A stretch of 64,000 bases of DNA. It comes from Natrinema pellirubrum DSM 15624 (GTDB taxonomy: Archaea > Halobacteriota > Halobacteria > Halobacteriales > Natrialbaceae). The translations under genes were made by a program, and so were the position numbers. The stretch is from NCBI RefSeq assembly GCF_000230735.2, contig NC_019962.1, positions 496,001 to 560,000 of the forward strand. The letters run 5' to 3'. The notes beneath the pieces were generated by a model, which worked only from the letters and a program-made list of their open reading frames with translations, did not search any database and was not told where the DNA came from. Shown piece by piece: positions 1 to 64,000 of this stretch; the stretch's first letter is position 1; every line of letters starts with the position of its first letter.

Positions 1-1
1 C

Positions 2-304
2 ATGTACGAGGACGGGATCGCCGACCCGTCGCTGGTCGACGTCGTCGAATATCTCCACGAACTCCACCCCTCCTTCACCGTCGAGCTGTTCGTCCGCGGC
101 GACGACGGCGTCCGCGGCCGGGTCCTGACCGACGACGGCGACCTCCGGCGAGCGCCGCTCGAGGACGGGTCGATCTACCACTCGCCGACCGTCTTCCAAC
201 TGAAGACGATGCTGTTCCACGCGGGGATTCTCGCCGAGCGCGGGACCGAGCCGCATCGGCTCGAACCGCTCGCGGATAGCTGGGCGCTTCGGGAGCCGGT
301 GTGA
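2..304 (+). CDS. Hypothetical haloarchaeal protein, C-terminal part (5' end probably outside the window)
   Basis: The reading frame is open from the first bases of the window and ends with TGA at 302-304, so the true start is probably upstream. The visible 100 residues are acidic. They contain a segment around EYLHELHPSFTVELFV and a later stretch (TVFQLKTMLFHAGILAERG) that looks like the last helices of a winged-helix or restriction-like fold. I do not recognise the family. The 150 bases to the next gene show no further coding signal. Confidence 0.5.
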   Translation: MYEDGIADPSLVDVVEYLHELHPSFTVELFVRGDDGVRGRVLTDDGDLRRAPLEDGSIYHSPTVFQLKTMLFHAGILAERGTEPHRLEPLADSWALREPV

Positions 305-453
305 TCGCTTCGAGCGGCCGCTCGGTGATCTCCTCAATCAGTACTCTTTCCGCGTTGGTTCCCGAACTAACGATATAGCGGACGGCTTCGACCGACGACG
401 ATCTCGACACGGACTGCCGATCACACGTCTACGACCACGGCAGGTGACACATC

Positions 454-855
454 ATGCCCACCACAAACGTACTCCTGGTCACGATCGGGGACGGCGACGG
501 ACTGTACGAGGAGGGCCTCGAGGCGATTCGAACGCTGCGGGGCGGCGAGTCCGTCGACCGACCGGCGACGGTAACGTTCGCGAACGAGCGACAGCTAAGC
601 GACGTGTTCAACGAGCGAACGTACACGCTGCTTCGCGTGATCCGCGACGAACACCCCGATAGCATCCGCGAGACGGCCCGGGTCGTCGGTCGCGACGTAA
701 AGAACGTCCACGAGGAGTTGACGACCCTCGAGGCGCTGGGGATCATCCGGTTCGACGACGACGGCCAGTCGAAGCGGCCGGTCTTTCCCTACGACGACCT
801 CATCATCAGTCCCTTCGCGCACGACGGCGGTGATTCCGCCCCCGCTACTCCCTAA
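454..855 (+). CDS. Winged-helix transcriptional regulator of the haloarchaeal HVO_A0114 type
   Basis: A 133-residue DNA-binding protein. The N-terminal half is an acidic strand-rich segment ending in PATVTFANERQLSDVF. The second half is a MarR-like winged helix: TLLRVIRDEHPDSIRETARVV, then the recognition region VKNVHEELTTLEALGIIRF, and a wing ending in KRPVFPYDDLII. This order matches the HVO_A0114-type putative DNA-binding proteins common in haloarchaea, which act as small stand-alone regulators. The ATG at 454 follows CATC and is the first in frame. The next gene converges on it from the other strand. The target is unknown. Confidence 0.75.
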   Translation: MPTTNVLLVTIGDGDGLYEEGLEAIRTLRGGESVDRPATVTFANERQLSDVFNERTYTLLRVIRDEHPDSIRETARVVGRDVKNVHEELTTLEALGIIRFDDDGQSKRPVFPYDDLIISPFAHDGGDSAPATP

Positions 856-876
856 CGACCGCAGTGAGCGCCGGAT

Positions 877-1143
877 CTATTCGCTATCGGATTCGAGATC
901 GTCGGCATCGAGTTCCCCCTCGAGATACCGCACGCCGGGCGTAGCGATTTCGTAGTAGCCGCGCTCGACTCGAGTGACGAGTCCGTACTCGACGAGGACA
1001 GAGAGACGGCGATTGACCTGTTCGCGACTCTTGTCGATGTTCTTTCCTATGACAGCTGGCGAGAGGATGAGTCCTGACGAGTGGAGTACTTCGAGAACCC
1101 GCTCGTCAGTCGGTAACTGCATCCAATCACCGGGTTTTCGCAT
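877..1143 (-). CDS. Small winged-helix regulator (phage PhiH1-repressor-like)
   Basis: An 88-residue protein. It starts with the haloarchaeal pattern RKPGDWMQLPTDERVLEVL and continues with a typical winged helix: LSPAVIGKNIDKSREQVNRR as helix-turn-helix, LSVLVEYGLVTRVERGYYEI as wing, and ATPGVRYLEGELD at the end. This is the general shape of the small PhiH1-repressor-like family that is abundant in haloarchaeal genomes and mobile elements. It is monocistronic and convergent with the preceding regulator. Its position next to an accessory island is suggestive, but its target cannot be read from the sequence. Confidence 0.75.
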   Translation of the reverse strand: MRKPGDWMQLPTDERVLEVLHSSGLILSPAVIGKNIDKSREQVNRRLSVLVEYGLVTRVERGYYEIATPGVRYLEGELDADDLESDSE

Positions 1144-1312
1144 CGTCTAATTGTACCCGAATGGCTTCTTACGCCTATCGGTCGAACGGTATCAAATCAC
1201 TGATAAACAATCCAAGAGTCATCTATTAGTGGTTAGTTTTATGCAGCTCTAATAGAGACAGTATTTTACGGGAAACGCGCTCTGTCGCTAATCAGGTCGG
1301 CAGAACGTGGGA

Positions 1313-1336
1313 GGCCCGGTGTCAGGGCACCGGGCC
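1313..1336 (+). promoter_or_regulatory. Perfect 9-bp stem-loop in the leader of the 1368 gene
   Basis: GGCCCGGTG (1313-1321) pairs perfectly with CACCGGGCC (1328-1336) around a 6-nt loop, TCAGGG. An outer GGGAG/CTCCC pairing (1309-1313 with 1344-1348) could extend or compete with it. The structure ends about 30 nt before the ATG at 1368, so it would lie in the 5' leader of any transcript starting near 1260-1300. It could be a regulatory leader or a terminator from upstream. No known riboswitch class was recognised. Confidence 0.4.
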
Positions 1337-1367
1337 GCGACAGCTCCCGTATCAAGCTACGGAAGCC

Positions 1368-1775
1368 ATGTCCGACGACAATTCACGGGACCATGAAGGT
1401 CCCGACCGATCCGACGTATCGACCCCATCCACGCCCGATGCCGAACTGACGGACGGCACCGTCCGCGAGCGCCTCGAGGCGATCGACCGACTCACGCGGT
1501 CGTTGCTCGGCGACATTCAAGCCGGAACGGAAACCACTCCGACTATGGATACCGACGCTCGGTCCGAGGCCTGCCGGCACGTTCGAGAGATCAGAGCCGA
1601 GGCCAGCCACGTCGGCCTCCTGCTGTTCGGCCCGGAGATGGCGATCCCCTACGACCCGGCGGCCCACGACGGCGATGCACCGAGGGTGTCTCGTAGTAGC
1701 TCGCTCACGACGGCGTTTCGAGGTCCGGTGCCCGGGGCGCTCGAGCAGAATCGGCAGCGGGACAGCGATGGATAG
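1368..1775 (+). CDS. Hypothetical acidic haloarchaeal protein
   Basis: A 135-residue protein with a disordered, Asp/Ser-rich N-terminus of about 30 residues. A helical middle follows: TVRERLEAIDRLTRSLLGDI, then SEACRHVREIRAEASHVGLL. The C-terminus is low in complexity. There is no signal peptide or membrane segment. I do not recognise a family. Codon use matches the chromosome rather than the AT-rich island that begins about 200 bases downstream, so this is taken as the last ordinary gene before the island. Confidence 0.55.
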   Translation: MSDDNSRDHEGPDRSDVSTPSTPDAELTDGTVRERLEAIDRLTRSLLGDIQAGTETTPTMDTDARSEACRHVREIRAEASHVGLLLFGPEMAIPYDPAAHDGDAPRVSRSSSLTTAFRGPVPGALEQNRQRDSDG

Positions 1776-2064
1776 GTAACGGATTTCGTTCGTCAGGGCT
1801 CGTATGAACGGATTCGGCTTATTTTCGATTTCGGGCCTCTGGGGTTCTATCCTGGTCTAATTTGAGGAACTAATCGCTTATCGAGGGATGCAGATAGACA
1901 AGAAACGACGGTACGACACCAGTAGCGCTGCTAAACCAGACAGCACTCGGGAAACACGATCATCACAGTGTATGAAGGGTTTATTATATTAACTTAATAA
2001 AGATTATTATTCTATTAACTAATTAGAATATTTATATTCAATGCGATTATTGGTTGTTGGTACG
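1776..2064. other. AT-rich intergenic boundary of the accessory island
   Basis: About 290 bases without a gene. Base composition changes sharply here. From about 1970 to 2040 the sequence is almost pure A/T (repeated TTATTA/ATTAAT motifs), with several possible TATA elements directly upstream of the halocin-like gene. No tRNA or obvious attachment repeat was found at this edge. Confidence 0.5.
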
Positions 2065-3002
2065 ATGATAGAAGATCGTAACCTAAACAGACGTAAGGTC
2101 CTACGAAATGCTGCGGCTGCTGGGACTGCATCCCTCCTTGGGATGACAGCCTCGGTTGGTGCAACGCCAGAAGAAGCATCCATCGATATTGATCAGTTGC
2201 TGGAATCGGATAGGATAGAGAAGCTCAAAAAAGAAATCCCTGACCTCAAATTCCGTTCGGAAGACGCCCGCGTACTCGGGGGCAAGAAGGTGTTGTCGCT
2301 ATTCCTGCAAATCACGGGACGGCTCTTACTCGCGCACAAGGAGAGACAGACGCCGCAAGTTTCTATTTCGACGAATGGGTTCGCGGTGTGGACTCTGACT
2401 GGGTTGAAGGAACTGAAGCACGGCTGAGGGTAACGGACGATGAAACGTCTCTGATCCGGAGTGCAACCGATGAAGAGGCTGAGAAATTCCTCCATTCCAT
2501 CGATACAGAAGAACTCGATCGTGAGAATACGGATGTGGCAGTCCAGTCGGAAACTGGCGAAGTCACGATCACTCATGTCGACAGCGAAGATCATCGATAT
2601 GATCGCATTCAGGCGGAACCTGTTGAGAGGGCTGAGGCACAGATCGCAACGGAAAATAACGGCTTGCCTGCTGCTAAAGTTGAGTTAGAGGTCACCGACC
2701 GACAAACCGAGTCCTTCTCAGGGGGGTCTCGAGAAGTTGGGGCGCAGGCATCCTGCGACCAAGATGACGTTGTCTTCTGTGTCATCGAGGCAAGCAGCTG
2801 CCTGCCCTGTGCCGCTGCTACTGCTACAGGGCCGCTTCTTGCCGTCTGTATCCTCTTCGTGTGCCTCGGGTTCCCTGCCGTACCGATCGCAACTGCCCTG
2901 GCAGACATCGGCTGTACCAATGTGGCTGGTTGTACGGCAGATGCGGCCATAGATATCATGAGTGATTTGGCCGACGAGTTAGGTGACGAAATCCCGGTCT
3001 AA
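2065..3002 (+). pseudogene. Halocin C8-like precursor: Tat signal, linker/immunity-type region and Cys-rich C-terminal peptide; frameshifted
   Basis: Two overlapping frames together encode one protein. The first (ATG 2065; an in-frame ATG at 2041 is also possible) starts MIEDRNLNRRKVLRN followed by a hydrophobic stretch to GATPEE, a twin-arginine export signal. It runs through the ARVLGG region, then leaves frame. The second frame is coding-like from about 2283 (GVVAIPANHGTAL) to the stop at 3002. The switch lies in five Gs at 2278-2282; adding one G restores a single protein of about 313 residues. The C-terminal 80 residues hold eight cysteines (C-x7-C-x6-C-x2-C-x12-C-x4-C-x16-C-x5-C) around a small-residue hydrophobic core, as in halocin C8-type microhalocins, which are cleaved from a Tat-exported precursor. 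Family assignment is by pattern, and the spacing differs from halocin C8. The gene may be inactive, phase-variable or a sequencing error. Confidence 0.65.
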
Positions 3003-3013
3003 GACGTCAACAT

Positions 3014-3049
3014 CATCCCGGAGATAGTAGACCTCCCCATTTCGGGATG
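3014..3049 (+). terminator. Stem-loop after the halocin-like gene
   Basis: CATCCCG (3014-3020) can pair with CGGGATG (3043-3049), starting 12 bases after the halocin-like stop codon. It is a candidate transcript end. There is no strong T run directly after it, so the call is tentative. Confidence 0.3.
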
Positions 3050-3073
3050 CACTAAAGGTTTTCAACATGGGGT

Positions 3074-3253
3074 TTTTGAGCGTGTGAAACCACTTTTTGA
3101 TATGGCTTTGGTCGACAGGACTGAGCTGACCACCCAAATCTAATCGAGATCAAATTCCGCTGCGTAGCTCTCGTTAAGCAGGCCTGCGAGCAACATTCCA
3201 AACTCATTCTACGACCTTCTCGTTCCTCAAACTACGCTAACTAGATAGGGACC
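3074..3253 (-). pseudogene. Remnant of an IS6-family transposase and IS end, internally deleted
   Basis: Read on the minus strand, this stretch keeps two blocks that also occur in the full IS6-like element at 5702-6447. One gives the N-terminal pattern LAGLLNESY (compare LADLLSESY). The other gives KKWFHTLK (compare EKWFHTLK near the catalytic Glu). In the relic the blocks are nearly adjacent, so roughly 400 bases have been lost between them, and frameshifts and stops are present. The right edge CTAGATAGGGACC (about 3240-3252) resembles the terminal repeat of the intact copy. It shows that an older IS6-type element sat beside the halocin-like gene. Confidence 0.7.
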
Positions 3254-3255
3254 TC

Positions 3256-3267
3256 AAATATTAATAT
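3256..3267 (+). promoter_or_regulatory. TATA-like promoter stranded by the IS4 insertion
   Basis: AAATATTAATAT lies 23-34 bases before the ATG at 3290, the spacing expected for a leaderless haloarchaeal transcript. That ATG lies inside the 10-bp target duplication of the IS4 element, so this promoter originally faced the small membrane-protein gene now at 4925, 1.6 kb away. Confidence 0.5.
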
Positions 3268-3299
3268 GGTGCGGGTAGAAATTTGATCTATGACTTGGG

Positions 3300-4924
3300 C
3301 ATCTGTTCTAGTTTAGTGACGGAGTGAAGCAGGATCTCAGCGGAGACTATACCGAATTGAGGCGGATTAGCTCAGGAGACTGGGTTCGCTGGAGCAGGCA
3401 GTCGCTGATTTGTTGTGTGATACCTTCGAGGCGGCGCACTCACAGCCGTGAGTGCGTCGCCGTTCCAGCGCTGCCGCTATCGACACAGGTGCTTCCCCGG
3501 TCGTCAGGCGAGTTCGTTACCAGAACTCGCCTGACTCAACCTGCTCACGTAACCGCGGTCGATGCGGATTTGGATCACGTGAAGCCCACAGCAACAACTC
3601 ATCTAAATCCGGAAGTTCGTACCCTAAATCGAGCATCACGTACAACTGAATCAGGTGTGAATGGCGTTCGACAGCGTGAGAACATCGTCGACGAGGAAGT
3701 TGCGGCGACGACGCTGTGGCGTCGTCGGCGCTTTCCCGTTGTTTCACGTCCAGTTTCCGGAGTTCATCGACGATAACACGGCTCATCAGCAGTGAGATTG
3801 CGGCCATGATGACCAGAGCTTCGATGATGTACGGATCGGTCGTGTTGATTTCGTCAAGTCCGAAGCGTGATTTCAGTTCTTTGAACAATAATTCTATTTC
3901 CCAGCGCGCCCGATAGAGCTGTGCGATATCGGGCGCACTATAGTCGTCTTTCGAGAGATTTGTCAAATAGAGATGGTACTCTTCAGTATCCTCGTTCCAA
4001 ACACCGACCAGTCGGAACGTTCGGGTCGTGCTGGTGCACGACCCTCGCTTTCGCTCGAACGAGAGGGTGATGCGAACATCGATTTCCTGTCGCTGCAGGT
4101 CGTCAAGGACGTCCTGCAGCGACTCTCCTTCGAGCGGGATACTGTTCCCCCGCCACGTCCGGAGCTCTTCGACGATCTCGAAGTTTGCGTCGTCTTTCAC
4201 ACGGGAGACGAACCAGCCGTTATTCTGGTCGATGCGGTCGAACAACCAGAAGTCGTAGAAACCGAGATCGAGCAAGACAAGTGCGCCAGCTACCCACTCG
4301 CCGGTGGGTAGCTGGCTCCGTTCTTGGGTTTTAGCGTCAGTTGTTCGGTACCGTGTTGGAAGGCCAGTTGAGAGTGATTCTGTTAGGTGAAGTTTCAGAC
4401 CGGCCTGATCGTCACCGGTCGCAGCGTACACATCCGCGGCGTCTTGATAGAGAGAAACAATGCTCCCATCGGCAATGAGGACGTCTCGAAAGCGTTCGAG
4501 ACGTCCGCTAAGGTCGGCATTTCTGGTATCGAGATTCTCGATGGCATCATCGAGAATCTCTCGAAGGAGTGCAACGAACGGTGGAGAGAACCACCCGTGG
4601 AAGGTTGCATAGGAGAGTTCATCGCAGTCGGACATTTCGACGAATCGTTCGAGAAAAGCCTGTACAGATCGGTCTGACCCAGCAGCGAAGCCAAGTGAAA
4701 GCGTGTAGAACAGCGCAACAGCGTCGAATTTCCGTTCACGCTCGACGAGATTCGTTGCGCGAGCGCGCTCGCGCAACTCATCGGAGGGAAACGCTCTTTG
4801 AATCCGATCAACAATCACTGAATCCGGTGGGGAGTAAGTCACACTATCCACCGGATTTCTCTGACTGGTAGTTACAACGATATCTAATCAGACGACGGTA
4901 CACTCTGCTAAACTAGAACGGATG
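3300..4924 (-). mobile_element. Complete IS4-family (ISH8-type) insertion sequence
   Basis: The element is 1625 bp. Its ends are 17-bp terminal inverted repeats, CATCTGTTCTAGTTTAG (3300-3316) and the complement of 4908-4924, with one mismatch. It is flanked by a perfect 10-bp direct repeat, ATGACTTGGG, at 3290-3299 and 4925-4934. A 10-bp duplication and a CAT.. terminus fit the ISH8 group of IS4. It carries one transposase on the minus strand. The preserved target duplication means the insertion has not been rearranged since it landed. Confidence 0.93.
3517..4851 (-). CDS. IS4-family transposase (ISH8 group)
   Basis: A 444-residue DDE transposase that cuts and inserts the surrounding 1.6-kb element. 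Visible catalytic motifs are IADGS (first Asp, about residue 127), DLGFYDFWLFDRI (second Asp) and the IS4 Y-R-E-K signature YRARWEIELLFKELK near residue 320. The frame is intact from ATG to stop, so the enzyme is probably active. Unlike the IS6 neighbour it shows no stop or frameshift. It is transcribed towards the halocin-like gene. Confidence 0.93.
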   Translation of the reverse strand: MDSVTYSPPDSVIVDRIQRAFPSDELRERARATNLVERERKFDAVALFYTLSLGFAAGSDRSVQAFLERFVEMSDCDELSYATFHGWFSPPFVALLREILDDAIENLDTRNADLSGRLERFRDVLIADGSIVSLYQDAADVYAATGDDQAGLKLHLTESLSTGLPTRYRTTDAKTQERSQLPTGEWVAGALVLLDLGFYDFWLFDRIDQNNGWFVSRVKDDANFEIVEELRTWRGNSIPLEGESLQDVLDDLQRQEIDVRITLSFERKRGSCTSTTRTFRLVGVWNEDTEEYHLYLTNLSKDDYSAPDIAQLYRARWEIELLFKELKSRFGLDEINTTDPYIIEALVIMAAISLLMSRVIVDELRKLDVKQRESADDATASSPQLPRRRCSHAVERHSHLIQLYVMLDLGYELPDLDELLLWASRDPNPHRPRLREQVESGEFW

Positions 4925-5182
4925 ATGACTTGGGAAGATATCGGCTGGAGAGATCCGAAAGACTTCGTGATAGTTATGGGTAAAATACTTGTAGCATTAG
5001 CCGGTGCGATGCTACTGACCGGTGTTCTGATGACGGTTCTTCCGTATAGTGACTACAGTCCACAAACTCCAGAGAGAGTCATAGTCGTTAGCGTATTTTA
5101 TGCTGCTTGGCTGCTTTTGATGCTCAAGCTTCTGTTTGGAAAGTTTCTTCCACTGGGAATGTTCAAAACGCGTGAGGCGTAG
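4925..5182 (+). CDS. Small two-helix membrane protein of the accessory island
   Basis: An 85-residue protein with two hydrophobic helices, IVMGKILVALAGAMLLTGVL and, after a polar loop, VVSVFYAAWLLLMLKLLFG. The ATG at 4925 is inside the IS4 target duplication, and an extra in-frame ATG (4922) was created by the IS end. Its original TATA box is now at 3256-3267, beyond the element. I do not recognise the family. Small membrane proteins beside bacteriocin-like genes are often immunity or export factors, but here that is only a guess from position. Confidence 0.55.
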   Translation: MTWEDIGWRDPKDFVIVMGKILVALAGAMLLTGVLMTVLPYSDYSPQTPERVIVVSVFYAAWLLLMLKLLFGKFLPLGMFKTREA

Positions 5183-5326
5183 TATTTAGTTAGTCGACCC
5201 TGTTCTGTACTCTGTAACTCGAACAGAACGATGGCGTCGTGATGCTCCAGTTGGCCACCTAGGGATCTGCGTTAAAACTGCAACGGTCGTACTTCCGCTC
5301 AGAGACCCGAATTCGCACCCACTGAG

Positions 5327-5470
5327 GTAACAATTAGCGCCCTCGATCGTGAATCGGGGGAGATGCACTGGTACTACGTATTCGATTTAGGCCCTAACGT
5401 GATGGTACCACCGGTACTGGTTGATGGAACTGTATTCTCACAGCCAGTAGTATGGACGGTCTCGGTGCCT
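5327..5470 (+). pseudogene. Fragment of a PQQ-type beta-propeller protein
   Basis: One frame reads TISALDRESGEMHWYYVFDL and then VMVPPVLVDGTVF before a stop near 5480. The pattern ALDxxxGexxW....PPVLVDGTVF is the repeated blade of PQQ/YncE-like beta-propellers. A stop at 5273-5275 closes the frame upstream, so only about one blade survives. This is read by motif only. It fits the picture of a region eroded by transposition. Confidence 0.4.
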
Positions 5471-5510
5471 TCGGCGACGTGACCACACGAGATAGCTGAA
5501 TATTTGAACA

Positions 5511-5596
5511 TCGGCGTACTCCTAACCTGCAATCACTAAGCATTCTGCCCAATTCGGCGTACTCCTAACCTGCAATCACTAAGCATTCTGCCCAAT
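5511..5596. repeat. Perfect 43-bp tandem duplication
   Basis: The unit beginning TCGGCGTACTCCTAACC and ending CTGCCCAAT occurs at 5511-5553 and again, without a mismatch or spacer, at 5554-5596. Perfect identity in a non-coding stretch indicates a recent slippage or recombination event. Part of the unit (ATTCTGCC) is complementary to GGCAGAAT just downstream near 5620, so a hairpin may have promoted it. Confidence 0.95.
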
Positions 5597-5701
5597 CACC
5601 GAATCATGTGGGAAATTATGGCAGAATCCCCTCCCCAAATAATTTCCACATACTAATAATCCCGAACCAGAAGGGATGTTAATTCTACATATATAGGAAA
5701 C

Positions 5702-6447
5702 GGCACTGTCTAGTTCAGCACCTCCTCGGCCGGCGTCTTTCCGTCGAGAGCTTGATGCGGTCTCTGACGGTTGTAGTAATGCATGAACTGTTCAAGCCAC
5801 CCGCGGACGTTCGACCGACTTCCCACCCACGAAGTATGGAAGCGGTCGATCAGTATTTTGAGTGTGTGAAACCACTTTTCGATGAGGTTTCGGTCGGTAT
5901 AGTTGACCCGACCGCTCAATCCTACTCGAGAGAGGGCAGTCCGATAGCCGAACTGATCGACGAGAAACTCAGCCTCGGAGAGATCGTGTTTCTCGTCCAG
6001 TCGCTGCAGAAATGCAGCCGCCGGATCAGTGTCATGCCGACCAAATAACGCGACGTCAAGAATCAGTTTTGTCTCGGTGTCTATTGCAGCGTACAACCAA
6101 GACCACTCGCCGTTTATCTTGACAGCGGTCTCGTCAACCGCGACCCGCTTTGGCTGCGCCTCAGGCGGGTCGCAGCCGCTGTCAGCTAGCCGATGAACCC
6201 AATTCTAGACAGCACCATGAGAGCGTTCAACGCCTAATTCAGCCAGAATCGTTGTTGTCTCTCGAAGCGAACAACCAGTCTGATGGAGACGGACGGCGAA
6301 CGCCCTGACGGGCGTCGCCGTCCGCTCGTTCTCCCAAGATTCTTCTAAATCCCCGTCATAACTCTCACTGAGCAGGTCTGCGAGCATCTCTCGGCAAGTT
6401 ACTCAACGACCTGCTCACTTCTCAAACTGACTCAACTAGACAGTGCC
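5702..6447 (-). mobile_element. IS6-family (haloarchaeal IS240-like) insertion sequence
   Basis: The element is 746 bp. It is bounded by inverted repeats GGCACTGTCTAGTTCAG (5702-5718) and its near-perfect complement ending at 6447 (one mismatch in 17). It encodes a single transposase on the minus strand, which is interrupted by an amber codon. No 8-bp target duplication is visible: the flanks are TAGGAAAC on the left and CTCTCAAC on the right. That would follow from recombination between IS6 copies, and a relic of a related copy lies at 3074-3253. Confidence 0.88.
5710..6387 (-). pseudogene. IS6-family transposase with an internal amber stop
   Basis: The minus strand encodes MLADLLSESYDGDLEES through SLRETTTILAELGVERSHGAV, then TAG at 6205-6207. 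It continues in the same frame with NWVHRLADSG, VAVDETAVK (catalytic Asp), DQFGYRTAL (second Asp region), NLIEKWFHTLK (catalytic Glu) and YYNRQRPHQALDGKTP at the end. One C-to-T change from CAG, or a change from TGG, explains the stop. The restored protein would be about 225 residues, the normal size for IS6 enzymes. A shorter product could begin at the Met ending at 6096 but would lack the helix-turn-helix and the first Asp. Confidence 0.85.
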
Positions 6448-6480
6448 CTCTCAACTATTTTCTCACCGAATACAATTGAG

Positions 6481-6615
6481 ATGAATAGTGGTTCAACCAC
6501 ATTTCCCTTAACAGACTCCAGAAACACGATGAAACAGGCTGGCCACACGACGGCTATATCATCTCATCCGGAAATAGGTGCAGGTAATGGAAGTATCTAT
6601 TATGTGAAATTCTAA
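6481..6615 (+). CDS. Short 44-codon reading frame, doubtful
   Basis: An ATG at 6481 opens a frame of 44 residues ending ATT..TAA at 6615, with MNSGSTTFPLTDSRNTMKQA at its start and NGSIYYVKF at its end. It lies just outside the right end of the IS6 element. It may be a real small protein of the island or the tail of a gene destroyed by the element. No ribosome-binding site or family supports it. Confidence 0.2.
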   Translation: MNSGSTTFPLTDSRNTMKQAGHTTAISSHPEIGAGNGSIYYVKF

Positions 6616-6681
6616 CTCACTATACGTGCGCCTGCGTATCCCCCCAAGAAGTATTATCGTGTAGCCCATATTATTTCCAAA

Positions 6682-6909
6682 ATGAGGAAATTATTGAAAT
6701 CTAGGGTGTTCACAACTAACTGGGATGCATGGAACAACAAATGGGCTCCCATCGTGGCTGCACCGTTTTTAGCCGTTCTCGGTGTGGTAATTGGTACCGT
6801 TTTGGGCATCCACTTTACATCATCTGAACTAGGTCAGACCCTAGTAATGGGTCTCTTTTTATTTGTGACAATGATGGCAGGATTCACACTTCTTGCGCTT
6901 GTTGATTAA
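6682..6909 (+). CDS. Small membrane protein of the accessory island
   Basis: A 75-residue protein with a basic N-terminus (MRKLLKSRVF) and two hydrophobic helices, IVAAPFLAVLGVVIGTVLGI and TLVMGLFLFVTMMAGFTLLA. A TATA-like TATTATC near 6651 lies about 25-30 bases before the ATG, so the message is probably leaderless. Codon use is AT-rich like the halocin-like gene. Together with the gene at 4925 it could be an immunity or secretion factor of the island, but nothing in the sequence proves that. Confidence 0.55.
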   Translation: MRKLLKSRVFTTNWDAWNNKWAPIVAAPFLAVLGVVIGTVLGIHFTSSELGQTLVMGLFLFVTMMAGFTLLALVD

Positions 6910-6973
6910 CACATTACGGGCGTGTTATACCATAATGTCACTGACAACTATTCACAATATCGTCCCTAATTAA

Positions 6974-7974
6974 CGCTCTTCTGTAGGAGATTGTTGATAC
7001 TGGTGAGCTGCCGCTGTCGAGTCGAAGAGGACAAGGACACCGCGTCAGCGGTGTCCGACACGGATGATTCCGCTAGATGTGTTTGGGTCGGAATCGGTCG
7101 CAGCGGACCTGCTCCAACAGGTTCGCTGGCGTGACGGCGTTTCCTGTCCTCGCTGCCGTTCTGACCGAACGGTCAGAAACGGCAGCTACGGGCACTTTCA
7201 GCGGTATCTCTGTAAGGATTGCGGCCGCACGTTCAACGATAAGACCGGCACGATCTTCGCTCACTCGAAGATTGCGCTCCGCAAGTGGCTGTTTTCGATC
7301 TACGCGTTTTTGCGGTTTAACACGAGTCTCAGGCAGTTACAGTGCGAAATCGAGGTCACCTACAAAACGATCCACAGGCGTGTCGAGCGCTTCGCCGAAG
7401 CGCTTGACGTGCCGTCACTCGATCTCCGTGGCCCGGTCGAAATTGACGAGTTCTACGTCTCTGCCGGCTTGAAAGGCCGCGAGCGCGACCGCTGGTCGCG
7501 CTCTCGCGGCCTCTCTCGACGCGGGCGCGGAACATATGACCAGGACAAACCGCCCGTGTTCGTCCTCGTGGATCGTAGCACCGAGCAGCGGTACGTTGTG
7601 CCGGCGAAATCCGCAGACGAATCGACGATCCGGCTCCTGCTGGCTGAGCGCCAGCAGGAGCCTCTCACCGTCTATACCGACGGATTTAGCGCGTACGATC
7701 CGCTTGAAGAAGACGAGCAATTCGACCGCGAATACGTCGTTCACGGAGACGGTGAGTACGCCGATGACGCAGTCCACGTGAACACCTGCGAGAGCCACGC
7801 GTCGCTGGCGCGACGGTGGCTCTCGCCGCATCGAGGCATCTCAAAAGATCGTCTCACACAGTATCTCCGAGCGTTCCAACTCAGACGAGAACTCTACCGC
7901 AAACCCGGACGAGAAGCGCTCAAACACGCCGTTAAAGCCACTCTCTGAAATCAACAATGTGCTACACAAGAGCG
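6974..7974 (+). mobile_element. Complete IS1595-family (ISH4-type) insertion sequence
   Basis: The element is 1001 bp. Its ends are 25-bp imperfect inverted repeats, starting CGCTCTTCTGTAGGAG at 6974 and CGCTCTTGTGTAGCAC on the complement of the right end at 7974; both inner edges read ATTGTTGAT. A perfect 8-bp target duplication, CTAATTAA, flanks it at 6966-6973 and 7975-7982. It carries one transposase. Intact ends and target duplication mark it as a simple, undisturbed insertion. Confidence 0.93.
7064..7948 (+). CDS. IS1595-family transposase (ISH4 group)
   Basis: A 294-residue transposase. The N-terminus has a zinc ribbon, CPRCRSD....CKDCGRTFNDKTGT, followed by a helix-turn-helix region (KWLFSIYAFLRFNTSLRQLQ). 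The catalytic core shows VEIDEFYV (first Asp, about residue 128), VYTDGFSAYD (second Asp) and HVNTCESHASLARRWL towards the C-terminus, the DDN/DDE-type arrangement of IS1595. The frame is uninterrupted. Its gene fills the element at 6974-7974, which supports its assignment. Confidence 0.93.
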   Translation: MIPLDVFGSESVAADLLQQVRWRDGVSCPRCRSDRTVRNGSYGHFQRYLCKDCGRTFNDKTGTIFAHSKIALRKWLFSIYAFLRFNTSLRQLQCEIEVTYKTIHRRVERFAEALDVPSLDLRGPVEIDEFYVSAGLKGRERDRWSRSRGLSRRGRGTYDQDKPPVFVLVDRSTEQRYVVPAKSADESTIRLLLAERQQEPLTVYTDGFSAYDPLEEDEQFDREYVVHGDGEYADDAVHVNTCESHASLARRWLSPHRGISKDRLTQYLRAFQLRRELYRKPGREALKHAVKATL

Positions 7975-8238
7975 CTAATTAAAATCTCCGACTGACGAAG
8001 CTCAGAGGATTACAAGTGAGTTGACTACTGTATAATCACTAGCTGTTGAGCATGACACGGATTCTATGACACACTGATATACGAAACGCTGGCGCTGTCG
8101 CCTTGGCGACACCCCTTCTCGTCGAGATGATTCACCCCTGACCTCTTGGTCCGGAACCAAGGGCTCCGTCCACTGCGCGACGCGCCCTCGAGCGAAGCTC
8201 CCGCTAGGAAAACTATACCCAGTCCCGTTTCGATCCGC

Positions 8239-8520
8239 TCACCGCCCGCGTTCGGGCGCGGCCGAGTCCTCGAGCGCGACTCGAACTCCCTCGTCGTCGG
8301 CCGTGGCCCTGATCGAATAGCCGTGATAGTCGAACACAAGACTCTCGAAGCCCGCGGCGTCGGGTAGCGAGTCCAGCAGGTCGGGATCGATCGCGTCGTA
8401 GAGCGGTTCGAGCGCCGTTGGATCGGCATCCTCGAGTCGGGAGACGAGGTCGATGACGGCCATACTGAGCTGCTCGCCTTCACTGAGAGAAACGGCTGTC
8501 GTCTCGAGCGATTGCATCAC
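8239..8520 (-). CDS. HalOD1-like output domain protein
   Basis: A 93-residue stand-alone domain. The sequence VIDLVSRLEDADPTALEPLY, then AIDPDLLDSLPD, FDYHGYSIRATADDEGVRV is the usual HalOD1 pattern: valine-rich helix, DPxxLxPLYdaIDPdaLD, then the F-x-Y-x-G-Y strand. HalOD1 is a haloarchaeal domain found alone or attached to response regulators, and is thought to work in signal output. A sensor kinase lies about 1.1 kb away on the same strand, but gnd lies between them, so a direct pairing is only possible. Confidence 0.75.
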   Translation of the reverse strand: MMQSLETTAVSLSEGEQLSMAVIDLVSRLEDADPTALEPLYDAIDPDLLDSLPDAAGFESLVFDYHGYSIRATADDEGVRVALEDSAAPERGR

Positions 8521-8669
8521 TCCTGCTGGGTGGCCGTCGGTAAAGAAAATATCCCACTATTGCAGCCGATCCGTTCTGGACGAAACGATAGTCAGATGGC
8601 CAGACACGTGTGCGGCGGTGCGACGGCCCCGCTCGCGGTGCCCCGGTCGTGGCATCGCCGACTCGAGTG

Positions 8670-9569
8670 TCACTCCCGCCGGGGAACCTCGTGGCGACCG
8701 AAGCCGTATCGCAGGCGGTTTGCGAGCCGGCGCGAGAACCGGCCGTCGTCGGCCCGCGAGCCGAACCGCTCGGAGAGGGCGGTGTAGATCAGCGGCAGCG
8801 GGACCTCCTGCTCGAGGGCCTCCTGGACGGTCCAGGTGCCGGTCGAGCCGCCCTCGACGCGGTCGGCGACGGTGCCGAGATCGCTGCCCTCCTCGCGGAA
8901 GGCCTCCTCGCAGAGTTCCAGCAGCCACGAGCGGATCACCGCGCCGTTGTTCCAGACCGACGCGACCGATTCGAGGTCGAGGTCGTACCGGCCCTCGTGG
9001 AGCAGTTCGAACCCCTCGCCGTAGGCCTGCATCAGGGCGTACTCGACGCCGTTGTGGATCATCTTGACGTAGTGGCCGGAGCCGGCGGGCCCCATCCGGC
9101 CGTGGCCGTCCGGGCCCGTCGCGACGGCGTCGAAGACCGGCTCGAGTTCGTCGTAGGCCCACTGGGGGCCGCCGACCATCAGGGAAAAGCCCAGTTCCGC
9201 ACCGGCGGGGCCGCCGGAGGTGCCACAGTCGAGGTAGGCCGCGGGGCAGGACTCCGCGCGGCGCACCGAGTCCTCGAAGTAGGAGTTGCCGCCGTCGACC
9301 ACGACGTCGTCGCCGTCGAGGTGGGGCGCGAGTTCCTCGAGGGTGACGTCGACCGCCTCGCCGGCGGGGACCATCAGCCAGATGCGCTTGTCCGCGCCCA
9401 GCCGCTCGAGGAGGTCGTCGATGGAGTCGGCGGGGGTCGCGCCCGCGTCGGCGGCCGTCGCGACGGCTTCCTCGTCGAGGTCGAAGGCGACCACGTCGTG
9501 GCCCGCCGCGAGGGTTCGGTCGACGACGATCTGTCCCATTCGGCCGAGTCCGATTACGCCCAGTTGCAT
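8670..9569 (-). CDS. gnd: 6-phosphogluconate dehydrogenase, decarboxylating, short form
   Basis: It converts 6-phosphogluconate to ribulose 5-phosphate with CO2 release and NAD(P) reduction, part of pentose formation in haloarchaea. The 299-residue length fits the short GntZ-type enzymes rather than the 470-residue form. Visible features are the Rossmann motif GVIGLGRMG at residues 4-12, the substrate motif VDGGNSYFEDS near residue 92, CGTSGGPAGAELG (the family SGG signature), and GSGHYVKMIHNGVEYALMQ with the catalytic Lys and Asn near residue 175. A 63-base gap separates it from the sensor kinase upstream on the same strand. Confidence 0.93.
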   Translation of the reverse strand: MQLGVIGLGRMGQIVVDRTLAAGHDVVAFDLDEEAVATAADAGATPADSIDDLLERLGADKRIWLMVPAGEAVDVTLEELAPHLDGDDVVVDGGNSYFEDSVRRAESCPAAYLDCGTSGGPAGAELGFSLMVGGPQWAYDELEPVFDAVATGPDGHGRMGPAGSGHYVKMIHNGVEYALMQAYGEGFELLHEGRYDLDLESVASVWNNGAVIRSWLLELCEEAFREEGSDLGTVADRVEGGSTGTWTVQEALEQEVPLPLIYTALSERFGSRADDGRFSRRLANRLRYGFGRHEVPRRE

Positions 9570-9632
9570 GGATAGGGGTCGGCCGGCCGGTGTGGTAGGG
9601 GTTGCGGTTCCGGGTCCGCGGGCGCGTCGGGA

Positions 9633-11939
9633 TCAATCCCCGTCGGCCGACGGCGCGGGCTCGAGCGCGATCTCGACCCGGCTGCCGCCCAGGGCCGACT
9701 CGCTAAAGGAGACGCTGCCGCCGTAGCTGTCGACCATCCACCGGACCAGCCAGAGGCCGAGCCCGCTGCTGTGGGTCAACTGCGTGATGTCGCTCTCGCC
9801 GGTGACGACGTCGATCTCGGCGGGCGGGATGCCGGGCCCGTCGTCGGCGACCGCCAGCCGGACCCGACAGTCCTCGCGTGCCACGGCGATGTCGACGGTC
9901 GGCTCCGGACCCCCGTGTCGGATGGCGTTTTCGACGAGGTTCTCGACGACCAGTCCCAGCCCGGGGTCGGCCCAGGCCGAGGGGTCGTCGGCCGCCGAGA
10001 CGGAGACGGTCGCGCCGTCGGTGTCGAGCCCCTCGACGGTCTCCGTGACGGTCGCGGCGACGTCGATCGGCTCGAGGTCACCGTCGCGATCGAGCGCGTA
10101 CTGGATGGCACGGGTCTTCTCGCTGGTACCCGCGAGGTCGGCCGCGGTCTCTCTGAGCGTGTCGGCCGCGGCCACGAGGTCCGGGTCGTCGAGCCGTTCG
10201 CGGAGGAGTTCGGCGTAGCCGATGACGACGGTGAGGTCGTTCCGGAGGTTGTGCCGGAGGACGCGATTGAGGACCTGCAGGTACTGTTCGCGTTCCTTGC
10301 GCTTGGTGATGTCCCTGACGACGCTGACGGTGCCGTGGAACTCGTCGTCGTCGCCGTCGTGGGGCAACAGCGAACACTCGATCTCGACCGGGAACCGGTC
10401 CCCGTCGGCGGTCGTGTAGGTGGCTTCGAAGGCCCCGCTATCACAGTCGGCGTCCGAGAGCAGGTCCTCGATGTGGTCGACCGCGCGGTCGTAGGACTCG
10501 TCGGCGAAGATGCGGGATACGGGCTCGCCGACGAGTTCGTCGCGATCGTAGCCCAACCGCTCGGCGAGCGGGTCGGTCACGAGCGTCAGGCGAGCGTCGC
10601 CGTCGATGGCGTACACCATCCCCTCGACAGTCTCGAGGATCTGCTCGTGGCGCAGCAACTCCTCGCCGCGTTCGGCCCGTTCTAAGGCGGCGGCCGCGCT
10701 GGCGGTCAGCAGCCGCGCGAGCTGGACGTGTTGGTCGTCGAACGCGTCGACGACCGGCGACCCGACGTTGAGCAACCCGTGGTCCCCGAGCGGGACGCAC
10801 ATGCCGGCCTGCAACCGTTCGTACTCGTGTGGTGAGTTAGTCCGGAGGTCCTCGATGAGGACCGGTTCGCCCCGGCGAAACGCCTCTCCCATCGGCCCCT
10901 CGCCGAGGCCGACTCGCGTTCGCTTTCGGATTCCATCGCCGCTTGCCTCCGAGACGGCCGTCAGGACGAGATCGTCGGTCTCGGCGTCGTGAAGCCGGAC
11001 CGTGGCGAGATCGAACCCGAGGACGCGTTCGGCGGCCTCGACGACGACCTCCGAGACGTCGGCGCGTGACTCACAGGCAAACAGCGAGCGGGTCGTCTCG
11101 AGCAACCCGGTGACGACGTCCGTACGGCGGCGGCGTTCGGTCACGTCGCGGACGACACAGACGAACGCGATATCCTCCGGACCGGCCGCCGAAAGCGGCG
11201 TGACGTTGGCCTCGACGTGGACGACTCCGCCGTCGACTCGCCGGAGTTCGGTTTCGACCGTTTCGCCAGGGGTCGGTGATCCGACTGCGGCCATCCAGTC
11301 ACGGTACGCAGCTTCGTCGATGATCGACGCCGCCGAACGCCCGACGAGACCCTCTCGGTCAGCACCCACGAGATCGGCGAAGGCATCGTTGACGTGGACG
11401 AATCGCCGATCCGAATCGACGACGATGACGGCGTCGTCGAACCGACCGAGGATCGCGTCGCGCTCCGCAGGCCCGACCGGTGGGGCCTGCCCGTCAGCCG
11501 TTTCCGTCCGCGCGGTGAGGTCGGTTCCCACGTCGGCCGAAGCGGGCGATTCGGTCGCGGCGTCGACCGTGGCCGGTCGGATCGGGCTGTCTCCCCCGCC
11601 GGTCGAGAGGGCCTCGATGCGATCGATGAGGGATGGGTCGCCCGTCCGGACGACGTACTCCGTCGCGCCGGCTCGCGTCGCCGCGGCCGCGGCGCTCCCA
11701 TCGGGCGTCGCCGTCGTATAAATGATCGGCACCGTCGGTGCAACGTCGCGGACCGTGGCGACGGTTTCGACGCGGTCGCTGCCGGTCCCGTCGACGATCA
11801 CACAGTCGACGCGCGTCGTCTCGAGGCAGTCGACGACCGTCGCCCGGTCGCCCGCCGTGACCACGTCGAAGGCGGCGTCGAGGTCACACGGCGGCGTCGG
11901 ATTACCGACGAAAACGACGTGCTGGCCGGCTCGGGACAC
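9633..11939 (-). CDS. Multi-domain sensor histidine kinase (REC-like, PAS, GAF, PAS, kinase)
   Basis: A 768-residue cytosolic sensor with no membrane helix. Order: a receiver-like domain (residues 1-115, DCVIVDGTG and later GATEYVVR); a PAS domain (about 165-275, GRFDDAVIVVDSDRRFVHVN); a GAF domain (about 285-430, including RVGLGEGPMGEAFRRGEPV); a second PAS (about 435-555, ending VVRDITKRKEREQYL); and the kinase core. The phospho-acceptor is His in RVLRHNLRNDLTVVIGYAE near residue 564, followed by the N box ENLVENAIRHG, DDGPGIP and SSGLGLWLVRWM. It should sense intracellular or diffusible signals, probably redox, light or gas. No cognate response regulator is adjacent. Confidence 0.93.
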   Translation of the reverse strand: MSRAGQHVVFVGNPTPPCDLDAAFDVVTAGDRATVVDCLETTRVDCVIVDGTGSDRVETVATVRDVAPTVPIIYTTATPDGSAAAAATRAGATEYVVRTGDPSLIDRIEALSTGGGDSPIRPATVDAATESPASADVGTDLTARTETADGQAPPVGPAERDAILGRFDDAVIVVDSDRRFVHVNDAFADLVGADREGLVGRSAASIIDEAAYRDWMAAVGSPTPGETVETELRRVDGGVVHVEANVTPLSAAGPEDIAFVCVVRDVTERRRRTDVVTGLLETTRSLFACESRADVSEVVVEAAERVLGFDLATVRLHDAETDDLVLTAVSEASGDGIRKRTRVGLGEGPMGEAFRRGEPVLIEDLRTNSPHEYERLQAGMCVPLGDHGLLNVGSPVVDAFDDQHVQLARLLTASAAAALERAERGEELLRHEQILETVEGMVYAIDGDARLTLVTDPLAERLGYDRDELVGEPVSRIFADESYDRAVDHIEDLLSDADCDSGAFEATYTTADGDRFPVEIECSLLPHDGDDDEFHGTVSVVRDITKRKEREQYLQVLNRVLRHNLRNDLTVVIGYAELLRERLDDPDLVAAADTLRETAADLAGTSEKTRAIQYALDRDGDLEPIDVAATVTETVEGLDTDGATVSVSAADDPSAWADPGLGLVVENLVENAIRHGGPEPTVDIAVAREDCRVRLAVADDGPGIPPAEIDVVTGESDITQLTHSSGLGLWLVRWMVDSYGGSVSFSESALGGSRVEIALEPAPSADGD

Positions 11940-12008
11940 GGTCTGGCCAACGGTTGGTGCCGTTGGTCATTAATGTTGTGGCGAGATACCATGGGTCGAG
12001 GGAGCAAC

Positions 12009-12443
12009 CTACGCGATCGGTTCCTCGAGGCGCGCCCAGCCGATCGCATCGAGGACGACGATGCGGTCGTTGTACCGAACGTAGACCCCGTTGTACCCGT
12101 GATCGTCGGCGTCGTAGTACGGCAGCGACTGGCGGATCCGGTCGACGACCGACCACGCGCCGTCGCGCTCGAGCGTGACATGTTCCCACTCCTCATGTGC
12201 GCCGTTGCGGACTGCGCGATCGAGCGCCTGTCGCGCGCCGGGAATTCGGCCAAGCCGTTCCGCCGAGGCGTCGACGACCGTGACGTCGTCGGGGACCTCG
12301 TCCGGCCCGATGACCCGTGCGCCGAGGTCGGCTTTCGATCGCGAGGCGCCGGTCGCCGACCGGTCCGAACTGAGTACGTAGCCGGCGACGGCGGCCGTCC
12401 CGACCGCAAGCAGTGATAGTGCCATGTCCTTACCCCTGATCAT
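12009..12443 (-). CDS. Hypothetical membrane-anchored haloarchaeal protein
   Basis: 144 residues: a hydrophobic N-terminus (MALSLLAVGTAAVAGYVLSS) that would act as a signal anchor, then an acidic soluble domain with VRYNDRIVVLDAIGWARLEE at the end. The ATG at 12443 or the in-frame ATG at 12425 could start it. A TATA-like AGATACTTAG about 25 bases before 12443 favours the longer leaderless form. The family is not recognised. It is separated from the kinase gene by about 70 bases. Confidence 0.6.
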   Translation of the reverse strand: MIRGKDMALSLLAVGTAAVAGYVLSSDRSATGASRSKADLGARVIGPDEVPDDVTVVDASAERLGRIPGARQALDRAVRNGAHEEWEHVTLERDGAWSVVDRIRQSLPYYDADDHGYNGVYVRYNDRIVVLDAIGWARLEEPIA

Positions 12444-12533
12444 TAGCGAGTACCTTACAGTAACTGACTAAGTATCTTTCGCAAGAACGTTCGTTGCGAA
12501 GATGTTCCGACGGAAACCGATCGTCAGTCGCCG

Positions 12534-12998
12534 CTACAGGAAGCTAGCGACGTTGCCCGACAGCAGCCCCGCAACCACCAGCAGGCCGACGGCTGCGATC
12601 GCCGCCGCACGGAAAACGGGCAGGGCGTCGCGGGCCGGCTCGCGGATCTTCTTGCCGGTGAGGCCGGTCTCGAGTCGCTTCGTCCCGATCTCGACGAGGG
12701 CGGTCAGCGCCAGCCAGAGCGCGACCATCGAGAGGACGAGGTGGCCGTTCGTCGAGCCAAAGAGCGTGTCGCTGGTGTAGATCCGTCCCGCCAGATGCCC
12801 GCCCGAGAGAAAGAGGACGAGCGAACTCACGCGCGAGACGGTGGTCAGCTTCCCCGAGATCACCTCGAGCGGGTGGGTCGTGTTGAACGCGCCGTCGCGT
12901 GCCAGCGGCAAGACGACGGCGGCGACGAAACAGACGCTGCCGGCCCAGAGGGCCGCGAAGACGAGATGAAGTGTTCTGGCTGCGAGAACGTCGATCAT
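12534..12998 (-). CDS. CopD-family-like four-helix membrane protein
   Basis: 154 residues with about four hydrophobic helices: LVFAALWAGSVCFVAAVVLP, VSSLVLFLSGGHLAG, HLVLSMVALWLALTALVEIG and AAIAAVGLLVVAGLLSG. An N-terminal RTLHLVFAALWAG motif resembles the CopD/YcdI type, in which a His in helix 1 and further polar residues may bind haem or copper. The start at 12998 was chosen because the upstream extension is Arg-rich and not protein-like. Substrate and role are unproven. Confidence 0.65.
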   Translation of the reverse strand: MIDVLAARTLHLVFAALWAGSVCFVAAVVLPLARDGAFNTTHPLEVISGKLTTVSRVSSLVLFLSGGHLAGRIYTSDTLFGSTNGHLVLSMVALWLALTALVEIGTKRLETGLTGKKIREPARDALPVFRAAAIAAVGLLVVAGLLSGNVASFL

Positions 12999-13078
12999 AC
13001 GGCATCGCTCGAACAGCGGGCGTATCAGCGTTCCGACTTCGGATCGCCGGACTGTCGCGACGGCTGTCGTGTCCGCGG

Positions 13079-13633
13079 TCACTCGAGCCAGTCGGGCGTC
13101 CACGCGACCAGCCGTCGCCGACAGAGCGCGTACAGCAGCGACACCGCGAGGCCGCCAGCGGCGGCGGTGCGGAGCCATCCCTCGAAGACGAGCAGGGCCG
13201 GAACCGCGAGTGCGACGCCGAGAACGGCGTCTTCCGGCGCGCCGTCGTAGCGGATCCAGCGCCGCGGCCGGAGCCAGCGGCCGCGCACGTGATCGTAGAC
13301 CGCGCGGTCGGAGCGGTCGTTCCACGGGTCCATCTCCGGCCCGCCGCCGATCGAGTCACTGGCGGCGTGAAGCCAGGCCGTGACCGCGAACGCGGCGACC
13401 GCAAGCGTCGCGCTCGCCGGAGCGACGGCCGCGACGGCGAGGGCGGGGACGGCGGCCGCGAGCCCGGCGACCGGAAAGTGAAACGTCCGCCGATGCGCGA
13501 ACGCGAGGTCGAGATCGGGAGCCAGTCCGCCGAGGATCGCCCCGAGCGCGAGCGCCGTCCCGAACTCGGGAACGTGGTACGCGACGGGGGCGACGACCGC
13601 AAGCCCGGTGAACACGTGCGTGGTCGCCATCAT
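13079..13633 (-). CDS. Membrane-bound metal-dependent hydrolase, YdjM/DUF457 family
   Basis: 184 residues with several hydrophobic helices and the family pattern MATTHVFTGLAVVAPVAY at the start, then GAILGGLAPDLDLAFAHRRT and an AWLHAASDSIGGGPEMDPW motif. The conserved His and Asp residues (TH, PDLD, HRR, H..SD) form the presumed metal site of these DUF457 proteins. Their substrate is not established; haloarchaeal members are annotated only as metal-dependent hydrolases. It is transcribed in the same direction as the dUTPase upstream, 43 bases away, so they may form a transcription unit. Confidence 0.8.
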   Translation of the reverse strand: MMATTHVFTGLAVVAPVAYHVPEFGTALALGAILGGLAPDLDLAFAHRRTFHFPVAGLAAAVPALAVAAVAPASATLAVAAFAVTAWLHAASDSIGGGPEMDPWNDRSDRAVYDHVRGRWLRPRRWIRYDGAPEDAVLGVALAVPALLVFEGWLRTAAAGGLAVSLLYALCRRRLVAWTPDWLE

Positions 13634-13675
13634 CGGTACGAGCGGCTACGAGGGGAACGGCAAAAACGGCCGCGG

Positions 13676-14158
13676 TCACTCGAGGTTTTCGCCCTGATAG
13701 CTCCCCTCGTAGACGTCCTCGTGGTCGGCCCTGGCAAAGACCAGTTGGGCGATCCGCGCCCCGCGCTCGAGTTCGATGTCGTGGTGGACCTGCAACAGGC
13801 CCTCGCCGCGGCCCTCGTAGCCGGCGTCCCAGACGGCCGTGTTGAGCATACAGGAGTTGCGCATGAGCGACGACCGGGGGTAGACGAAGCCGATGTGGCC
13901 CTCCGGGATCGCGATCCGCTCGCCGTACCGGACGACGTAGGCCCCCTTCGGCAGGTAATAGGTGTCGGGATCGGCCTCCTCGAGTTCCTCGAGCGGGCGG
14001 GCGATCCGGTCGCCGATCTCCTTGCCGTCCCGGGTGATGCGGCCCGGTTCTAACTGCTCGAAGACGACGTCGGCGGTCAGGTCAACCCCGTTGGGCTGGA
14101 CCTGCTCGTCGGTCGTCGGCGAAACGTGGTCGGCGACGAACGCACCGGAACGGAACAT
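13676..14158 (-). CDS. dut: dUTPase / dCTP deaminase-family nucleotide hydrolase
   Basis: 160 residues. It hydrolyses dUTP to dUMP, keeping uracil out of DNA and supplying the thymidylate precursor. Family signs are VQPNGVDLTADVVFE, the phosphate-binding YPRSSLMRNSCMLN near residue 100, and AVWDAGYEGRGEGLLQVHH with the Asp/Tyr/Gly nucleotide contacts. The same fold includes dCTP deaminases (about 190-200 residues); the shorter length favours the haloarchaeal dUTPase. It starts about 300 bases from the divergent aconitase gene. Confidence 0.85.
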   Translation of the reverse strand: MFRSGAFVADHVSPTTDEQVQPNGVDLTADVVFEQLEPGRITRDGKEIGDRIARPLEELEEADPDTYYLPKGAYVVRYGERIAIPEGHIGFVYPRSSLMRNSCMLNTAVWDAGYEGRGEGLLQVHHDIELERGARIAQLVFARADHEDVYEGSYQGENLE

Positions 14159-14460
14159 CGTGTTGGTTCGACGCCGCGGCGGCGAGAAAAGCGTATCCGT
14201 TCGCGGTGACCCGACGGTGCGGTAGCATCCGTCACGCCGCGACCCAGTCCGTCACGATCCCATCCACCGGTTCGTGCCGGCCGGACCGTCGTCGCGTGCC
14301 CCTTGCCGGAGCATCTGGTCCTGGTGAAACTGCGTTCAACGAACGGGCAGCCGACCGGCAATATTTACGGATCGCGTTCCGATTCGGGAGGTGGTATTGG
14401 GCCCTACATCGGTAGAAACACGCTGGATTTATCAGGACGGACGGCCGACTTTTGGGTGCT
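14159..14460. promoter_or_regulatory. Divergent promoter region of dut and aconitase
   Basis: About 300 bases without a gene. A TATA-like GGATTTATCAG at about 14424-14434 sits some 27-35 bases before the aconitase ATG at 14461, fitting a leaderless message. A second AT-rich patch, CAATATTTACG, lies near 14361-14371. No known riboswitch or RNA gene was recognised here. Confidence 0.5.
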
Positions 14461-16434
14461 ATGGGACAGACTCTCACCGAAAAGATTCTCGACGACCACC
14501 TCGTCGAGGGCGAACTCGAGACCGGCGAGGAGATCGGGATCGAGATCGACCAGGTACTTACCCAGGACACGACCGGAACGATGGTCTGGCTCCAGTTCGA
14601 AGCGATGGGACTGGACGAAGTCCAGACCGAAATCGCCGCGCAGTACTGCGACCACCAGACTTATCAGTTCGACTTTAAGAACACCGACGACCACCGTTTC
14701 CTGCGTTCTGCGGCCGGCAAATACGGCGCTTACTTCTCTCGACCCGGCAACGGCATCTGCCACAACGTCCACCGCGAGAACTTCGCGGCCCCCGGCAAGA
14801 CCCTGCTGGGTTCGGACAGCCACACGCCGACCCCCGGCGGCCTCGGCGAACTCGCCATCGGCGCTGGCGGGATCGACGTCACCGTCGCCATGGGTGGCGC
14901 TCCCTACTACATCGAGATGCCCGAAGTCGTCAACGTCCGCCTCGAGGGCGAACTCCCCGAGTGGGCCACCGCGAAAGACGTCATCTTGGAACTGCTCCGT
15001 CGCCTGACGGTCAAAGGCGGCGTCGGCAAGATCCTCGAGTACACCGGCCCCGGCGTCGAGTCGCTGACCGCGCCTGAGCGGATGACCATCACCAACATGG
15101 GCACGGAACTGGGCGCAACCTCGTCGATCTTCCCGACCGACGAGCAGACCGAAGACTACCTCGAGCGTCTCAACCGCGGCGACGAGTACGAGCGACTCCA
15201 GCCCGACGACGACGCCGAGTACGACGACGAGATCGTCGTCGACCTCTCCGACCTCGAGCCGCTGATCGCCCAGCCCTCGATGCCGGACAAGGTCGTGCCG
15301 GTCCGTGAGGTCGCCGGCCAGTCCGTCGAACAGGTCATCGTTGGCTCCTGTACCAACGGCGGCTACGAGGACGTCCTCCCGGCCGCGAAGATGCTCGAGG
15401 GCCGCGAGGTCAACTCCACGACCGAGATGATCGTCGCGCCCGGCTCCAAGCAGGCCTCCGAGATGCTCGCCCGCGAGGGCTGGGTCGCGGAGATGATGGC
15501 CGCCGGCGTCAACTTCTCCGAGGCGACGTGTGGTGCCTGTATCGGCATCGGCCACGTCCCCTCCTCGGATTCGGTCTCGCTGCGGACCTTCAACCGCAAC
15601 TTCGAGGGCCGCTCGGGTATCGAAGACGACAACGTCTTCCTCTGCTCGCCGGAGGTCGCCGCCGCCGCGGCGATCAAGGGCGAAATCATCGATCCGCGCG
15701 ACCTCGCCGAGGAAGAGGGCGACCTCGAGGCACCCGGCATCGAGCTGCCCGACGAGTACGACGGCTCGAAGACGGACCTCATCACGCCCGAGGAAGCCCC
15801 CGACGACGAACTCGTCAAGGGCCCGAACATCGGCGACGTCCCGCTGAAGGACCAGCTCGACGCCGACATCGCGGGCGAGGCCCTCCTCAAGATGGAGGAC
15901 AACATCACGACCGACCACATCATTCCTGCGACCCAGGACATCCTGATGTACCGGTCGAACATCGACAAGCTCTCCGAGTTCACCCTCTCCCGTGTCGACG
16001 ACACGTTCGCCGAGCGCGCCCGTGAGGCCGACGGCGGCGTCCTCGTCGCCGGCGAGAACTACGGGCAGGGCTCCTCGCGAGAGCACGCCGCGATGTGTCC
16101 GATGTACCTCGGCATCGAGGCCGTCCTCGCACAGAGCTTCGCACGCATCCACCGCGCGAACCTCTTCAACTTCGGGATCGTCCCGCTGACGATCGACGAG
16201 GACACCTACGCCGACATCGACCAGGGCGACGAGGTCGAGATCGTCGACGACGTCTACGACGCCGTCACCTCCGGACAGGAGGAGTTCACCGTCCGCGTCA
16301 ACGGTGAGGAGTACACCGCGACGCTCGACGCTTCCGAGCGCGAACGCGCGATCCTCGCGGCCGGCGGCAAGCTCTCCTGGACGAAAGAACAGGCCCAGAG
16401 CGACGAGGGCGGCGCGACGCCCGCCGACGACTGA
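14461..16434 (+). CDS. acn: Aconitate hydratase
   Basis: It interconverts citrate and isocitrate in the TCA cycle. 657 residues, the length of the compact archaeal/mitochondrial-like form. The substrate-binding GSDSHTPTPGGLG lies near residue 117. The three Fe-S cysteines are in GSCTNG (near residue 297) and CGACIG (near 358). The C-terminal swivel domain begins around DNITTDHIIPA, and GENYGQGSSREHAAM carries the catalytic Ser-Arg. An in-frame TTG at 14452 could extend it by three residues, but the ATG at 14461 fits the TATA spacing. A T-run terminator follows. Confidence 0.96.
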   Translation: MGQTLTEKILDDHLVEGELETGEEIGIEIDQVLTQDTTGTMVWLQFEAMGLDEVQTEIAAQYCDHQTYQFDFKNTDDHRFLRSAAGKYGAYFSRPGNGICHNVHRENFAAPGKTLLGSDSHTPTPGGLGELAIGAGGIDVTVAMGGAPYYIEMPEVVNVRLEGELPEWATAKDVILELLRRLTVKGGVGKILEYTGPGVESLTAPERMTITNMGTELGATSSIFPTDEQTEDYLERLNRGDEYERLQPDDDAEYDDEIVVDLSDLEPLIAQPSMPDKVVPVREVAGQSVEQVIVGSCTNGGYEDVLPAAKMLEGREVNSTTEMIVAPGSKQASEMLAREGWVAEMMAAGVNFSEATCGACIGIGHVPSSDSVSLRTFNRNFEGRSGIEDDNVFLCSPEVAAAAAIKGEIIDPRDLAEEEGDLEAPGIELPDEYDGSKTDLITPEEAPDDELVKGPNIGDVPLKDQLDADIAGEALLKMEDNITTDHIIPATQDILMYRSNIDKLSEFTLSRVDDTFAERAREADGGVLVAGENYGQGSSREHAAMCPMYLGIEAVLAQSFARIHRANLFNFGIVPLTIDEDTYADIDQGDEVEIVDDVYDAVTSGQEEFTVRVNGEEYTATLDASERERAILAAGGKLSWTKEQAQSDEGGATPADD

Positions 16435-16474
16435 TCGGCTGCTCGCCGACTCGGTCGCGACTCTCAATTCTGTC

Positions 16475-16480
16475 TTTTTT
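16475..16480 (+). terminator. Poly-T terminator after aconitase
   Basis: TGTCTTTTTTACC carries a run of six Ts about 40 bases after the aconitase stop. Archaeal RNA polymerase stops at such T runs without needing a hairpin. The next gene begins 130 bases later with its own upstream region. Confidence 0.5.
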
Positions 16481-16612
16481 ACCGGCCTCGAGTGGCGACG
16501 CTCCCGGCGGTCGGTTCCCGTTACCCGATCATCGCCGAGGGCTGCCAACCGATGCCGGCAACGATACCGGACAACGCCACCGTCATATCGCTCGGCCCGA
16601 TAGCACGATCGA

Positions 16613-17536
16613 ATGCCCGCCGACGGACACGAAAACGCTGGGTATCGACGGCTGTTCGAACCGGACGGCTTGACCTTCGGTGCCGGCTTTCCCCTGACCG
16701 GCGCGAACCGATCGACGCCCGACATCGAGGCCGAAGTCGAACTCGCGAGATACGCCGAAGCCGTCGGCTTCGACGGCCTCTGGGCTCGCGACGTGCCGAC
16801 CTACTGGCCGAAGTTCGGTGACGCCGGTCAGACGTTCGACACCTGGCCGTGGCTCACCCATGTCGCGGCCCGGACCGACGATATCGCGCTCGGGACTTCG
16901 AGCGTCGTTCTCACGCTCCGGCATCCGCTCCACGTCGCGAAATCGGCCGCGACGGTCGACCGGCTGTCGGACGGCCGGCTCGTCCTCGGGGTCGCCTCCG
17001 GCGACCGCGACCCCGAGTACCCCGCCTTCGACGTCGACCGCGAGGAGCGTGGCGCGCTGTTTCGCGAGTCCGTCGACGCCCTCCGGGCGGTCTGGCGTGA
17101 GGAGTTCCCCGAACTCGAGGGCCGGTGGGGCCGGCTCGAGGGCGATCTCGACGTCGTCCCGAAGCCGACGACCGAGACGATCCCGCTGTTGCCGACCGGC
17201 AACGCCCGCCAGTCCCAGGAGTGGATCGCCGACCACGGCGACGGCTGGCTGTTCTATCACCTCCCCGAATCGACCCTCGAGAGTTATCTTGCCGAGTGGC
17301 GCGCGGCCGCCGGCGACAAGCCCTTCGCGATCGCTGTTCGGGTCGAACTGGCCGACGACCGAACGGCCGACCCCGAGCCGCTCCACTTGGGCTTTCGGGC
17401 CGGTATCGAGTGGTTCCGGGACTACTTCCGCCGGCTCGAGACGTACGGCCTCGATCACGCGATTATCGGGATTCAAAACGACGACCGCGAGGCCGCACTG
17501 GCGACGTTCGCCGACGAGATCATCGACGACCTGTAG
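16613..17536 (+). CDS. Luciferase-like (LLM-class) flavin-dependent oxidoreductase
   Basis: 307 residues with the bacterial-luciferase TIM-barrel pattern: TFGAGFPLTG as strand 1, YAEAVGFDGLWARDVPTYWP, then ARTDDIALGTSSVVLTLRHP and the flavin-site loop LSDGRLVLGVASGDRDPEYP. These enzymes use F420 or FMN; haloarchaea make F420, so an F420-dependent reaction is plausible, but the substrate cannot be told. It is monocistronic and convergent with the acidic hypothetical gene that follows, with only three bases between their ends. Confidence 0.85.
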   Translation: MPADGHENAGYRRLFEPDGLTFGAGFPLTGANRSTPDIEAEVELARYAEAVGFDGLWARDVPTYWPKFGDAGQTFDTWPWLTHVAARTDDIALGTSSVVLTLRHPLHVAKSAATVDRLSDGRLVLGVASGDRDPEYPAFDVDREERGALFRESVDALRAVWREEFPELEGRWGRLEGDLDVVPKPTTETIPLLPTGNARQSQEWIADHGDGWLFYHLPESTLESYLAEWRAAAGDKPFAIAVRVELADDRTADPEPLHLGFRAGIEWFRDYFRRLETYGLDHAIIGIQNDDREAALATFADEIIDDL

Positions 17537-17539
17537 GTC

Positions 17540-17980
17540 TTATTCGCCGTCACCGTCGTCGGCGCGCTCGCGCAACTGCCGCTTCTGCCGGCGCTCGGTC
17601 ACGTGATCGATCCCGTCGGCCAACTCCGTTCTGACCTCGTCCTCGAAGCCGTCGACTGCCTCGAGGAACTCCCCCGAGAACTCCTCGACGAGTTCGAAGG
17701 TCCACTCGTCGCTGATCGCGCCCGCGGGGAGATGCTCGTCCCGGAGGGCGTCGGCCCACTCCTCGTGGCCGGCCTCGCGCAGCCGGTCCTCGGCGTCGTC
17801 CATTCGATCCATCGCGTGGCCGAGTTCGTGGTGGAACTCGAGCAGGGTGCCGTAGGCGCGATGGACGTGTTCGATCCCGAGTTGGAGTTCGTGTAGCGCC
17901 GCCTGTTCGGCGTCGCTCAGCTCGAGGTCGTCGGGGTCGACGTCCGTCTCGGGGCCGGCCGTGGAATCGGGATCGCTCAT
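17540..17980 (-). CDS. Hypothetical acidic coiled-coil-like protein
   Basis: 146 residues: a disordered acidic N-terminus, a long helical middle with evenly spaced hydrophobics (LHELQLGIEHVHRAYGTLLE, FHHELGHAMDRMDDAEDRLR) and a charged C-terminus rich in Arg and Asp. There is no signal or membrane segment. The start at 17980 (MSDPDSTAG) is chosen over a longer extension because haloarchaeal proteins typically begin this way and the upstream residues are Ala/Pro-rich. The family is not recognised; several His residues could bind metal. Confidence 0.65.
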   Translation of the reverse strand: MSDPDSTAGPETDVDPDDLELSDAEQAALHELQLGIEHVHRAYGTLLEFHHELGHAMDRMDDAEDRLREAGHEEWADALRDEHLPAGAISDEWTFELVEEFSGEFLEAVDGFEDEVRTELADGIDHVTERRQKRQLRERADDGDGE

Positions 17981-18065
17981 ACTAGGTCCGACGGGGACGG
18001 CGGTCAAAACGGTCGGCGTTGAACGTGCCGGACCGGCTCCTGCGAGTGGCGGCTCGGCCACATCG

Positions 18066-19304
18066 TCAGCACTCGCAGCGGTCGCCGAGTTCCGGCGCGG
18101 CGGCGTCGAAGCCATCAGTACGAAGCTCCGCGGCGAACGCCGCACAGCGGTCGCCGTGATTGACGAGGACCCGCGTGTCCTCGTAGGCCGCGAGGAAGTC
18201 GCGCAGGCCGTCGCGGTCGGCGTGGGCCGAGAAGTCGTACTGCTCGACCTGTGCGCTGACCGGCAGCATCCGGCCGTCGATCTCGGCGCTCCCGGTCTCG
18301 AGCAGGTCTCGGCCCGGGGTCCCCTCGACCTGATAGCCGGTCATGGCGATCTTGTTGGTCGGGTGCGAGCGAACGGCGGGGACGTAGGTCATCGCGGGGC
18401 CGCCGTGGAGCATCCCGCTGGTGGTGACGATGACAGTGTTTTGCTCGGCGATCCGTCGCCGCTGGCCGTCGCGGCCGTCGACGAACCGGGCGTTGCCCTT
18501 TGCCCGGCGCAACAGGTCCGGATCGCGCAGATAGCCGCGGTTCGCCTCGCGCAGGAACAGTTCGGTGACGCGTTTGCCCATCCCGTCGACGTAGCACTCG
18601 AGGTCGTACGCCTCGCAGAGACACAGCACTTCCTGCGTGCGGCCGATGCCGAAAGCCGGGACGACGACGGTCCCGCCCTCCCAGATCGTCGTCCGGAGGC
18701 TCTCGACGAACTCCCGTTCGATCTCTTCGCGGGGCGGTCGGGTCACGTCCGAGTACGTACTCTCACAGACGACGACGTCGGCGTCGGGCCGGGCAGTCGT
18801 GCCGGCGAGCAGCCGCTGGTCTTCGGTGTGGAAGTCGCCGGTGTAGAGCAGCCGCGTGTTGCCATCGTCGACCAACACGTGGGCGCTGCCGGGGACGTGG
18901 CCGGCGTCGAAGAACGTGACCTCGTAGCCCGCGGCCTCGAAGGATTCCTCGTAGCCGTGGGTCTCGGAGACTTCGGCGACGCGGGCGAGTTCCGCCTCGG
19001 TGAACGGGCAGTCGTAGCTGCCGCCGTGGAGCTTCAGCGTGTCCCGAGCGAGGACCATGGTGAGGTCGTAGGTCGGCGGCGTCCAGTGGATCTCGGGGCG
19101 GGCGTCGCCGGACAGCAGTGCCGGTACCGAACCGACGTGATCGAGGTGGCCGTGGCTGACGACGACGGCTTCGGGGTCGACGTCGCCGATCGGAAACGAC
19201 GGTGGGTTCCCCGAGTCCATTCCGAAATCGAGAACGAGCCTCTCGTCGATACAGAGCGCGCTCCGACCGATCTCGCCGGCACCGCCGAGAAACCGTACGT
19301 CCAT
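18066..19304 (-). CDS. MBL-fold beta-CASP ribonuclease (archaeal RNase J/CPSF-like)
   Basis: 412 residues. The metallo-beta-lactamase core shows VSHGHLDHVGSVPALL (HxHxDH, zinc ligands) near residue 56 and FFDAGHVPGSAHVLV with a further His. LLYTGDFHTEDQRLL supplies the Asp ligand. The beta-CASP insertion follows, with the ESTYSD and VVPAFGIGRTQE motifs. TSGMLHGGPAMTY and SAHADRDGL towards the end carry the last His ligands. Such archaeal enzymes process or degrade RNA; this one lacks the N-terminal KH domains of aCPSF1, so an RNase J-like or aCPSF2-like role fits better. It is monocistronic. Confidence 0.88.
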   Translation of the reverse strand: MDVRFLGGAGEIGRSALCIDERLVLDFGMDSGNPPSFPIGDVDPEAVVVSHGHLDHVGSVPALLSGDARPEIHWTPPTYDLTMVLARDTLKLHGGSYDCPFTEAELARVAEVSETHGYEESFEAAGYEVTFFDAGHVPGSAHVLVDDGNTRLLYTGDFHTEDQRLLAGTTARPDADVVVCESTYSDVTRPPREEIEREFVESLRTTIWEGGTVVVPAFGIGRTQEVLCLCEAYDLECYVDGMGKRVTELFLREANRGYLRDPDLLRRAKGNARFVDGRDGQRRRIAEQNTVIVTTSGMLHGGPAMTYVPAVRSHPTNKIAMTGYQVEGTPGRDLLETGSAEIDGRMLPVSAQVEQYDFSAHADRDGLRDFLAAYEDTRVLVNHGDRCAAFAAELRTDGFDAAAPELGDRCEC

Positions 19305-19428
19305 TACCGAGCGGTAACGGTCCGGACCGTTTGACGCCATCGGTTACCCCCGGCCGCATACTCGCGATCGGCCCGACGGACTGATCACCGAAAGAGAATA
19401 GGCTCGGGTACGTCAAACGAACGCACGG

Positions 19429-19947
19429 ATGAACAACACACTCGACGAGCGGGACGTCAAGATTCTCTTTGCGATCGCCGATCGGGAGACCGATAACACG
19501 GAAATCATCCACGAGGAAACGGGGATCCCGAAATCGACGGTCCACTATCGCCTGCAGAATCTCAAAGAAGCGGGCGTCATCACGAACGATCTGTACGAAC
19601 TCGATCTCGACGAAGTCGGCCTGGGGCTGACCGTCATCTCCGAGGTCTGGGCGGAGTTCGATGAGGGGTATCACGAACGGGTCGGCGAACAACTCGCCGA
19701 TATCGAGGGGATCAACCAGGTGTATTTCACGATGGGAGACACCGACTTCGTCCTCATCGGGCGACTGACCTCGCGGGATATGGTCGAACGACTCGTCGAG
19801 GACTACGAATCGATCGACGAAATCAACCGGACGAGTTCGAAGTTCGTCATCTCGACGATCAAGACCAGCGAGGGGATCGGCACCCTGCGCGACTACGATC
19901 AGGCATCGTTTCTCGAGGCACACGGTCTCTCGGACGAGACCGAATAG
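19429..19947 (+). CDS. Lrp/AsnC-family transcriptional regulator
   Basis: 172 residues with an N-terminal helix-turn-helix (LDERDVKILFAIADRETDNT, then HEETGIPKSTVHYRLQNLKE) and a C-terminal effector/RAM-type domain (VSEVW-like strand, then INQVYFTMGDTDFVLIGRLT). Lrp regulators sense amino acids and control their uptake and breakdown. The gene lies beside an amino-acid catabolism module on the opposite strand (20058-22600), so it is a good candidate for that module's regulator. Direct repeats in the aminotransferase/transporter intergenic region could be its sites, which is inference. Confidence 0.9.
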   Translation: MNNTLDERDVKILFAIADRETDNTEIIHEETGIPKSTVHYRLQNLKEAGVITNDLYELDLDEVGLGLTVISEVWAEFDEGYHERVGEQLADIEGINQVYFTMGDTDFVLIGRLTSRDMVERLVEDYESIDEINRTSSKFVISTIKTSEGIGTLRDYDQASFLEAHGLSDETE

Positions 19948-20057
19948 CGACGGCGGTGTCCCCGCGACGCGTTCCGATCGCTCATTCGTATCGTAACCAC
20001 TGACAGTCAAGACACACCTGCTCACACGACAGCGGTGCGATCAGTGTGTCAATCGTT

Positions 20058-21227
20058 TCAGCGGCTACTATAGACGGGGATGCCGGTGAACTCCTCGCCG
20101 AGGACGAGCGTGTGGATGTCGTGGGTCCCCTCGTAGGTGTAGACCGTCTCGAGGTTGGCCATGTGTCGCATCGGCGAGTAGTCGGTGGTGATGCCGTTGC
20201 CGCCGAGCATCTCGCGGGCGATCCGCGACTGATTGCGCGCCATCCGCACGTTGTTGCGTTTGGCCATCGAGACGTGCTGGGGACGCATCTCGTCGCGTGT
20301 TTTCAGCTCGGTGAGACGGGTGACGAGCAACTGGGCGAGCGTGATCTGGGTGCCCATCTCCGCGAGCTTGCGCTGCTGGAGCTGGAATCGACCGATCGGA
20401 CCGCCGAACTGGTCGCGATCTTTCGCGTACGCCCGCGCCGTCTCGAAACAGTCCCGAGCGGCACCGACCGCACCCCAGGCGATGCCGAAGCGAGCCTGTG
20501 TGAGACAGGACAGCGGCCCTTTCATTCCGGAAACGCCCGGGAGGACGTTCTCTTCGGGCACGTGGACGTCGTTCAGGCCGATCTCGCCCGTGATGGAGGC
20601 TCGCAACGAGAGCTTGTCGTCGATCTCGTTGGTCGTGACGCCGTCGCGGTCGGTCTCGACGAGGAACCCGCGAACGGGGTCGTCCTCGGCCGAGTTGTCA
20701 CGCGCCCAGACGATCGCCACGTCGGCGATCGGTGAGTTCGTGATCCAGGTTTTGGAGCCGTTGAGGACGTAGCCGTCGCCGTCCGCTTCGGCACGGGTCT
20801 CCATCGCCGACGGGTTCGAGCCGTGTTCGGGTTCGGTCAGCCCGAAACAGCCGACGGCCTCGCCGTTGCCGAGCTTCGGCAGCCACTCTTCCTTCTGTGC
20901 GTCTGAACCGTAGGTGTGGATCGGGTACATCACGAGCGCACCCTGGACCGAGGCCATCGAGCGCAGCCCCGAGTCACAGGCCTCGAGTTCCCGCATCAAC
21001 AGGCCGTAGGCCGTCTCGGAGACGTTCGGCGAGCCATAGCCATCGAGATTGGGTGCGTAAAACCCCATTTCGCCCATCTCCGGAATGAGGTCGGTGGGGA
21101 AGGTGCCGTTCTCGAAGTGGTCGCCGATGGTCGGGCGCACCCGATCGTCGACGAACTCGCGTGCCGTGTCCCGGATCAGGCGCTCTTCGTCCGTCAGTTC
21201 CGACTCGAGATCGAGGAAGTCGAACAT
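20058..21227 (-). CDS. Acyl-CoA dehydrogenase, glutaryl-CoA dehydrogenase-like
   Basis: 389 residues; an FAD enzyme that oxidises an acyl-CoA. The pattern follows glutaryl-CoA dehydrogenase (GCDH) closely: GCFGLTEPEHGSNPSAMETR, then TWITNSPIADVAIVWARDN, KLSLRASITGEIGLNDVHVP, ENVLPGVSGMKGPLSCL, ARFGIAWGAVGAARDCFETA, and YEGTHDIHTLVLGEEFTG, where the Glu is the catalytic base near residue 365. GCDH converts glutaryl-CoA to crotonyl-CoA at the end of lysine and 5-aminovalerate breakdown. Its start overlaps the aminotransferase stop (TGATG at 21225-21229), so the two are translationally coupled. Related short-chain specificities are not excluded. Confidence 0.85.
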   Translation of the reverse strand: MFDFLDLESELTDEERLIRDTAREFVDDRVRPTIGDHFENGTFPTDLIPEMGEMGFYAPNLDGYGSPNVSETAYGLLMRELEACDSGLRSMASVQGALVMYPIHTYGSDAQKEEWLPKLGNGEAVGCFGLTEPEHGSNPSAMETRAEADGDGYVLNGSKTWITNSPIADVAIVWARDNSAEDDPVRGFLVETDRDGVTTNEIDDKLSLRASITGEIGLNDVHVPEENVLPGVSGMKGPLSCLTQARFGIAWGAVGAARDCFETARAYAKDRDQFGGPIGRFQLQQRKLAEMGTQITLAQLLVTRLTELKTRDEMRPQHVSMAKRNNVRMARNQSRIAREMLGGNGITTDYSPMRHMANLETVYTYEGTHDIHTLVLGEEFTGIPVYSSR

Positions 21228-22600
21228 CAGTTCCGTCCCTCGGTGGTACTCGCTCGAATCGCGTTACAGAGGATGTCCATCCCGACTTCCGCCTGTTCGC
21301 GGGTGAGGACGAGTGGCGGGATCAGCCGCAAGACGTTCCCGTGTCGGCCGGCGTTCCAGACGAGGAGTCCGTTCTCGTAACAGCGGGTCTGGATCGTTTC
21401 GACGACATCGGCGCCGGGTGCGCCGTCGGCGTCGACGAACTCCGCGCCGACGAAGAGCCCCTTGCCTCGCACGTCCACCAGTTCCGACGTCGTCTCCGCG
21501 ACCTCGTCGAGCCGATCGCGGAGATACTGTTCGAGCGCCGTCGCGTGTGACAGCAGGTCGTGGGATTCGATGTACTCGATCGCTCGCAGCCCGCCGACCA
21601 TCGCCGGCGCGTTGCCACGGAAGGTCCCGACGTGGCCGCCGGGCCCCCACGTATCGAAGTCCTCGTGATAGAGCATCGCCCCGATCGGGAGGCCGGTCCC
21701 GCCCAGTGCCTTCGCCATCGTGATCGCGTCGGGGGTCACGTCGAAGTGGTCGGTCGCGAACCACTCGCCGGTCCGCCCCAGCCCGGTCTGGATCTCGTCG
21801 ACGATCAGCATCGCATCGTTGTCGTCCGCGATGTCGCGAAGCCCCTGAAGAAAGCCCTCCGGGGGGACGACGACGCCCCCCTCGCCCTGGATCGGCTCGA
21901 CCCAGATGCCGGCGGGCGTTTCGTGACCGCCGTAGGGGGCCTCGAACTTCCGCTTGACGGCGTCGAGACACCGCTCACACGCGTCCCGGCCACCCGCGCC
22001 CGCGTCCCGCGTCGGATACGGGACGTGAACGGCGTCCGCCAGTAGCGGGCCGTACCCTTTTTTGTACTTCTTGCCCGCGGTGAGACTGAGCGCGCCGGCG
22101 GTCGTCCCGTGATACGCCCCCTCGAAGCCCAAAATCCCGTGGCGACCCGTGTTGTGTTTGGCGAGTTTGATCGATCCCTCGATCGCGTCGCTCCCGCTTG
22201 GGCCGCCGAACACGACGTTGCTCGAGCCGGCCAACCCGCCCGGGGCGATCGTTCGTAGTTTCTCGATGAGATCGACCCGCGCCTCGGTCGGGAAGTCGAT
22301 CGTGTGTGCGATCGACTCGAGTTGCTCTTGGGTCCCCTCGAGAACGTAGGGGTTCGAGTGACCGACGTTCAGGACGCCGATCCCCGCGAAGAAATCGAGG
22401 AACGTGTTTCCGTCGGCGTCCCGAACCGTCGCTCCCCGGGCCTCCTCGAGCGCGATGAGGACGCGGCGCGGATACGCCACTGCGTTGCTATCGATCTCCC
22501 GTTGTCGTTCCAGTAGTTTCCGTGAGTTCGGTCCCGGCACCTCGTCGACCGATGGTTCGGTCGCGAAGTGAAGCTCGTCGATCGATGGGCCTACGGCCAT
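21227..22600 (-). CDS. Class III PLP-dependent aminotransferase
   Basis: 457 residues. The fold is that of the ornithine/4-aminobutyrate aminotransferase group: [95 protein letters not shown] and [20 protein letters not shown] with the PLP lysine in MAKAL near residue 300. Coupling to a GCDH-like enzyme suggests an amino substrate that ends in glutarate, such as lysine or 5-aminovalerate. Some archaeal relatives are racemases or diaminobutyrate aminotransferases. A TATA-like AAATATATCC (22621-22630, minus strand) lies 21-30 bases before the ATG, so the message is leaderless. Confidence 0.85.
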
Positions 22601-22944
22601 GTGCCCTAGTCACACTCTTTGGATATATTTGGTTCGGTTCCTAGCTCAGTGCAGTAGAATAGGAATATAGCCAATAGAGAATAGAATATCATATTTCGTC
22701 CAATTAGGTTGGAATGGTGACGTTCTGTGCGGTCCCTTCGAGTGGCTGTTCTCGAGTCCACCTGTGGATGTCCGCTCACCGGTAATCGCCGGCCGAACGA
22801 TTCTGCTAAATATACAATATTAGATGATGAAATTGTATAGCTACCAGTACAGACTCCCTGTTCCTGGTAAATATACAATACTGCCGGAAGGTATAAGTAG
22901 GGGCGTATGTATGCGGTACATGTTAAGAAGTAACAAGACACACC
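22601..22944. promoter_or_regulatory. Divergent promoter region with two identical 13-bp repeats
   Basis: It separates the aminotransferase (minus) and the disrupted transporter (plus). The minus-strand promoter is AAATATATCC at 22621-22630. The plus-strand TATA is GTATAAGTA at 22891-22899, about 46-54 bases before the ATG at 22945. TAAATATACAATA occurs twice in the same direction, at 22807-22819 and 22868-22880, with starts 61 bases apart. They could be regulator sites or alternative TATA boxes. Confidence 0.5.
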
Positions 22945-22987
22945 ATGTCAGAGACAACACAGAGCGGACTGGAGAAGGCACTCGGAA
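22945..22987 (+). pseudogene. 5' fragment of the APC transporter gene split by the IS5 element
   Basis: ATG at 22945 opens MSETTQSGLEKALG. The frame then enters the IS and stops at 22996-22998 after three more residues. Removing the element and one copy of the 8-bp duplication joins this fragment in frame to the 3' part at 24127, giving KALGSKEMLILAFGAMIGWG. The promoter with GTATAAGTA at 22891 belongs to this fragment. Confidence 0.85.
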
Positions 22988-24118
22988 TGCTCTGTTGAAC
23001 GCAAGACGGCGGCAGTATTGAAACTTTGACATTCAGGCAGGTGGCGTTAGAACTCCTGTACTGATGGTTTTGAGATCTGGATGATGTGGGAGGAGTACAG
23101 TTCGTTGATTCTGCAACCATCAGAATTAGGTCACTTTGTGAGAACCCGTACGTGGATGACGGCGATGTCTCTGGCGGATACGTCCAGAGAAAGAGAGCAG
23201 GCGGCGAGCCCTAACTCGCCGCCTGCGATAGGTTATGCACGATACACTTGCGCGTGAGCTCTCGGAACTGGCCGTGCCAGCTCCGAGAGCGTAACTTCTC
23301 ACCGTCATCCTTCAGCAGTGAGAACGCAGTCTCACTCAGTGTCCGCTGATGGTACAGATCTTCGTCCATCCGAGCGTTATGCGCTTTCTTCAGCGCATTG
23401 TGCTCCCTGTGTTTGATTAGCGGTCGTGTCGCGCCAGCGCGACACTCCTCTCTGAGATCTGACCACGAATAGTTCGCATCTGCAAGGAACTCTTGCAGGT
23501 CTTCGGCGTTGCGCCGATAGACCTGCAAGCCGATGTGTCCGTCCCACTTGCGCTTCGTCGTGAAATGAACGTCTTTGATCGCCAGTGACTCTGTATCGAC
23601 CAAAATCGTTGTCTTCAGCTTGTGAAACGAGAAGCCAGCACGATTCCGGTAATGATAGCTGGTTTGATCTCGCTGGAAGCCACTGGCGTCGATTGCTGCT
23701 GTTCCCGACCAGCCAGCCTGCTCCGCACTGCGGCGGAGCAGGCTGCGGAGTTCACGCATGTCGACCTGTTGCTCCCATCGACAGAGCGTGGTGTGATCCG
23801 GCGATTTGTCGATGTTAAGCTCTTCACGGATGGCTCTGGAGTCATTGAACCATGCTTCAGTCTCTCGGAAATCTTTGTCGAGTTCCGCATGCAAGAGGAT
23901 AAACGCGATCTGAGTCCACTCGGCGAACCCGCTGGCGCCGTCCGGCGCAGCGGGTTCGTCAGGGTTATCCACGTGCTGTTTGGCAAGATTCTTACACTGC
24001 CGTATGATCGGCCGTTTCGACCTCATATCGCAAGACGGCGTCCAATTCCCCACAAGCCTCACGGAAATCAGCCGAGAACAAGGCTGAAACTGGTGCTATT
24101 CGACGCTGCAACAGAGCA
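22988..24118 (-). mobile_element. Complete IS5-family (ISH1-type) insertion sequence
   Basis: 1131 bp, the size of ISH1-group elements. The ends begin TGCTCTGTTGAACGC (22988) and, on the complement of the right end, TGCTCTGTTGCAGCG (24118): ten identical bases, then partial similarity. An 8-bp target duplication, ACTCGGAA, flanks it at 22980-22987 and 24119-24126. It encodes one transposase on the minus strand. Because the duplication is perfect, the host gene before insertion can be rebuilt exactly. Confidence 0.92.
23211..24062 (-). CDS. IS5-family transposase (ISH1 group)
   Basis: 283 residues. The N-terminus is the IS5 helical region (AEWTQIAFILLHAELDKDFR, then PDHTTLCRWEQQVDMRELRS). The DDE core shows GTAAIDASGFQRD (first Asp, about residue 127), a second acidic strand around TTILVDTESLAIKDV, and the C-terminal SETAFSLLKDDGEKLRSRSW with the catalytic Glu. 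The reading frame is intact. The start at 24062 is the first Met; a later Met near 24023 would also keep all domains. Confidence 0.9.
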   Translation of the reverse strand: MRLVGNWTPSCDMRSKRPIIRQCKNLAKQHVDNPDEPAAPDGASGFAEWTQIAFILLHAELDKDFRETEAWFNDSRAIREELNIDKSPDHTTLCRWEQQVDMRELRSLLRRSAEQAGWSGTAAIDASGFQRDQTSYHYRNRAGFSFHKLKTTILVDTESLAIKDVHFTTKRKWDGHIGLQVYRRNAEDLQEFLADANYSWSDLREECRAGATRPLIKHREHNALKKAHNARMDEDLYHQRTLSETAFSLLKDDGEKLRSRSWHGQFRELTRKCIVHNLSQAAS

Positions 24119-25490
24119 ACTCGGAAGCAAAGAGATGCTAATTCTGGCGTTCGGAGCGATGATCGGGTGGGGATGGATTATCCTCGCCGGTGACTGGATC
24201 AACGATGGGGGCCCGCTGGGAGCGATCGTCGCGTTTCTCGGCGGGGCCGTCGTCGTCGGTATCGTCGCGATCATTTACAGCGAACTCGCCGCTGCGATGC
24301 CGTTAGTCGGGGGCGAACACGTCTATAGCCTCCGCGCCCTCGGACCGGCCGGGTCGTTCGTTTGCACCTGGGCGATCGTCTTCGGGTACGTTACCGTCGC
24401 CGCGTTCGAAGCGGTCGCGCTCCCGTCCGCGATGGCGTTTATCGTCCCCGGGTTCAATGCGGTCCCGCTCTGGGACGTCGCCGGCGAACCGGTGTACGCG
24501 ACGTGGATCCTCGTCGGCGTATTCGGCACGCTCGGCATCACGTACCTGAACTATATCGGGATCCGGGTCGCCGCGCAGTTCCAGATCATCATGACCGTCA
24601 TCATCGCGCTCGCCGGCCTCATCCTGATCGGCGGGGCAGTTACCAACGGGCAACCGTCGCCCGATAGCTCGTTCGGCGCCGGGACCGCTGGCATCTTCAC
24701 CGTCGTATTGATGACCCCGTTTATGTTCGTCGGCTTCGACGTTATTCCACAATCCGCCGAAGAAGCCGACATTCCGGCGCGGACGCTGGGACTGCTGATC
24801 ATCCTCGCCGTCGGGTTGGCCGCTCTGTTCTACATGGCCGTCATCTGGGGCTCGAGTCGCGCGCTCTCCGGGAGTGCCCTCGTCGATAGTTCGCTCCCTG
24901 CGGCGGCGGCGATGGCCGAACTGTACGACAGTTCGACCGCCGGTCAACTCATGGCTCTCGCGGGCGTCGCGGGAATCCTCACGAGCTGGAACGCGTTCAT
25001 CATCGGCGGGAGTCGAGCGCTCTTTGCACTCTCGGAGTCGGGGATGCTCCCGGAACCCCTTTCGAAAGTCCACCCGAAACACAACACGCCGAGCAACGCG
25101 ATCCTGTTGGTCGGCGGCCTGTCCGCGCTCGCGCCGTTTTTCGGCGAACAGATGCTTACGTGGATCGTCAACGCAGGCGGCCTCGGGATCGTCGTCGCCT
25201 GGTTCCTCGTCGTCGTCTCGTTTCTGGTGCTGCGCTACCGTGAACCCGAGATGAATCGTCCGTACGAGGTCCCCGGTGGCCCCGTCGTCGGTATTCTCGG
25301 GTTCGTGGCAACGGCGATTTTCATCACGCTCTATCTTCCGGGCGGCCAGTCGGCGCTGTTGTGGCCCTACGAGTGGCTCATCGTCCTCGGCTGGTGTGTC
25401 CTCGGACTCGTCCTATACGCGGTCTCCGGCGACGGGTCGGTCGAAACGGCCGACGAAGTGGTGCGCAGAATCGAAGCCCTAGACGAATAA
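24119..25490 (+). pseudogene. APC-family amino acid permease, 3' part, separated from its start by an IS
   Basis: It encodes an amino acid/polyamine/organocation transporter with about twelve hydrophobic helices. The first is KEMLILAFGAMIGWGWIILA, with the family GAMIGxG substrate loop; PLVGGEHVYSLRALGPAGSF and GGSRALFALSESGMLPEPL are further APC signatures. Joined to 22945-22987 it gives a 468-residue protein of normal length. In place, a product could only begin at ATG 24136, losing 17 residues, with a weak GGAAG before it and no native promoter. It probably imported the substrate of the neighbouring aminotransferase/dehydrogenase pair. Activity now depends on any promoter inside the IS. 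Confidence 0.88.
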
Positions 25491-25514
25491 CGGCCGCGCC
25501 GATCCGTGGCTCCA

Positions 25515-25919
25515 TCACCGCCGCTCTCGTTCTCGGTGCCGACGACGCGATCGGTCGGCCTCGACGTCGTCGACGCCGACCGTCTCCTCGCCGAGAACCC
25601 GCTCGAGTTCCCGTTCGAACTCCTCGTCGTCGAGGTCGCCGTCGACGTACCGGGAGCGAACGCGTTCCTCTGGATCGGGCCGGGTTTCGGCCGGCGTGTC
25701 CGCGTCGCTCCCGGCGCTCGAGTCCGCGCCGACCAACGAGAACAGACCGACGGCGGCCAGGACGACCAGCGACAGGACGGCAAGCGTCAGCACCAGCGAG
25801 AGGACGGCCGCGATCACCGAGAGGGCGATGCCGACGATCGTGGCGACGACGCTCAGTACGACGACTGCGAGGACGACCGCGCCGAGCCCTTTGAGCAGGA
25901 CGGAACTGAGACGTCCCAT
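25515..25919 (-). CDS. SHOCT-domain membrane protein
   Basis: 134 residues. Two long hydrophobic helices near the N-terminus (VVLAVVVLSVVATIVGIALS and LSLVLTLAVLSLVVLAAVGL) are followed by an acidic linker and a short C-terminal DPEERVRSRYVDGDLDDEEF segment, the SHOCT (short C-terminal) pattern that often supports oligomer formation. The tail is Arg-rich. The start at 25919 (MGRLSSVLL) is preferred to the longer form at 25961. Its role is unknown. It is convergent with the transporter 3' end. Confidence 0.7.
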   Translation of the reverse strand: MGRLSSVLLKGLGAVVLAVVVLSVVATIVGIALSVIAAVLSLVLTLAVLSLVVLAAVGLFSLVGADSSAGSDADTPAETRPDPEERVRSRYVDGDLDDEEFERELERVLGEETVGVDDVEADRSRRRHRERERR

Positions 25920-25988
25920 AGTCGTCGTTCGGTCGACGGGCACAAAAACACGCGGGGCCACCCCAGGCCGCCGTCGCCGGCGGGGTCG

Positions 25989-26333
25989 TCAGGAACTGTT
26001 CGAGCGGCGGTCGTCCGCCCCGGCCGGCGGGAGGGTGGTCCGTTCGGCCAGCCCGATGAGATAGACATCGAGCAGACAGACCAGCAGGATCGTCAGCGGG
26101 ACGGCGACGTCGGTGTAACTCACGGCGTCGAACTGCAGCGCCGTCACCACGAACGGTTCCTCGAGGCTGAGCGCACCCGAGACGGTTCGCGCGCTCAGGA
26201 ACACGAGCGCGAGGCCGTAACAGAGGAACCAGATCCCGCCGCGTTTCCATCGGCCGAGATAACAGTGGCCGAGGCCGGCGACGAGTACCGACAGCGGGTA
26301 CGCCGGCCAGACCGGTCGCGACAGTTCGTTCAT
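25989..26333 (-). CDS. Small TM2-like membrane protein
   Basis: 114 residues. The N-terminus (PAYPLSVLVAGLGHCYLGRW, then KRGGIWFLCYGLALVFLS) resembles TM2-type proteins, where G-x-G-x-x-Y-L-G-x-x-x-x-G forms a hairpin between two helices. A third helix (VPLTILLVCLLDVYLIGLAE) lies near the end, before a polar tail. The function of such proteins in haloarchaea is unknown. It lies on the same strand as the SHOCT-domain gene, 69 bases away. Confidence 0.65.
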   Translation of the reverse strand: MNELSRPVWPAYPLSVLVAGLGHCYLGRWKRGGIWFLCYGLALVFLSARTVSGALSLEEPFVVTALQFDAVSYTDVAVPLTILLVCLLDVYLIGLAERTTLPPAGADDRRSNSS

Positions 26334-26386
26334 CGGGGTCCCCTACGGCCCGGAGGACAATCGGTGTTACTCTTCGTTGCTGATCG

Positions 26387-26665
26387 CTATTTCCGATACT
26401 GGCGAATATCGAACCGGCCGTAGCCGCCGTATGCAAGCTCGAGCGAGCCGATCCACCAGTTCCACCGCTCCGGTGGGGTTCCCTCGGGGGCGTCGGCCAA
26501 CTCCTCGAGGACGATCTCGTTGGTCAGTGCGGTCCCGACGTCCGATTCGTATTTCCCGGCGTCCGCGAGGTCGACGGCCTGCCGGACGACGACCCGTGAT
26601 TGGCCCATCGTGCCGCCGAACTCCTCGCGCAGGCGATCCTCGAGTCGCCCCGGATCGATGAACAC
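26387..26665 (-). CDS. Conserved haloarchaeal hypothetical protein
   Basis: 92 residues, soluble and acidic, without cysteines. A helical first half (LEDRLREEFGGTMGQSRVVV, RQAVDLADAGKYESDVG) is followed by NEIVLEELADAPEGTPPERW and a Trp/Tyr/Gly-rich end (NWWIGSLELAYGGYGRFDI). The compact pattern looks like a genuine folded protein. I do not recognise a named function. It is the third consecutive minus-strand gene in this stretch. Confidence 0.6.
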   Translation of the reverse strand: MFIDPGRLEDRLREEFGGTMGQSRVVVRQAVDLADAGKYESDVGTALTNEIVLEELADAPEGTPPERWNWWIGSLELAYGGYGRFDIRQYRK

Positions 26666-26997
26666 GGCTCGAGGTAGGCGTTGCAGCTACTTGACTGTTC
26701 GAGCGGAACGGGCGGGAAAAGCGTCGAAGACGGTTCGGTGGCCGGGAGGACGGCTCGAGCGCTGCGAGAGCTGTCGGACCCGGGGGAAGGCAGGCAGCTA
26801 CCCGGTACTGACCGCGAGCGAGCCCGCAGGGCGAGCGAGCGGGCCGACGACCGATGTGGAGAGCGCGGAGCGCTCGGAACGGAGGGAGGAGTGCTTTTCA
26901 TCGAAGTTTTGCCGAGGGCGCGGCTGTGCCGCGCCCGCAGAGCAAAAGTTCGGTGACGATCGATGATCTTTTGAGCGACGGCCGTCTTCCGTCGGGC
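26666..26997. repeat. Non-coding GC-rich region with hairpin, likely dispersed haloarchaeal repeat
   Basis: About 330 bases with no convincing gene. The part from about 26815 to 26950 consists of short GAGCGAGC-type runs, an AT patch (TTTTCATCGAAGTTTTGCC) and a perfect hairpin, GGGCGCGGC (26916-26924) with GCCGCGCCC (26928-26936). This arrangement resembles multi-copy intergenic repeats of haloarchaea. Only a genome-wide search can confirm that it is repeated. Confidence 0.4.
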
Positions 26998-27393
26998 ATG
27001 GCAAGTTTCACTGTCGTTGTCGGCGACCCCGATTCCGGGTCGTCCTACCAGCTCGAGGCGGAGGAACAGGACGCGAACCGGTTCATCGGCAAGTCGATCG
27101 GCGAGGAAGTCGACGGCGGTGCCGTCGGGCTCGACGGCTACACGCTCGAGATCACCGGCGGCTCCGACGAGGCCGGCCGCCCGCTCAACGACGAGGTCGC
27201 CGGTTCGAACCTGAAGGAAGTGCTGATGAACGGTCGACAGACCGGCTACAAGCCGTCCCGTGACGGCGAGCGCCGCCGGATCACCGTCCGCGGCCGCGAG
27301 GTCTCCGACGCCGTCGCCCAGATCAACGCCTCGATCTCCGAGCGCGGTAGCAGCGATGTCGACGAACTCCTCGGCGACGGCGACGACGAGTAA
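26998..27393 (+). CDS. rps6e: 30S ribosomal protein S6e
   Basis: 131 residues, the archaeal S6e length. Characteristic segments are [20 protein letters not shown], then [29 protein letters not shown] and the highly conserved [20 protein letters not shown] near residue 80, where S6e contacts rRNA, ending with [11 protein letters not shown]. The protein is part of the small ribosomal subunit in archaea and eukaryotes. The ATG at 26998 is the start; an upstream in-frame extension is non-coding repeat sequence. The next gene follows on the same strand after 21 bases. Confidence 0.95.
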
Positions 27394-27414
27394 CGCCCTC
27401 GCCATCCGTTTTCC

Positions 27415-27852
27415 ATGTCAGATAGAATTTCGAGCGATCATCCCTCGGTGCGGACGGTCCGTGCGACGTGTACGGAGACGGCCACCGGGGTCAAACTCGA
27501 GGTGCCGGCCGACGACCGCGACGCCTTTCCGACCGACGAGGTCGTCCGGCTCGTCCTCGAGGGTGAGGAACTGTTCGCACAGATCGAGCGCGCACTGACC
27601 GGCGACGAGCTGTCGGTGCCGGGCGTCTACGAGACGCCGGACAGTGCCCGCGATCCCAGCGGCGCGACCGACCGCCTTCCCGAGTGGGTCGACGATCACG
27701 ACGTTCCCCTCGGCGGCTCGGTGCTGATCGACGTCGTCGAACCCGAGTTCCTCTACGGCTGTCGCGCGCCCGGCGAGACAGTCTTTTACGACGCCCGCGA
27801 ACCGCCAAGCGACAGCCTCAGCGAGATCGCGAAGGACCTCGAGGACGGGTAG
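27415..27852 (+). CDS. Conserved haloarchaeal hypothetical protein downstream of S6e
   Basis: 145 residues, acidic and soluble. It begins SDHPSVRTVRATCTETATGV and continues with KLEVPADDRDAFPTDEVVRL, a beta-rich domain, then LGGSVLIDVVEPEFLYGCRA and a helical tail. The short spacing from rps6e (21 bases) suggests co-transcription. No catalytic motif is visible. It looks like a lineage-specific family of unknown function. Confidence 0.65.
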   Translation: MSDRISSDHPSVRTVRATCTETATGVKLEVPADDRDAFPTDEVVRLVLEGEELFAQIERALTGDELSVPGVYETPDSARDPSGATDRLPEWVDDHDVPLGGSVLIDVVEPEFLYGCRAPGETVFYDAREPPSDSLSEIAKDLEDG

Positions 27853-27947
27853 CCACGCGCGATCGGCCTGCCGTGGCTGTCGCCGACCGATGGCGCGGCG
27901 AACCGCGAATACGGTCCTTTTTCCACCTCGAGCGCGAATCCGGGGCC

Positions 27948-28376
27948 ATGACTGACCAACGCGCGGAGTTCCTCGCCGGCGAGCGCCCCGAGGACGTGGC
28001 GCTGTTTCTGGCCGATTCGTTCGTCTCGGACGACCGCCTCGAGCAGTTCGGTGATCCCGTCGCGGACGGGACGCTGATCGTCGTCGACGGCGAGCGAGGC
28101 CGCAACGCGTTCCAGGCGGCGACCGGCACCGGGGCGATGGAGTTCGCTAAGTCCGCGATGAGTACCGAAGGGGAGATCGACGACGACCTCGCGGGTGCGC
28201 AATGTCCGGACGCGGGCGAGGATGGCGACCACGAGACCCAGTTCGTCTTCGCCTTCGCGGAGGAGCAAAACGAGGAGGTCGGCGGCATCTACGCCGACGG
28301 CGACGTGATCCACGCCTACGCCCAGTGTACCTGTGGGACGGCGTTTTCCGACCGCTGGAACGTCACCGAGGCGTAG
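27948..28376 (+). CDS. Conserved haloarchaeal hypothetical protein (DUF5807-like)
   Basis: 142 residues. The start MTDQRAEFLAGERPEDVALF and the sequence GTLIVVDGERGRNAFQAATG followed by GAMEFAKSAM fit a haloarchaeal family annotated DUF5807. The second half has Cys residues in AQCPDAG and AQCTCGTAF that might bind a metal. It is co-directional with the S6e group, about 95 bases from its neighbour. The assignment rests on remembered family patterns. Confidence 0.6.
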   Translation: MTDQRAEFLAGERPEDVALFLADSFVSDDRLEQFGDPVADGTLIVVDGERGRNAFQAATGTGAMEFAKSAMSTEGEIDDDLAGAQCPDAGEDGDHETQFVFAFAEEQNEEVGGIYADGDVIHAYAQCTCGTAFSDRWNVTEA

Positions 28377-28458
28377 CCGCTCGCGACGCTTCGAACGGCC
28401 GCGATATCGTCTCAGGAGTAGGCCGCAGGCTTTTGCGGCCCAGCGACGTAGCGAGCCC

Positions 28459-29154
28459 ATGAGTGCGACCGAAACCCCGACCGGGACTCGCCGCGGGTTC
28501 GGTCTCTCGAGTCGGGACGCGCGGGTGATCGGCGGCGCGAGCCTCCTGCTGGCGATCAACATCGCGGTGATGTACGCGCTGGCGACGACGCCGCTGGCGG
28601 CGCTCAACGACGTCCTTTTTTCGTTCCCGATCGTCGGCGCGATCGCCTACGGCGCGGCGATTATGGCCGGCCAACTGGTCGCCGAGCGCGGCGTTGCCGG
28701 CGGCAACACCGGGATCGCGGTCCTCGGAATGGTGATCCTCCAACTGGCCTTCGGGGTCTTCGGGGCCGGCGCACTTCGGTTCGTGCCGCGGGAGTCCCAA
28801 CTGACGGTCCTCACCGTGACAGCTGTCGTCGTCGCGGTGCTGACGGCACTCATCGCCGCCTACGTCTACGCCCGCTCGAGTGACTTCGATCACTGGGGTT
28901 CCTACGCCAACTACGCCTTCATCGGTGGGCTCGTCGCCATCGCCGTCGGGACGTTCTACACGCCGGCGTTGCTCGCTGGCTTCGCCCTGATCTTTCTGGG
29001 ATTCCTGCTGCAACTCGGCTGGGAGATCTGGAACGTTCGGGACCAGCGGACGGCGTCGGTCACGCTCCAGACGATCGGCGTCTACATCGCCGTCGCCGGC
29101 GTTTTCGTCCACGTGTTGCAGCTCGTACTGCGATACGTCGCGTCTCGAGGGTAA
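28459..29154 (+). CDS. Seven-helix membrane protein, Bax-inhibitor-1/permease-like
   Basis: 231 residues with about seven hydrophobic helices, among them VIGGASLLLAINIAVMYALA, VGAIAYGAAIMAGQLVAERG, LTVTAVVVAVLTALIAAYVY and PALLAGFALIFLGFLLQLGW. The layout of six to seven short helices with a charged N-terminus resembles haloarchaeal Bax-inhibitor-1-like or permease families. No transport signature is visible, so the role stays open. Confidence 0.6.
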   Translation: MSATETPTGTRRGFGLSSRDARVIGGASLLLAINIAVMYALATTPLAALNDVLFSFPIVGAIAYGAAIMAGQLVAERGVAGGNTGIAVLGMVILQLAFGVFGAGALRFVPRESQLTVLTVTAVVVAVLTALIAAYVYARSSDFDHWGSYANYAFIGGLVAIAVGTFYTPALLAGFALIFLGFLLQLGWEIWNVRDQRTASVTLQTIGVYIAVAGVFVHVLQLVLRYVASRG

Positions 29155-29525
29155 GCGAGTTCTCGAGCCAGCAGTGACAGAATCGTGATGTCCCCTATTT
29201 CGATGGATTGAGTGTGTTCTCCGGTGGTATTGGCACGACTCTCTTGCTATCGTGGCACCACGGAGGGGCCACACCCTCCCCAACCGATTGCTGCTCACGG
29301 GTGCGTAGCACCCGTTCGCATGGTTCGCGGGACCTCCGGTCCCGCGCTAACGCTCGCTCCGAGATCGCTCGCTCATCCCTCGCACGGAGTCTGGCCGCGG
29401 TTCGTCGGTGACTCACCGCGCCCCAGCGTGCGCCACCGCATACTGTTCGGTCAGGGTGGAGTGATACGTCGCTGGCTTCACTCTTGTTAGCAAGAGAAAA
29501 ACGGTATGAGCGCTCTTCGAACTGA
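29155..29525. other. Gene-free region with inverted repeats (possible MITE)
   Basis: About 370 bases between convergent genes. TCTCTTGCTA (29240-29249) and its exact complement TAGCAAGAGA (29488-29497) bracket 258 bases, and two small hairpins (GGGTGCGTAGCACCC and GGGACCTCCGGTCCC) lie between them. This could be a miniature inverted-repeat element without a transposase. No target duplication was seen, so the call is weak. Confidence 0.35.
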
Positions 29526-30797
29526 TCAGTTCTCGCTTTCGTCGCTATCGCTCTCGTCGTCCTCGGTCGTCTCGTCGACGACCTCGCGGAACGCGTCGAG
29601 GATGACCTGCTTGGTCACCGCGCCGCGGGTCGTCCAGTGGTTCGCGAAGTCGAGCATGTCGTCGTAGATGTCGGGCTTGCAGCCGGCAGCCTTCGGGTGG
29701 CCGCCGCCGTTTACCTTCCCTGCGACCTCGTGACAGCGGTCGAACTCGTCGGTGCCCCGGATCGAGGCCGAGCCGGCGGGCTTGACGATCACCGAGGCGT
29801 CGGCCCCCGCCTCGCGCATCGCCTCCGCGACCTCGTTTTGCGAACAGCGGCCGTAGGTCACGCCGACGGTGTAGCCGCCGATCTCGCGGTACTCCGCGCG
29901 CCCGACCGCGCGATCGATCAGCGCCTCCTTCTCGACGCGGCGCTCGGCGATGTAGTCCTCGACCCACGCGGGCAGGTCGGCGCCGTACTCGCGGACGACC
30001 TCGACGTATTCGGCGGGGTCGGTCCAGTAGGCGTAGTCCGCCAGATCGTCGCTGCGGGGGTCCTCCCGCAGCCAGAGGTCGTGGTCCCGCGTGACCGCCG
30101 CGAGTTCCTCGTACATCGGGTCGAACTCGTACTCGAGCGAGCGATAGACCACGTCGGCGGAACACTCCTCGTCGGAGTCACCGATCACGAGGTCGACGCC
30201 GGCCTCGCGGACCGCCGCCGCGACGTCATCGCCCCACTGGTGGTGATCGTACCACGAGACCCGGTCGGCCGTCTCGAGGGCCGCGTCGAGTTCCGACTCG
30301 ACATACTCGTATTTGTCCGGCGCGAGGTCACAGACAAACAGGTCGATCCCCTCGTCGCCGTACTCGGCGACGCGAGCGAGTGCGTCCTCGACGTCGTGGG
30401 GACTGGCTGGAATCAACGCGACGCCGTGGGGCGTCGGCTCGGGCTCCTCGAGCGGGTCGTCGTCCTCGCCGGCCGCGACGGGGGGCTCCGCCTCGTCGAC
30501 GTCGTCGGTCGCGTCGGCGACCGGTTCGTCACCGTCGTCCCCGGCCCCGGCCACGGAATCCTCCGGTTCGGGTACGTTTCGGACGTCGTCGTAGGCCTCG
30601 CGAAGCAGGGCCACGCAGGCCAGTCCGTCGGCGTCCGGGTCCGCAACGACCGCGACCTCAGCCCCCTCGAGGGCGGCCGCGGCCTGCTGTTCTTCGAGGT
30701 CCTCCTCGAGTTCGTCGGGCAGGAAGAAGCCGGTTCCTGGGAGGACCGATTTCCGCGAGAGCGGGAGATCGCCGCTCTCGATGAGTTCGTCGTACAT
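29526..30797 (-). CDS. DHH-family phosphoesterase (RecJ/NrnA-like) with acidic insertion
   Basis: 423 residues. A DHH phosphoesterase: AVVADPDADGLACVALL near residue 52 is motif I, CDLAPD an intermediate metal motif, SWYDHHQWGDD the DHH motif near residue 183, and NGGGHPKAAGCKPD the DHHA1 substrate loop near residue 375. Such enzymes cut nano-RNAs, cyclic dinucleotides or single-stranded DNA. An insertion of about 45 acidic/Pro residues follows motif I (DSVAGAGDDGDEPVADATDD and on), unusual within the catalytic core. The tail is also acidic. It is monocistronic and faces the UspA gene upstream. Confidence 0.88.
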   Translation of the reverse strand: MYDELIESGDLPLSRKSVLPGTGFFLPDELEEDLEEQQAAAALEGAEVAVVADPDADGLACVALLREAYDDVRNVPEPEDSVAGAGDDGDEPVADATDDVDEAEPPVAAGEDDDPLEEPEPTPHGVALIPASPHDVEDALARVAEYGDEGIDLFVCDLAPDKYEYVESELDAALETADRVSWYDHHQWGDDVAAAVREAGVDLVIGDSDEECSADVVYRSLEYEFDPMYEELAAVTRDHDLWLREDPRSDDLADYAYWTDPAEYVEVVREYGADLPAWVEDYIAERRVEKEALIDRAVGRAEYREIGGYTVGVTYGRCSQNEVAEAMREAGADASVIVKPAGSASIRGTDEFDRCHEVAGKVNGGGHPKAAGCKPDIYDDMLDFANHWTTRGAVTKQVILDAFREVVDETTEDDESDSDESEN

Positions 30798-30875
30798 GGT
30801 TCCCCGTGGGTGACCGGCGGGGAAGTAACCGCCGGTCTCGGGAGCGCAGGAGGCGGCTCCAGTCGCCGGACGGGG

Positions 30876-31337
30876 TCAGGCGTCGACCGCCGACTCGCCC
30901 CCGTCGTCGCCGGTCGGCTCGAGCTGGCGGACGGTCAGGACGGGCACAGGTGAAGTACGGACGACCCGCTCGGCGACGCTGCCGAGCAGGAGCCGGTTCT
31001 CGCCGTGGCGACCGCGGGTCCCGGTCGCGACGGCGTCGGCGTCGACTTCGCGAGCGTATTCGCAGATCTCGGCGGCAGGCCGGCCGTCGCGGATCGCGGT
31101 CGTTACCCCCCTGTCGGCCCGGTCCTCGACGGTGGCCAGTGCCGCGTCGGCGGTCGTCTCGAGCGCGGTGCGGAGTTCGTCCCGGAGCTGCTGGGGCGAG
31201 GCGTCGACTTCGCTCGCGTCGACTACCGAGAGGGCGTGGACGTCGGCCTCGAAGCGGGCGGCGAGATCGAGCGCGACGTCGACCGCTCGCGTGACGCTGT
31301 CGGAGCCGTCGGTCGCGACCACGACGGTATCGAACAT
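30876..31337 (-). CDS. Universal stress protein (UspA family)
   Basis: 153 residues with the full UspA fold: FDTVVVATDGSDSVTRAVDV at the N-terminus and the ATP-binding loop GTRGRHGENRLLLGSVAE near residue 110, of the G-x2-G-x9-GS type. An ATP-binding stress protein, acting as a dimer in the cytosol. It is divergent from a second UspA gene at 31451, so the two share an upstream region of about 110 bases, in which a TTAA-containing element lies near the minus-strand start. Confidence 0.9.
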   Translation of the reverse strand: MFDTVVVATDGSDSVTRAVDVALDLAARFEADVHALSVVDASEVDASPQQLRDELRTALETTADAALATVEDRADRGVTTAIRDGRPAAEICEYAREVDADAVATGTRGRHGENRLLLGSVAERVVRTSPVPVLTVRQLEPTGDDGGESAVDA

Positions 31338-31450
31338 AGCGGGGGTTTCGGTCGGGAACGCTTAAACCTCCCCGTTCGACGGGGCGAACGGGCGTCCCGG
31401 TGCCGCCGCGGTGGGATGGCTTTTTCATGCCGGCCCACCCACTGCCGCGT

Positions 31451-31909
31451 ATGGACGCCAGCGAGCCGGTTACCGTCGACACCGTCCTGGTGACGGTCGA
31501 CGGGAGCGAGGAGTCAGCCACCGCCGTCGAGTACGCCGTCGCGGTCGCGGACCGCTACGACGCCAGCGTCCACGCGCTGTTCGTCCTCGGACGCGGGGTC
31601 GTCCGCGGGTTGGACGCCGGGACGGTCGACGAGACCGACGTCGCGGAGACGACACAGGAGTTCTTCGACGACGTCCGGCGGATCGCCGACGACGCCGGCG
31701 TCGACCTCGCGACCTCCGTCGACGACGGCTTCTCGCAGACGCGCAAGACCCGCCATCCGGGCAACGTCGTCCTCGACACGGCCGACGCCGTCGACGCCGA
31801 CTTCGTCGTCCTCCCCCGGGAACCGGTTACTGGCACCGAGGCGGAGGTCCTCGAGAAGGCAGCCGAGTACGTTCTCTCCTACGCGAGCCAGCCCGTGCTG
31901 TCGGTGTAG
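31451..31909 (+). CDS. Universal stress protein-like, degenerate ATP loop
   Basis: 152 residues with the UspA start TVLVTVDGSEESATAVEYAV and a helical middle. The ATP loop has become VVLPREPVTGTEAEVLEKAA, so the usual G-x2-G-x9-GS pattern is lost and the protein may not bind ATP. It ends in the normal QPVLSV strand. The ATG at 31451 (MDASEPVTV) is chosen over a longer in-frame start at 31400, whose extra residues look non-native. It is divergent from the UspA gene at 30876. Confidence 0.85.
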   Translation: MDASEPVTVDTVLVTVDGSEESATAVEYAVAVADRYDASVHALFVLGRGVVRGLDAGTVDETDVAETTQEFFDDVRRIADDAGVDLATSVDDGFSQTRKTRHPGNVVLDTADAVDADFVVLPREPVTGTEAEVLEKAAEYVLSYASQPVLSV

Positions 31910-32010
31910 CGACGGCGGCCGTTCCGTTCCACACGAGCAACTGCAAGTCATTGCCGATGGGACTGCGACTACCCTGCGGTCTCTCCGGTAACTCGTTACA
32001 GTAGACCGTG

Positions 32011-32586
32011 TTAGCCCTCGGGATCGAGCAGGATCGCCATCTCCTGTTCGAAGCTCTCGGTACCCGTCGACTCGAATCCGACTCGTTCGTAGAGGGCGAT
32101 CGCCGGGTTGTTCCAGCGCTCGACGGTCAGCCAGACGCGTTCGATCCCGATCTCGACCGCATGACCCAGCAGATTCTCGAGCAACACGGTGCCGATCCCG
32201 GCCTGCTGATAGGCCTGCAGGACGAAGATCGCCAGCTCCCACTCGATTTCGGCGTTGTCCTCGATCGCCGACGGATCGTCGGTGTCGGGGACCAACATCG
32301 CGTGGCCGACGGCGTCGCCATCGTGGGAAGCGACGACGTTGACGCTGTCCTCGCCGATCGTCTCGAGCCAGTTGCGGATGCGGCTCTCGCCGGTCGGTGG
32401 GATCCCCTGTGCCCGATCGGCGGGATCGAACGCGAGGTACATCTCGACGACGTCCTCGAGCGCGCCCTCGGCGAACGAGCCGACGGCGCGGATCTCGATG
32501 GGGCGGTCCTCGCGGTCCTCGATCGTCGTCGGCGGCGCGGGAAACGGTCCGGACGGGTCGTCCGGGTACTGACGCGAACCCGACAT
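32011..32586 (-). CDS. GNAT-family N-acetyltransferase
   Basis: 191 residues. After an unstructured Pro-rich head, the GNAT core shows ELAIFVLQAYQQAGIGTVLL with the acetyl-CoA loop Q-x-x-G-I-G (near residue 135), ENLLGHAVEIGIERVWLTVE and the end strand NNPAIALYERVGFESTG. The acceptor is not predictable. It is downstream of a UspA gene on the same strand with a two-base gap, so they are co-transcribed, which hints at a stress-related acetylation role. Confidence 0.88.
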   Translation of the reverse strand: MSGSRQYPDDPSGPFPAPPTTIEDREDRPIEIRAVGSFAEGALEDVVEMYLAFDPADRAQGIPPTGESRIRNWLETIGEDSVNVVASHDGDAVGHAMLVPDTDDPSAIEDNAEIEWELAIFVLQAYQQAGIGTVLLENLLGHAVEIGIERVWLTVERWNNPAIALYERVGFESTGTESFEQEMAILLDPEG

Positions 32587-32588
32587 CG

Positions 32589-32960
32589 TTATCGCACCAA
32601 CTTGACCGTCGTGGGGGCGTTCAACAGGACGAACTCGGTGATCGGCCCGAGCTGTATCTTCCCCATCGGACTCAGCGTCCCGCCGCCGATGACCAGCTGA
32701 TCGTACTCGCCCTGTTCGGCGTAATCGACGAGCGCGCTGCCCGGATCGCCCTCGAGTTTCTCGACGGGCCTGTCCTCGAGGCCAGCCTCGTCGAGGGCCT
32801 CGCGGGCCTGCTGGCACATTTCGTCTTGCGATCGCTTCGACTCGGGTTTGTCGACGATGGCGACGGTCAGGTCGTCGCCGACGTCGGTCGTTCGCTCGAT
32901 GGTCCGTCGCAGCGTCTTCACCGACTCGTCGCTGCCGCCCAGACCCAGCAACACGTTCAT
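32589..32960 (-). CDS. Short universal stress protein
   Basis: 123 residues, somewhat short for UspA. It keeps MNVLLGLGGSDESVKTLRRT, LTVAIVDKPES and the loop IGGGTLSPMGKIQLGPITEF ahead of the last strand TTVKLVR, so a nucleotide may still bind. The start at 32960 is the Met before NVLLGLGG; the longer frame adds non-native residues. It forms a transcription unit with the GNAT gene that begins three bases beyond its stop codon. Confidence 0.85.
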   Translation of the reverse strand: MNVLLGLGGSDESVKTLRRTIERTTDVGDDLTVAIVDKPESKRSQDEMCQQAREALDEAGLEDRPVEKLEGDPGSALVDYAEQGEYDQLVIGGGTLSPMGKIQLGPITEFVLLNAPTTVKLVR

Positions 32961-33102
32961 ACACGTGACTGTGAGCCGATACACGAAAACGGTTGTGCCA
33001 TTTGCCCCCGAATCGCGTCGAGCCGACCGTTCGCGAGCCAGCCAATCGCAGACGTTGTGCAGGACGACGCTGTTAAGAGCGTGTAGTGAATACGTTGACC
33101 GA

Positions 33103-34509
33103 ATGAGTGATGCAGCGCTCGATGTCGTGGAGTTCCTGCTCACGACGAGCGTGTATTCGGACGACCGGACGTTAGACGAGAACGATCTCCCGCCGGCGTT
33201 TCGCCGGGTCTACTGGACCGGTGGCGTCGATGAGGACGGGGACGACGGGGGCTCGAGCCGCAAACCCGCGGGGATCGATCGCCCGCTCTCGGTCACGACC
33301 ACGACCGCCCGCGAGGCGACCGATGTCGACCGGCCGTGGGAAGCCATTTCCGACCTGATGTTCACCGAGCGCGACGAGTTCTCGGGGACGATCACCCTCG
33401 CTCAACGGGACATGGCCGAGGAGTGGTTCGCCGAACGCGTCGACGCGGAGCGCCTGCTGGAGAACCCGACGCTGGCGAAACACTTCGAGCGCCACGACGA
33501 CTACGATTTCGACGTTTCCCACGAGGCAGCCCGGGAGCGCAACCGGCCGATCCAGGCCGATCGGGTCTGGATCGACGGCCTCCTGAACGAGTACTTCGAC
33601 GAGGAGGAAGACGAGGAAATGTTGGACCTCGTGGAAGTCCGCGCGCCCGAGGAGGTCGACATGTCGCTGGACGACCTCGTGCTGACCGACGACCAACAGA
33701 ACGAACTCAACAAGATCTCGAAGGCGATCGAACACCGCGACTACCTCGCCGACATCGGTCTGCGCGAGATCGGGAAGCTCCTGTTCGTCGGCCCGCCGGG
33801 GACCGGGAAGACCTCGACCGCACAGGCGCTCGCACAGGACATGGACCTGCCGTTCGTCGAGGTCAAGCTCTCGATGATTACCTCGCAATACTTGGGAGAG
33901 ACGGCGAAAAACGTCGATAAGACCTTCGAGGTCGCCAAGCGACTCTCGCCGTGTATCCTCTTTATCGACGAGTTCGACTTCGTCGCCAAGACCCGCCGCA
34001 GCGACGAACATGCCGCGCTGAAGCGAGCGGTCAACACCCTCCTCAAGAGCATCGACAACATCTCGCTCATCGAGGACGACGTCTTGCTCATCGGGGCGAC
34101 CAACCACCCCGACCAACTGGACGACGCCGCCTGGCGGCGCTTCGACGAGATCATCAACTTCCCCAAACCCGACCAGGGCATGCGGGCGGACATCCTCGGA
34201 CTCATCACCCGGACGATGGACATCGACGAGTTCGACCCCCAACTCATCGCCGATGTCACTGAGGGACTGACCGGCAGCGACCTCCGGATGGTCCTCCGGG
34301 AGGCAGTCCTCGAGGCCCTGACCGAGGACCGAACGACGCTGACCCAGCAGGACCTCCTGAACGCCGTCGAGGAGTTCGAGGAGCGGGACACGTTAAAGAA
34401 CATGGACATGATGGAGGGCGACCACGACGCCTTAGTCGCCGGCGGAGACCTCGACAAGGCCAGCGACGGCGGCCACTCGCACGACCACGACCACGATCAC
34501 GATCACTGA
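33103..34509 (+). CDS. AAA+ ATPase with His/Asp-rich C-terminal tail
   Basis: 468 residues. A unique N-terminal half of about 190 residues precedes the ATPase core: Walker A LFVGPPGTGKTS near residue 230, Walker B CILFIDEFDF near 285, then sensor-type LLIGATNHPDQLDD and the second region of homology WRRFDEIINFPKPD. GLTGSDLRMVLREAVLEAL is the lid helix. The protein ends with GGHSHDHDHDHDH, a likely metal-binding tag. It resembles haloarchaeal AAA proteins of the 26S-ATPase/CDC48-like branch, but without a second AAA domain. The partner is unknown; UspA and GNAT genes lie divergently upstream. Confidence 0.9.
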   Translation: MSDAALDVVEFLLTTSVYSDDRTLDENDLPPAFRRVYWTGGVDEDGDDGGSSRKPAGIDRPLSVTTTTAREATDVDRPWEAISDLMFTERDEFSGTITLAQRDMAEEWFAERVDAERLLENPTLAKHFERHDDYDFDVSHEAARERNRPIQADRVWIDGLLNEYFDEEEDEEMLDLVEVRAPEEVDMSLDDLVLTDDQQNELNKISKAIEHRDYLADIGLREIGKLLFVGPPGTGKTSTAQALAQDMDLPFVEVKLSMITSQYLGETAKNVDKTFEVAKRLSPCILFIDEFDFVAKTRRSDEHAALKRAVNTLLKSIDNISLIEDDVLLIGATNHPDQLDDAAWRRFDEIINFPKPDQGMRADILGLITRTMDIDEFDPQLIADVTEGLTGSDLRMVLREAVLEALTEDRTTLTQQDLLNAVEEFEERDTLKNMDMMEGDHDALVAGGDLDKASDGGHSHDHDHDHDH

Positions 34510-34817
34510 CGGGCGATTCGGCACTGGGCCCGGTACGGTTCTCTCGATCGGTTTGCGCAATCGAGGTCTCGAGTTCCGGTAGCGACGGCTCGGTCGTGCG
34601 GACCGGATTACGGCCGGCCGAGCGCTCGACTCAGGTACGACTGACCGCTCCGAGATCGGCCGCTCGCCGTGCCAATACAGGCGTTAGTAGCCGCCGACGG
34701 CGACCGCGGCCTACGCGGGATACAGGGCGCTCCGCGGGGGTAGCGGTCGGGTCGGCACCGCTTGACCGGTGGCGACCCGTCACCACGCTTTTCTAGCCGC
34801 CTCTCCTTGCCGCAGCC
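34510..34817. other. Gene-free spacer
   Basis: About 308 bases between the AAA ATPase and the DUF2237 gene. I see no tRNA, repeat or hairpin worth naming. CTTTTCTAG near 34787-34795, some 25 bases before the next ATG, is a weak promoter candidate. Confidence 0.5.
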
Positions 34818-34950
34818 ATGCCTGACGACCGGAACGTGTACGGCGCCGAACTCGAGCCCTGCTGTACCGACCCGATGACGGGATTCCTGCGGGACGGCTG
34901 CTGTCGCCGGGTCGAGTCCGATCGGGGCCGCCACGAACTCTGTGCCGTGG
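34818..34950 (+). pseudogene. 5' part of a DUF2237 gene split by a TnpB element
   Basis: It encodes MPDDRNVYGAELEPCCTDPM followed by TGFLRDGCC and HELCAVV, the start of the DUF2237 family (about 120-130 residues, Cys-rich, function unknown). The frame is interrupted after 133 bases by the IS1341-type element. Joining to 36522-36781 gives 130 residues reading CAVVTEEFLRFSRARGND without gap. The frame as it stands runs antisense through tnpB and is not a real long protein. Confidence 0.9.
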
Positions 34951-34961
34951 TGACATCCTCG

Positions 34962-34979
34962 CCCGCCGTAAACGGCGGG
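34962..34979 (-). repeat. Hairpin at the tnpB-distal (right) end of the IS1341-type element
   Basis: CCCGCCG, loop TAAA, CGGCGGG. It lies between the tnpB stop (35013) and the element edge, where TnpB systems produce the guide (omega/reRNA) scaffold. Sequence beyond 34951 on the minus strand would be the guide portion. Confidence 0.7.
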
Positions 34980-35012
34980 GCTTCCTACAAGGGAAGACTC
35001 GCGTTGGAGGTT

Positions 35013-36254
35013 TCAGGACCCGAAGGCCGCAAGCGTCGTCTGTCGGGATTGCCGACTCGGCGTGCGGTGTCCTGTGGCCGTGTCACAACGGCTCCCATCC
35101 CGAGGCGAGTCATCGCGTTCCGATTTCCAAGGAACACTCTCTCCCCACGGGTCAAAGCGACCGGCGATGTTCGCGGCCGCGTTGATATCTGCCTGATACT
35201 CCGTGACCCAACACTCCGCGTTCGTACACTTGAACTCGGCTTGCGACCCACGACTTCCGATGTGCCCGCACTCGTGGCAGGTCTGGCTCGTGTAGCGTGG
35301 GTTCACGAACCCGACCGGAATACCGGCTTCGAGAGCCTTGTCCTTGATGCGGTCGGTGAGGCGAGCGAACGCCCACGAGTGCAAGCGTCGGTTCATGTAC
35401 TTCCCGTAGTCCAAGTTCTCGCGGATGTACGACAAGTCCTCGAGTACGATTACCGGGTCCTCGAAAGACTCGGCGTACTCGACGGCTTCGCGAGACGCCT
35501 TCTCGACGATATCCGTGAGCGCGTTCTGGTAGTGGTCGAAACGTTCGTCGATCCGCCACTGGGCGGCGTCACGTTCCTGCAGGCGCTTGAGGGTCGTGTA
35601 CATCTCCTTGCGGAGTGCCCGCGCACGGCCGCCGTCGTAGATGTATGGTTGGGTCGGAGTGTCGTTCTGACAGGCACAGCCCGTCAGAAGCTTAGACTCG
35701 CCAATATCGAAACCGATTCGAGTCGGATCGTCCGGCGTCTCTGGTTCGGCTACGTCGTACTCGACGGTGACGTGCAGCACCCAGTTCGTTCGGTACTGTT
35801 GCAGTCGGAACTCACCGACCGACACGTCGCCGTTGAGCAGATCGAACCACAGCGATTCCTGCTCGGGGTTAATTCGAAGTGGAATCCAGAACGCGTTGCC
35901 ACGTCCAGCCTGTGGAACGCGCCAACAGAACTCGTACGCACGCTCGCCGGAGTGATCGATTCGAAAGCCACGGTTCGTGAATCGAACCGGGTGGTCGTCC
36001 TCGAGTTCCGAGGCGTTGTACGTCCGGCGGAGTTGCGGGACGTAGTTCTTGAGGGCGTCTTTGGCGTAGGACGTGAGCGTGTACGGCGTGACGATCTCGT
36101 TGACTGCGTTCTGCGTATCCGCGCCACTCTCGAAGGCATCCTCAAGGGCGCGGCGGTAAGTCGCCACAGTGCGCTCGAGGCGTTGCTCTTTGCCCGTAGT
36201 GGGTGGCGCGAGAGTAGCTTCGAGCGTTTTCGTGGCGGTAGTTTCAGCGACCAT
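35013..36254 (-). CDS. tnpB: TnpB, RNA-guided nuclease of an IS1341-type element
   Basis: 413 residues. The RuvC-like nuclease has all three acidic positions: IGFDIGESKLLTG (Asp), VIVLEDLSYIRENLDYGKY (Glu) and EYQADINAAANIAGRF (Asp). The zinc ribbon lies before the third: QTCHECGHIGSRGSQAEFKC, then TNAEC. The N-terminal half is the wedge/REC region. TnpB proteins are guided by RNA made from the element end to cut DNA next to a target motif, and are ancestors of Cas12. The frame is complete with intact catalytic residues, so it is probably active. The ATG at 36254 (MVAETTATK) is preferred to the longer frame at 36380, which runs into the divergent gene. Confidence 0.93.
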   Translation of the reverse strand: MVAETTATKTLEATLAPPTTGKEQRLERTVATYRRALEDAFESGADTQNAVNEIVTPYTLTSYAKDALKNYVPQLRRTYNASELEDDHPVRFTNRGFRIDHSGERAYEFCWRVPQAGRGNAFWIPLRINPEQESLWFDLLNGDVSVGEFRLQQYRTNWVLHVTVEYDVAEPETPDDPTRIGFDIGESKLLTGCACQNDTPTQPYIYDGGRARALRKEMYTTLKRLQERDAAQWRIDERFDHYQNALTDIVEKASREAVEYAESFEDPVIVLEDLSYIRENLDYGKYMNRRLHSWAFARLTDRIKDKALEAGIPVGFVNPRYTSQTCHECGHIGSRGSQAEFKCTNAECWVTEYQADINAAANIAGRFDPWGESVPWKSERDDSPRDGSRCDTATGHRTPSRQSRQTTLAAFGS

Positions 36255-36312
36255 TCGACAGTACAGGCTACGACCGCAACCCACATAAACCACACGGATA
36301 GTACACGTATGT

Positions 36313-36447
36313 ATGGGTACAGAAATCAGATTCGAGGTAGACGACGAACAGTACGAGCGACTGAAAGCGATCAAAGACAAGCGCGGCTACACTTGGAAGG
36401 GGCTGATGCTCGAAGGTGTCGAAGCGTTGGACACCGGGGAGCCATAA
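36313..36447 (+). CDS. 44-residue RHH/CopG-like microprotein inside the TnpB element
   Basis: ATG at 36313 to TAA at 36445-36447. The protein starts MGTEIRFEVDDEQYERLKAI and continues KDKRGYTWKGLMLEGVEALD. A short basic/acidic beta strand followed by two helices with YTWKGLMLEGV resembles the ribbon-helix-helix pattern of antitoxin-type repressors. It is divergent from tnpB with 58 bases between starts, so it could repress the shared promoter and limit TnpB. Function is inferred from fold and position. Confidence 0.65.
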   Translation: MGTEIRFEVDDEQYERLKAIKDKRGYTWKGLMLEGVEALDTGEP

Positions 36448-36521
36448 CAGGGCGAATTGAGACACGAACGAACGCGATTCCTCCCCGCCCCAAGGGGCGG
36501 GGTTTCCTCGCTACAGCAAGA

Positions 36522-36781
36522 TGACCGAGGAGTTCCTCCGCTTCAGTCGAGCGCGGGGCAACGATCTCACCACGCCGAGACCGGAGTTCGAATTCCCCGG
36601 GCTCGAGGCCGGCGATCGCTGGTGTCTCTGTCTCGCCCGCTGGGTCGAGGCTGAGGAGGCCGACTGCGCCCCGCCGGTCGTCCTCGAGGCGACCCACGAG
36701 GCGGTCCTGCGCGATGTCGAGCCAGACCTGTTGCGCGAACACGAGTACGACGGCGGCGACGACACCGCCGCGACGGAGTAG
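36522..36781 (+). pseudogene. 3' part of the DUF2237 gene
   Basis: It continues the split gene: TEEFLRFSRARGNDLTTPRP, then FPGLEAGDRWCLCLARWVEA and PPVVLEATHEAVLRDVEPDL, all typical of DUF2237. An ATG created at the element edge (36521-36523) would allow translation of this piece alone, giving about 86 residues, but the N-terminal Cys motif would be missing. The TAG stop at 36779 is native. Confidence 0.9.
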
Positions 36782-36833
36782 GGATCGGACCCGCGGGGAA
36801 TACCCTTTATGCGACGGCTGTCAAGGGGCACCT

Positions 36834-37163
36834 ATGAGCGATGACGCCCCAGCGGGAGACGCCGCGGCGACGTTCGCGGCCCGGGCACAGGACGACCACG
36901 ACGAGGCGATCCGCGACCTCGTCGTCTTCGGCGACGCCGCCCGGGGCGACGATCGCGGCGTCCACGCGTCGGTCGAGGTACTGCTGGTCCTCGAGGAAGC
37001 GGACCCGGAACGCGAGCGGCGACTCGAGGCGCTGGCCGAAACCGTGGGGGCCGAACACGGCGTCGTCTTCGAGGTACACGTCCTGCCGGCCGAGCGAGTC
37101 GAGGCGAACGCCGACCACCCGTTCATCCGGACGGCGCTCGAGAAAGGCAAATCGTATGTGTAG
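36834..37163 (+). CDS. Nucleotidyltransferase-fold protein with degenerate active site
   Basis: 109 residues. AIRDLVVFGDAARGDDRGVH is similar to the minimal nucleotidyltransferase (MNT) motif FGSxARG, but Ser is replaced by Asp, and the usual SDxD metal site that follows is ASVEVLLVLE here. The rest (LEALAETVGAEHGVVFEVHV, then HPFIRTALEKGKSYV) matches the MNT fold. It may be a non-catalytic member, such as a toxin-antitoxin or sensing protein. No HEPN partner is adjacent. Start and stop are clear. Confidence 0.7.
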   Translation: MSDDAPAGDAAATFAARAQDDHDEAIRDLVVFGDAARGDDRGVHASVEVLLVLEEADPERERRLEALAETVGAEHGVVFEVHVLPAERVEANADHPFIRTALEKGKSYV

Positions 37164-37232
37164 GCGACGAGCCGGTGGTCGCAACCGCGTCGAACCGCCC
37201 CGCCGACACGCCCTCGGAGGGACGAACTGACG

Positions 37233-38057
37233 ATGCGGGTGACCCTGCTCGGGACCGGCGACACGACCGGGACGCCCACCGTCGGCTGTGACTGTGACAC
37301 CTGCGCGGCGGCTCGAGCGCGCGGCGTCGAGCGCACGCGCTTTTCGGTCCACGTCGAGAACGAGCGCGTCGACGAGTCGCTGCTGATCGACTTCAGCCCC
37401 GACTTCCGGTATCAGTTCCTCCGGGACGAGGTGTCGCTTCCCGATGCCGCCGTCATCACCCATATCCACTTCGACCACCTCGACGGACTGGGCAACGTCT
37501 TCCGCGTGCTGGACTCCCTCGAGGTCTACGCCGCCGACGAGACCGACCCCAAGACGGGAAAGAGCGTCGCCGAGACCGTCGACGACGACTACCACTATCT
37601 CGATCCGCTCACGGTCGTCCCGACGTCGCCGCTCGAGACGGTCCGGATCTGCGGGCTCGACGTGACGCTGGTGCCGGTCGACCACCCGCCGCTGGTCTGT
37701 TACGGCCTCTCCGTCGAGGACCCCGTGACGGGTGCGAAGCTGTCGATCACGGGCGATACGAGCTACGACGTTCCCGAGGCGTCCCGGGACGTCCTCGCCG
37801 ACGCCGACCTCCTGCTGGCCGACGGCATCGTCCCAGCGAGTCTGGCCGACTACCACCCGCTGGGCGGCCGTCACGAGGACGCCGACGGCGTCGCTCGGAC
37901 GTTCGGGACGAAACACATGACCCGTGAGGGCGCGCTCGCGCTGGCCGGGGAGTTGAACGCCGACCGGACGCGGCTGGTGCATCTCGCGCACTTCTACCCC
38001 GCCGAGGAGGCCTTCGCAGAGCCGCTTGCGGTTGACGGCGAGGTCTACGAGCTGTAG
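37233..38057 (+). CDS. MBL-fold metallo-hydrolase, PhnP-like
   Basis: 274 residues. The N-terminus MRVTLLGTGDTTGTPTVGCD, then CDTCAAARARG, has the PhnP-type pattern with two cysteines that may bind zinc. The metal site is VITHIHFDHLDGLGNVFRVL near residue 75, with SITGDTSYDVP and HLAHFYPAEEA providing further ligands. PhnP enzymes open cyclic phosphates of ribose; other members are lipoate/octanoyl- or RNase Z-like. The exact substrate is uncertain. It lies 70 bases after the nucleotidyltransferase-like gene, possibly the same transcript. Confidence 0.85.
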   Translation: MRVTLLGTGDTTGTPTVGCDCDTCAAARARGVERTRFSVHVENERVDESLLIDFSPDFRYQFLRDEVSLPDAAVITHIHFDHLDGLGNVFRVLDSLEVYAADETDPKTGKSVAETVDDDYHYLDPLTVVPTSPLETVRICGLDVTLVPVDHPPLVCYGLSVEDPVTGAKLSITGDTSYDVPEASRDVLADADLLLADGIVPASLADYHPLGGRHEDADGVARTFGTKHMTREGALALAGELNADRTRLVHLAHFYPAEEAFAEPLAVDGEVYEL

Positions 38058-38103
38058 ATCCGGGGGAACGTGTCCGTCCGGCGCTCGAGCGGCGGCCGAG
38101 CCG

Positions 38104-39108
38104 TCAGCCGAACCGATCGAGTCCCGACTGTCGCCGCCGTTTGCCGTCGGGATCGGCCGTCCACGGGGTCCGCCGGTCGCGTTCGGCCTCGAGGTCGATC
38201 GCGATCTCGGCCGCCGACCCCGGCTCGTGGCCCGGACAGTCCGGGCCGCACTCCGTGTTGGCGTCGACGACCCGACCGTTCCACGCGCAGTACGGTAGCG
38301 TCGCGCCGCTCGCGTCGGTCGGGCGACACGCGCCGCAGTTCGGAAACCCGTACGTTCGCCAGCCCTTGCCGTAGGCCCGTTCGGCGAGCCGGCGGCGCGC
38401 CCGCGCCTTCGCATCGGGCGAGACGACCTCGATCTCCGTTCGCCCCGGGTGGGCGGCGAGGGGCTCGATCCCGGGCTCGTCGGGTGTGAGCGGGGTCGGC
38501 TCGCGGACCACTTCGATCTCGAGGCCCTCCCCCGCCGCACCCTCGTCGCGGTGGATTCGCCAGACGCCGACCGCGTCGGGGATGCGGTTCAGGTGCGCGC
38601 GCGTGACGTAGCTCTCTGTCGCGAGGATCGCCTCGTCCAGCAGGGCGAGGCTCACGTCGGTCCGCAGTTGCATCTCGAGGTCGCCCGGCCGGCCCAGATC
38701 GGGCTTGTTCTCGATCCCGACGATGCGGTCGTACCAGTCGGGGTAGCGGGTGACCTGCCGGACGTACTCCCGGTTGCTGGTCGCGCTGGCCTCACGGTCG
38801 CGTTCGAAGAAGCCGATCTCGAGGGCCTGCTCGGTGGCGTTGCGGGCGCGCTCGGGGTGGCAGTCGAAGGCGTCCTTCCAGTAGCGAGCCCGCCCGGTGC
38901 CGACCGCCGACTCGATCGCGGCGTCGGGGATCGTCTCACTGGTGAGTTCGACGCGGTCGTCGAACTCGGAGCCGGGTTCGACGCAGAGTACGTCGAGGAT
39001 CCGGCCGCCGGGATCGGCGACGCTGCCCCCGAGCTGGCGAGCGACGATTCCCTCGCGGCGCCCCTCGAGGCGGGCACACAACTCGAGTTCGAACGCGAAC
39101 TCGGACAC
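38104..39108 (-). CDS. Conserved haloarchaeal protein (DUF5787-like)
   Basis: 334 residues. An N-terminal EFAFELELCARLEGRREGIV leads into a domain with a central VGIENKPDLGRPGDLEMQLR motif, which resembles the PD-(D/E)xK nuclease strand. YGFPNCGACRPTDASG, then YCAWNGRVVDA and CGPDCPGHEP form a Cys-rich end that may bind zinc. The family is annotated DUF5787 in haloarchaea as I recall. An archaeal nuclease role is possible but not shown. It is divergent from eif2g. Confidence 0.65.
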   Translation of the reverse strand: MSEFAFELELCARLEGRREGIVARQLGGSVADPGGRILDVLCVEPGSEFDDRVELTSETIPDAAIESAVGTGRARYWKDAFDCHPERARNATEQALEIGFFERDREASATSNREYVRQVTRYPDWYDRIVGIENKPDLGRPGDLEMQLRTDVSLALLDEAILATESYVTRAHLNRIPDAVGVWRIHRDEGAAGEGLEIEVVREPTPLTPDEPGIEPLAAHPGRTEIEVVSPDAKARARRRLAERAYGKGWRTYGFPNCGACRPTDASGATLPYCAWNGRVVDANTECGPDCPGHEPGSAAEIAIDLEAERDRRTPWTADPDGKRRRQSGLDRFG

Positions 39109-39273
39109 GGTACGTGTGAGGGGCGGACGGGAGATAAGTCGTCGGGATCGCCGGTGTGGAACGACAGCACGGGTGATATTCTCTCGGTTCCGTCGACCTC
39201 GAAATCGACGGGATAGCTCGCAACCTTTATCAGTCGCACAGGGGAATCACTACCCAAGATTACTCATCGTCTT

Positions 39274-40506
39274 ATGGTAGGAAATCGACAACCGGAGGTG
39301 AACATCGGGCTCGTCGGTCACGTCGACCACGGCAAGACGACGCTGGTGCAAGCGCTCAGCGGCTCGTGGACGGACCAACACAGCGAGGAGATGAAACGCG
39401 GAATCTCGATCAGGCTCGGCTATGCCGACGCCACGTTCCGTCACTGCGACGGCCTGGATGAACCCGAGTGTTACACCGTCGAGGAGGAGTGTCCGGACGG
39501 CTCCGAGAGCGAGCCGCTGCGGACCGTCTCGTTCGTCGACGCCCCGGGGCACGAGACCCTGATGGCGACGATGCTGTCCGGCGCGTCCCTGATGGACGGC
39601 GCGGTGCTGGTCGTCAGCGCCAACGAACCCGTCCCCCAGCCCCAGACGGAGGAACACCTGATGGCGCTGGACATTATCGGGATCGACAACATCGTCATCG
39701 CCCAGAACAAGGTCGACCTCGTCGATGCGGAGACCGCCCGGAACAACTACGACCAGATCAAGGAGTTCGTCGCGGGCACCGTCGCCGAGGACGCCCCGAT
39801 CGTTCCCGTCTCCGCGGGCCAGGAGGTCAACCTCGATCTGCTGATCCAGGCGATCGAGGAGGAGATCCCCACCCCCGATCGGGATCCCGACGCCGATCCC
39901 CGGATGCACGTCGCCCGCAGTTTCGACATCAACAAACCCGGTACGTCCGCGAAGGACCTCGCCGGCGGCGTCCTCGGGGGCAGCCTCGTCGCGGGCGAAC
40001 TCGAGGTCGGCGACGAGATCGAGATTCGCCCCGGCCGCGAGGTTGAGGAGGGCGGCCAGACTGAATACGTCCCCATCGAGACGACGATCCGCTCGCTGCA
40101 GGCCGGCGGCGAGACCGTCGACACCGTCACGCCGGGTGGCCTGCTCGGCGTCGGGACCGGGCTCGACCCTTCGCTGACCAAAGGCGACGCGCTGGCCGGC
40201 CGGATGGCCGGGCCGCCGGGGACGCTCCCGCCGACCTGGAACGAGTTCACGATGGAGGTCGACCTGCTCGAGCGGGTCGTCGGCGCGGACCAGGGCGAGA
40301 CGGTCGACGAGATCAGCACCGGCGAACCGCTGATGATGACCGTCGGCACGGCGACGACCGTCGGCTCGGTCACCAGCGCCCGCGAGGGCGAGTGCGAGGT
40401 CCGACTCAAGCGGCCCGTCGCCGCCGAACCGGGGACGAAAATCGCGATCAACCGCCGCATCGGCGCGCGCTGGCGGCTGATCGGTCTCGGTACCCTGACG
40501 GACTGA
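39274..40506 (+). CDS. eif2g: Translation initiation factor aIF2, gamma subunit
   Basis: 410 residues. The GTPase that carries initiator Met-tRNA to the small ribosomal subunit. G1 is [15 protein letters not shown] near residue 13, switch 1 includes [17 protein letters not shown]3 is [14 protein letters not shown] near residue 90, G4 is AQNKVDLV near 149. Domains 2 and 3 follow, ending with [19 protein letters not shown]. The inserted Cys residues ([20 protein letters not shown] region) form the zinc knuckle typical of archaeal/eukaryotic gamma. A TATA-like CCTTTATCAG at about 39224-39233 precedes it. It starts an archaeal operon with the next four genes. Confidence 0.96.
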
Positions 40507-40507
40507 G

Positions 40508-40900
40508 ATGGGACAGTCGACGCGGGTCGCCCTCGACACGAGCGCGCTCATGATGCCGGTCGAACTCGACGTGCGGCTGTTCGAGGAACTCGAGCGGCTG
40601 TTGGACGACTACGAGGCGACGATCCCACAGGCCGTCCTCGAGGAACTCCGGCGACTTTCCGAGAAGGGCGGGCAGGAGGGAACGGCCGCGACCGTCGGCC
40701 ACGACTTGGCGACCGAGCGCTGTCTCGCCGTCGACACGGAGGCATCGTACGCCGACGACGCACTGGTCGAACTCGCCCGCGAGGGCAACGTCGACTACGT
40801 CGTCACGAACGACCGCCCGCTGCGCGACCGGGTCCTCGAAGCGGGGAGACCGGTAATTGCATTACGCGGGAGAAACAAGTTAGCGATCACTCAACCATAG
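40508..40900 (+). CDS. PIN-domain protein (Fcf1/VapC9-like), eif2g-linked
   Basis: 130 residues. The PIN fold is seen in VALDTSALMMPVELDVRLFE (first Asp), PQAVLEELRRLSEKGGQ (Glu), YADDALVELAREGNVDYVV and TNDRPLRDRVLEAGRPVIAL (Asp). Such RNases resemble eukaryotic Fcf1/Utp24 and likely act in rRNA processing in archaea, which fits the position between eif2g (stop two bases before the ATG) and rpo7. Its start immediately follows eif2g and its stop abuts the next ATG. Confidence 0.9.
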   Translation: MGQSTRVALDTSALMMPVELDVRLFEELERLLDDYEATIPQAVLEELRRLSEKGGQEGTAATVGHDLATERCLAVDTEASYADDALVELAREGNVDYVVTNDRPLRDRVLEAGRPVIALRGRNKLAITQP

Positions 40901-41470
40901 ATGTACAAACGGGTTAGACTGAAGGACACGGTAGAAGTACCGCCGGAAGAACTCGGCGACGTTTCGCCGGATCGAGTCAAACGACTGCTCCAGGACAAAC
41001 TCGAGGGGCGCATGGACGAGGAGGTGGGCAGCGTCGTCTCCGTCACGGAGGTCCACGATATCGGTGAGGGAACGGTGCTGCCGAATCGGCCAGGCGTCTA
41101 CTACGAGGCCGAGTTCGACGCCGTCACCTTCGATCCACAGATGCAGGAAGTCGTCGACGGCACCGTCGTCGAAGTCGTCGAGTTCGGTGCCTTCGTCGGC
41201 ATCGGCCCCGTCGACGGCCTGCTCCACGTCTCGCAGATCAGCGACGAGTATCTCGCCTTCGACGGCGAGAACCAGCGACTCTCATCGAACGAGTCCGACC
41301 GCGCGCTCGGCGTCGACGACGCCGTCCGCGCCCGCATCGTCACCAAGAGCATCGACGAACGCAACCCCCGAGACTCGAAGATCGGGCTCACCGCGAAACA
41401 GCCCGGCCTCGGCAAACACGCCTGGCTCGAGGACGAACACGAGAAACGCGAAGCCACGGCAGGTGAATAA
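40901..41470 (+). CDS. rpoE1: DNA-directed RNA polymerase subunit Rpo7 (E')
   Basis: 189 residues. With Rpo4 it forms the stalk that binds nascent RNA. The N-terminal tip domain starts MYKRVRLKDTVEVPPEELGD; the S1/OB domain begins EVVDGTVVEVVEFGAFVGIG and VDGLLHVSQISDEYLAFD, with an insertion of charged residues before ARIVTKSIDERNPRDSKIGL. Its ATG follows the PIN stop codon directly and its end overlaps the spt4 region by spacing of two bases. Co-transcription of Rpo7 with eIF2-gamma is common in archaea. Confidence 0.96.
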   Translation: MYKRVRLKDTVEVPPEELGDVSPDRVKRLLQDKLEGRMDEEVGSVVSVTEVHDIGEGTVLPNRPGVYYEAEFDAVTFDPQMQEVVDGTVVEVVEFGAFVGIGPVDGLLHVSQISDEYLAFDGENQRLSSNESDRALGVDDAVRARIVTKSIDERNPRDSKIGLTAKQPGLGKHAWLEDEHEKREATAGE

Positions 41471-41472
41471 CC

Positions 41473-41670
41473 ATGGCATCCGATCGGCTCGTCTGTCGCG
41501 AGTGTCACCGGGTCAACGAACCCGACAACGAGACGTGTGACGCCTGCAACTCCTCCTCGCTGACCGAGGACTGGGCGGGCTACGTCATCATCGCCCACCC
41601 CGAGGACAGCGAGATCGCGACGGAGATGCAGATCACCGAACCGGGCGCGTACGCCCTGAAGGTTCGCTGA
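41473..41670 (+). CDS. spt4: Transcription elongation factor Spt4 (RNA polymerase subunit E'')
   Basis: 65 residues with a zinc ribbon, LVCRECHRVNEPDNETCDAC, followed by SSLTEDWAGYVIIAHPEDSE and the beta strand GAYALKVR. Spt4 binds Spt5 and RNA polymerase during elongation. It starts two bases after rpo7 and is followed by the kinase gene after three bases, so all are one transcript. Confidence 0.95.
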   Translation: MASDRLVCRECHRVNEPDNETCDACNSSSLTEDWAGYVIIAHPEDSEIATEMQITEPGAYALKVR

Positions 41671-41673
41671 CGC

Positions 41674-42243
41674 GTGACTCGCGACGACACAGACGACGCG
41701 TTCGCCGACGACGACCAGCTGCTGGTCCTGCCCGACGCCTTGCGCCACGAACTCAAAGAGCCGATGGGCCCGATCGAGACCGACGCCGACCGGCTCCTCG
41801 AGGGCGTCGACGGCCCCCTGATCGCCGTCGGCGACGTCGTCACCTATCACCTCCTGCAGGCGGGCCGCCGGCCCGACGTGGCCCTCGTCGACGGCCGGAC
41901 CAAACGTACCGAGGTCGACGCCGAAATCCGCGAGGCGGTCACCGAGGGCGCGAGCATCGAGGTCCGAAACCCCCCCGCCGAACTGGGCGTGCCGGTCGTC
42001 CGGGCGCTCCGGCGCGCGCTCTCGACCGGCGACCCGACCACGATTCTGGTCGACGGTGAGGAGGACCTCGTCGCGCTGCCGGCGATCGTCGCCGCGCCCG
42101 AGGGCGCAAGCGTCGTCTACGGCCAGCCCGACGAGGGGATGGTCCACGTGACCGTTACCGACGACCACCGCGCCGAGATGCGCGACCTGCTCGAGCGCTT
42201 CGAGGGCGACACCGAACGGTTCTGGGAGTTGCTCGAGGGTTGA
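41674..42243 (+). CDS. GTP-dependent dephospho-CoA kinase
   Basis: 189 residues of the DUF359 family, the archaeal enzyme that makes CoA from dephospho-CoA with GTP. The family strands are visible: LLEGVDGPLIAVGDVVTYHL near residue 50, PDVALVDGRTKRTE, then EVRNPPAELG and a final TTILVDGEEDLVALPAIVAA with PEGASVVYGQPDEGMVHVTV. The GTG start at 41674 lies three bases after the spt4 stop. It is the last gene of the eif2g operon and converges with the photolyase, one base apart. Confidence 0.92.
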   Translation: MTRDDTDDAFADDDQLLVLPDALRHELKEPMGPIETDADRLLEGVDGPLIAVGDVVTYHLLQAGRRPDVALVDGRTKRTEVDAEIREAVTEGASIEVRNPPAELGVPVVRALRRALSTGDPTTILVDGEEDLVALPAIVAAPEGASVVYGQPDEGMVHVTVTDDHRAEMRDLLERFEGDTERFWELLEG

Positions 42244-42244
42244 A

Positions 42245-43636
42245 TCAGCCGTCGTCTCGTTTTCCGAGCGCCCGTTCGAAGACCCGCTGGGCCCGTTCGT
42301 AGGCGTCGTCTCTGTGGACGATCGGTGCCGGATAGTCGGGCGCGAGTGCCGCCCGCCGCTCGGCGGGGAGCGTCGGCCACTCCACGATCGCCTCGGCGGG
42401 CGCGTCGGCCAGTTCGGGGACGTACTCGCGGACGAACGCCCCGGTGTCGTCGTACTTGGCGGCCTGTGCGACGGGATCGAAGATCCGAACGTCGACCGAG
42501 TCGGTCCCCGTCGAAGCGACCCACTGCCAGTTCCCGGGGTTGACCGCGGGATCGTGATCGACTAGCCGCTCCCGGAAGTGGGCCGCGCCGCGTCGCCAGT
42601 CTATCAGGAGGTGTTTCGTCAGGAAGCTCGCGACGACCTGTCGCGGCCGGTTGTGGATGTACCCTTCCCGGTCGAGCTGGCGCATTCCGGCGTCGACGAG
42701 TGGATACCCCGTCTCGCCGCGTTTCCACGCCCGGAACTCGGCCTCGTCGTTTCGCCACGCGATCTCGTTCGGGAACTGCTTGTAGTTTGCCGTCGCCAGA
42801 TCGGGAGTGTGGGCGAGCAGGTGGTAGTACAGTTCTCGCCACGTGAGTTCGAACGCGTACTTGTCGACGTTGCGCCGCTCGTCGCCGTCGACGCCGTCCC
42901 GGACATCCGTGACGGTTTCCCAGACCTCGCGGATTCCGATCGCACCGGCGGCCAGATACGGTGAGAGCCGTGAGACGGCCTCGAGCGGGCGCTCGACCGC
43001 GGCCGCGAGATCGTCCCGGGTGTCGGCGTAGTGCCGCAGTCCGGTGTCGCGGAAGGATGCGAGGCGATCGCGGGCGGCCTCGGTCCCCGCCTCGGGGAGA
43101 TCGATGTCGCTATCCGCGATCGCGATCGGTTCGTCGGCGGTGACGTCGGCGAGCGCGTCCGGGTCGGGCTCGGGTGCTGGGGCCGGCTTCGGCCGCTCCT
43201 GCCAGTCCGCGTGAAACTGACTGTGGGTCGGGTACGACGGTTCGAGCGTTCGCGGATCGACCAAGACCGTATCTACGTGGGTCTCGAGGGGGACCGCGAG
43301 CGCGGCATCGACGGCGGCCGTTCGGTCCCGGCGGACCGGGTCGTAGCACTCCGTCGTAACGACGCGGTCGACGTCGTACTCATCGCAGAGATCGGCGAGG
43401 ACGTCGGGCGCCGCTCCCGATCGCACGAGGAGGTCGCTCTCGAGGTCGCGATACCGCGCTCGGAGCGCCCGGACGGTCCGGTCGACGAACGCGCGTTTGC
43501 GCGCACCGAGCCGGTCGGTGACCGCGGGATCGAACACGTAGACGGGGAGGACGGGTCCGTCCGCGGCATCGACCGCGGCGGCCAGTCCCCGATCGTCGGC
43601 CGTCCGTCGATCGCGCCGGTGCCAGTACAGAAGCAT
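42245..43636 (-). CDS. phr: Deoxyribodipyrimidine photolyase (cryptochrome/photolyase family)
   Basis: 463 residues. It repairs UV pyrimidine dimers in DNA with FAD and light. The N-terminal antenna domain begins MLLYWHRRDRRTADDRGLAA; the FAD domain has KRGETGYPLVDAGMRQLDRE, then GYIHNRPRQVVASFLTKHLL and WQWVASTGTDSVDVRIFDP, all standard class I motifs with the flavin-contacting Asp, Arg and Asn. Repair is important under intense sun in salterns. The start at 43636 is taken because the sequence before it is not photolyase-like. It runs against the eif2g operon. Confidence 0.94.
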   Translation of the reverse strand: MLLYWHRRDRRTADDRGLAAAVDAADGPVLPVYVFDPAVTDRLGARKRAFVDRTVRALRARYRDLESDLLVRSGAAPDVLADLCDEYDVDRVVTTECYDPVRRDRTAAVDAALAVPLETHVDTVLVDPRTLEPSYPTHSQFHADWQERPKPAPAPEPDPDALADVTADEPIAIADSDIDLPEAGTEAARDRLASFRDTGLRHYADTRDDLAAAVERPLEAVSRLSPYLAAGAIGIREVWETVTDVRDGVDGDERRNVDKYAFELTWRELYYHLLAHTPDLATANYKQFPNEIAWRNDEAEFRAWKRGETGYPLVDAGMRQLDREGYIHNRPRQVVASFLTKHLLIDWRRGAAHFRERLVDHDPAVNPGNWQWVASTGTDSVDVRIFDPVAQAAKYDDTGAFVREYVPELADAPAEAIVEWPTLPAERRAALAPDYPAPIVHRDDAYERAQRVFERALGKRDDG

Positions 43637-43747
43637 GGTGGTGCTAGCGACCCGAGGGTGTAATGTCCTCCGCGTGGCGGCCAGAACTTCAGGCTCGGAA
43701 ACCGTGATTTTCGGTTTATACGGGTTCCCGACAGAGAGGGGAACGAA

Positions 43748-46279
43748 ATGGTCCGTGACGCACTCGACAGGTGTATCGACGCGATCACGACGCACAACCG
43801 GATCGTGATCGTCGTATTGTTACTGCTGACCGCCGGCGCGGTCGCCGGGATCGGGAACATCGATACGTCCAATCAGGCCAGCAGCAGCGACGTCGGCGAG
43901 ACGACGCCCGCACAGAAGGCCGACTACATCGCCGAGAACTACGGCGATCCGGACGACGAGTCGAACGTTTCCGTCGCGCCGGTCTACGTCCGCCACGAGG
44001 ACGGCAACGCCCTCTCGAAGGCTGCATTGATCGACTCCCTCGAGTACCAGCAAACGGTGCTGGACAACGATTCGGTATCGGCCTCGCTCGCCGACGACGG
44101 CGGGGTCACCGGTGTCGCAAACATCGTCGGGGCGCGGGCCGCCGAGGATCCCAACGCGACCCGCGCCGAACAGATCGCCGCCCTCGAGTCGACCGACGAC
44201 GACGAGTACGCGGCGCTGCTTTCGGAGTCGCTGACGCCCGAGTCGGGCGCGCTCTCCTTGCTGCCACAGCGCTACGACCCCGGAAGTACGACCGCCGAGA
44301 GCCACCGGATGATCTTCCGGTTCGAGACCGACGGGGCGGACGGCTCGTCGGGAGTGCCAAGCGACGCACAGCGGGCCCTCTACGAGGCGGCCGACGATCG
44401 CGACGAGCCGAACTACTTCACCCTCGGCGAACACGCGGTCGCCGATCTCAACCAGCGGATGGCGTCGAACACGACGACGCTGATCCTGCCGGTCGCGCTG
44501 GCGTTGATCCTCGGAATTCTCGCGTTCACCTACCGCGACCTCGTCGATGTCGTCGTCGGGATGATCGGCGTCGTCGTCTCCATTCTATGGATGTTCGGCA
44601 TCCTGGGCTGGCTCGGGATCTCGGCCGGGGTGACGATGATCATCGGGCCGGTGCTGATCGCCGGGCTCAGCATCGACTTCGGGTTCCACGTCTTCATGCG
44701 CTACCGGGAACAGCGGGGTAACGACGAAGGGATCCGCCCGCCGATGACGCGGTCGCTCCGCTCGGTCGCAGTCGCGCTCGCGCTGGTCACCGTGACGACG
44801 TCGATCGGCTTCCTCTCGAACGTCGTCAACCCGGTGACCTCGATCCGAGATATGGCGATCGGGATCACGCTCGGCGTGTTCTCGGCGCTCGTCATCTTCG
44901 TCACGCTCGTTCCCGCGTTGAAGATCAGTATCGACGGCCTCCTCGAGCGTGTCGGCGTCGATCGGCACAAGCAACCGCTCGGCTACGGCAGCTATCTGGG
45001 CCGCGTCCTCGGCGGCAGCGTCACCCTCGCGAAGCGGGCGGCCCCGGTCGTCATCGTCGTCGCGCTCGTTGCGGGGACCGCCGGCGCGGTGGCCTGGCCC
45101 GCGCTCGAACAGGAGAGCTTCCAGCAGCGGACCGAGTCGGTCGCCGACTGGAAGACCGAACTGCCGGGCCCGATGGCCTGGGAGGAGTCCGAGTTCGTCG
45201 AGAACCAGCTGTATGTGACCGATCAGTATCGCTCCAGCGACGACAGCGTCGGCCGCTCGGCCGTCCTCATCGAGGGGGACGTGACCGCCGACGGGACCTT
45301 GCAACGGGTCGCTGAGGGGGGCGATACCGCCCGCGAAACCGGCGTCGCCTTCGACCAGCAGGGCGTCGAGTCGGTCCGCTCGCCGCTCTCGGTCATCGAA
45401 GCGACCGCCGCGGAGAACGACTCCTTCGCCGCGACGGTCGACTCGGCCGACGCGGACGGCGATGGGGTGCCCGATCGGAACCTCGAGTCGGTCTACGATC
45501 ACCTCTTCGAGGTCGCCCCCGCGGAGGCGGGGCAGGTGATCGAGCGCACCGACGATGGGGAGTATCGCTCGCTCCGCATACTCGTCACCGTCGACCGCGG
45601 CGACACCTACGACGAGCGTGCCGACGACATGCAGGCGGTGGCCGCGACGATCGAGGACGGCGACGGGGATCTGACCGCCACTGCGGCCGGCCCGGCGGCG
45701 GTCACCCAGGCCGAACTGGGCGAAGTCACCGACGGAATCCTCTACGTGTTGGTCCTCGCGCTCGGCGTGATCGCGGTCGCCCTGATCGGCATCTACCGAC
45801 TGAGCGAGGGCAGCGCGACGCTGGGGGCCGTGACCGTCGTCCCGATCGCGCTGGTCGCCGGCCTCGTCATCGGGAGCATGTCTCTGCTCGAGGTCCCCCT
45901 GACGCTGCTGACTGCCCTCCTGATGAGTCTGGTCATCGGGCTGGGGATCGACTACAACATCCACCTCAGCGATCGCTTCGCACAGGAACTCGGGCGACAC
46001 GGCGGCGTCTACGACGCGCTCGAGGCGGCCGTCGTCGGGACCGGCGGGGCGTTGCTCGGGAGTACGCTCACCTCCTCGGCGGCGTTCCTGGCGCTGCTCT
46101 TGCACCCGCATCCGCAACTCCAGAGCCTCGGCCTGCTGGTCGTCCTCGCGCTCGTCACCTCGTTCCTGGTGAGCGTGTTGGTCCTCCCGAGCATGCTCGC
46201 GCTGTGGGCGCGCTACGCCGACGTGACCCGCGTCGCGGCGGGTGCGGAACCGTCGGCGGCACGCACCGGCGACGACTGA
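43748..46279 (+). CDS. RND-superfamily exporter (MMPL/patched-like)
   Basis: 843 residues. Two similar halves, each with one N-terminal and five further helices and an extracellular domain: AITTHNRIVIVVLLLLTAGA, later LPVALALILGILAFTYRDLV, IIGPVLIAGLSIDFGFHVFM (the first GxSIDF/H motif), and in the second half SLVIGLGIDYNIHLSDRFAQ (matching GxGIDYxIH). Haloarchaeal members are thought to export lipids, lipoprotein precursors or hydrophobic compounds using proton or sodium gradient. TATA at 43714-43721 is followed by the ATG at 43748. A T run ends the transcript at 46294-46298. Confidence 0.9.
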   Translation: MVRDALDRCIDAITTHNRIVIVVLLLLTAGAVAGIGNIDTSNQASSSDVGETTPAQKADYIAENYGDPDDESNVSVAPVYVRHEDGNALSKAALIDSLEYQQTVLDNDSVSASLADDGGVTGVANIVGARAAEDPNATRAEQIAALESTDDDEYAALLSESLTPESGALSLLPQRYDPGSTTAESHRMIFRFETDGADGSSGVPSDAQRALYEAADDRDEPNYFTLGEHAVADLNQRMASNTTTLILPVALALILGILAFTYRDLVDVVVGMIGVVVSILWMFGILGWLGISAGVTMIIGPVLIAGLSIDFGFHVFMRYREQRGNDEGIRPPMTRSLRSVAVALALVTVTTSIGFLSNVVNPVTSIRDMAIGITLGVFSALVIFVTLVPALKISIDGLLERVGVDRHKQPLGYGSYLGRVLGGSVTLAKRAAPVVIVVALVAGTAGAVAWPALEQESFQQRTESVADWKTELPGPMAWEESEFVENQLYVTDQYRSSDDSVGRSAVLIEGDVTADGTLQRVAEGGDTARETGVAFDQQGVESVRSPLSVIEATAAENDSFAATVDSADADGDGVPDRNLESVYDHLFEVAPAEAGQVIERTDDGEYRSLRILVTVDRGDTYDERADDMQAVAATIEDGDGDLTATAAGPAAVTQAELGEVTDGILYVLVLALGVIAVALIGIYRLSEGSATLGAVTVVPIALVAGLVIGSMSLLEVPLTLLTALLMSLVIGLGIDYNIHLSDRFAQELGRHGGVYDALEAAVVGTGGALLGSTLTSSAAFLALLLHPHPQLQSLGLLVVLALVTSFLVSVLVLPSMLALWARYADVTRVAAGAEPSAARTGDD

Positions 46280-46293
46280 CGGCGACGGGCGCG

Positions 46294-46298
46294 TTTTT
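46294..46298 (+). terminator. Short T run after the RND exporter
   Basis: GCGTTTTTGTC contains five Ts 15 bases after the exporter stop codon, a minimal archaeal termination signal. The next gene starts about 25 bases later, so read-through is still possible. Confidence 0.35.
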
Positions 46299-46322
46299 GT
46301 CACTCGGGCAACGAGACGAACC

Positions 46323-46685
46323 ATGAACAGAGCGCTCCCCGCCGGGTTCGGAATCGGGCTGGCCGCCGGCGGCACCCTCCGTGTCGCGTTCGGGTCGAAC
46401 TGGTTTCTAGTCGCCGCCACAGTCGCGCTGTACGCCGGCTGGGGCTATTTTGCCGTCGCGTACCGTCGGCTACTGGTCTCCGAGTTCCCCGCGTTCGACC
46501 GCTCGACGGATCGGCTCGGCTACGGGATCGGGCTGTTCGGGCTCGGTGTCGGTCCCGTCGCCGTCAGCCAGCAGTTCACGACGGGCGACGTGAGTCTCCA
46601 GTTCTTCGTCGCCTATCTCGGCGTCGTCGGGTTCCTGCTCACCTCGAGCGCCGCGGCGGCCGAGAGCGAGCGCGACGCCGGGTAG
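46323..46685 (+). CDS. Small four-helix membrane protein
   Basis: 120 residues with about four hydrophobic helices: ALPAGFGIGLAAGGTLRVAF, WFLVAATVALYAGWGYFAVA, GYGIGLFGLGVGPVAVSQQF and LQFFVAYLGVVGFLLTSSAA. There is no known signature. It follows the exporter on the same strand and is convergent with the FAH gene. It may be an accessory protein of the RND pump, only by position. Confidence 0.6.
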   Translation: MNRALPAGFGIGLAAGGTLRVAFGSNWFLVAATVALYAGWGYFAVAYRRLLVSEFPAFDRSTDRLGYGIGLFGLGVGPVAVSQQFTTGDVSLQFFVAYLGVVGFLLTSSAAAAESERDAG

Positions 46686-46699
46686 CGCCGCGGACCGCG

Positions 46700-47695
46700 C
46701 TACTCGACGACCGTGTGTTCGAGGGTACCGATCCCTTCGACGCCGAGTTCGACGGTGTCGCCGTCCTCGAGCCACTGTCCCAGCTCGAGCCCACAGCCCT
46801 CGCCGACGGTACCGCTGCCGATGACGTCGCCGGGGTGGAGCGTCTCGGACTGGGAGATGTGTTCGATGATCTCGGCGAAGGAGTGGTACATCTCGTCGAC
46901 CGTTCCTTCGGACCAGACCTCGCCGTCGATCCGGGCGGTCATCGGTGCCGAGAGGACGTCGATGTCCTCGCGCGGGACGAAGTAGGGGCCCAGCCCGTTC
47001 GCGAAGTCCTTGCCCTTCGCGGGACCGAGCCGCCCCTCCATCTCCTTGCCCTGGATGTCGCGGGCGCTGAAGTCGTTGAAGACGGTGTAGCCGGCGATGT
47101 GGTCCTCGGCTTCTTCAGCGGAGATGTCCCGGCCGCGCTCCCCGATCACCGCCGCGATCTCGAGTTCGTAGTCCATGATCTGTGAGTAGTCGGGCCACTG
47201 GATCGTCTCGCCGGGCGCGACGACGCTGTCGGCGTTGCCCTTGTAGTAGACCGGCAGTTCGTACCAGACGTCGGCGATCTCGCCGTCCATACTGTTTTGG
47301 ACGTGTTCCTCGATGGCCATGCAATCGCGCAGCGAGTTGGGACGCGGCAGCGGCGCGAGCAGCCGGTACGCGCCGGGTTCGTACCGGAGTTTCGCGCCGT
47401 CGGGGCCGCGCTCGGCATCGGTCTCGGCCGCGTACGCGAGGGCCTCGCGGGCATCCGCGATCGCCCGGTCGCCGCGCTCGAGGAAGGCGGTCATCTCCGG
47501 CGGGACGTGTGTGTGGGCTAGATCAGCGGGTGCCGGCTCGCCCTCGGACTCGAGGGCCGCGCCGTAGGCCGCGGTGAGATCGACGAGAGTCGCGTCACCG
47601 GCCGCGCTGTCGCCGGACTCACTGGACTCGTCGACGGCACCGATGCGTTCGACCGGACCGACGGGCGTGTCGACTTCGAACGTTGCGAGTTTCAT
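46700..47695 (-). CDS. Fumarylacetoacetate hydrolase (FAH) family protein
   Basis: 331 residues. A metal-dependent C-C hydrolase/isomerase fold for ring-cleavage products: RPNSLRDCMAIEEHVQNSMD, then WYELPVYYKGNADSVVAPGE, DYELEIAAVIGERGRDISAE (metal-binding Glu residues), FNDFSARDIQGKEMEGRLGP, AKGKDFANGLGPYFVPREDI and GDVIGSGTVGEGCGLELGQW. The ATG overlaps the cyclase stop (ATGA at 47692-47695), showing tight translational coupling. The likely role is a late step in degradation of an aromatic or keto acid. The substrate is not certain. Confidence 0.9.
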   Translation of the reverse strand: MKLATFEVDTPVGPVERIGAVDESSESGDSAAGDATLVDLTAAYGAALESEGEPAPADLAHTHVPPEMTAFLERGDRAIADAREALAYAAETDAERGPDGAKLRYEPGAYRLLAPLPRPNSLRDCMAIEEHVQNSMDGEIADVWYELPVYYKGNADSVVAPGETIQWPDYSQIMDYELEIAAVIGERGRDISAEEAEDHIAGYTVFNDFSARDIQGKEMEGRLGPAKGKDFANGLGPYFVPREDIDVLSAPMTARIDGEVWSEGTVDEMYHSFAEIIEHISQSETLHPGDVIGSGTVGEGCGLELGQWLEDGDTVELGVEGIGTLEHTVVE

Positions 47696-48516
47696 GTGGT
47701 ATCACCTCCCGTCTCGTCCCCGATAAGGGCGACCGGCCGCACCCAGCCCGCGCTCCCGTTCTCGATTTTGATGGGGAACGCGACAAGGGGGATGTCGGTC
47801 TTGCGCGGCAGCGCGTCGAGGTTGGCCATCTTCTCGATCTGGCAGTACTCGACTTCGCGGCCGGCGAAGTGGGCCGGCCACAGTTCGTCCTCGTCGCCTG
47901 ATTCGACGTAGCTCTCGCCCATCGCCGCGAATGGCTTGTCGAAGCCGTAGGCGTCGGTGCCGATCACCTTGATTCCCTGCTCGACGAGATATTTGGTCCC
48001 CTCGGCGCTCATCCCGGGGAACTCGGTCAGATACTCGGGCTGGCCCCACAGCTCGTCGGCCCCGGTCTGGAGCAGGACGATCTCGCCCGGTGAGAGCTCG
48101 TGATCGAGGTCGTCGAGGGCGGCCTCGAGGTCCGCGACCCCGATCTCCTCACCGGGATCCATGGACCGGAAATCCAGCACGACGGCCGACCCGCGACACC
48201 ACTCGAGGGGGATCTCGTCGATCGTCTTCGCGGGCTCGCCGTCGACCTCGGGGCCGTAGTGCCACGGCGCGTCGAGGTGGGTGCCGGCGTGGGGGATCAC
48301 TGCGAGGTCCTCCCACGCCAGCCCCATCCCCTCGGGGAAGTCCGCGGGTTCGACGTCGTACCCCTGTTCCTGCAGGTTTTCGGCGAGTCGCTTCGCGCCC
48401 GCCTTGTGATCGAATGCGTCGATCGCCGGCGGCGTCGGCTCGCTCGGCGCTCCGTCCTCGAGACCGATGCTGAGATCGATTAGTTCGGCCTCGTCGAATG
48501 TCAACAGTTCGCTCAT
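47692..48516 (-). CDS. Cyclase-family metal-dependent hydrolase (kynurenine formamidase-like)
   Basis: 274 residues from the Met at 48516 (three more if 48525 is used). The cyclase-fold zinc/manganese motif is AVIPHAGTHLDAPWHYGPEV near residue 70 (H-x-G-T-H-x-D-A-P-x-H); GEIVLLQTGADELWGQPEYL and IKVIGTDAYGFDKPFAAMGE follow. Members include arylformamidase and other ring-opening or isatin hydrolases. It overlaps the FAH gene by four bases, and an SLC13 permease lies 75-84 bases upstream on the same strand, so the three form a transport-plus-catabolism operon. Confidence 0.9.
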   Translation of the reverse strand: MSELLTFDEAELIDLSIGLEDGAPSEPTPPAIDAFDHKAGAKRLAENLQEQGYDVEPADFPEGMGLAWEDLAVIPHAGTHLDAPWHYGPEVDGEPAKTIDEIPLEWCRGSAVVLDFRSMDPGEEIGVADLEAALDDLDHELSPGEIVLLQTGADELWGQPEYLTEFPGMSAEGTKYLVEQGIKVIGTDAYGFDKPFAAMGESYVESGDEDELWPAHFAGREVEYCQIEKMANLDALPRKTDIPLVAFPIKIENGSAGWVRPVALIGDETGGDTT

Positions 48517-48599
48517 GATAGCCACGACTGGGGGAACCCATTTGAAACTGACTCACAAGCGACTCTCTGGTCGAGGCCGACGGTCGCGACCGCCGGCGA

Positions 48600-50699
48600 T
48601 CAGAGTCCCCAGATGAGCGTAATACCGACGGTCGTGACGACCGCCAGCAACAACTGGAGCGGGCCGCCGACACGCAGGAAGTCGGTGAACTCGTAGCCGC
48701 CGGGCCCGTAGACCATCAGGTTCGTCTGGTAGCCGACCGGCGTCATGAACGACGTCGCGGAGGCAAACAGCACTGCGAGAAGAAACGAAAACGGCGCAGC
48801 GCCGAGACTCGTCGCCGCGTCGACCGCGATCGGGATCATCAGCACGACCGTCGCGACGGGCGTGATGACGTTCGCGAGCAGCCCCGTGACGACGGTAAAC
48901 AGCAGCAATACCGCCACGAGCGGCAGGTAGGTGGCCGCCGATACCAACCCGGTCGCGATGACCGCCGAACCGCCGGTGGCCTCGAGGGCGATCCCCAGCG
49001 GGATGACCCCCGCCAGCAGGAAGACGACGTTCCACGAGACGGCGTCGTAGGCGTCATCGATCGAGAGACAGCCGCTGACGACCATCAGGAAGACGCCGGC
49101 GAAGGCCGCGATCACGATCGAGAGCAGCCCCAGCGCGGCCGCGCCGATAACGCCGGCCATGATCCCGATCGCGATCGGCGTTTTCGGCGACAGCGGCGCG
49201 ACGTCCTCGAGGTCGGCGTCCGCCAGCCGATCGACGGCGTCGTCGACGACGAGCAGGTCGTTCGACGTGGTGAAGTGGTCGATCGCGTCGTCGGAAGTCT
49301 GGAGCAGGAGGAGGTCGCCGGGGGCGAGTCGGACGTCCGCGAGGTCCGTTCGGAGGAGGTCGCCGCCCCGGCGGACCGCCAGCACGGTCGTCCCGAAGAA
49401 CTCCCGGAGGGCCGTCTCGCCGAGGCGCTCGCCGGCGAACGCCGACGACTCGGGAACGACGGCCTTCGCGAGGACGTCCTCGCTCGGGGCCTCCTCGAAC
49501 GTCTCCTCGGTCACCGACTCCCGGGCCAGCTGGTGTACCCGCTGGGCCTCGACGAATCGGTTGATCGCCTGCAGGCTCCCGTGGACCGTGAGCAGGTCTC
49601 CCTCGCGGATCCGCTCGTCGGTCGCGGCCGCGACGAACGACTCGCCATCAGCGGGGATCGACGCCGCGTCCGCCTCGAGTTGCGTCCGGCCGTCGCCGGA
49701 GCGCTGGCCGGGGGTCGACGCCTCGGGTCCCGCCTCGAGGGTCGCCTCCCGATCGCCGTCGTACTCGAGGACGCGGTCCGCCGACGCGGTTTCGCCGTCA
49801 CTCCCGTCGCCCGCCCGGCGGAGCTGGAGAACGCGGACGTCCGCGTCCGCGCGTGCCTCGAGGTCGTCGACCGTCCGCCCGACCGGTGCCGAATCGGCCC
49901 GCACCCGGACCGTCGCGAGGTGGTCCTCGAGTTCGAACTCCTCGACGAGGTCGGCGTCGACCGGGATCCGTGCGGGCGTCAGCCACCGACCGACGGTCGC
50001 GAGGTATGCGAGCCCGACCAGTAGAATCACGACGCCGAGCGCGGAGAACTCGAACATGCCGATCGGCTCGCGGCCGAGCAGTTCGACGGCGAACTCGCTG
50101 GCCAGCAGGTTCGTCGACGTGCCGATCAGCGTCAGCGTGCCGCCCAGAATCGCCGCGTACGACAGCGGCAGGAGGAGCTTCGACGGGGAGATCCCGGTCT
50201 TCTCCGCGAGGTCGGTGATCATCGGGACGAAGATCGCCACGATCGGCGTGTTGTTGATAAAGCCCGCGAGCGGACCGGTCGTACAGATCGTCGCCAGCAG
50301 TGCCCGCTTCTCGCTGCCGTTCGTGATCGTCGCGAGATAGACGCCGAGACGTTGGACCACGCCCGTTCCCTGAATCGCCGCACTGAGCATGTACATGGCG
50401 ACGATCGTCACCGTCGCGGTGTTGGCGAACCCGGAGATGGCCGCTCTGGGACCGACGCCGGTCATCGGCTCGAGGGCCGCCAGCGAGACGATGATCCCGA
50501 TCGCGGTCACGTCGGTGGGGATCGCCTCGGTCACGAACAGGACGAGCGCGACGGCGATGAGGCCGAAGACGACCAGCGCACCGGTCGAGAGGTCCGCGGG
50601 GATCACGGTGCGATCAGCTCGCGTTCGCCCCGGGCCATCGCCCGTCTCTCGGTCGGAGTCGGCGCTTGCGTCGCGTTCATATCGTGTGAGATCGGACAA
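48600..50699 (-). CDS. SLC13/DASS-family permease with TrkA-C domains
   Basis: 699 residues: about eleven to twelve hydrophobic helices (TGALVVFGLIAVALVLFVTE, then GFANTATVTIVAMYMLSAAI and TICTTGPLAGFINNTPIVAI), a large cytosolic loop of about 220 residues containing two RCK/TrkA-C-like strands (EDHLATVRVRADSAPVGRTV and RLGETALREFFGTTVLAVRR), and then further helices ending VFLLAGVIPLGIALEATGGS. SLC13 proteins carry di- or tricarboxylates or sulfate with sodium. The TrkA-C insert may sense nucleotides. Coupling to cyclase and FAH genes suggests the substrate is an organic acid. Confidence 0.88.
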   Translation of the reverse strand: MSDLTRYERDASADSDRETGDGPGRTRADRTVIPADLSTGALVVFGLIAVALVLFVTEAIPTDVTAIGIIVSLAALEPMTGVGPRAAISGFANTATVTIVAMYMLSAAIQGTGVVQRLGVYLATITNGSEKRALLATICTTGPLAGFINNTPIVAIFVPMITDLAEKTGISPSKLLLPLSYAAILGGTLTLIGTSTNLLASEFAVELLGREPIGMFEFSALGVVILLVGLAYLATVGRWLTPARIPVDADLVEEFELEDHLATVRVRADSAPVGRTVDDLEARADADVRVLQLRRAGDGSDGETASADRVLEYDGDREATLEAGPEASTPGQRSGDGRTQLEADAASIPADGESFVAAATDERIREGDLLTVHGSLQAINRFVEAQRVHQLARESVTEETFEEAPSEDVLAKAVVPESSAFAGERLGETALREFFGTTVLAVRRGGDLLRTDLADVRLAPGDLLLLQTSDDAIDHFTTSNDLLVVDDAVDRLADADLEDVAPLSPKTPIAIGIMAGVIGAAALGLLSIVIAAFAGVFLMVVSGCLSIDDAYDAVSWNVVFLLAGVIPLGIALEATGGSAVIATGLVSAATYLPLVAVLLLFTVVTGLLANVITPVATVVLMIPIAVDAATSLGAAPFSFLLAVLFASATSFMTPVGYQTNLMVYGPGGYEFTDFLRVGGPLQLLLAVVTTVGITLIWGL

Positions 50700-50847
50700 C
50701 TCACAAAACTGTATCCGTTTATCGACTGTCAGTCACCGGTCCCGACCATCGTCGGCGTCGGTCGACGGCCGGGACGTTTCGAACGTGTCCGACGGCAGCG
50801 AGCGAATCTCGAGAACCTATTTACCGTCCGGCGTGAACGTCCCGAGC

Positions 50848-51939
50848 ATGTACGATTTCGTCGTCGTCGGCGTCGGCCCGCCGGGGGCGCGGTTCGCCCG
50901 CCGGGCCGCCGAGGAAGGCTACGACGTCCTCGCCCTCGAGCAGGGGACGATCGGCGAGCCGCTCGCCTGCTCGGGCCACGTGAGTACGGATGTCTGGGAG
51001 TTCACCGGCGAGGGGGCCCGCGAGGACCTCTTTCAGAACGAGATCTACGGCGCGCGCTTTCACGTCGGCGGACCCGGCAGCGACGCCTACCCCTTCTACA
51101 AGGACACCGTCGCGTCGAACGTCATCGACCGTGTCGGACTCGACCGCCACCTCGCCGAGTTGGCCCGCGAGGCGGGCGCAGACGTCCGCGAGAACCACAC
51201 CGTCACCGGCGTCACCGAACGCCGCGACCGGGTCGCGATCGTCGCCAGCGGCCCCGACGGCCGCCTCGAGGTCGAGGCGAAGATGGTCGCGGGCTGTGAC
51301 GGGCCGCGCTCGCGGGTGCGGGACGAACTCGGCCTCCCACAGCCCGGTGAGTTCCTCCACGGCGTCCTCGCCTTTTCGGAGGAGGACGATCACCAGGACT
51401 TCGTCGACGTCCATCTCACGCCGCCGACGTTCTTCGCGTGGCGCATTCCCCGCGGCGAGGCCGGCGTCGAGTACGGGCTGGCCGCCCCGCCGGGCGTGCA
51501 GGTCACCAAGCACTTCGAAGAGCTGATCGACGGCTACGAGATCGACGTCTCCCATCGTTGTTCGGGCGCGATTCCGGTCGGGCCGCCCGATCGGGTGACG
51601 TCCCGACGGGCGTTCCTCATCGGGGATGCGGCCGCCCAGACCAAGCCCTTCACCGGCGGCGGCATCCTCTATAGCATGACCAGCGCCGATCACGCCGCCC
51701 GCGAGATCGACCCCGACCGGCCGACCACGCTGGCGGCCTACGAACGGGCCTGGCGCGACGACTTGGCGCGCGAACAGCGACTCGGGCACTGGATCCGACG
51801 CGCATACTCGCTGCCCGAACCCGTCCAGCGGCTGGGACTGGGCGCGCTGTCGGGCGAGATCGGCGTCCACATGGACCGGCCGACCTCGCTGGTGTCGCCG
51901 ACTCACCTGAAAGCGATGCTCTCGCGGCTGCGCGGGTAG
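50848..51939 (+). CDS. Geranylgeranyl reductase-family FAD protein
   Basis: 363 residues. FAD-binding YDFVVVGVGPPGARFARRAA and EGYDVLALEQGTIGEPLACS (with the Cys of the PxxYxWxFP-type site nearby) begin the protein; MVAGCDGPRSRVRDELGLPQ is the second dinucleotide motif; and RAFLIGDAAAQTKPFTGGGI the third, binding FAD. Archaeal enzymes of this group saturate the geranylgeranyl chains of membrane ether lipids; others act on quinones or carotenoids. The start at 50848 (MYDFVVVG) was chosen because the longer upstream frame lies in the promoter region and antisense to the permease. Confidence 0.88.
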   Translation: MYDFVVVGVGPPGARFARRAAEEGYDVLALEQGTIGEPLACSGHVSTDVWEFTGEGAREDLFQNEIYGARFHVGGPGSDAYPFYKDTVASNVIDRVGLDRHLAELAREAGADVRENHTVTGVTERRDRVAIVASGPDGRLEVEAKMVAGCDGPRSRVRDELGLPQPGEFLHGVLAFSEEDDHQDFVDVHLTPPTFFAWRIPRGEAGVEYGLAAPPGVQVTKHFEELIDGYEIDVSHRCSGAIPVGPPDRVTSRRAFLIGDAAAQTKPFTGGGILYSMTSADHAAREIDPDRPTTLAAYERAWRDDLAREQRLGHWIRRAYSLPEPVQRLGLGALSGEIGVHMDRPTSLVSPTHLKAMLSRLRG

Positions 51940-52027
51940 GCGCTTCGCGGGCTCCACGCGGGAGGAAAGGCCGCCTCGAGTGCCGGAGCCGACAGACCGA
52001 AGGCGTCGGTCACGCAACGGGGGAGCG

Positions 52028-53464
52028 ATGACGGGCCAGCAGTGGCGGGCGGCCGCGATCGAGGTCGTCGCCGGACTCTTGGAGCGAGCCGGTATCATCG
52101 ACGGGGAGCGGTTTCGCCCGACGATGGAGTTGGCCTGGCCGCGGATCGTCACCGGCTTCGCGATCATGTCCAAGCAGACGGCCGACCTCGCGATGGTCGG
52201 GGCCGCCGTCGGGACGGCCGGCACGGCGGGGCTGGCCTTCGCGCTCGGCTACTGGCAGATCGTCACGCTGCTGGGACTCGGGGTCGCGGGCGGGACCGTC
52301 ACGCTCGTCTCGCAGAACTACGGCGGCGAGGCGACCGACCGCGCGTCGGTGGCGGTCAACCAGAGCGTCGTCCTCGCGACCGCGCTGGCGACCCCGATCG
52401 CGGTCCTGTTCCTCGCCGTCCCCGGCCCCCTAATCGCCCTGCTCGGCTCCGGGCCGGACGCGCTCGTCCACGGGCGGATCTACCTCGTCTACGTCGCGCC
52501 CGCGGTGGTCTTCGAACTGCTGAACCTGATCGCCAGCCGGACCTATACCGGCGTCGGCGACACGTTCACCGAGATGGTCGCCCGTGCCGGCGGCGCGGTC
52601 CTCAACGTCGTCCTCAGTGGGCTGTTGATCTTCGGCTTCGGCCTCGGTGCCGCGGGCGCGGCCATCGGGACGACCCTCGCCAGCGGGTTCGTGACGGTCG
52701 TCCTCACGTGGGGGATGCTCGGGCGCTCCTACGGCCGGCTCGGGATGGAGCCAAGCCCCGTCCCGATCACCCGATCCGGGCCGTGGTTCGAGCCGACGCT
52801 GTTGCGCCAACTGATCGAGATTTCCCTGCCGGAGATCGGCCGCCGACTCGCGCAGGGGGCGGTCGTCTTCCCGCTGTTGTGGATCGCCGCCTCCTTCGGC
52901 CCGGTCGTCGTGACGGCGCTCGAGGTCGGCCGGCGGGTGCGGGCCCTGATCAACAGCGTCAACTGGGGGCTGTCGCTGGCCGCGAGTTCGCTCGTCGGCC
53001 AACACCTCGGTGCGGGCGAGGAAGCGGAGGCGGGGGCCTATGGCGCGGCGATCATCCGGCTCTCGACGGTGATCTACGCCGTCGCGGGGGCGCTGGTCGT
53101 GGTCTTCGCGCGGCCGATCGCGGGGCTGTTCGTGAGCGATCCCGCAGCAGTCACCCAGGCCGCGGTCTTCGTCGCCGTCGGCGCGGTCAGTTCGGTCGGC
53201 TACGGGCTCGACGGAGCGGCTGCCGGGGCCTTGCTCGGTGCCGGCGACACCCGCTGGCCGTTCGTCGCCTCGCTGCTTGGCCGGTACGCCTTCGCGCTCC
53301 CCGCGGCCGCGCTCGGACTCGTCACGCCGCTTGCCGTCGGCGGGCTCTACCTCGCACTCTTCCTCGAGACGAGCGTCCCCGGCGGAATCAACTACTGGCT
53401 GTTCCGTAGCGGGCGCTGGAAGGCGGTGAGCCGGCGGTACCGGCCGTCGTCGGAGCCCGGCTGA
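52028..53464 (+). CDS. MATE-family efflux transporter
   Basis: 478 residues with about twelve hydrophobic helices in two similar bundles: MELAWPRIVTGFAIMSKQTA, LAFALGYWQIVTLLGLGVAG, TVTLVSQNYGGEATDRASVA (family GxxxLxxQxxGA), then the second bundle LIEISLPEIGRRLAQGAVVF and SLAASSLVGQHLGAGEEAEA (Q-x-x-G-A again). MATE pumps expel cationic compounds with sodium or proton exchange. The ATG at 52028 is taken; an earlier in-frame ATG (51980) adds an Arg-rich head. It follows the reductase by about 90 bases on the same strand. Confidence 0.9.
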   Translation: MTGQQWRAAAIEVVAGLLERAGIIDGERFRPTMELAWPRIVTGFAIMSKQTADLAMVGAAVGTAGTAGLAFALGYWQIVTLLGLGVAGGTVTLVSQNYGGEATDRASVAVNQSVVLATALATPIAVLFLAVPGPLIALLGSGPDALVHGRIYLVYVAPAVVFELLNLIASRTYTGVGDTFTEMVARAGGAVLNVVLSGLLIFGFGLGAAGAAIGTTLASGFVTVVLTWGMLGRSYGRLGMEPSPVPITRSGPWFEPTLLRQLIEISLPEIGRRLAQGAVVFPLLWIAASFGPVVVTALEVGRRVRALINSVNWGLSLAASSLVGQHLGAGEEAEAGAYGAAIIRLSTVIYAVAGALVVVFARPIAGLFVSDPAAVTQAAVFVAVGAVSSVGYGLDGAAAGALLGAGDTRWPFVASLLGRYAFALPAAALGLVTPLAVGGLYLALFLETSVPGGINYWLFRSGRWKAVSRRYRPSSEPG

Positions 53465-53637
53465 CGGCGAGCGTCGACGCGAACCCGCCGCGGGAATCGA
53501 ACCGACGCGGTCGAGCGTGACCCGGGAAGACGACGAGATCCCCGATCGGCTGTCGAGTCGCCTTATACGGTTTCCGTCGTCGCCAGTGGGGCCGCAGGAC
53601 GGTCGCGATCCCACCGGGATCGGGACAGCAGCCCGTA

Positions 53638-54996
53638 TCAGCGATCGTTCGCGGTCCGCAACGCCGTGTCCCCGTCCCCGTCCCCGTCCCCGTTTCCATC
53701 CTCACCCCGCTCCTCGGCGACGACGTACTGGACTTCGACGACCAGCGACCCATCGCTGTGGGGCCTGATCGCCTCGTAGAGTCGATCGGCGAGGCCCGAT
53801 TCCGGGCCGGGTTCGCGCTCGGAGACCGTCACGACGACCCGGTCGACCGACTGAATCGGGTAGTCACCGTCGAGTTCGACTACGACATCGTCGCTCTCGA
53901 GCCCGTCGTAGCGGGGCTGTGCGAGGACGGCGTCGACCTCGTCCTCGGCAGCGGACTCAAGTTCCGTCGTGTGAAAGTCAAGCAGCGTGACGCTTGCCAG
54001 CGGCGCGGCGAGTACCAACAGTCCGACCCCGAAGATCACTGCATACGTGTAGGTCGGTGTCCGCGTCGGCGACACTTCGAACAGTCCCTGCGGACGGTAG
54101 CCGGCGATCCACAGCGTCGCCAGCGCGGCGAGATTGATCGACAGGAGGTTGACGACCACGAGGGCGGCGGCTCCGGTCGCCGCGCCGGACATCCCCCAGG
54201 CAACCGTGATCCCGACCGCGGCCGACGGCGGGATCAGCGCCGCGGCGATCATCACGCCGACGATGGCCTCCGAAAAGCCCCGCGTGAGACTCAGGATGCC
54301 GGCGATCCCCGCTCCCAGCGCGACCGCCAGCGAGAACAGGTTCGGTGCGACCCGCTCCTCGAGTTCGGTGGCGACGACGATGTCGACCCCGGCGGGCTCG
54401 AGGCCAGCCAGCCGAGCCAGCATCGCGAGGGCGATCGAGGCGACGACGACCATCGTTACGCCGGCGATCTGATAGGTGAAGCCAGTCCGTTTGAGCCGGC
54501 CGTCGCCGGTCACGATGCCGACGTTGGCGGCCAGCGCGGGCCCCAGAAGCGGCGCGATGACCATCGCCCCGATCACGACCGCCGGCGAATCGGCCAGCAG
54601 CCCCGCGGTGGCGACGACCGCGCTGATCAGTAGCATGACCGTATAGATCGCGAAGGGCGGCGTGAGTTCGTCCGCCTTCGTCCGGAGTACCTGCCGCGAG
54701 GTACGCGAGCCCGTCTGACCGCCGCGGCTGTATCGCTCGCGAAGCGTCGCGAACTCCTCGGAGACGACCGTTTCGGCGTTGATCACGACGACGCTGACCT
54801 CGTCGCCGATGCCGGCCCGCTCGAGCCGATCGAGCAGCGGTTCGACGGCCTGGGTCGGGACCGGAAACCGAACGACGGCCGCCTCCCCTCGGCCGCTGGT
54901 CTCGTCGCTGACGACGTAGTCGAACCCCTCGTCCTCGAGGACGTCGAGAACGGCCCGTCGCTTCCCCTCGGGGACCGTGATCTCGAGATAGCGCAT
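53638..54996 (-). CDS. DUF389 family membrane protein (TIGR00341 type)
   Basis: 452 residues. The first 100 form a soluble ACT-like domain beginning MRYLEITVPEGKRRAVLDVL, then several helices of the DUF389 core: FAIYTVMLLISAVVATAGLL, SPAVVIGAMVIAPLLGPALA, VSIALAMLARLAG and AIVGVMIAAALIPPSAAVGI. Function unknown. Its tail is a Gly-Asp repeat encoded by a perfect 6-bp tandem array at 53668-53693, which can change length without breaking the frame. Confidence 0.88.
   Translation of the reverse strand: MRYLEITVPEGKRRAVLDVLEDEGFDYVVSDETSGRGEAAVVRFPVPTQAVEPLLDRLERAGIGDEVSVVVINAETVVSEEFATLRERYSRGGQTGSRTSRQVLRTKADELTPPFAIYTVMLLISAVVATAGLLADSPAVVIGAMVIAPLLGPALAANVGIVTGDGRLKRTGFTYQIAGVTMVVVASIALAMLARLAGLEPAGVDIVVATELEERVAPNLFSLAVALGAGIAGILSLTRGFSEAIVGVMIAAALIPPSAAVGITVAWGMSGAATGAAALVVVNLLSINLAALATLWIAGYRPQGLFEVSPTRTPTYTYAVIFGVGLLVLAAPLASVTLLDFHTTELESAAEDEVDAVLAQPRYDGLESDDVVVELDGDYPIQSVDRVVVTVSEREPGPESGLADRLYEAIRPHSDGSLVVEVQYVVAEERGEDGNGDGDGDGDTALRTANDR
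53668..53693. repeat. GTCCCC hexamer tandem array in the DUF389 tail
   Basis: Four to five copies of the 6-bp unit GTCCCC, coding for a Gly-Asp tail on the minus strand. Unit length is a multiple of three, so slippage would add or remove two residues at a time without a frameshift. Confidence 0.85.
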
Positions 54997-55164
54997 ACTG
55001 TGGCCACACTGGTGTCGTGGATAGTATTCGGGTCGGCAGTGGACGGGTTCGATTCCCGCAGGCATCTCAGTTCGAACTGACACCCGATCGGAAGAGTACA
55101 ATCTAAACCAGAAGAATACGGATGGCCTCGAAGTAATTATTTCCTTCGATTAGTGTGATCTAGT

Positions 55165-55587
55165 ATGGAACGAAGAGAACTATTGGCGATATCCGGGACG
55201 ATGTTGCTTAGCGGGTGCGGTGTGTTCGACTCGAGGGTCCGACTCGGCGGGGTTCGCCTCGAAAACTTCGATGCGAAATCGAGAGAGGTCGACATCCGCA
55301 TCAAGAAGGACGGCAATATCGTCTACGACGAGACGGTTTCGATCGACTCGCCCTCGGACACCGTCTCGACTCGGATTATCGATTGTCCATGGGATACTGA
55401 CGCAAAGAGTGCGTATTCCGTGTCCGCGAAAGTGTTCGACCGAGCGGAGTGGACCGAACTCGCGCTGGACAAGGAAGGTGGTGCCTGCCAGTGGGTTTCG
55501 GTTCAGTGTGAGAACGATGGAATTCATTTGGACTCCAGAAACTGTAACGACTATCCTGAGACGCCGTGTGATCTACCCGCTCGTTGA
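55165..55587 (+). CDS. Tat-type lipoprotein, hypothetical
   Basis: 140 residues. MERRELLAISGTMLLSGCGV has the twin arginine and a lipobox (LSGC), so the protein is exported folded and lipid-anchored on the outside. The mature part is a small beta-rich domain (VRLENFDAKSREVDIRIKKD, then NIVYDETVSIDSPSDTVSTR) with four cysteines at the end that may pair. I do not recognise the family. TATA-like TAATTATT near 55132 lies about 30 bases upstream within an imperfect hairpin (TCGAAG..CTTCGA). Confidence 0.75.
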   Translation: MERRELLAISGTMLLSGCGVFDSRVRLGGVRLENFDAKSREVDIRIKKDGNIVYDETVSIDSPSDTVSTRIIDCPWDTDAKSAYSVSAKVFDRAEWTELALDKEGGACQWVSVQCENDGIHLDSRNCNDYPETPCDLPAR

Positions 55588-55726
55588 GCCCGATGCAGGG
55601 GTCACAGACAGCAGTCTGTGTGACCAGCGTATCCGTTCACCGAATACCGGGGCTATCGATATCGTTACGTTCCCCTAGTCGCAATCGGGTTGCGGCCCGC
55701 ACCCGCACGGGAGCGTGCAGTGCCCC

Positions 55727-56134
55727 CTACTCGTCCGTCCCGACGATCCCGCAGGCGATCGCTTCGGGCTCGAGCAGATCCTCGCCGTCGACGGCGTCGG
55801 GATGGACGACGAGGATGGTGTCGTCGGGCAACTCGCCCTCGACGCGCACGCCACAGCCTAGGACTGACTCGAGGTCGCCGACGTCGTCGATCCCGGACTC
55901 GCGGTCGATACACAGGTCGGCGTTGGCCCGCGAGCAGACGACTACGAGCGCCCCTGGCTCGAGGTGTTCGCTCTCGGCGGCCTCGAGTAGGGTCTCGAGC
56001 GTGTCGGCGCGGACGGCCTCGAGCGAGCGGACGGTCACGCGATCGGTATCGGTGTCTGGCGCTCGCTGGGACTGGGTGCGGACGCGGGCGGCCAGTTCCG
56101 CGAAGTCGGTCGTGGCGTCGAGATCGGTGGTCAT
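55727..56134 (-). CDS. Conserved haloarchaeal hypothetical protein
   Basis: 135 residues, acidic and soluble. It begins MTTDLDATTDFAELAARVRT and then RVTVRSLEAVRADTLETLLE; the middle SEHLEPGALVVVCSRANADL and the end EGELPDDTILVVHPDAVDGE show alternating strands and helices, a small Rossmann-like fold. Cys residues (CSRAN, CIDRES, GCGVR, ACGIV) might bind metal. The family is not recognised. It is transcribed away from the Bat-like regulator. Confidence 0.6.
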   Translation of the reverse strand: MTTDLDATTDFAELAARVRTQSQRAPDTDTDRVTVRSLEAVRADTLETLLEAAESEHLEPGALVVVCSRANADLCIDRESGIDDVGDLESVLGCGVRVEGELPDDTILVVHPDAVDGEDLLEPEAIACGIVGTDE

Positions 56135-56301
56135 GGGCGGTCGTCGTCGGGCGGTGGCCTTGAGAACCCGGCCGGCCAGTTCCGGCCCTCGAGGGTCGCC
56201 GCGAGGGGATTCGTCCGCGACGGAAACGGCGGTATCAGCCAGCGCGACAGTCAGGTTCGTCGCGACAGCGGTTTTTAGGCACCGACGGTGTACGACGCTC
56301 G

Positions 56302-56961
56302 ATGTCGACGATAGCCGATCTCCGGCTGCCGGCCGCGGAAACGGCGCTTGCCACCGCCTTCGAGCGCGCGCCGGCGGCCACGTTCGAACTCGAGTCCTCG
56401 GTATCGAAGACCCGCCCCTCGCTGTGGGTGGCCGACGTGGATCGCGAGACGGTCGACGCCGCCTTCGACGCGGACCCGTCGGTCGCGGCCGCCGAACTGC
56501 TCGTCGAAACCGATTCCCGGCTCCTGTACGACGTGACGTTCGCCGACGACGCGGGGACGACCCGCCTCTGGGAGGATCTGCTAGTGGATGGCGGTTCCCT
56601 GCTCGAGGCCCGGGCCAGCGACGGCTGGTGGCAGGTGACGGTCCGCTACCGGGACCGCGAGACGCTCTGTGAGGCCTACGAGCGGCTGCTCGATCGGGGA
56701 ATCAACGTCGAACTCCGGCGCGTGACCGACGTGACCGATACCGGCGGCCACGCGACGCGACTCACGCCCGAACAACAGGAGGCCTTAGAGGCCGCGCTCG
56801 AGTACGGCTACTTCGAGATCCCGCGCGGGGTGTCGATGGAGGAGTTGGCCGACGAGCTAGGGATCTCGCATCAGGCGCTCTCCGAGCGGTTCCGCCGGGC
56901 CTACGAGACGCTGGTCGACGCCGAACTCCAGCCGGCCGGCGAGGGGTCGCGGTTCGATTGA
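56302..56961 (+). CDS. HTH-10 (bacterio-opsin activator-like) transcription regulator
   Basis: 219 residues. The N-terminal 150 form the beta-rich sensor/PAS-associated region of Bat-type regulators (AAETALATAFERAPAATFEL, ASDGWWQVTVRYRDRETLCE, AYERLLDRGINVELRRVTDV). The C-terminal HTH-10 is clear: RLTPEQQEALEAALEYGYFE, then IPRGVSMEELADELGISHQA and LSERFRRAYETLVDAELQ. Haloarchaeal Bat relatives activate genes in response to oxygen or light and others act on metabolism. The target is not known; the divergent small gene is one candidate. Confidence 0.9.
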   Translation: MSTIADLRLPAAETALATAFERAPAATFELESSVSKTRPSLWVADVDRETVDAAFDADPSVAAAELLVETDSRLLYDVTFADDAGTTRLWEDLLVDGGSLLEARASDGWWQVTVRYRDRETLCEAYERLLDRGINVELRRVTDVTDTGGHATRLTPEQQEALEAALEYGYFEIPRGVSMEELADELGISHQALSERFRRAYETLVDAELQPAGEGSRFD

Positions 56962-57032
56962 CCGCCGACCCCGCCGCCCTCAGGGACGAACGCGGCACAA
57001 TCGTTATTTGACTGGCTTGCGTTCGGCTCCAC

Positions 57033-57314
57033 ATGGCTGATCTGCTTTCCGACGACGAGATCGAGGCGGAACTCCCCGACGGCTGGGACCGCGAGGGGGA
57101 CGAGATCGTTCGGATCTACGAGTTCGACGACTACCTCCGCGGGGTCAACTTCGCCCAGATGGTCGGTGAGATCGCCGAGGCCCAGTTCCACCACCCCGAA
57201 ATCATCATCCGCTACGCCGAACTCGAGATCCGATTGACCTCCCACGAGGAAGGCGGCATCACCGGGGACGACATCGAGATGGCGGAACTGATTGAGGCCG
57301 AACGCGGGGACTGA
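57033..57314 (+). CDS. Pterin-4a-carbinolamine dehydratase
   Basis: 93 residues, the size of PCD/DCoH. The reaction dehydrates 4a-hydroxytetrahydropterin and recycles the pterin cofactor. The family pattern is complete: LPDGWDREGDEIVRIYEFDD, then FAQMVGEIAEAQFHHPEIII (HHPE active site) and LEIRLTSHEEGGITGDDIEM. Only seven bases separate its stop from the GTG of the LWR-salt gene, so the two are co-translated from one message. Confidence 0.93.
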   Translation: MADLLSDDEIEAELPDGWDREGDEIVRIYEFDDYLRGVNFAQMVGEIAEAQFHHPEIIIRYAELEIRLTSHEEGGITGDDIEMAELIEAERGD

Positions 57315-57321
57315 ACCGGCC

Positions 57322-57714
57322 GTGGACGCCCGCTACGTCTTCCGCGTTCGCGTCCGCATAGAGCCCGCTCGGGCGGCCGTCTCGCTCGAGCCCGACAGCG
57401 CCGAGACGACGGTGACGCTCTATCGGGATGCACCCAAACCGGGGACGGAGGGGTGGCTGTTCTTCCGGAACACGCTCTGGCGCGGCGCGGTCGGCGACGA
57501 CGACTACGCCCGCCGGCTCGCCGCGGAGTGGCTGGGCGTTCCCGAACGGACCGTCGACGCCGTCGACTTCCGCGAACTCCAGACCGACGAGGCGTACCTC
57601 GACGCGCTAAAGGAAGCGATCGCGGCCGATCTCGAGGCGTTCAAGGCCGACGACGTCGACGACGCGCTCTCGAAGTATCTGGGCTCGAGCATCCGCGTGA
57701 CCGATGGCGACTGA
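57322..57714 (+). CDS. LWR-salt protein
   Basis: 130 residues from the GTG at 57322. The sequence DARYVFRVRVRIEPARAAVS, then FFRNTLWRGAVGDDDYARRL with the name-giving LWR and ERTVDAVDFRELQTDEAYLD fits the haloarchaeal 'LWR-salt' family, a small conserved family of unknown function. Earlier TTG (57292) would overlap the pterin enzyme and is not favoured. Being placed seven bases after the dehydratase suggests a role linked to pterin metabolism, which is inference. Confidence 0.82.
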   Translation: MDARYVFRVRVRIEPARAAVSLEPDSAETTVTLYRDAPKPGTEGWLFFRNTLWRGAVGDDDYARRLAAEWLGVPERTVDAVDFRELQTDEAYLDALKEAIAADLEAFKADDVDDALSKYLGSSIRVTDGD

Positions 57715-57769
57715 CAGTCGATGGCGATGATCGCGTCACGGGAACGGGGTCTCGGGACCCGCAGATAAT

Positions 57770-57806
57770 GGGTGTTGGTAACACCCTTCGCCTATCTTTA
57801 TATACT
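57770..57806 (+). promoter_or_regulatory. Palindromic operator next to a TATA box
   Basis: GGGTGTTGGTAACACCC (57770-57786) is a perfect inverted repeat with a 3-base centre. TCTTTATATACT (57795-57806) directly follows. The layout, with the palindrome about 10 bases upstream of the TATA box, suits a regulator site at the BRE or just ahead of it. The message would start near 57830, giving a long leader before the ATG at 58009, or before an upstream in-frame codon. Confidence 0.45.
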
Positions 57807-58008
57807 CGCTTGTGGCCGCTGTTGGTGATGATCGCGAGCGAACACCGATCGGCGGTTCGGGAGAGACGCGGCTCACGAGGGGCGCGACGTGTCGTGCGTT
57901 CCGTCCGCGGCGGCTGGACAGGCCCCGGACGAACGCTCGGGCCGGCGGACGTTCTCGCCGTCGAAGGACGCATCGGCGCAGCAGCCGTCGGACCGACCGG
58001 AGGTGACG

Positions 58009-58569
58009 ATGTCCGACCGTGAGCCCGCCGTGTCACTGATCGCCGACCCCGATACGGGCGGAGCGATCGGGATCGACTGTTACGTCCGCTCGAGCGTCCC
58101 GGCCGCCGTCTCCGAACGGATCGCTGCGGTCACCGAGCGGCTTCGGACGCTTCGCGATCGGGGCTACCTCGACGAGTTGCGAATCGACCAGTGGCCGTCC
58201 CAGCACGCGACGGGACCGATGCGGACCCGCGACGAACTCGTCGCCGAGTTCGAACGCTGGGCGGACCGACACGACTACTGCCTCGAGCCGGGGTTTCGCC
58301 GCCGAACGGTCCCACGCTCGCCGTTCGGCGTCGACGTCGAATCGCACGAACGGGTCCGCGTCCCGCTGGTGGCGCTGGCGCTCTACGAGTACGCGGGCGA
58401 CGGCGAGACGCTGCGGGCCGTCCTCCCGTGTACGGAACTCTCCTACACCGGCGACGAACGGACCTACACCGTCGACGAGTGGCTCACCGCGGTCGAGACG
58501 CGGGCGTTCGACGAACCGGTGCGTGCGTCTCGGATCGACGGTCCGTCTCCGCTTGAAGGGCAACAGTAA
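58009..58569 (+). CDS. Conserved haloarchaeal hypothetical protein
   Basis: 186 residues, acidic and soluble. VSLIADPDTGGAIGIDCYVR begins, VTERLRTLRDRGYLDELRID and WPSQHATGPMRTRDELVAEF follow, then RTVPRSPFGVDVESHERVRV and VLPCTELSYTGDERTYTVDE. This looks like a folded domain similar to the haloarchaeal HTH-type hypothetical proteins that join a small sensor to an HTH. I recognise no catalytic site. An in-frame extension to 57889 exists but is Arg-rich, so the ATG at 58009 is taken. Confidence 0.65.
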   Translation: MSDREPAVSLIADPDTGGAIGIDCYVRSSVPAAVSERIAAVTERLRTLRDRGYLDELRIDQWPSQHATGPMRTRDELVAEFERWADRHDYCLEPGFRRRTVPRSPFGVDVESHERVRVPLVALALYEYAGDGETLRAVLPCTELSYTGDERTYTVDEWLTAVETRAFDEPVRASRIDGPSPLEGQQ

Positions 58570-58616
58570 CCGACGGCCGGGCGACACTCGAGCCAGCCCG
58601 GACCGCCGACTCGGGA

Positions 58617-59045
58617 CTACGCCACGTCGTCGTGGGTCAACAGCGGTCGTGTTCGCTCGCCCGCGGGCGGCTCGTAGGTGATGACCTCGAGCAGGTTCCC
58701 GTCGGGATCGAGGAAATAGAACCCCTCGAACTCGCCCCAGTCGTAGGGTCCCTGGTTCGGGAACTGGCCCTCGAGTCGGTCCAGCAACGCGTCGTAGTCC
58801 GCGCGGTCGGTCTCGAACGCCAGATGGGCCTTGTCGAGGGGGTGATCGAGGCCCGTCTGATCCCAGTTCTCGGCACGGCCGGTTGCGGCCAGCGTGACGA
58901 CCGTCTCGCCGGCCCGGAACATCGCGTGATCGCCCTGAAAGTCGTCGGGCGGTCTGACTACCTCCAGGCCGAGCGTCTCCCGGTAGAACTCGTAGCAGGG
59001 CTCGAGCGCGTCGACGTCGACGTTGATGTGATCGACGGCGTCCAT
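58617..59045 (-). CDS. VOC-family (glyoxalase/dioxygenase-fold) protein
   Basis: 142 residues. The two beta-alpha-beta-beta-beta modules are visible: MDAVDHINVDVDALEPCYEF, then YRETLGLEVVRPPDDFQGDH and, in the second module, DKAHLAFETDRADYDALLDR with EFEGFYFLDPDGNLLEVITY. Metal ligands would be His5-6, His from AHLAF and Glu in LLEV. Enzymes in this fold include glyoxalase, fosfomycin-resistance and ring-cleaving dioxygenases. It starts one base after the cupin stop, forming an operon with it. Confidence 0.88.
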   Translation of the reverse strand: MDAVDHINVDVDALEPCYEFYRETLGLEVVRPPDDFQGDHAMFRAGETVVTLAATGRAENWDQTGLDHPLDKAHLAFETDRADYDALLDRLEGQFPNQGPYDWGEFEGFYFLDPDGNLLEVITYEPPAGERTRPLLTHDDVA

Positions 59046-59046
59046 G

Positions 59047-59418
59047 CTACGACTCCGGTTCGACCCGCGATCGCGACGGGGTTCGTCGCCACGCTGGCTC
59101 CTCTCGGGGCGGCGCGAGGACGCCGATGCCGACGGCCGCCTCGTCGGTTCGGTTCTCCGCACCGTGGCGCTCGTGGGGGTGGAACAGGTACGCGTCGCCG
59201 GCCCGGAGCGGGTACTCCTCGCCGTCGACGACGGCGACGAGTTCCCCCTCGAGGACGAACCCGATCTGTTCGTTCGCGTGCGTGTGCGAGGGCAGCGTCG
59301 CCCCCGGTTCGATCCGCCAGTAGACCATGCTCGCCCGTTCGCCCGCCTGGAGATCCGCCAGCGACACCCCGTCGGCGACCTCCTCGGACGCCGCGTCGGT
59401 CGTCGAAACTCGTTCCAT
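59047..59418 (-). CDS. Cupin-domain protein
   Basis: 123 residues with one cupin barrel: WRIEPGATLPSHTHANEQIG carries the His-x-His-Glu metal ligands, and GDAYLFHPHERHGAENRTDE the last His. The fold binds iron, manganese or zinc and includes dioxygenases, isomerases and small sensors. The start at 59418 (MERVSTT) is preferred to the longer frame at 59463, which would overlap the divergent promoter. Operon partner is the VOC gene; the promoter is shared with the NMT1 operon on the other strand. Confidence 0.88.
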   Translation of the reverse strand: MERVSTTDAASEEVADGVSLADLQAGERASMVYWRIEPGATLPSHTHANEQIGFVLEGELVAVVDGEEYPLRAGDAYLFHPHERHGAENRTDEAAVGIGVLAPPREEPAWRRTPSRSRVEPES

Positions 59419-59501
59419 GGGAACAGGGACCACTCCCCACGCCGACACTGATAAACGTATCATGAAAACCCTTTAAGCCCCTCTTCGGTGTGGGGTGTCC
59501 C
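59419..59501. promoter_or_regulatory. Divergent promoter between the cupin/VOC and NMT1 operons
   Basis: About 83 bases. On the plus strand CCCTTTAAGCC near 59469-59479 stands 23-33 bases before the ATG at 59502, so that message is probably leaderless. On the minus strand GTTTATCAG near 59449-59457 is 31-39 bases before the cupin start. The two promoters nearly overlap, so one regulator could control both operons together. Confidence 0.55.
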
Positions 59502-60395
59502 ATGCTAGCACAGAAATCGGTCCGACTGTTCCACCTCCCGTTCTCGTTCATGCTCCCACAGAAGGTAGCCGCCGAGGCGGGATACTTCCGCGAGGAGGGG
59601 CTCGCGGTCGAATTGGTCGAACGGGACCGGCGCGACGTCTCCGTCAAGTACATCCCCGCCGAGGAGACGCTGACCGGGGCGTACGACGTGGATCTCTACC
59701 CCATCTGTAAGTGGGAGAGCATCCGCCGGACGTGGGAGATGGACGACGGCCGAATCGTCGCCAACGGAACGTTCGCGAACCTTCCCTACACCGTCGTGAC
59801 CCGTCCCGACTCCGATATCGAGTCCCCGGCCGACCTCGCGAACGTCCCGGTCGGCGTCAACCTGCGAACGGGGCAAGAGTACACCGCACGGAAGGCCCTC
59901 GAGGACCACCTCGAGCCCGACGAGATCGACCTCGTCGGCTGCGGAATGCCGACCGACCGGCTACAGGCGCTTTACGAGGGACGGGTCGACGCCGTGACAC
60001 TCATCGACCCACACACCACCCTCGCCGACCACCTCGGCTTCCAGCGGCTGCTCGAGTACGACAACCACATGGGAATCGTCGGCGACGAGAGCATCGATCG
60101 GGACGTCCTCGAGGCGTTCCTCCGGGCCTACGGCCGCGCGGTCGAGGACGTCAACGCGCGCCCGGAGGCCTACCGCGAGACCTACCTCGAGTTGCTCGCG
60201 GCCGACGCCGCGGTCGCGCCCGACCTGTTCGACGATGTGGACATGGACGCGGTTCGCGAGGATCTCACCGTCCCACGCTACGAAGTACCCGACCCGGTCG
60301 ACCCCGACGAACTCGACGGTCACCTCGAGTGGATGCGAGCGCGCGGCCTGATCGACGAGGAGGCGACGATCGACGACATCGTCGCGTCGCTGTGA
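59502..60395 (+). CDS. NMT1/SsuA-fold protein 1, without export signal
   Basis: 297 residues of the NMT1/THI5-like, periplasmic-binding-protein type II fold: VRLFHLPFSFMLPQKVAAEA, GYFREEGLAVELVERD, then YDVDLYPICKWESIRRTWEM and RTGQEYTARKALEDHLEPDE, with TLIDPHTTLADHLGFQRLLE at the hinge. Binding proteins usually have a Tat or lipoprotein signal. This one begins immediately with the first fold strand, so it is cytosolic. The family also includes decarboxylases and the THI5 pyrimidine synthase, so an enzyme is possible. It is first in a three-gene operon (next ATG ten bases after its stop). Confidence 0.8.
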   Translation: MLAQKSVRLFHLPFSFMLPQKVAAEAGYFREEGLAVELVERDRRDVSVKYIPAEETLTGAYDVDLYPICKWESIRRTWEMDDGRIVANGTFANLPYTVVTRPDSDIESPADLANVPVGVNLRTGQEYTARKALEDHLEPDEIDLVGCGMPTDRLQALYEGRVDAVTLIDPHTTLADHLGFQRLLEYDNHMGIVGDESIDRDVLEAFLRAYGRAVEDVNARPEAYRETYLELLAADAAVAPDLFDDVDMDAVREDLTVPRYEVPDPVDPDELDGHLEWMRARGLIDEEATIDDIVASL

Positions 60396-60404
60396 GTTCC
60401 AGCC

Positions 60405-61424
60405 ATGACCGACATCGACATCAGTACCCAACAGGCGGCAATCGACGAGTATCAGGGCGACCCCGGCGACCGACCCGTTCTGCGGGCCCGGTTCGAACAC
60501 AACGGTAGCCCGCGGTACCTGCTCTATACGATCAAGCGGTTCGGCTACGATCACGACCATGGGTTCCACCTCGACCTGCAACTGGTCTCGGACGAACTGG
60601 ACGAGGGCCGCGAGACCGTCGAGGCGAAACTGCAGGAGGGCGACGCCGACCTGATCGATATCGACTACGTCTCGACGGCGCGGGAGCGCACCGCGGGCGC
60701 GCCGATCGTCGCCTTCCATCCCTACGGCCGGACGGTCGGCGGCCTCGTCGTCCCCGAGGACTCCCCGATCGACGGGCTCGATGCCCTCTCGGGCCACCGG
60801 ATCGGCGTCGTCAGACGCCTCGACAAGAACTGGATCCTCGTCCGGGCGGCCTGCCGCGAGTTCCACGGCTTCGATCCCGACGAGACGGCCACCCCGGTCG
60901 AGGCCGGCTCGAAGGTCGAACTCACCCGGCTGCTCGAGGACGGCGAGGTCGACGGCGTCCTCCAGTTCTGGCAGATAATTCCCGAAATCGTCGAAACCGG
61001 GCCGTATCGCGAGGTCCTCCCGATGTCGCGGGTGGTCGACCGGCTCGCGGACGCCGATGCCGGCGGTGAGGATCGACCGATTCCCGTCTCGACGTTCCTG
61101 ACGAGCGAGGACTACCTCGCGGCTCACCCCGATGCAGTTCGTGGGTTCCAAGGCGCGTATCGCGACGCGGTCGACCGGTTGCAACGCGACGACGACCTTT
61201 GGGACGAGATCGGCGAGCGGCTCATGTACGAGGACGATCCCGCCGTCGTCCGAGCCGTGCGGGACCGGTGGCGCGAGATGGTCGTCCGCGACTGGGACGA
61301 GGGCACCGTCGACGGGATGGAACGGCTGTTCGACCGACTGAAAGGAGTCGCCGGCGCGGACGCCCTCGGCGTCGCGGAACTCCCCGACGGGCTGTTCCGG
61401 CTCGACCTCGAGGTGGAAGCATGA
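60405..61424 (+). CDS. NMT1/SsuA-fold protein 2, without export signal
   Basis: 339 residues, a divergent member of the same fold: RPVLRARFEHNGSPRYLLYT (strand 1 and helix), VEAKLQEGDADLIDIDYVST, then PYGRTVGGLVVPEDSPIDGL and LSGHRIGVVRRLDKNWILVR, EDGEVDGVLQFWQIIPEIVE. There is no signal peptide. Its sequence differs clearly from proteins 1 and 3, so it is not a recent duplicate. The stop overlaps the ATG of the third gene (ATGA at 61421-61424), which implies equal, coupled production of the proteins and possibly a complex. Confidence 0.75.
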   Translation: MTDIDISTQQAAIDEYQGDPGDRPVLRARFEHNGSPRYLLYTIKRFGYDHDHGFHLDLQLVSDELDEGRETVEAKLQEGDADLIDIDYVSTARERTAGAPIVAFHPYGRTVGGLVVPEDSPIDGLDALSGHRIGVVRRLDKNWILVRAACREFHGFDPDETATPVEAGSKVELTRLLEDGEVDGVLQFWQIIPEIVETGPYREVLPMSRVVDRLADADAGGEDRPIPVSTFLTSEDYLAAHPDAVRGFQGAYRDAVDRLQRDDDLWDEIGERLMYEDDPAVVRAVRDRWREMVVRDWDEGTVDGMERLFDRLKGVAGADALGVAELPDGLFRLDLEVEA

Positions 61425-62404
61425 GCGGACCCGCTCCGCTCGCCTTCCAACTCAACTGGGAGCCCAACGGCTTCCAAGCGCCGTATTTCCTCGCCCGCGA
61501 GGCGGGCCACTACGAGGCCGAGGGGCTCGCCGTCGAGTTCGTCGAGGGCCACGGCTCGCCGTACGCGGCCGAACGCGCGGCCCAGGGCGACGCCGATATC
61601 GCACTGGCCGGGGCCAGCGCCGTCCTGGCGAAACGGAGCGAGGGGTTCGAGCCGCGGGCGATCGCCGCGGTGACCCAGAAGACGCCCGCGGCCGTCTACA
61701 CCTTGCGCGACGTCTTCGGCGAGCCCCTCTCCGAGCCCGAACAGCTGGCCGGCCGGACCGTCGCGCCATCCGCGACGAAGACCCGGATCCTCACGGCACA
61801 GTTGCTCGAGGACGCGGGGATCCGCGACGAGGTCGACCTGCTCGAGGTCGATCCTCACACCCACCACCGCGTCCAGCACAAGGTGATCGACGGGACCGTC
61901 GACGCGGCGGTCGGCGTCGTCACGAACGGGATCGAGATCGGCCGCGAACACGACCGGACGCCCGACGAACTGCCGATCGGTGAGTTCCTCGATATCTACG
62001 GAATGACGCTGGTCACGAGTCCCGAGTTCGCGGCCGACCACCCCGGACGGCTCCGATCGTTCCTCCGGGCGACCGCCCGCGGTTGGGCCGACGCGACCCG
62101 CGACCCCGAACGGGCGATCGACGTCCTCGTCGACCGGAACGCTACCCTCGAGCGCAATCGAGCGATCGAGCGGTTGAAATTCGAGACCGCCGCCAACCGG
62201 CTGCAGTTCACGCCGTACGTCCGCGACCACGGCTGGGGGGCACAGGACCCCGACCGCTGGCAGCGACTCGGCGAGACGCTGTCCGAGACGGCGCTGCTCG
62301 AGGGCGAGATCGACCCCGACGCCGCGTGGACCGACGAGTTCCGGCCCGACGACGAGCAACTGGTGGCAGAGTACGCCGACCGGGCGCGACCGACGGCGGA
62401 CTGA
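61421..62404 (+). CDS. NMT1/SsuA-fold protein 3, without export signal
   Basis: 327 residues and the most canonical of the three: PLAFQLNWEPNGFQAPYFLA, REAGHYEAEGLAVEFVEGHG, YAAERAAQGDADIALAGASA, TVAPSATKTRILTAQLLEDA and KVIDGTVDAAVGVVTNGIEI. The first strand begins at residue 6, leaving no room for export targeting. Relatives bind pyrimidine precursors, sulfonates or nitrate with an SsuB/SsuC-type transporter, but no ATPase or permease is in this window. It is the last gene of the operon; a HAD gene follows 147 bases later. Confidence 0.85.
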   Translation: MSGPAPLAFQLNWEPNGFQAPYFLAREAGHYEAEGLAVEFVEGHGSPYAAERAAQGDADIALAGASAVLAKRSEGFEPRAIAAVTQKTPAAVYTLRDVFGEPLSEPEQLAGRTVAPSATKTRILTAQLLEDAGIRDEVDLLEVDPHTHHRVQHKVIDGTVDAAVGVVTNGIEIGREHDRTPDELPIGEFLDIYGMTLVTSPEFAADHPGRLRSFLRATARGWADATRDPERAIDVLVDRNATLERNRAIERLKFETAANRLQFTPYVRDHGWGAQDPDRWQRLGETLSETALLEGEIDPDAAWTDEFRPDDEQLVAEYADRARPTAD

Positions 62405-62551
62405 GACGCTTTGTCGTCCCGATTTCCCGGTGGGACCGCAGGGCGGTCGCGGTCCTCCCGGCGATGACGGACAGGAGACCGTCCGAGACCGGGCTGGACC
62501 CGCGTTCGGGCGACAGGCATTTACTCCGGTAGCCGCTACATTTGTGTCCGA

Positions 62552-63187
62552 ATGACCCTCGACCACGACTACGACTTCTGGTTGCTCGATCTCGACGGGA
62601 CCCTCGTCGACGTCGAGTGGTCCTACACGCGGGGGGTCTTCGACCGGGTCGGCGACCGGCTCGGTCGCGAGTTTTCCGATCGGCAGGCAGAGATCATCTG
62701 GAACGGCCTGACCGGCTCCCGGGACCGCCAACTCGAGGCGTGGGGGGTCGATCCCGACGCGTTCTGGACGGCCTTCCACGAGGAGGAGGACCCGATCGAG
62801 CGGGCCGAACGGACCTACCTCCACGAAGACGCCGCCGTCGTCGGCGATCTCGAGGTGCCGGTCGGGCTGGTCACACACTGCCAGGAGTTTCTCACCGAGC
62901 CCGTCCTGGATCACCTCGACATCCACGACTGGTTCGACGCGCGGCTGTGCTGTACCGAGGAGACCGGCTGGAAGCCGGATCCGACCCCCGTCGAGCGGGT
63001 GATGAACGACCTCGGCGTCGGCCACAACGGCCACCGCGGCGTCCTCGCGGGCGACGGGGCCTGTGACGTGGGTGCGGCCTGGAACGCCGGCCTCGACGCC
63101 ATCCACGTCGAGCGCGTCGGCCACGAGCAACGGGGCCGCTGCGTTCTCGGGGACCACCGGGTCACGTCCTTCGACGAACTGTACTGA
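62552..63187 (+). CDS. HAD-superfamily hydrolase
   Basis: 211 residues. The nucleophile motif is WLLDLDGTLVDVEWSYTRGV at residues 10-16; the Thr/Ser motif II is VGLVTHCQ; the Lys and motif III to IV are EETGWKPDPTPVERVMNDLG and GVLAGDGACDVGAAWNAGLD. This is the phosphoglycolate phosphatase/beta-phosphoglucomutase type, so a small phosphorylated metabolite is the likely substrate. It is after the NMT1 operon on the same strand but with its own upstream region, so co-regulation is not certain. Confidence 0.9.
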   Translation: MTLDHDYDFWLLDLDGTLVDVEWSYTRGVFDRVGDRLGREFSDRQAEIIWNGLTGSRDRQLEAWGVDPDAFWTAFHEEEDPIERAERTYLHEDAAVVGDLEVPVGLVTHCQEFLTEPVLDHLDIHDWFDARLCCTEETGWKPDPTPVERVMNDLGVGHNGHRGVLAGDGACDVGAAWNAGLDAIHVERVGHEQRGRCVLGDHRVTSFDELY

Positions 63188-63278
63188 CCGGCCTCGTCGT
63201 TCGGCCGCTTCGAGAGCGATGGACGACCCACCGCCTCACCGAAAGGGCTTCAGGAGTCCAGTCGGATTCGGAGTCACG

Positions 63279-63473
63279 ATGAAGTACTGTCTCGACTGCG
63301 ACTGGCACACGGCCGCCGCCGACTCCGACCAGCGCGACCGCTCTCGAGCGGCGATCGACCACTACGTCGAAACGGGCCACACGATCGACTCGAGCGAGTC
63401 GCTCGTCCGACCGACGACGCCCGACGGACTCGGGACGGTTCTGGCTCGCGACCTGACTCCCTCGAGCGACTGA
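63279..63473 (+). CDS. Small haloarchaeal zinc-binding-like protein
   Basis: 64 residues. MKYCLDCDWHTAAADSDQRD, then RSRAAIDHYVETGHTIDSSE has a C-x2-C pair and two His residues, fitting a C2H2-like small zinc finger common in haloarchaea. The rest is an acidic tail. An earlier in-frame ATG (63219) is possible. Haloarchaea have many such mini-proteins, and their roles are mostly unknown. Confidence 0.6.
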   Translation: MKYCLDCDWHTAAADSDQRDRSRAAIDHYVETGHTIDSSESLVRPTTPDGLGTVLARDLTPSSD

Positions 63474-63495
63474 TGTATCGAACCGCCGGCCGTCG

Positions 63496-63756
63496 CTACC
63501 CGTAGTACTCCTCGAGATAGTCGACGATCTCGTCGCTCTCGTAGCGCTGTTCTTGCCGGTCGGTGTCGACGAGAAAGGGGATGGCGTCCTTGCCACCGAG
63601 ATCCGTCATGGCCTCGTGGGCCCATTCGTTGAGAACCTCGCCGTCGCTTCCGGGCCGACGGGGGTTGTGAATCACGTACGAGACGCCGAGTTCCGTCAAC
63701 GTCTCCCGAACCGTCGCGCTATGCGGGCAGTCCTCCGCCTGATAGAGTTCGAGCAT
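63496..63756 (-). CDS. Glutaredoxin/GST N-terminal-like thioredoxin-fold protein
   Basis: 86 residues. MLELYQAEDCPHSATVRETL has CPHS in place of the CPYC dithiol motif, so it is monothiol-like; the glutathione-site cis-proline lies in DAIPFLVDTDRQEQRYESDE. It ends with IVDYLEEYYG, as in glutaredoxin/GST N-terminal domains. Haloarchaea use gamma-glutamylcysteine instead of glutathione, so the thiol partner may be that. Start is set at 63756; a longer form (63774) adds six residues. Confidence 0.85.
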   Translation of the reverse strand: MLELYQAEDCPHSATVRETLTELGVSYVIHNPRRPGSDGEVLNEWAHEAMTDLGGKDAIPFLVDTDRQEQRYESDEIVDYLEEYYG

Positions 63757-63898
63757 TCGTCGGTCCGACCACACGGATCGGCATCAACGTTGGCCGGGCA
63801 GCCGCCGGCGTCGACCGGTCACCTAACCGTCGTATTCACGCCATCTTACCATTATTTCGACAGGAAAGCTTATGCCGGGACCCTCGCGTTATCGAGCC

Positions 63899-64000
63899 AT
63901 GGCACGCGACACTCCGGTACAGAACAGTACAGCCGCGGACGCCACCCAGACACTTCCGAACCTCGTCACGATCGTCGGACGGGGCGTTCCATCGAACTTC
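63899..64000 (+). CDS. Hypothetical protein, N-terminal part, cut by the window end
   Basis: ATG at 63899 opens a frame that runs to the window end. The 34 residues seen read MARDTPVQNSTAADATQTLP followed by NLVTIVGRGVPSNF. The second part looks like the start of a domain. A TATA-like AAGCTTATGCC near 63867-63877 is about 25 bases upstream, so the message may be leaderless. The product is not recognisable from this piece. Confidence 0.5.
   Translation, partial: MARDTPVQNSTAADATQTLPNLVTIVGRGVPSNF

Follow-up and report, generated by a model that had tools for sequence, protein, structure and literature searches.

A frame-broken gene, probably for a halocin S8/R1-type microhalocin precursor, beside an ISH32 insertion in Natrinema pellirubrum DSM 15624

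The window, i.e. the whole stretch of 64,000 nucleotides that was analysed (G000:C1:496001-560000), belongs to the 4.35-Mb genome of Natrinema pellirubrum DSM 15624, which is assembled in three contigs. Close to its left end lies a low-GC segment of ~4.7 kb (1889-6652) containing a putative halocin gene, the insertion sequence ISH32, a small membrane-protein gene and IS remnants. The halocin gene is distributed over two frames of the forward strand. Frame A opens with the ATG at 2065 and is terminated by the TGA at 2425-2427 (120 codons). Its opening residues (MIEDRNLNRRKVLRN...) are those of a twin-arginine signal, and the signal peptide (NRRKVLR...ASVGA) occupies positions 2065-2163. This region matches TIGR01409 weakly, below the cut-off, and its RR pair is invariant across the family. 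The signal is followed by the first part of a prodomain and then by out-of-frame residues up to the premature stop (2065-2427). Frame B is open from 2283 to 2999 (239 codons), with TAA at 3000-3002; when the bases of this stretch were shuffled 20,000 times, the frame never stayed open. It harbors the remaining prodomain (2283-2750), a predicted active segment of ~30 residues with four Cys (SCDQDDVVFCVIEASSCLPCAAATATGPLL, 2751-2840) and, together with the stop, a C-terminal extension with four more Cys (2841-3002). A TATA-like element, TTTATATT, is located on the same strand at 2031-2038, ~30 bp upstream of the ATG at 2065, and the motif TTTATAT is found upstream of the homologue from plasmid pAArc1-01 as well. 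The position of the element is consistent with a near-leaderless haloarchaeal transcript starting from 2065 and not from 2041.

The sequence-only reading of this DNA had proposed that the Tat-signal frame and the frame from 2283 fit together if one base is added. Alignment with the intact homologue of pAArc1-01, which spans positions 2013 to 3095 at 84% DNA identity, bears this out: the sole frame-breaking gap in the gene is a single base at 2278-2283. The site falls within a short run of Gs on the forward strand that encodes Gly-Gly and is one base shorter than in the intact homologues. At the protein level the alignment runs straight through the gap (ARVLGG / GVVAIPANHG in the window, ARAIGG / GIVAIPANHG in the homologue), in agreement with the smooth junction predicted earlier. 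Judged from these alignments, frames A and B make up a single gene that lacks one base at 2278-2283 relative to its intact homologues. The first stop does not correspond to a natural protein end, since the intact homologues continue uninterrupted past the site of the break; these comprise the proteins of pAArc1-01 (312 residues), genome G033 (309 residues) and Haloferax larsenii (338 residues), among others.

Over frame B, intact full-length homologues are 84% and 61% identical to the window gene. The nearest of them is AArc1_RS00195 (WP_228442289.1) on plasmid pAArc1-01 of Natrarchaeobaculum sulfurireducens, with 84%. It shares with the window gene the same downstream membrane gene (64% identity). 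It differs in that its frame is uninterrupted, that ISH32 does not separate the two genes and that it is located on a plasmid instead of a large contig. The predicted 30-residue peptide differs from that of the pAArc1-01 protein at one position, and dN between the two genes is 0.061 for the tail and 0.124 for the prodomain. Close relatives are uncommon: among 392 genomes of the order, 8, this one counted, contain a match to frame B at E <= 1e-3. The window gene is also matched by Halobacterium plasmid proteins of GN101, KBTZ03 and BOL4-2 (E 2e-7 to 4e-7); the GN101 and KBTZ03 proteins consist of 311 residues each, and the GN101 protein is ~23% identical to the window gene (E 4e-7). The wider family, all from Halobacteria, comprises 26 aligned members, for which no Pfam or NCBIfam model was found beyond the Tat signal, and a search of IMG/VR returned no relative. 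Several paralogues of the wider family are located within 7 kb on contig 17 of Haloferax larsenii (L101, ~302893-309793).

The model of the pAArc1-01 homologue contains one confident domain of alpha+beta type (residues ~36-217, block means mostly 83-96), within which the counterpart of the 2283-2750 region lies; the tail of the model is unreliable. No significant match to this model was found in the PDB with Foldseek. With VIA-align, four BLIP/PepSY-like proteins from bacteria came out on top (Z 6.2-6.6, rmsd 3.0-3.8, 113-121 aligned residues), and cystatin-like proteins were among the top rows for the halocin C8 precursor (Z 5.1-5.6). Both results are at the background level expected for such models, and the assignment of a fold to the prodomains, or of one fold shared by the two, was dropped.

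The tail of the rebuilt protein contains eight Cys, as counted earlier, and 22 residues follow the last of them. In eight intact members six Cys are invariant, among them all four in the predicted active segment. The sequence-only reading had called the gene halocin-C8-like. The window gene does share with the halocin C8 precursor (ProC8/HalI) a Tat signal with the RR motif, a prodomain that opens with two helices and is modelled as a separate domain (the immunity role, played by HalI in C8, would be putative here), and a hydrophobic tail rich in Cys and small residues. Moreover, the precursor profiles can be aligned with C8 by hhalign (96.6%), but this is confined to the signal and first helix (57 columns). 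The likeness does not extend to the peptide. The halocin C8 domain model TIGR04449 matches neither piece of the window gene nor its intact homologues, and comparison of the tail profile with C8 tails gave a probability of 1.2%, no better than a reversed control. The C8 peptide of ~76 residues has ten Cys and stands at the end of its precursor, whose tail ends in or near a Cys, whereas the peptide of the window gene would be internal. It is therefore extremely improbable that the gene is a member of the C8 family with a divergent tail, and the label has to be withdrawn. The accompanying suggestion of a family distinct from C8 holds good; the gene groups instead with the GN101 protein, which is probably of the halocin S8/R1 type. 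A scan of the genome with TIGR04449 gave four other loci over the cut-off, all on the same contig (L028-L031: 3772296-3772505, 2343158-2343370, 2069264-2069485 and 354391-354606). These four genes may still provide the strain with C8-type halocins.

It is more than two decades since halocin S8, from strain S8a, and halocin R1 became known, and S8 is reportedly excised from inside a 34-kDa precursor of 311 residues, with 230 and 45 residues flanking it. According to the title of the S8 paper, the peptide is 36 amino acids long. A mass of 3.6 kDa is tabulated for halocin S8, and 3.8 kDa is given for halocin R1 from strain GN101 (PMC11509114). The GN101 homologue of the window gene is encoded on megaplasmid 2 and has 311 residues and a mass of 33,976 Da. 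Its four-Cys segment at residues 231-266 comprises 36 residues and divides the protein into parts of 230, 36 and 45 residues. The segment has a mass of 3581 Da (3781 Da for 38 residues) and thus fits both S8 and R1 in size. The gene for this 311-residue protein is presumably the R1 gene itself.

The first four Cys of the window tail correspond to the four invariant Cys of the GN101 segment, with which the predicted segment at 2751-2840 was aligned; its boundaries are approximate and follow from this alignment. In the window gene, too, the four-Cys segment is thereby placed between a long N-terminal and a shorter C-terminal part. The intact homologues of the window gene are likewise Tat precursors of ~311 residues with a small internal four-Cys peptide followed by a C-terminal extension, and there are plasmid-borne relatives. 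On the other side, the segment is ~30 residues long instead of 36, identity to the GN101 protein is low, and the window copy is frameshifted. The window gene is also accompanied by the gene for a two-helix membrane protein, whereas none was found beside the Halobacterium genes. Taken together, the identity of the strain, the size of the segment and the architecture argue strongly for membership of the window gene in the S8/R1 type.

No model in Pfam or NCBIfam gives a functional match to the gene, its intact homologues, the two-helix membrane protein or a nearby accessory family, and an antimicrobial role of the close members is itself a candidate one. This would also be compatible with a secreted Cys-rich protein of another function, such as adhesion, metal binding or signalling. 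Such a function is rather improbable, given that GN101, the producer of halocin R1, carries one member on a megaplasmid and that this member has a segment of the right size; in addition, location on plasmids, a patchy distribution and frequent breakage are in keeping with bacteriocin genes. A precursor of an S8/R1-type halocin is thus preferred over a protein of another function. Extracellular processing has been reported for halocins S8 and C8 (PMC12893001). Activation of a haloarchaeal precursor by extracellular cleavage is also described for HFX_0892 / HmHapP of Haloferax mediterranei (PMC12893001), which, going by this description, differs in that the active part is an N-terminal helical piece.

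The frame break was left open by the sequence-only reading between recent inactivation, a phase-variable homopolymer switch and a sequencing error. Relative to pAArc1-01, dN/dS is ~0.18 before the break, 0.40 after it and 0.33 in the tail, and neither half of the window gene has a second lesion. Both frames are thus under constraint, which means that the break is either recent or an artefact. A single base missing from a short stretch of G/C is a classic sequencing or assembly error, and the clean, constrained remainder of both frames would be expected if the gene were in fact intact and the strain made the full precursor. The control was a comparison of 45 coding frames from the neighbourhood (15.8 thousand residues, ~47 kb) with those of a 95%-identical relative, G075. 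Two frame differences of the window were detected, at 13073 (a deletion of 4 bp) and near 30850 (a stretch of low complexity), but no simple one-base homopolymer break. Nine of the ten ISH32 copies in the genome are free of any indel, although these repeats may have been polished together. Furthermore, three more family members have been broken independently: the gene is split by one base on pHME505, truncated in G073 and reduced to an N-terminal remnant in G272. The partner gene in the window has also been struck by an IS. An error in the G tract is therefore unlikely, albeit with an appreciable residual chance, and the evidence from this one assembly leans clearly towards real inactivation.

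The remaining possibility, a phase-variable G-tract switch or a programmed ribosomal or transcriptional slip joining the two frames, would suit a break within a homopolymer flanked by two constrained frames. However, the tract has five Gs only. It had been suggested that intact homologues might show six Gs at this site; intact homologues do exist and are in frame, but their sequence differs (GGAGGGG in pAArc1-01, GGGGGA in G033), so the site is not conserved. In the remaining broken relatives the damage lies at different places and is of different kinds. A switch is thus very improbable, and recent real inactivation is retained as the explanation of the break.

The frequency of third-position differences from pAArc1-01 changes at the break, being 22 of 71 (31%) before it and 41 of 239 (17%) after it (p 0.018). 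This hints faintly at a recombination junction, i.e. at a mosaic origin of the 2065-2283 and 2283-2999 parts. With respect to the pHME505 copy in Haloferax mediterranei (L013:5764-6823), its frameshift is at a different place from that of the window gene, only the first part is annotated, and no second record of the split gene was found. The deletion at 13073 is present relative to both G075 and a further genome, G062, and shifts the frame of a coding-like ORF.

The segment that carries the gene is absent from G075, the closest syntenic relative: homology stops at 1888 and restarts at 6653, and the two points are ~127 bp apart in G075. The GC content is 0.50 for positions 1889-3299, compared with 0.668 for 8106-64000. 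Absence from the relative and low GC indicate that the segment was very probably imported. It includes a complete ISH32 of the IS4 family on the reverse strand (3300-4924, 1625 bp; transposase at 3517-4851, inverted ends at 3300-3316 and 4908-4924). The element is flanked by a 10-bp target-site duplication, ATGACTTGGG, the left copy of which is at 3290-3299 and the right copy at 4925-4934. Ten copies of ISH32 are present in the genome and the element is 100% identical to that of Halobacterium salinarum, so the insertion is probably recent. A tandem repeat stretch (GGCGTACTCCTAACCTGCAATCACTAAGCATTCTGCCCAAT) occupies 5510-5600 and adjoins a transposase-like gene at 5710-6387 that is split into two frames.

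ISH32 is inserted between the precursor gene and a gene on the forward strand (4925-5182) for an 85-residue protein with two predicted membrane helices, and the right copy of the duplication includes the start codon of the latter. An ORF of 86 codons begins at 4922; it was trimmed to the ATG at 4925, because this codon belongs to the target duplication and is thus older than the IS. The gene is kept downstream of the precursor in pAArc1-01 and in G033 (68-72% identity), and this conservation makes the protein a candidate immunity protein. Members of its family also occur alone in several genomes, with no precursor in the vicinity, so that its role may be a different one.

The locus as a whole is probably best explained by a horizontally acquired and recently inactivated gene for a microhalocin precursor of the halocin S8/R1 type, the decay being called recent on account of the constraint in both frames. 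Intact versions would be exported by the Tat pathway as proteins of ~310 residues, in which a signal peptide is followed by a prodomain of ~180 residues, then by the short four-Cys peptide and finally by a C-terminal extension. The peptide would be released outside the cell by cleavage on either side, as has been reported for S8, a step that is proposed by analogy with the described processing of S8 and C8 (PMC12893001). The released peptide is predicted to kill other haloarchaea. The two-helix membrane protein would probably protect the producer or serve as another accessory, and ISH32 would have separated it from the precursor. The loss of one base at 2278-2283 would then end translation at 2427, upstream of the peptide, leaving only a useless stump of 120 residues.

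A broader scheme may be put forward tentatively, with a modest chance of being correct. S8/R1-type halocins may form a widespread, uncatalogued haloarchaeal family with protection in two parts: a prodomain that masks the peptide and a separate two-helix membrane immunity protein, of which non-producers have orphan copies. In N. pellirubrum, ISH32 would first have cut off the immunity gene, and the frameshift would then have lost the toxin.

As a pseudogene the broken copy is nothing out of the ordinary; its value is that it gives access to a bacteriocin family that is uncatalogued, and to the probable partner gene of that family. The S8/R1 family has no Pfam or NCBIfam model, and the intact homologues now supply a family alignment, along with a candidate immunity partner and several independently broken copies. 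With these it becomes possible to test how a producer is protected from an S8/R1-type bacteriocin and how frequently genes of this kind disappear.

Near several S8-type genes and one C8-domain gene a protein of 300-323 residues is encoded that has predicted membrane helices and the motif HQPEYTGENRCEPCTVLN (L012:9860-10759, L014:4257-5213, L015:3543-4508, L101:11178-12146 and L040:1-759). It is present in 124 of 125 Natrialbaceae-like genomes and hence is not specific; extra copies stand beside halocins. It is possible that this protein is a shared halocin maturation factor.
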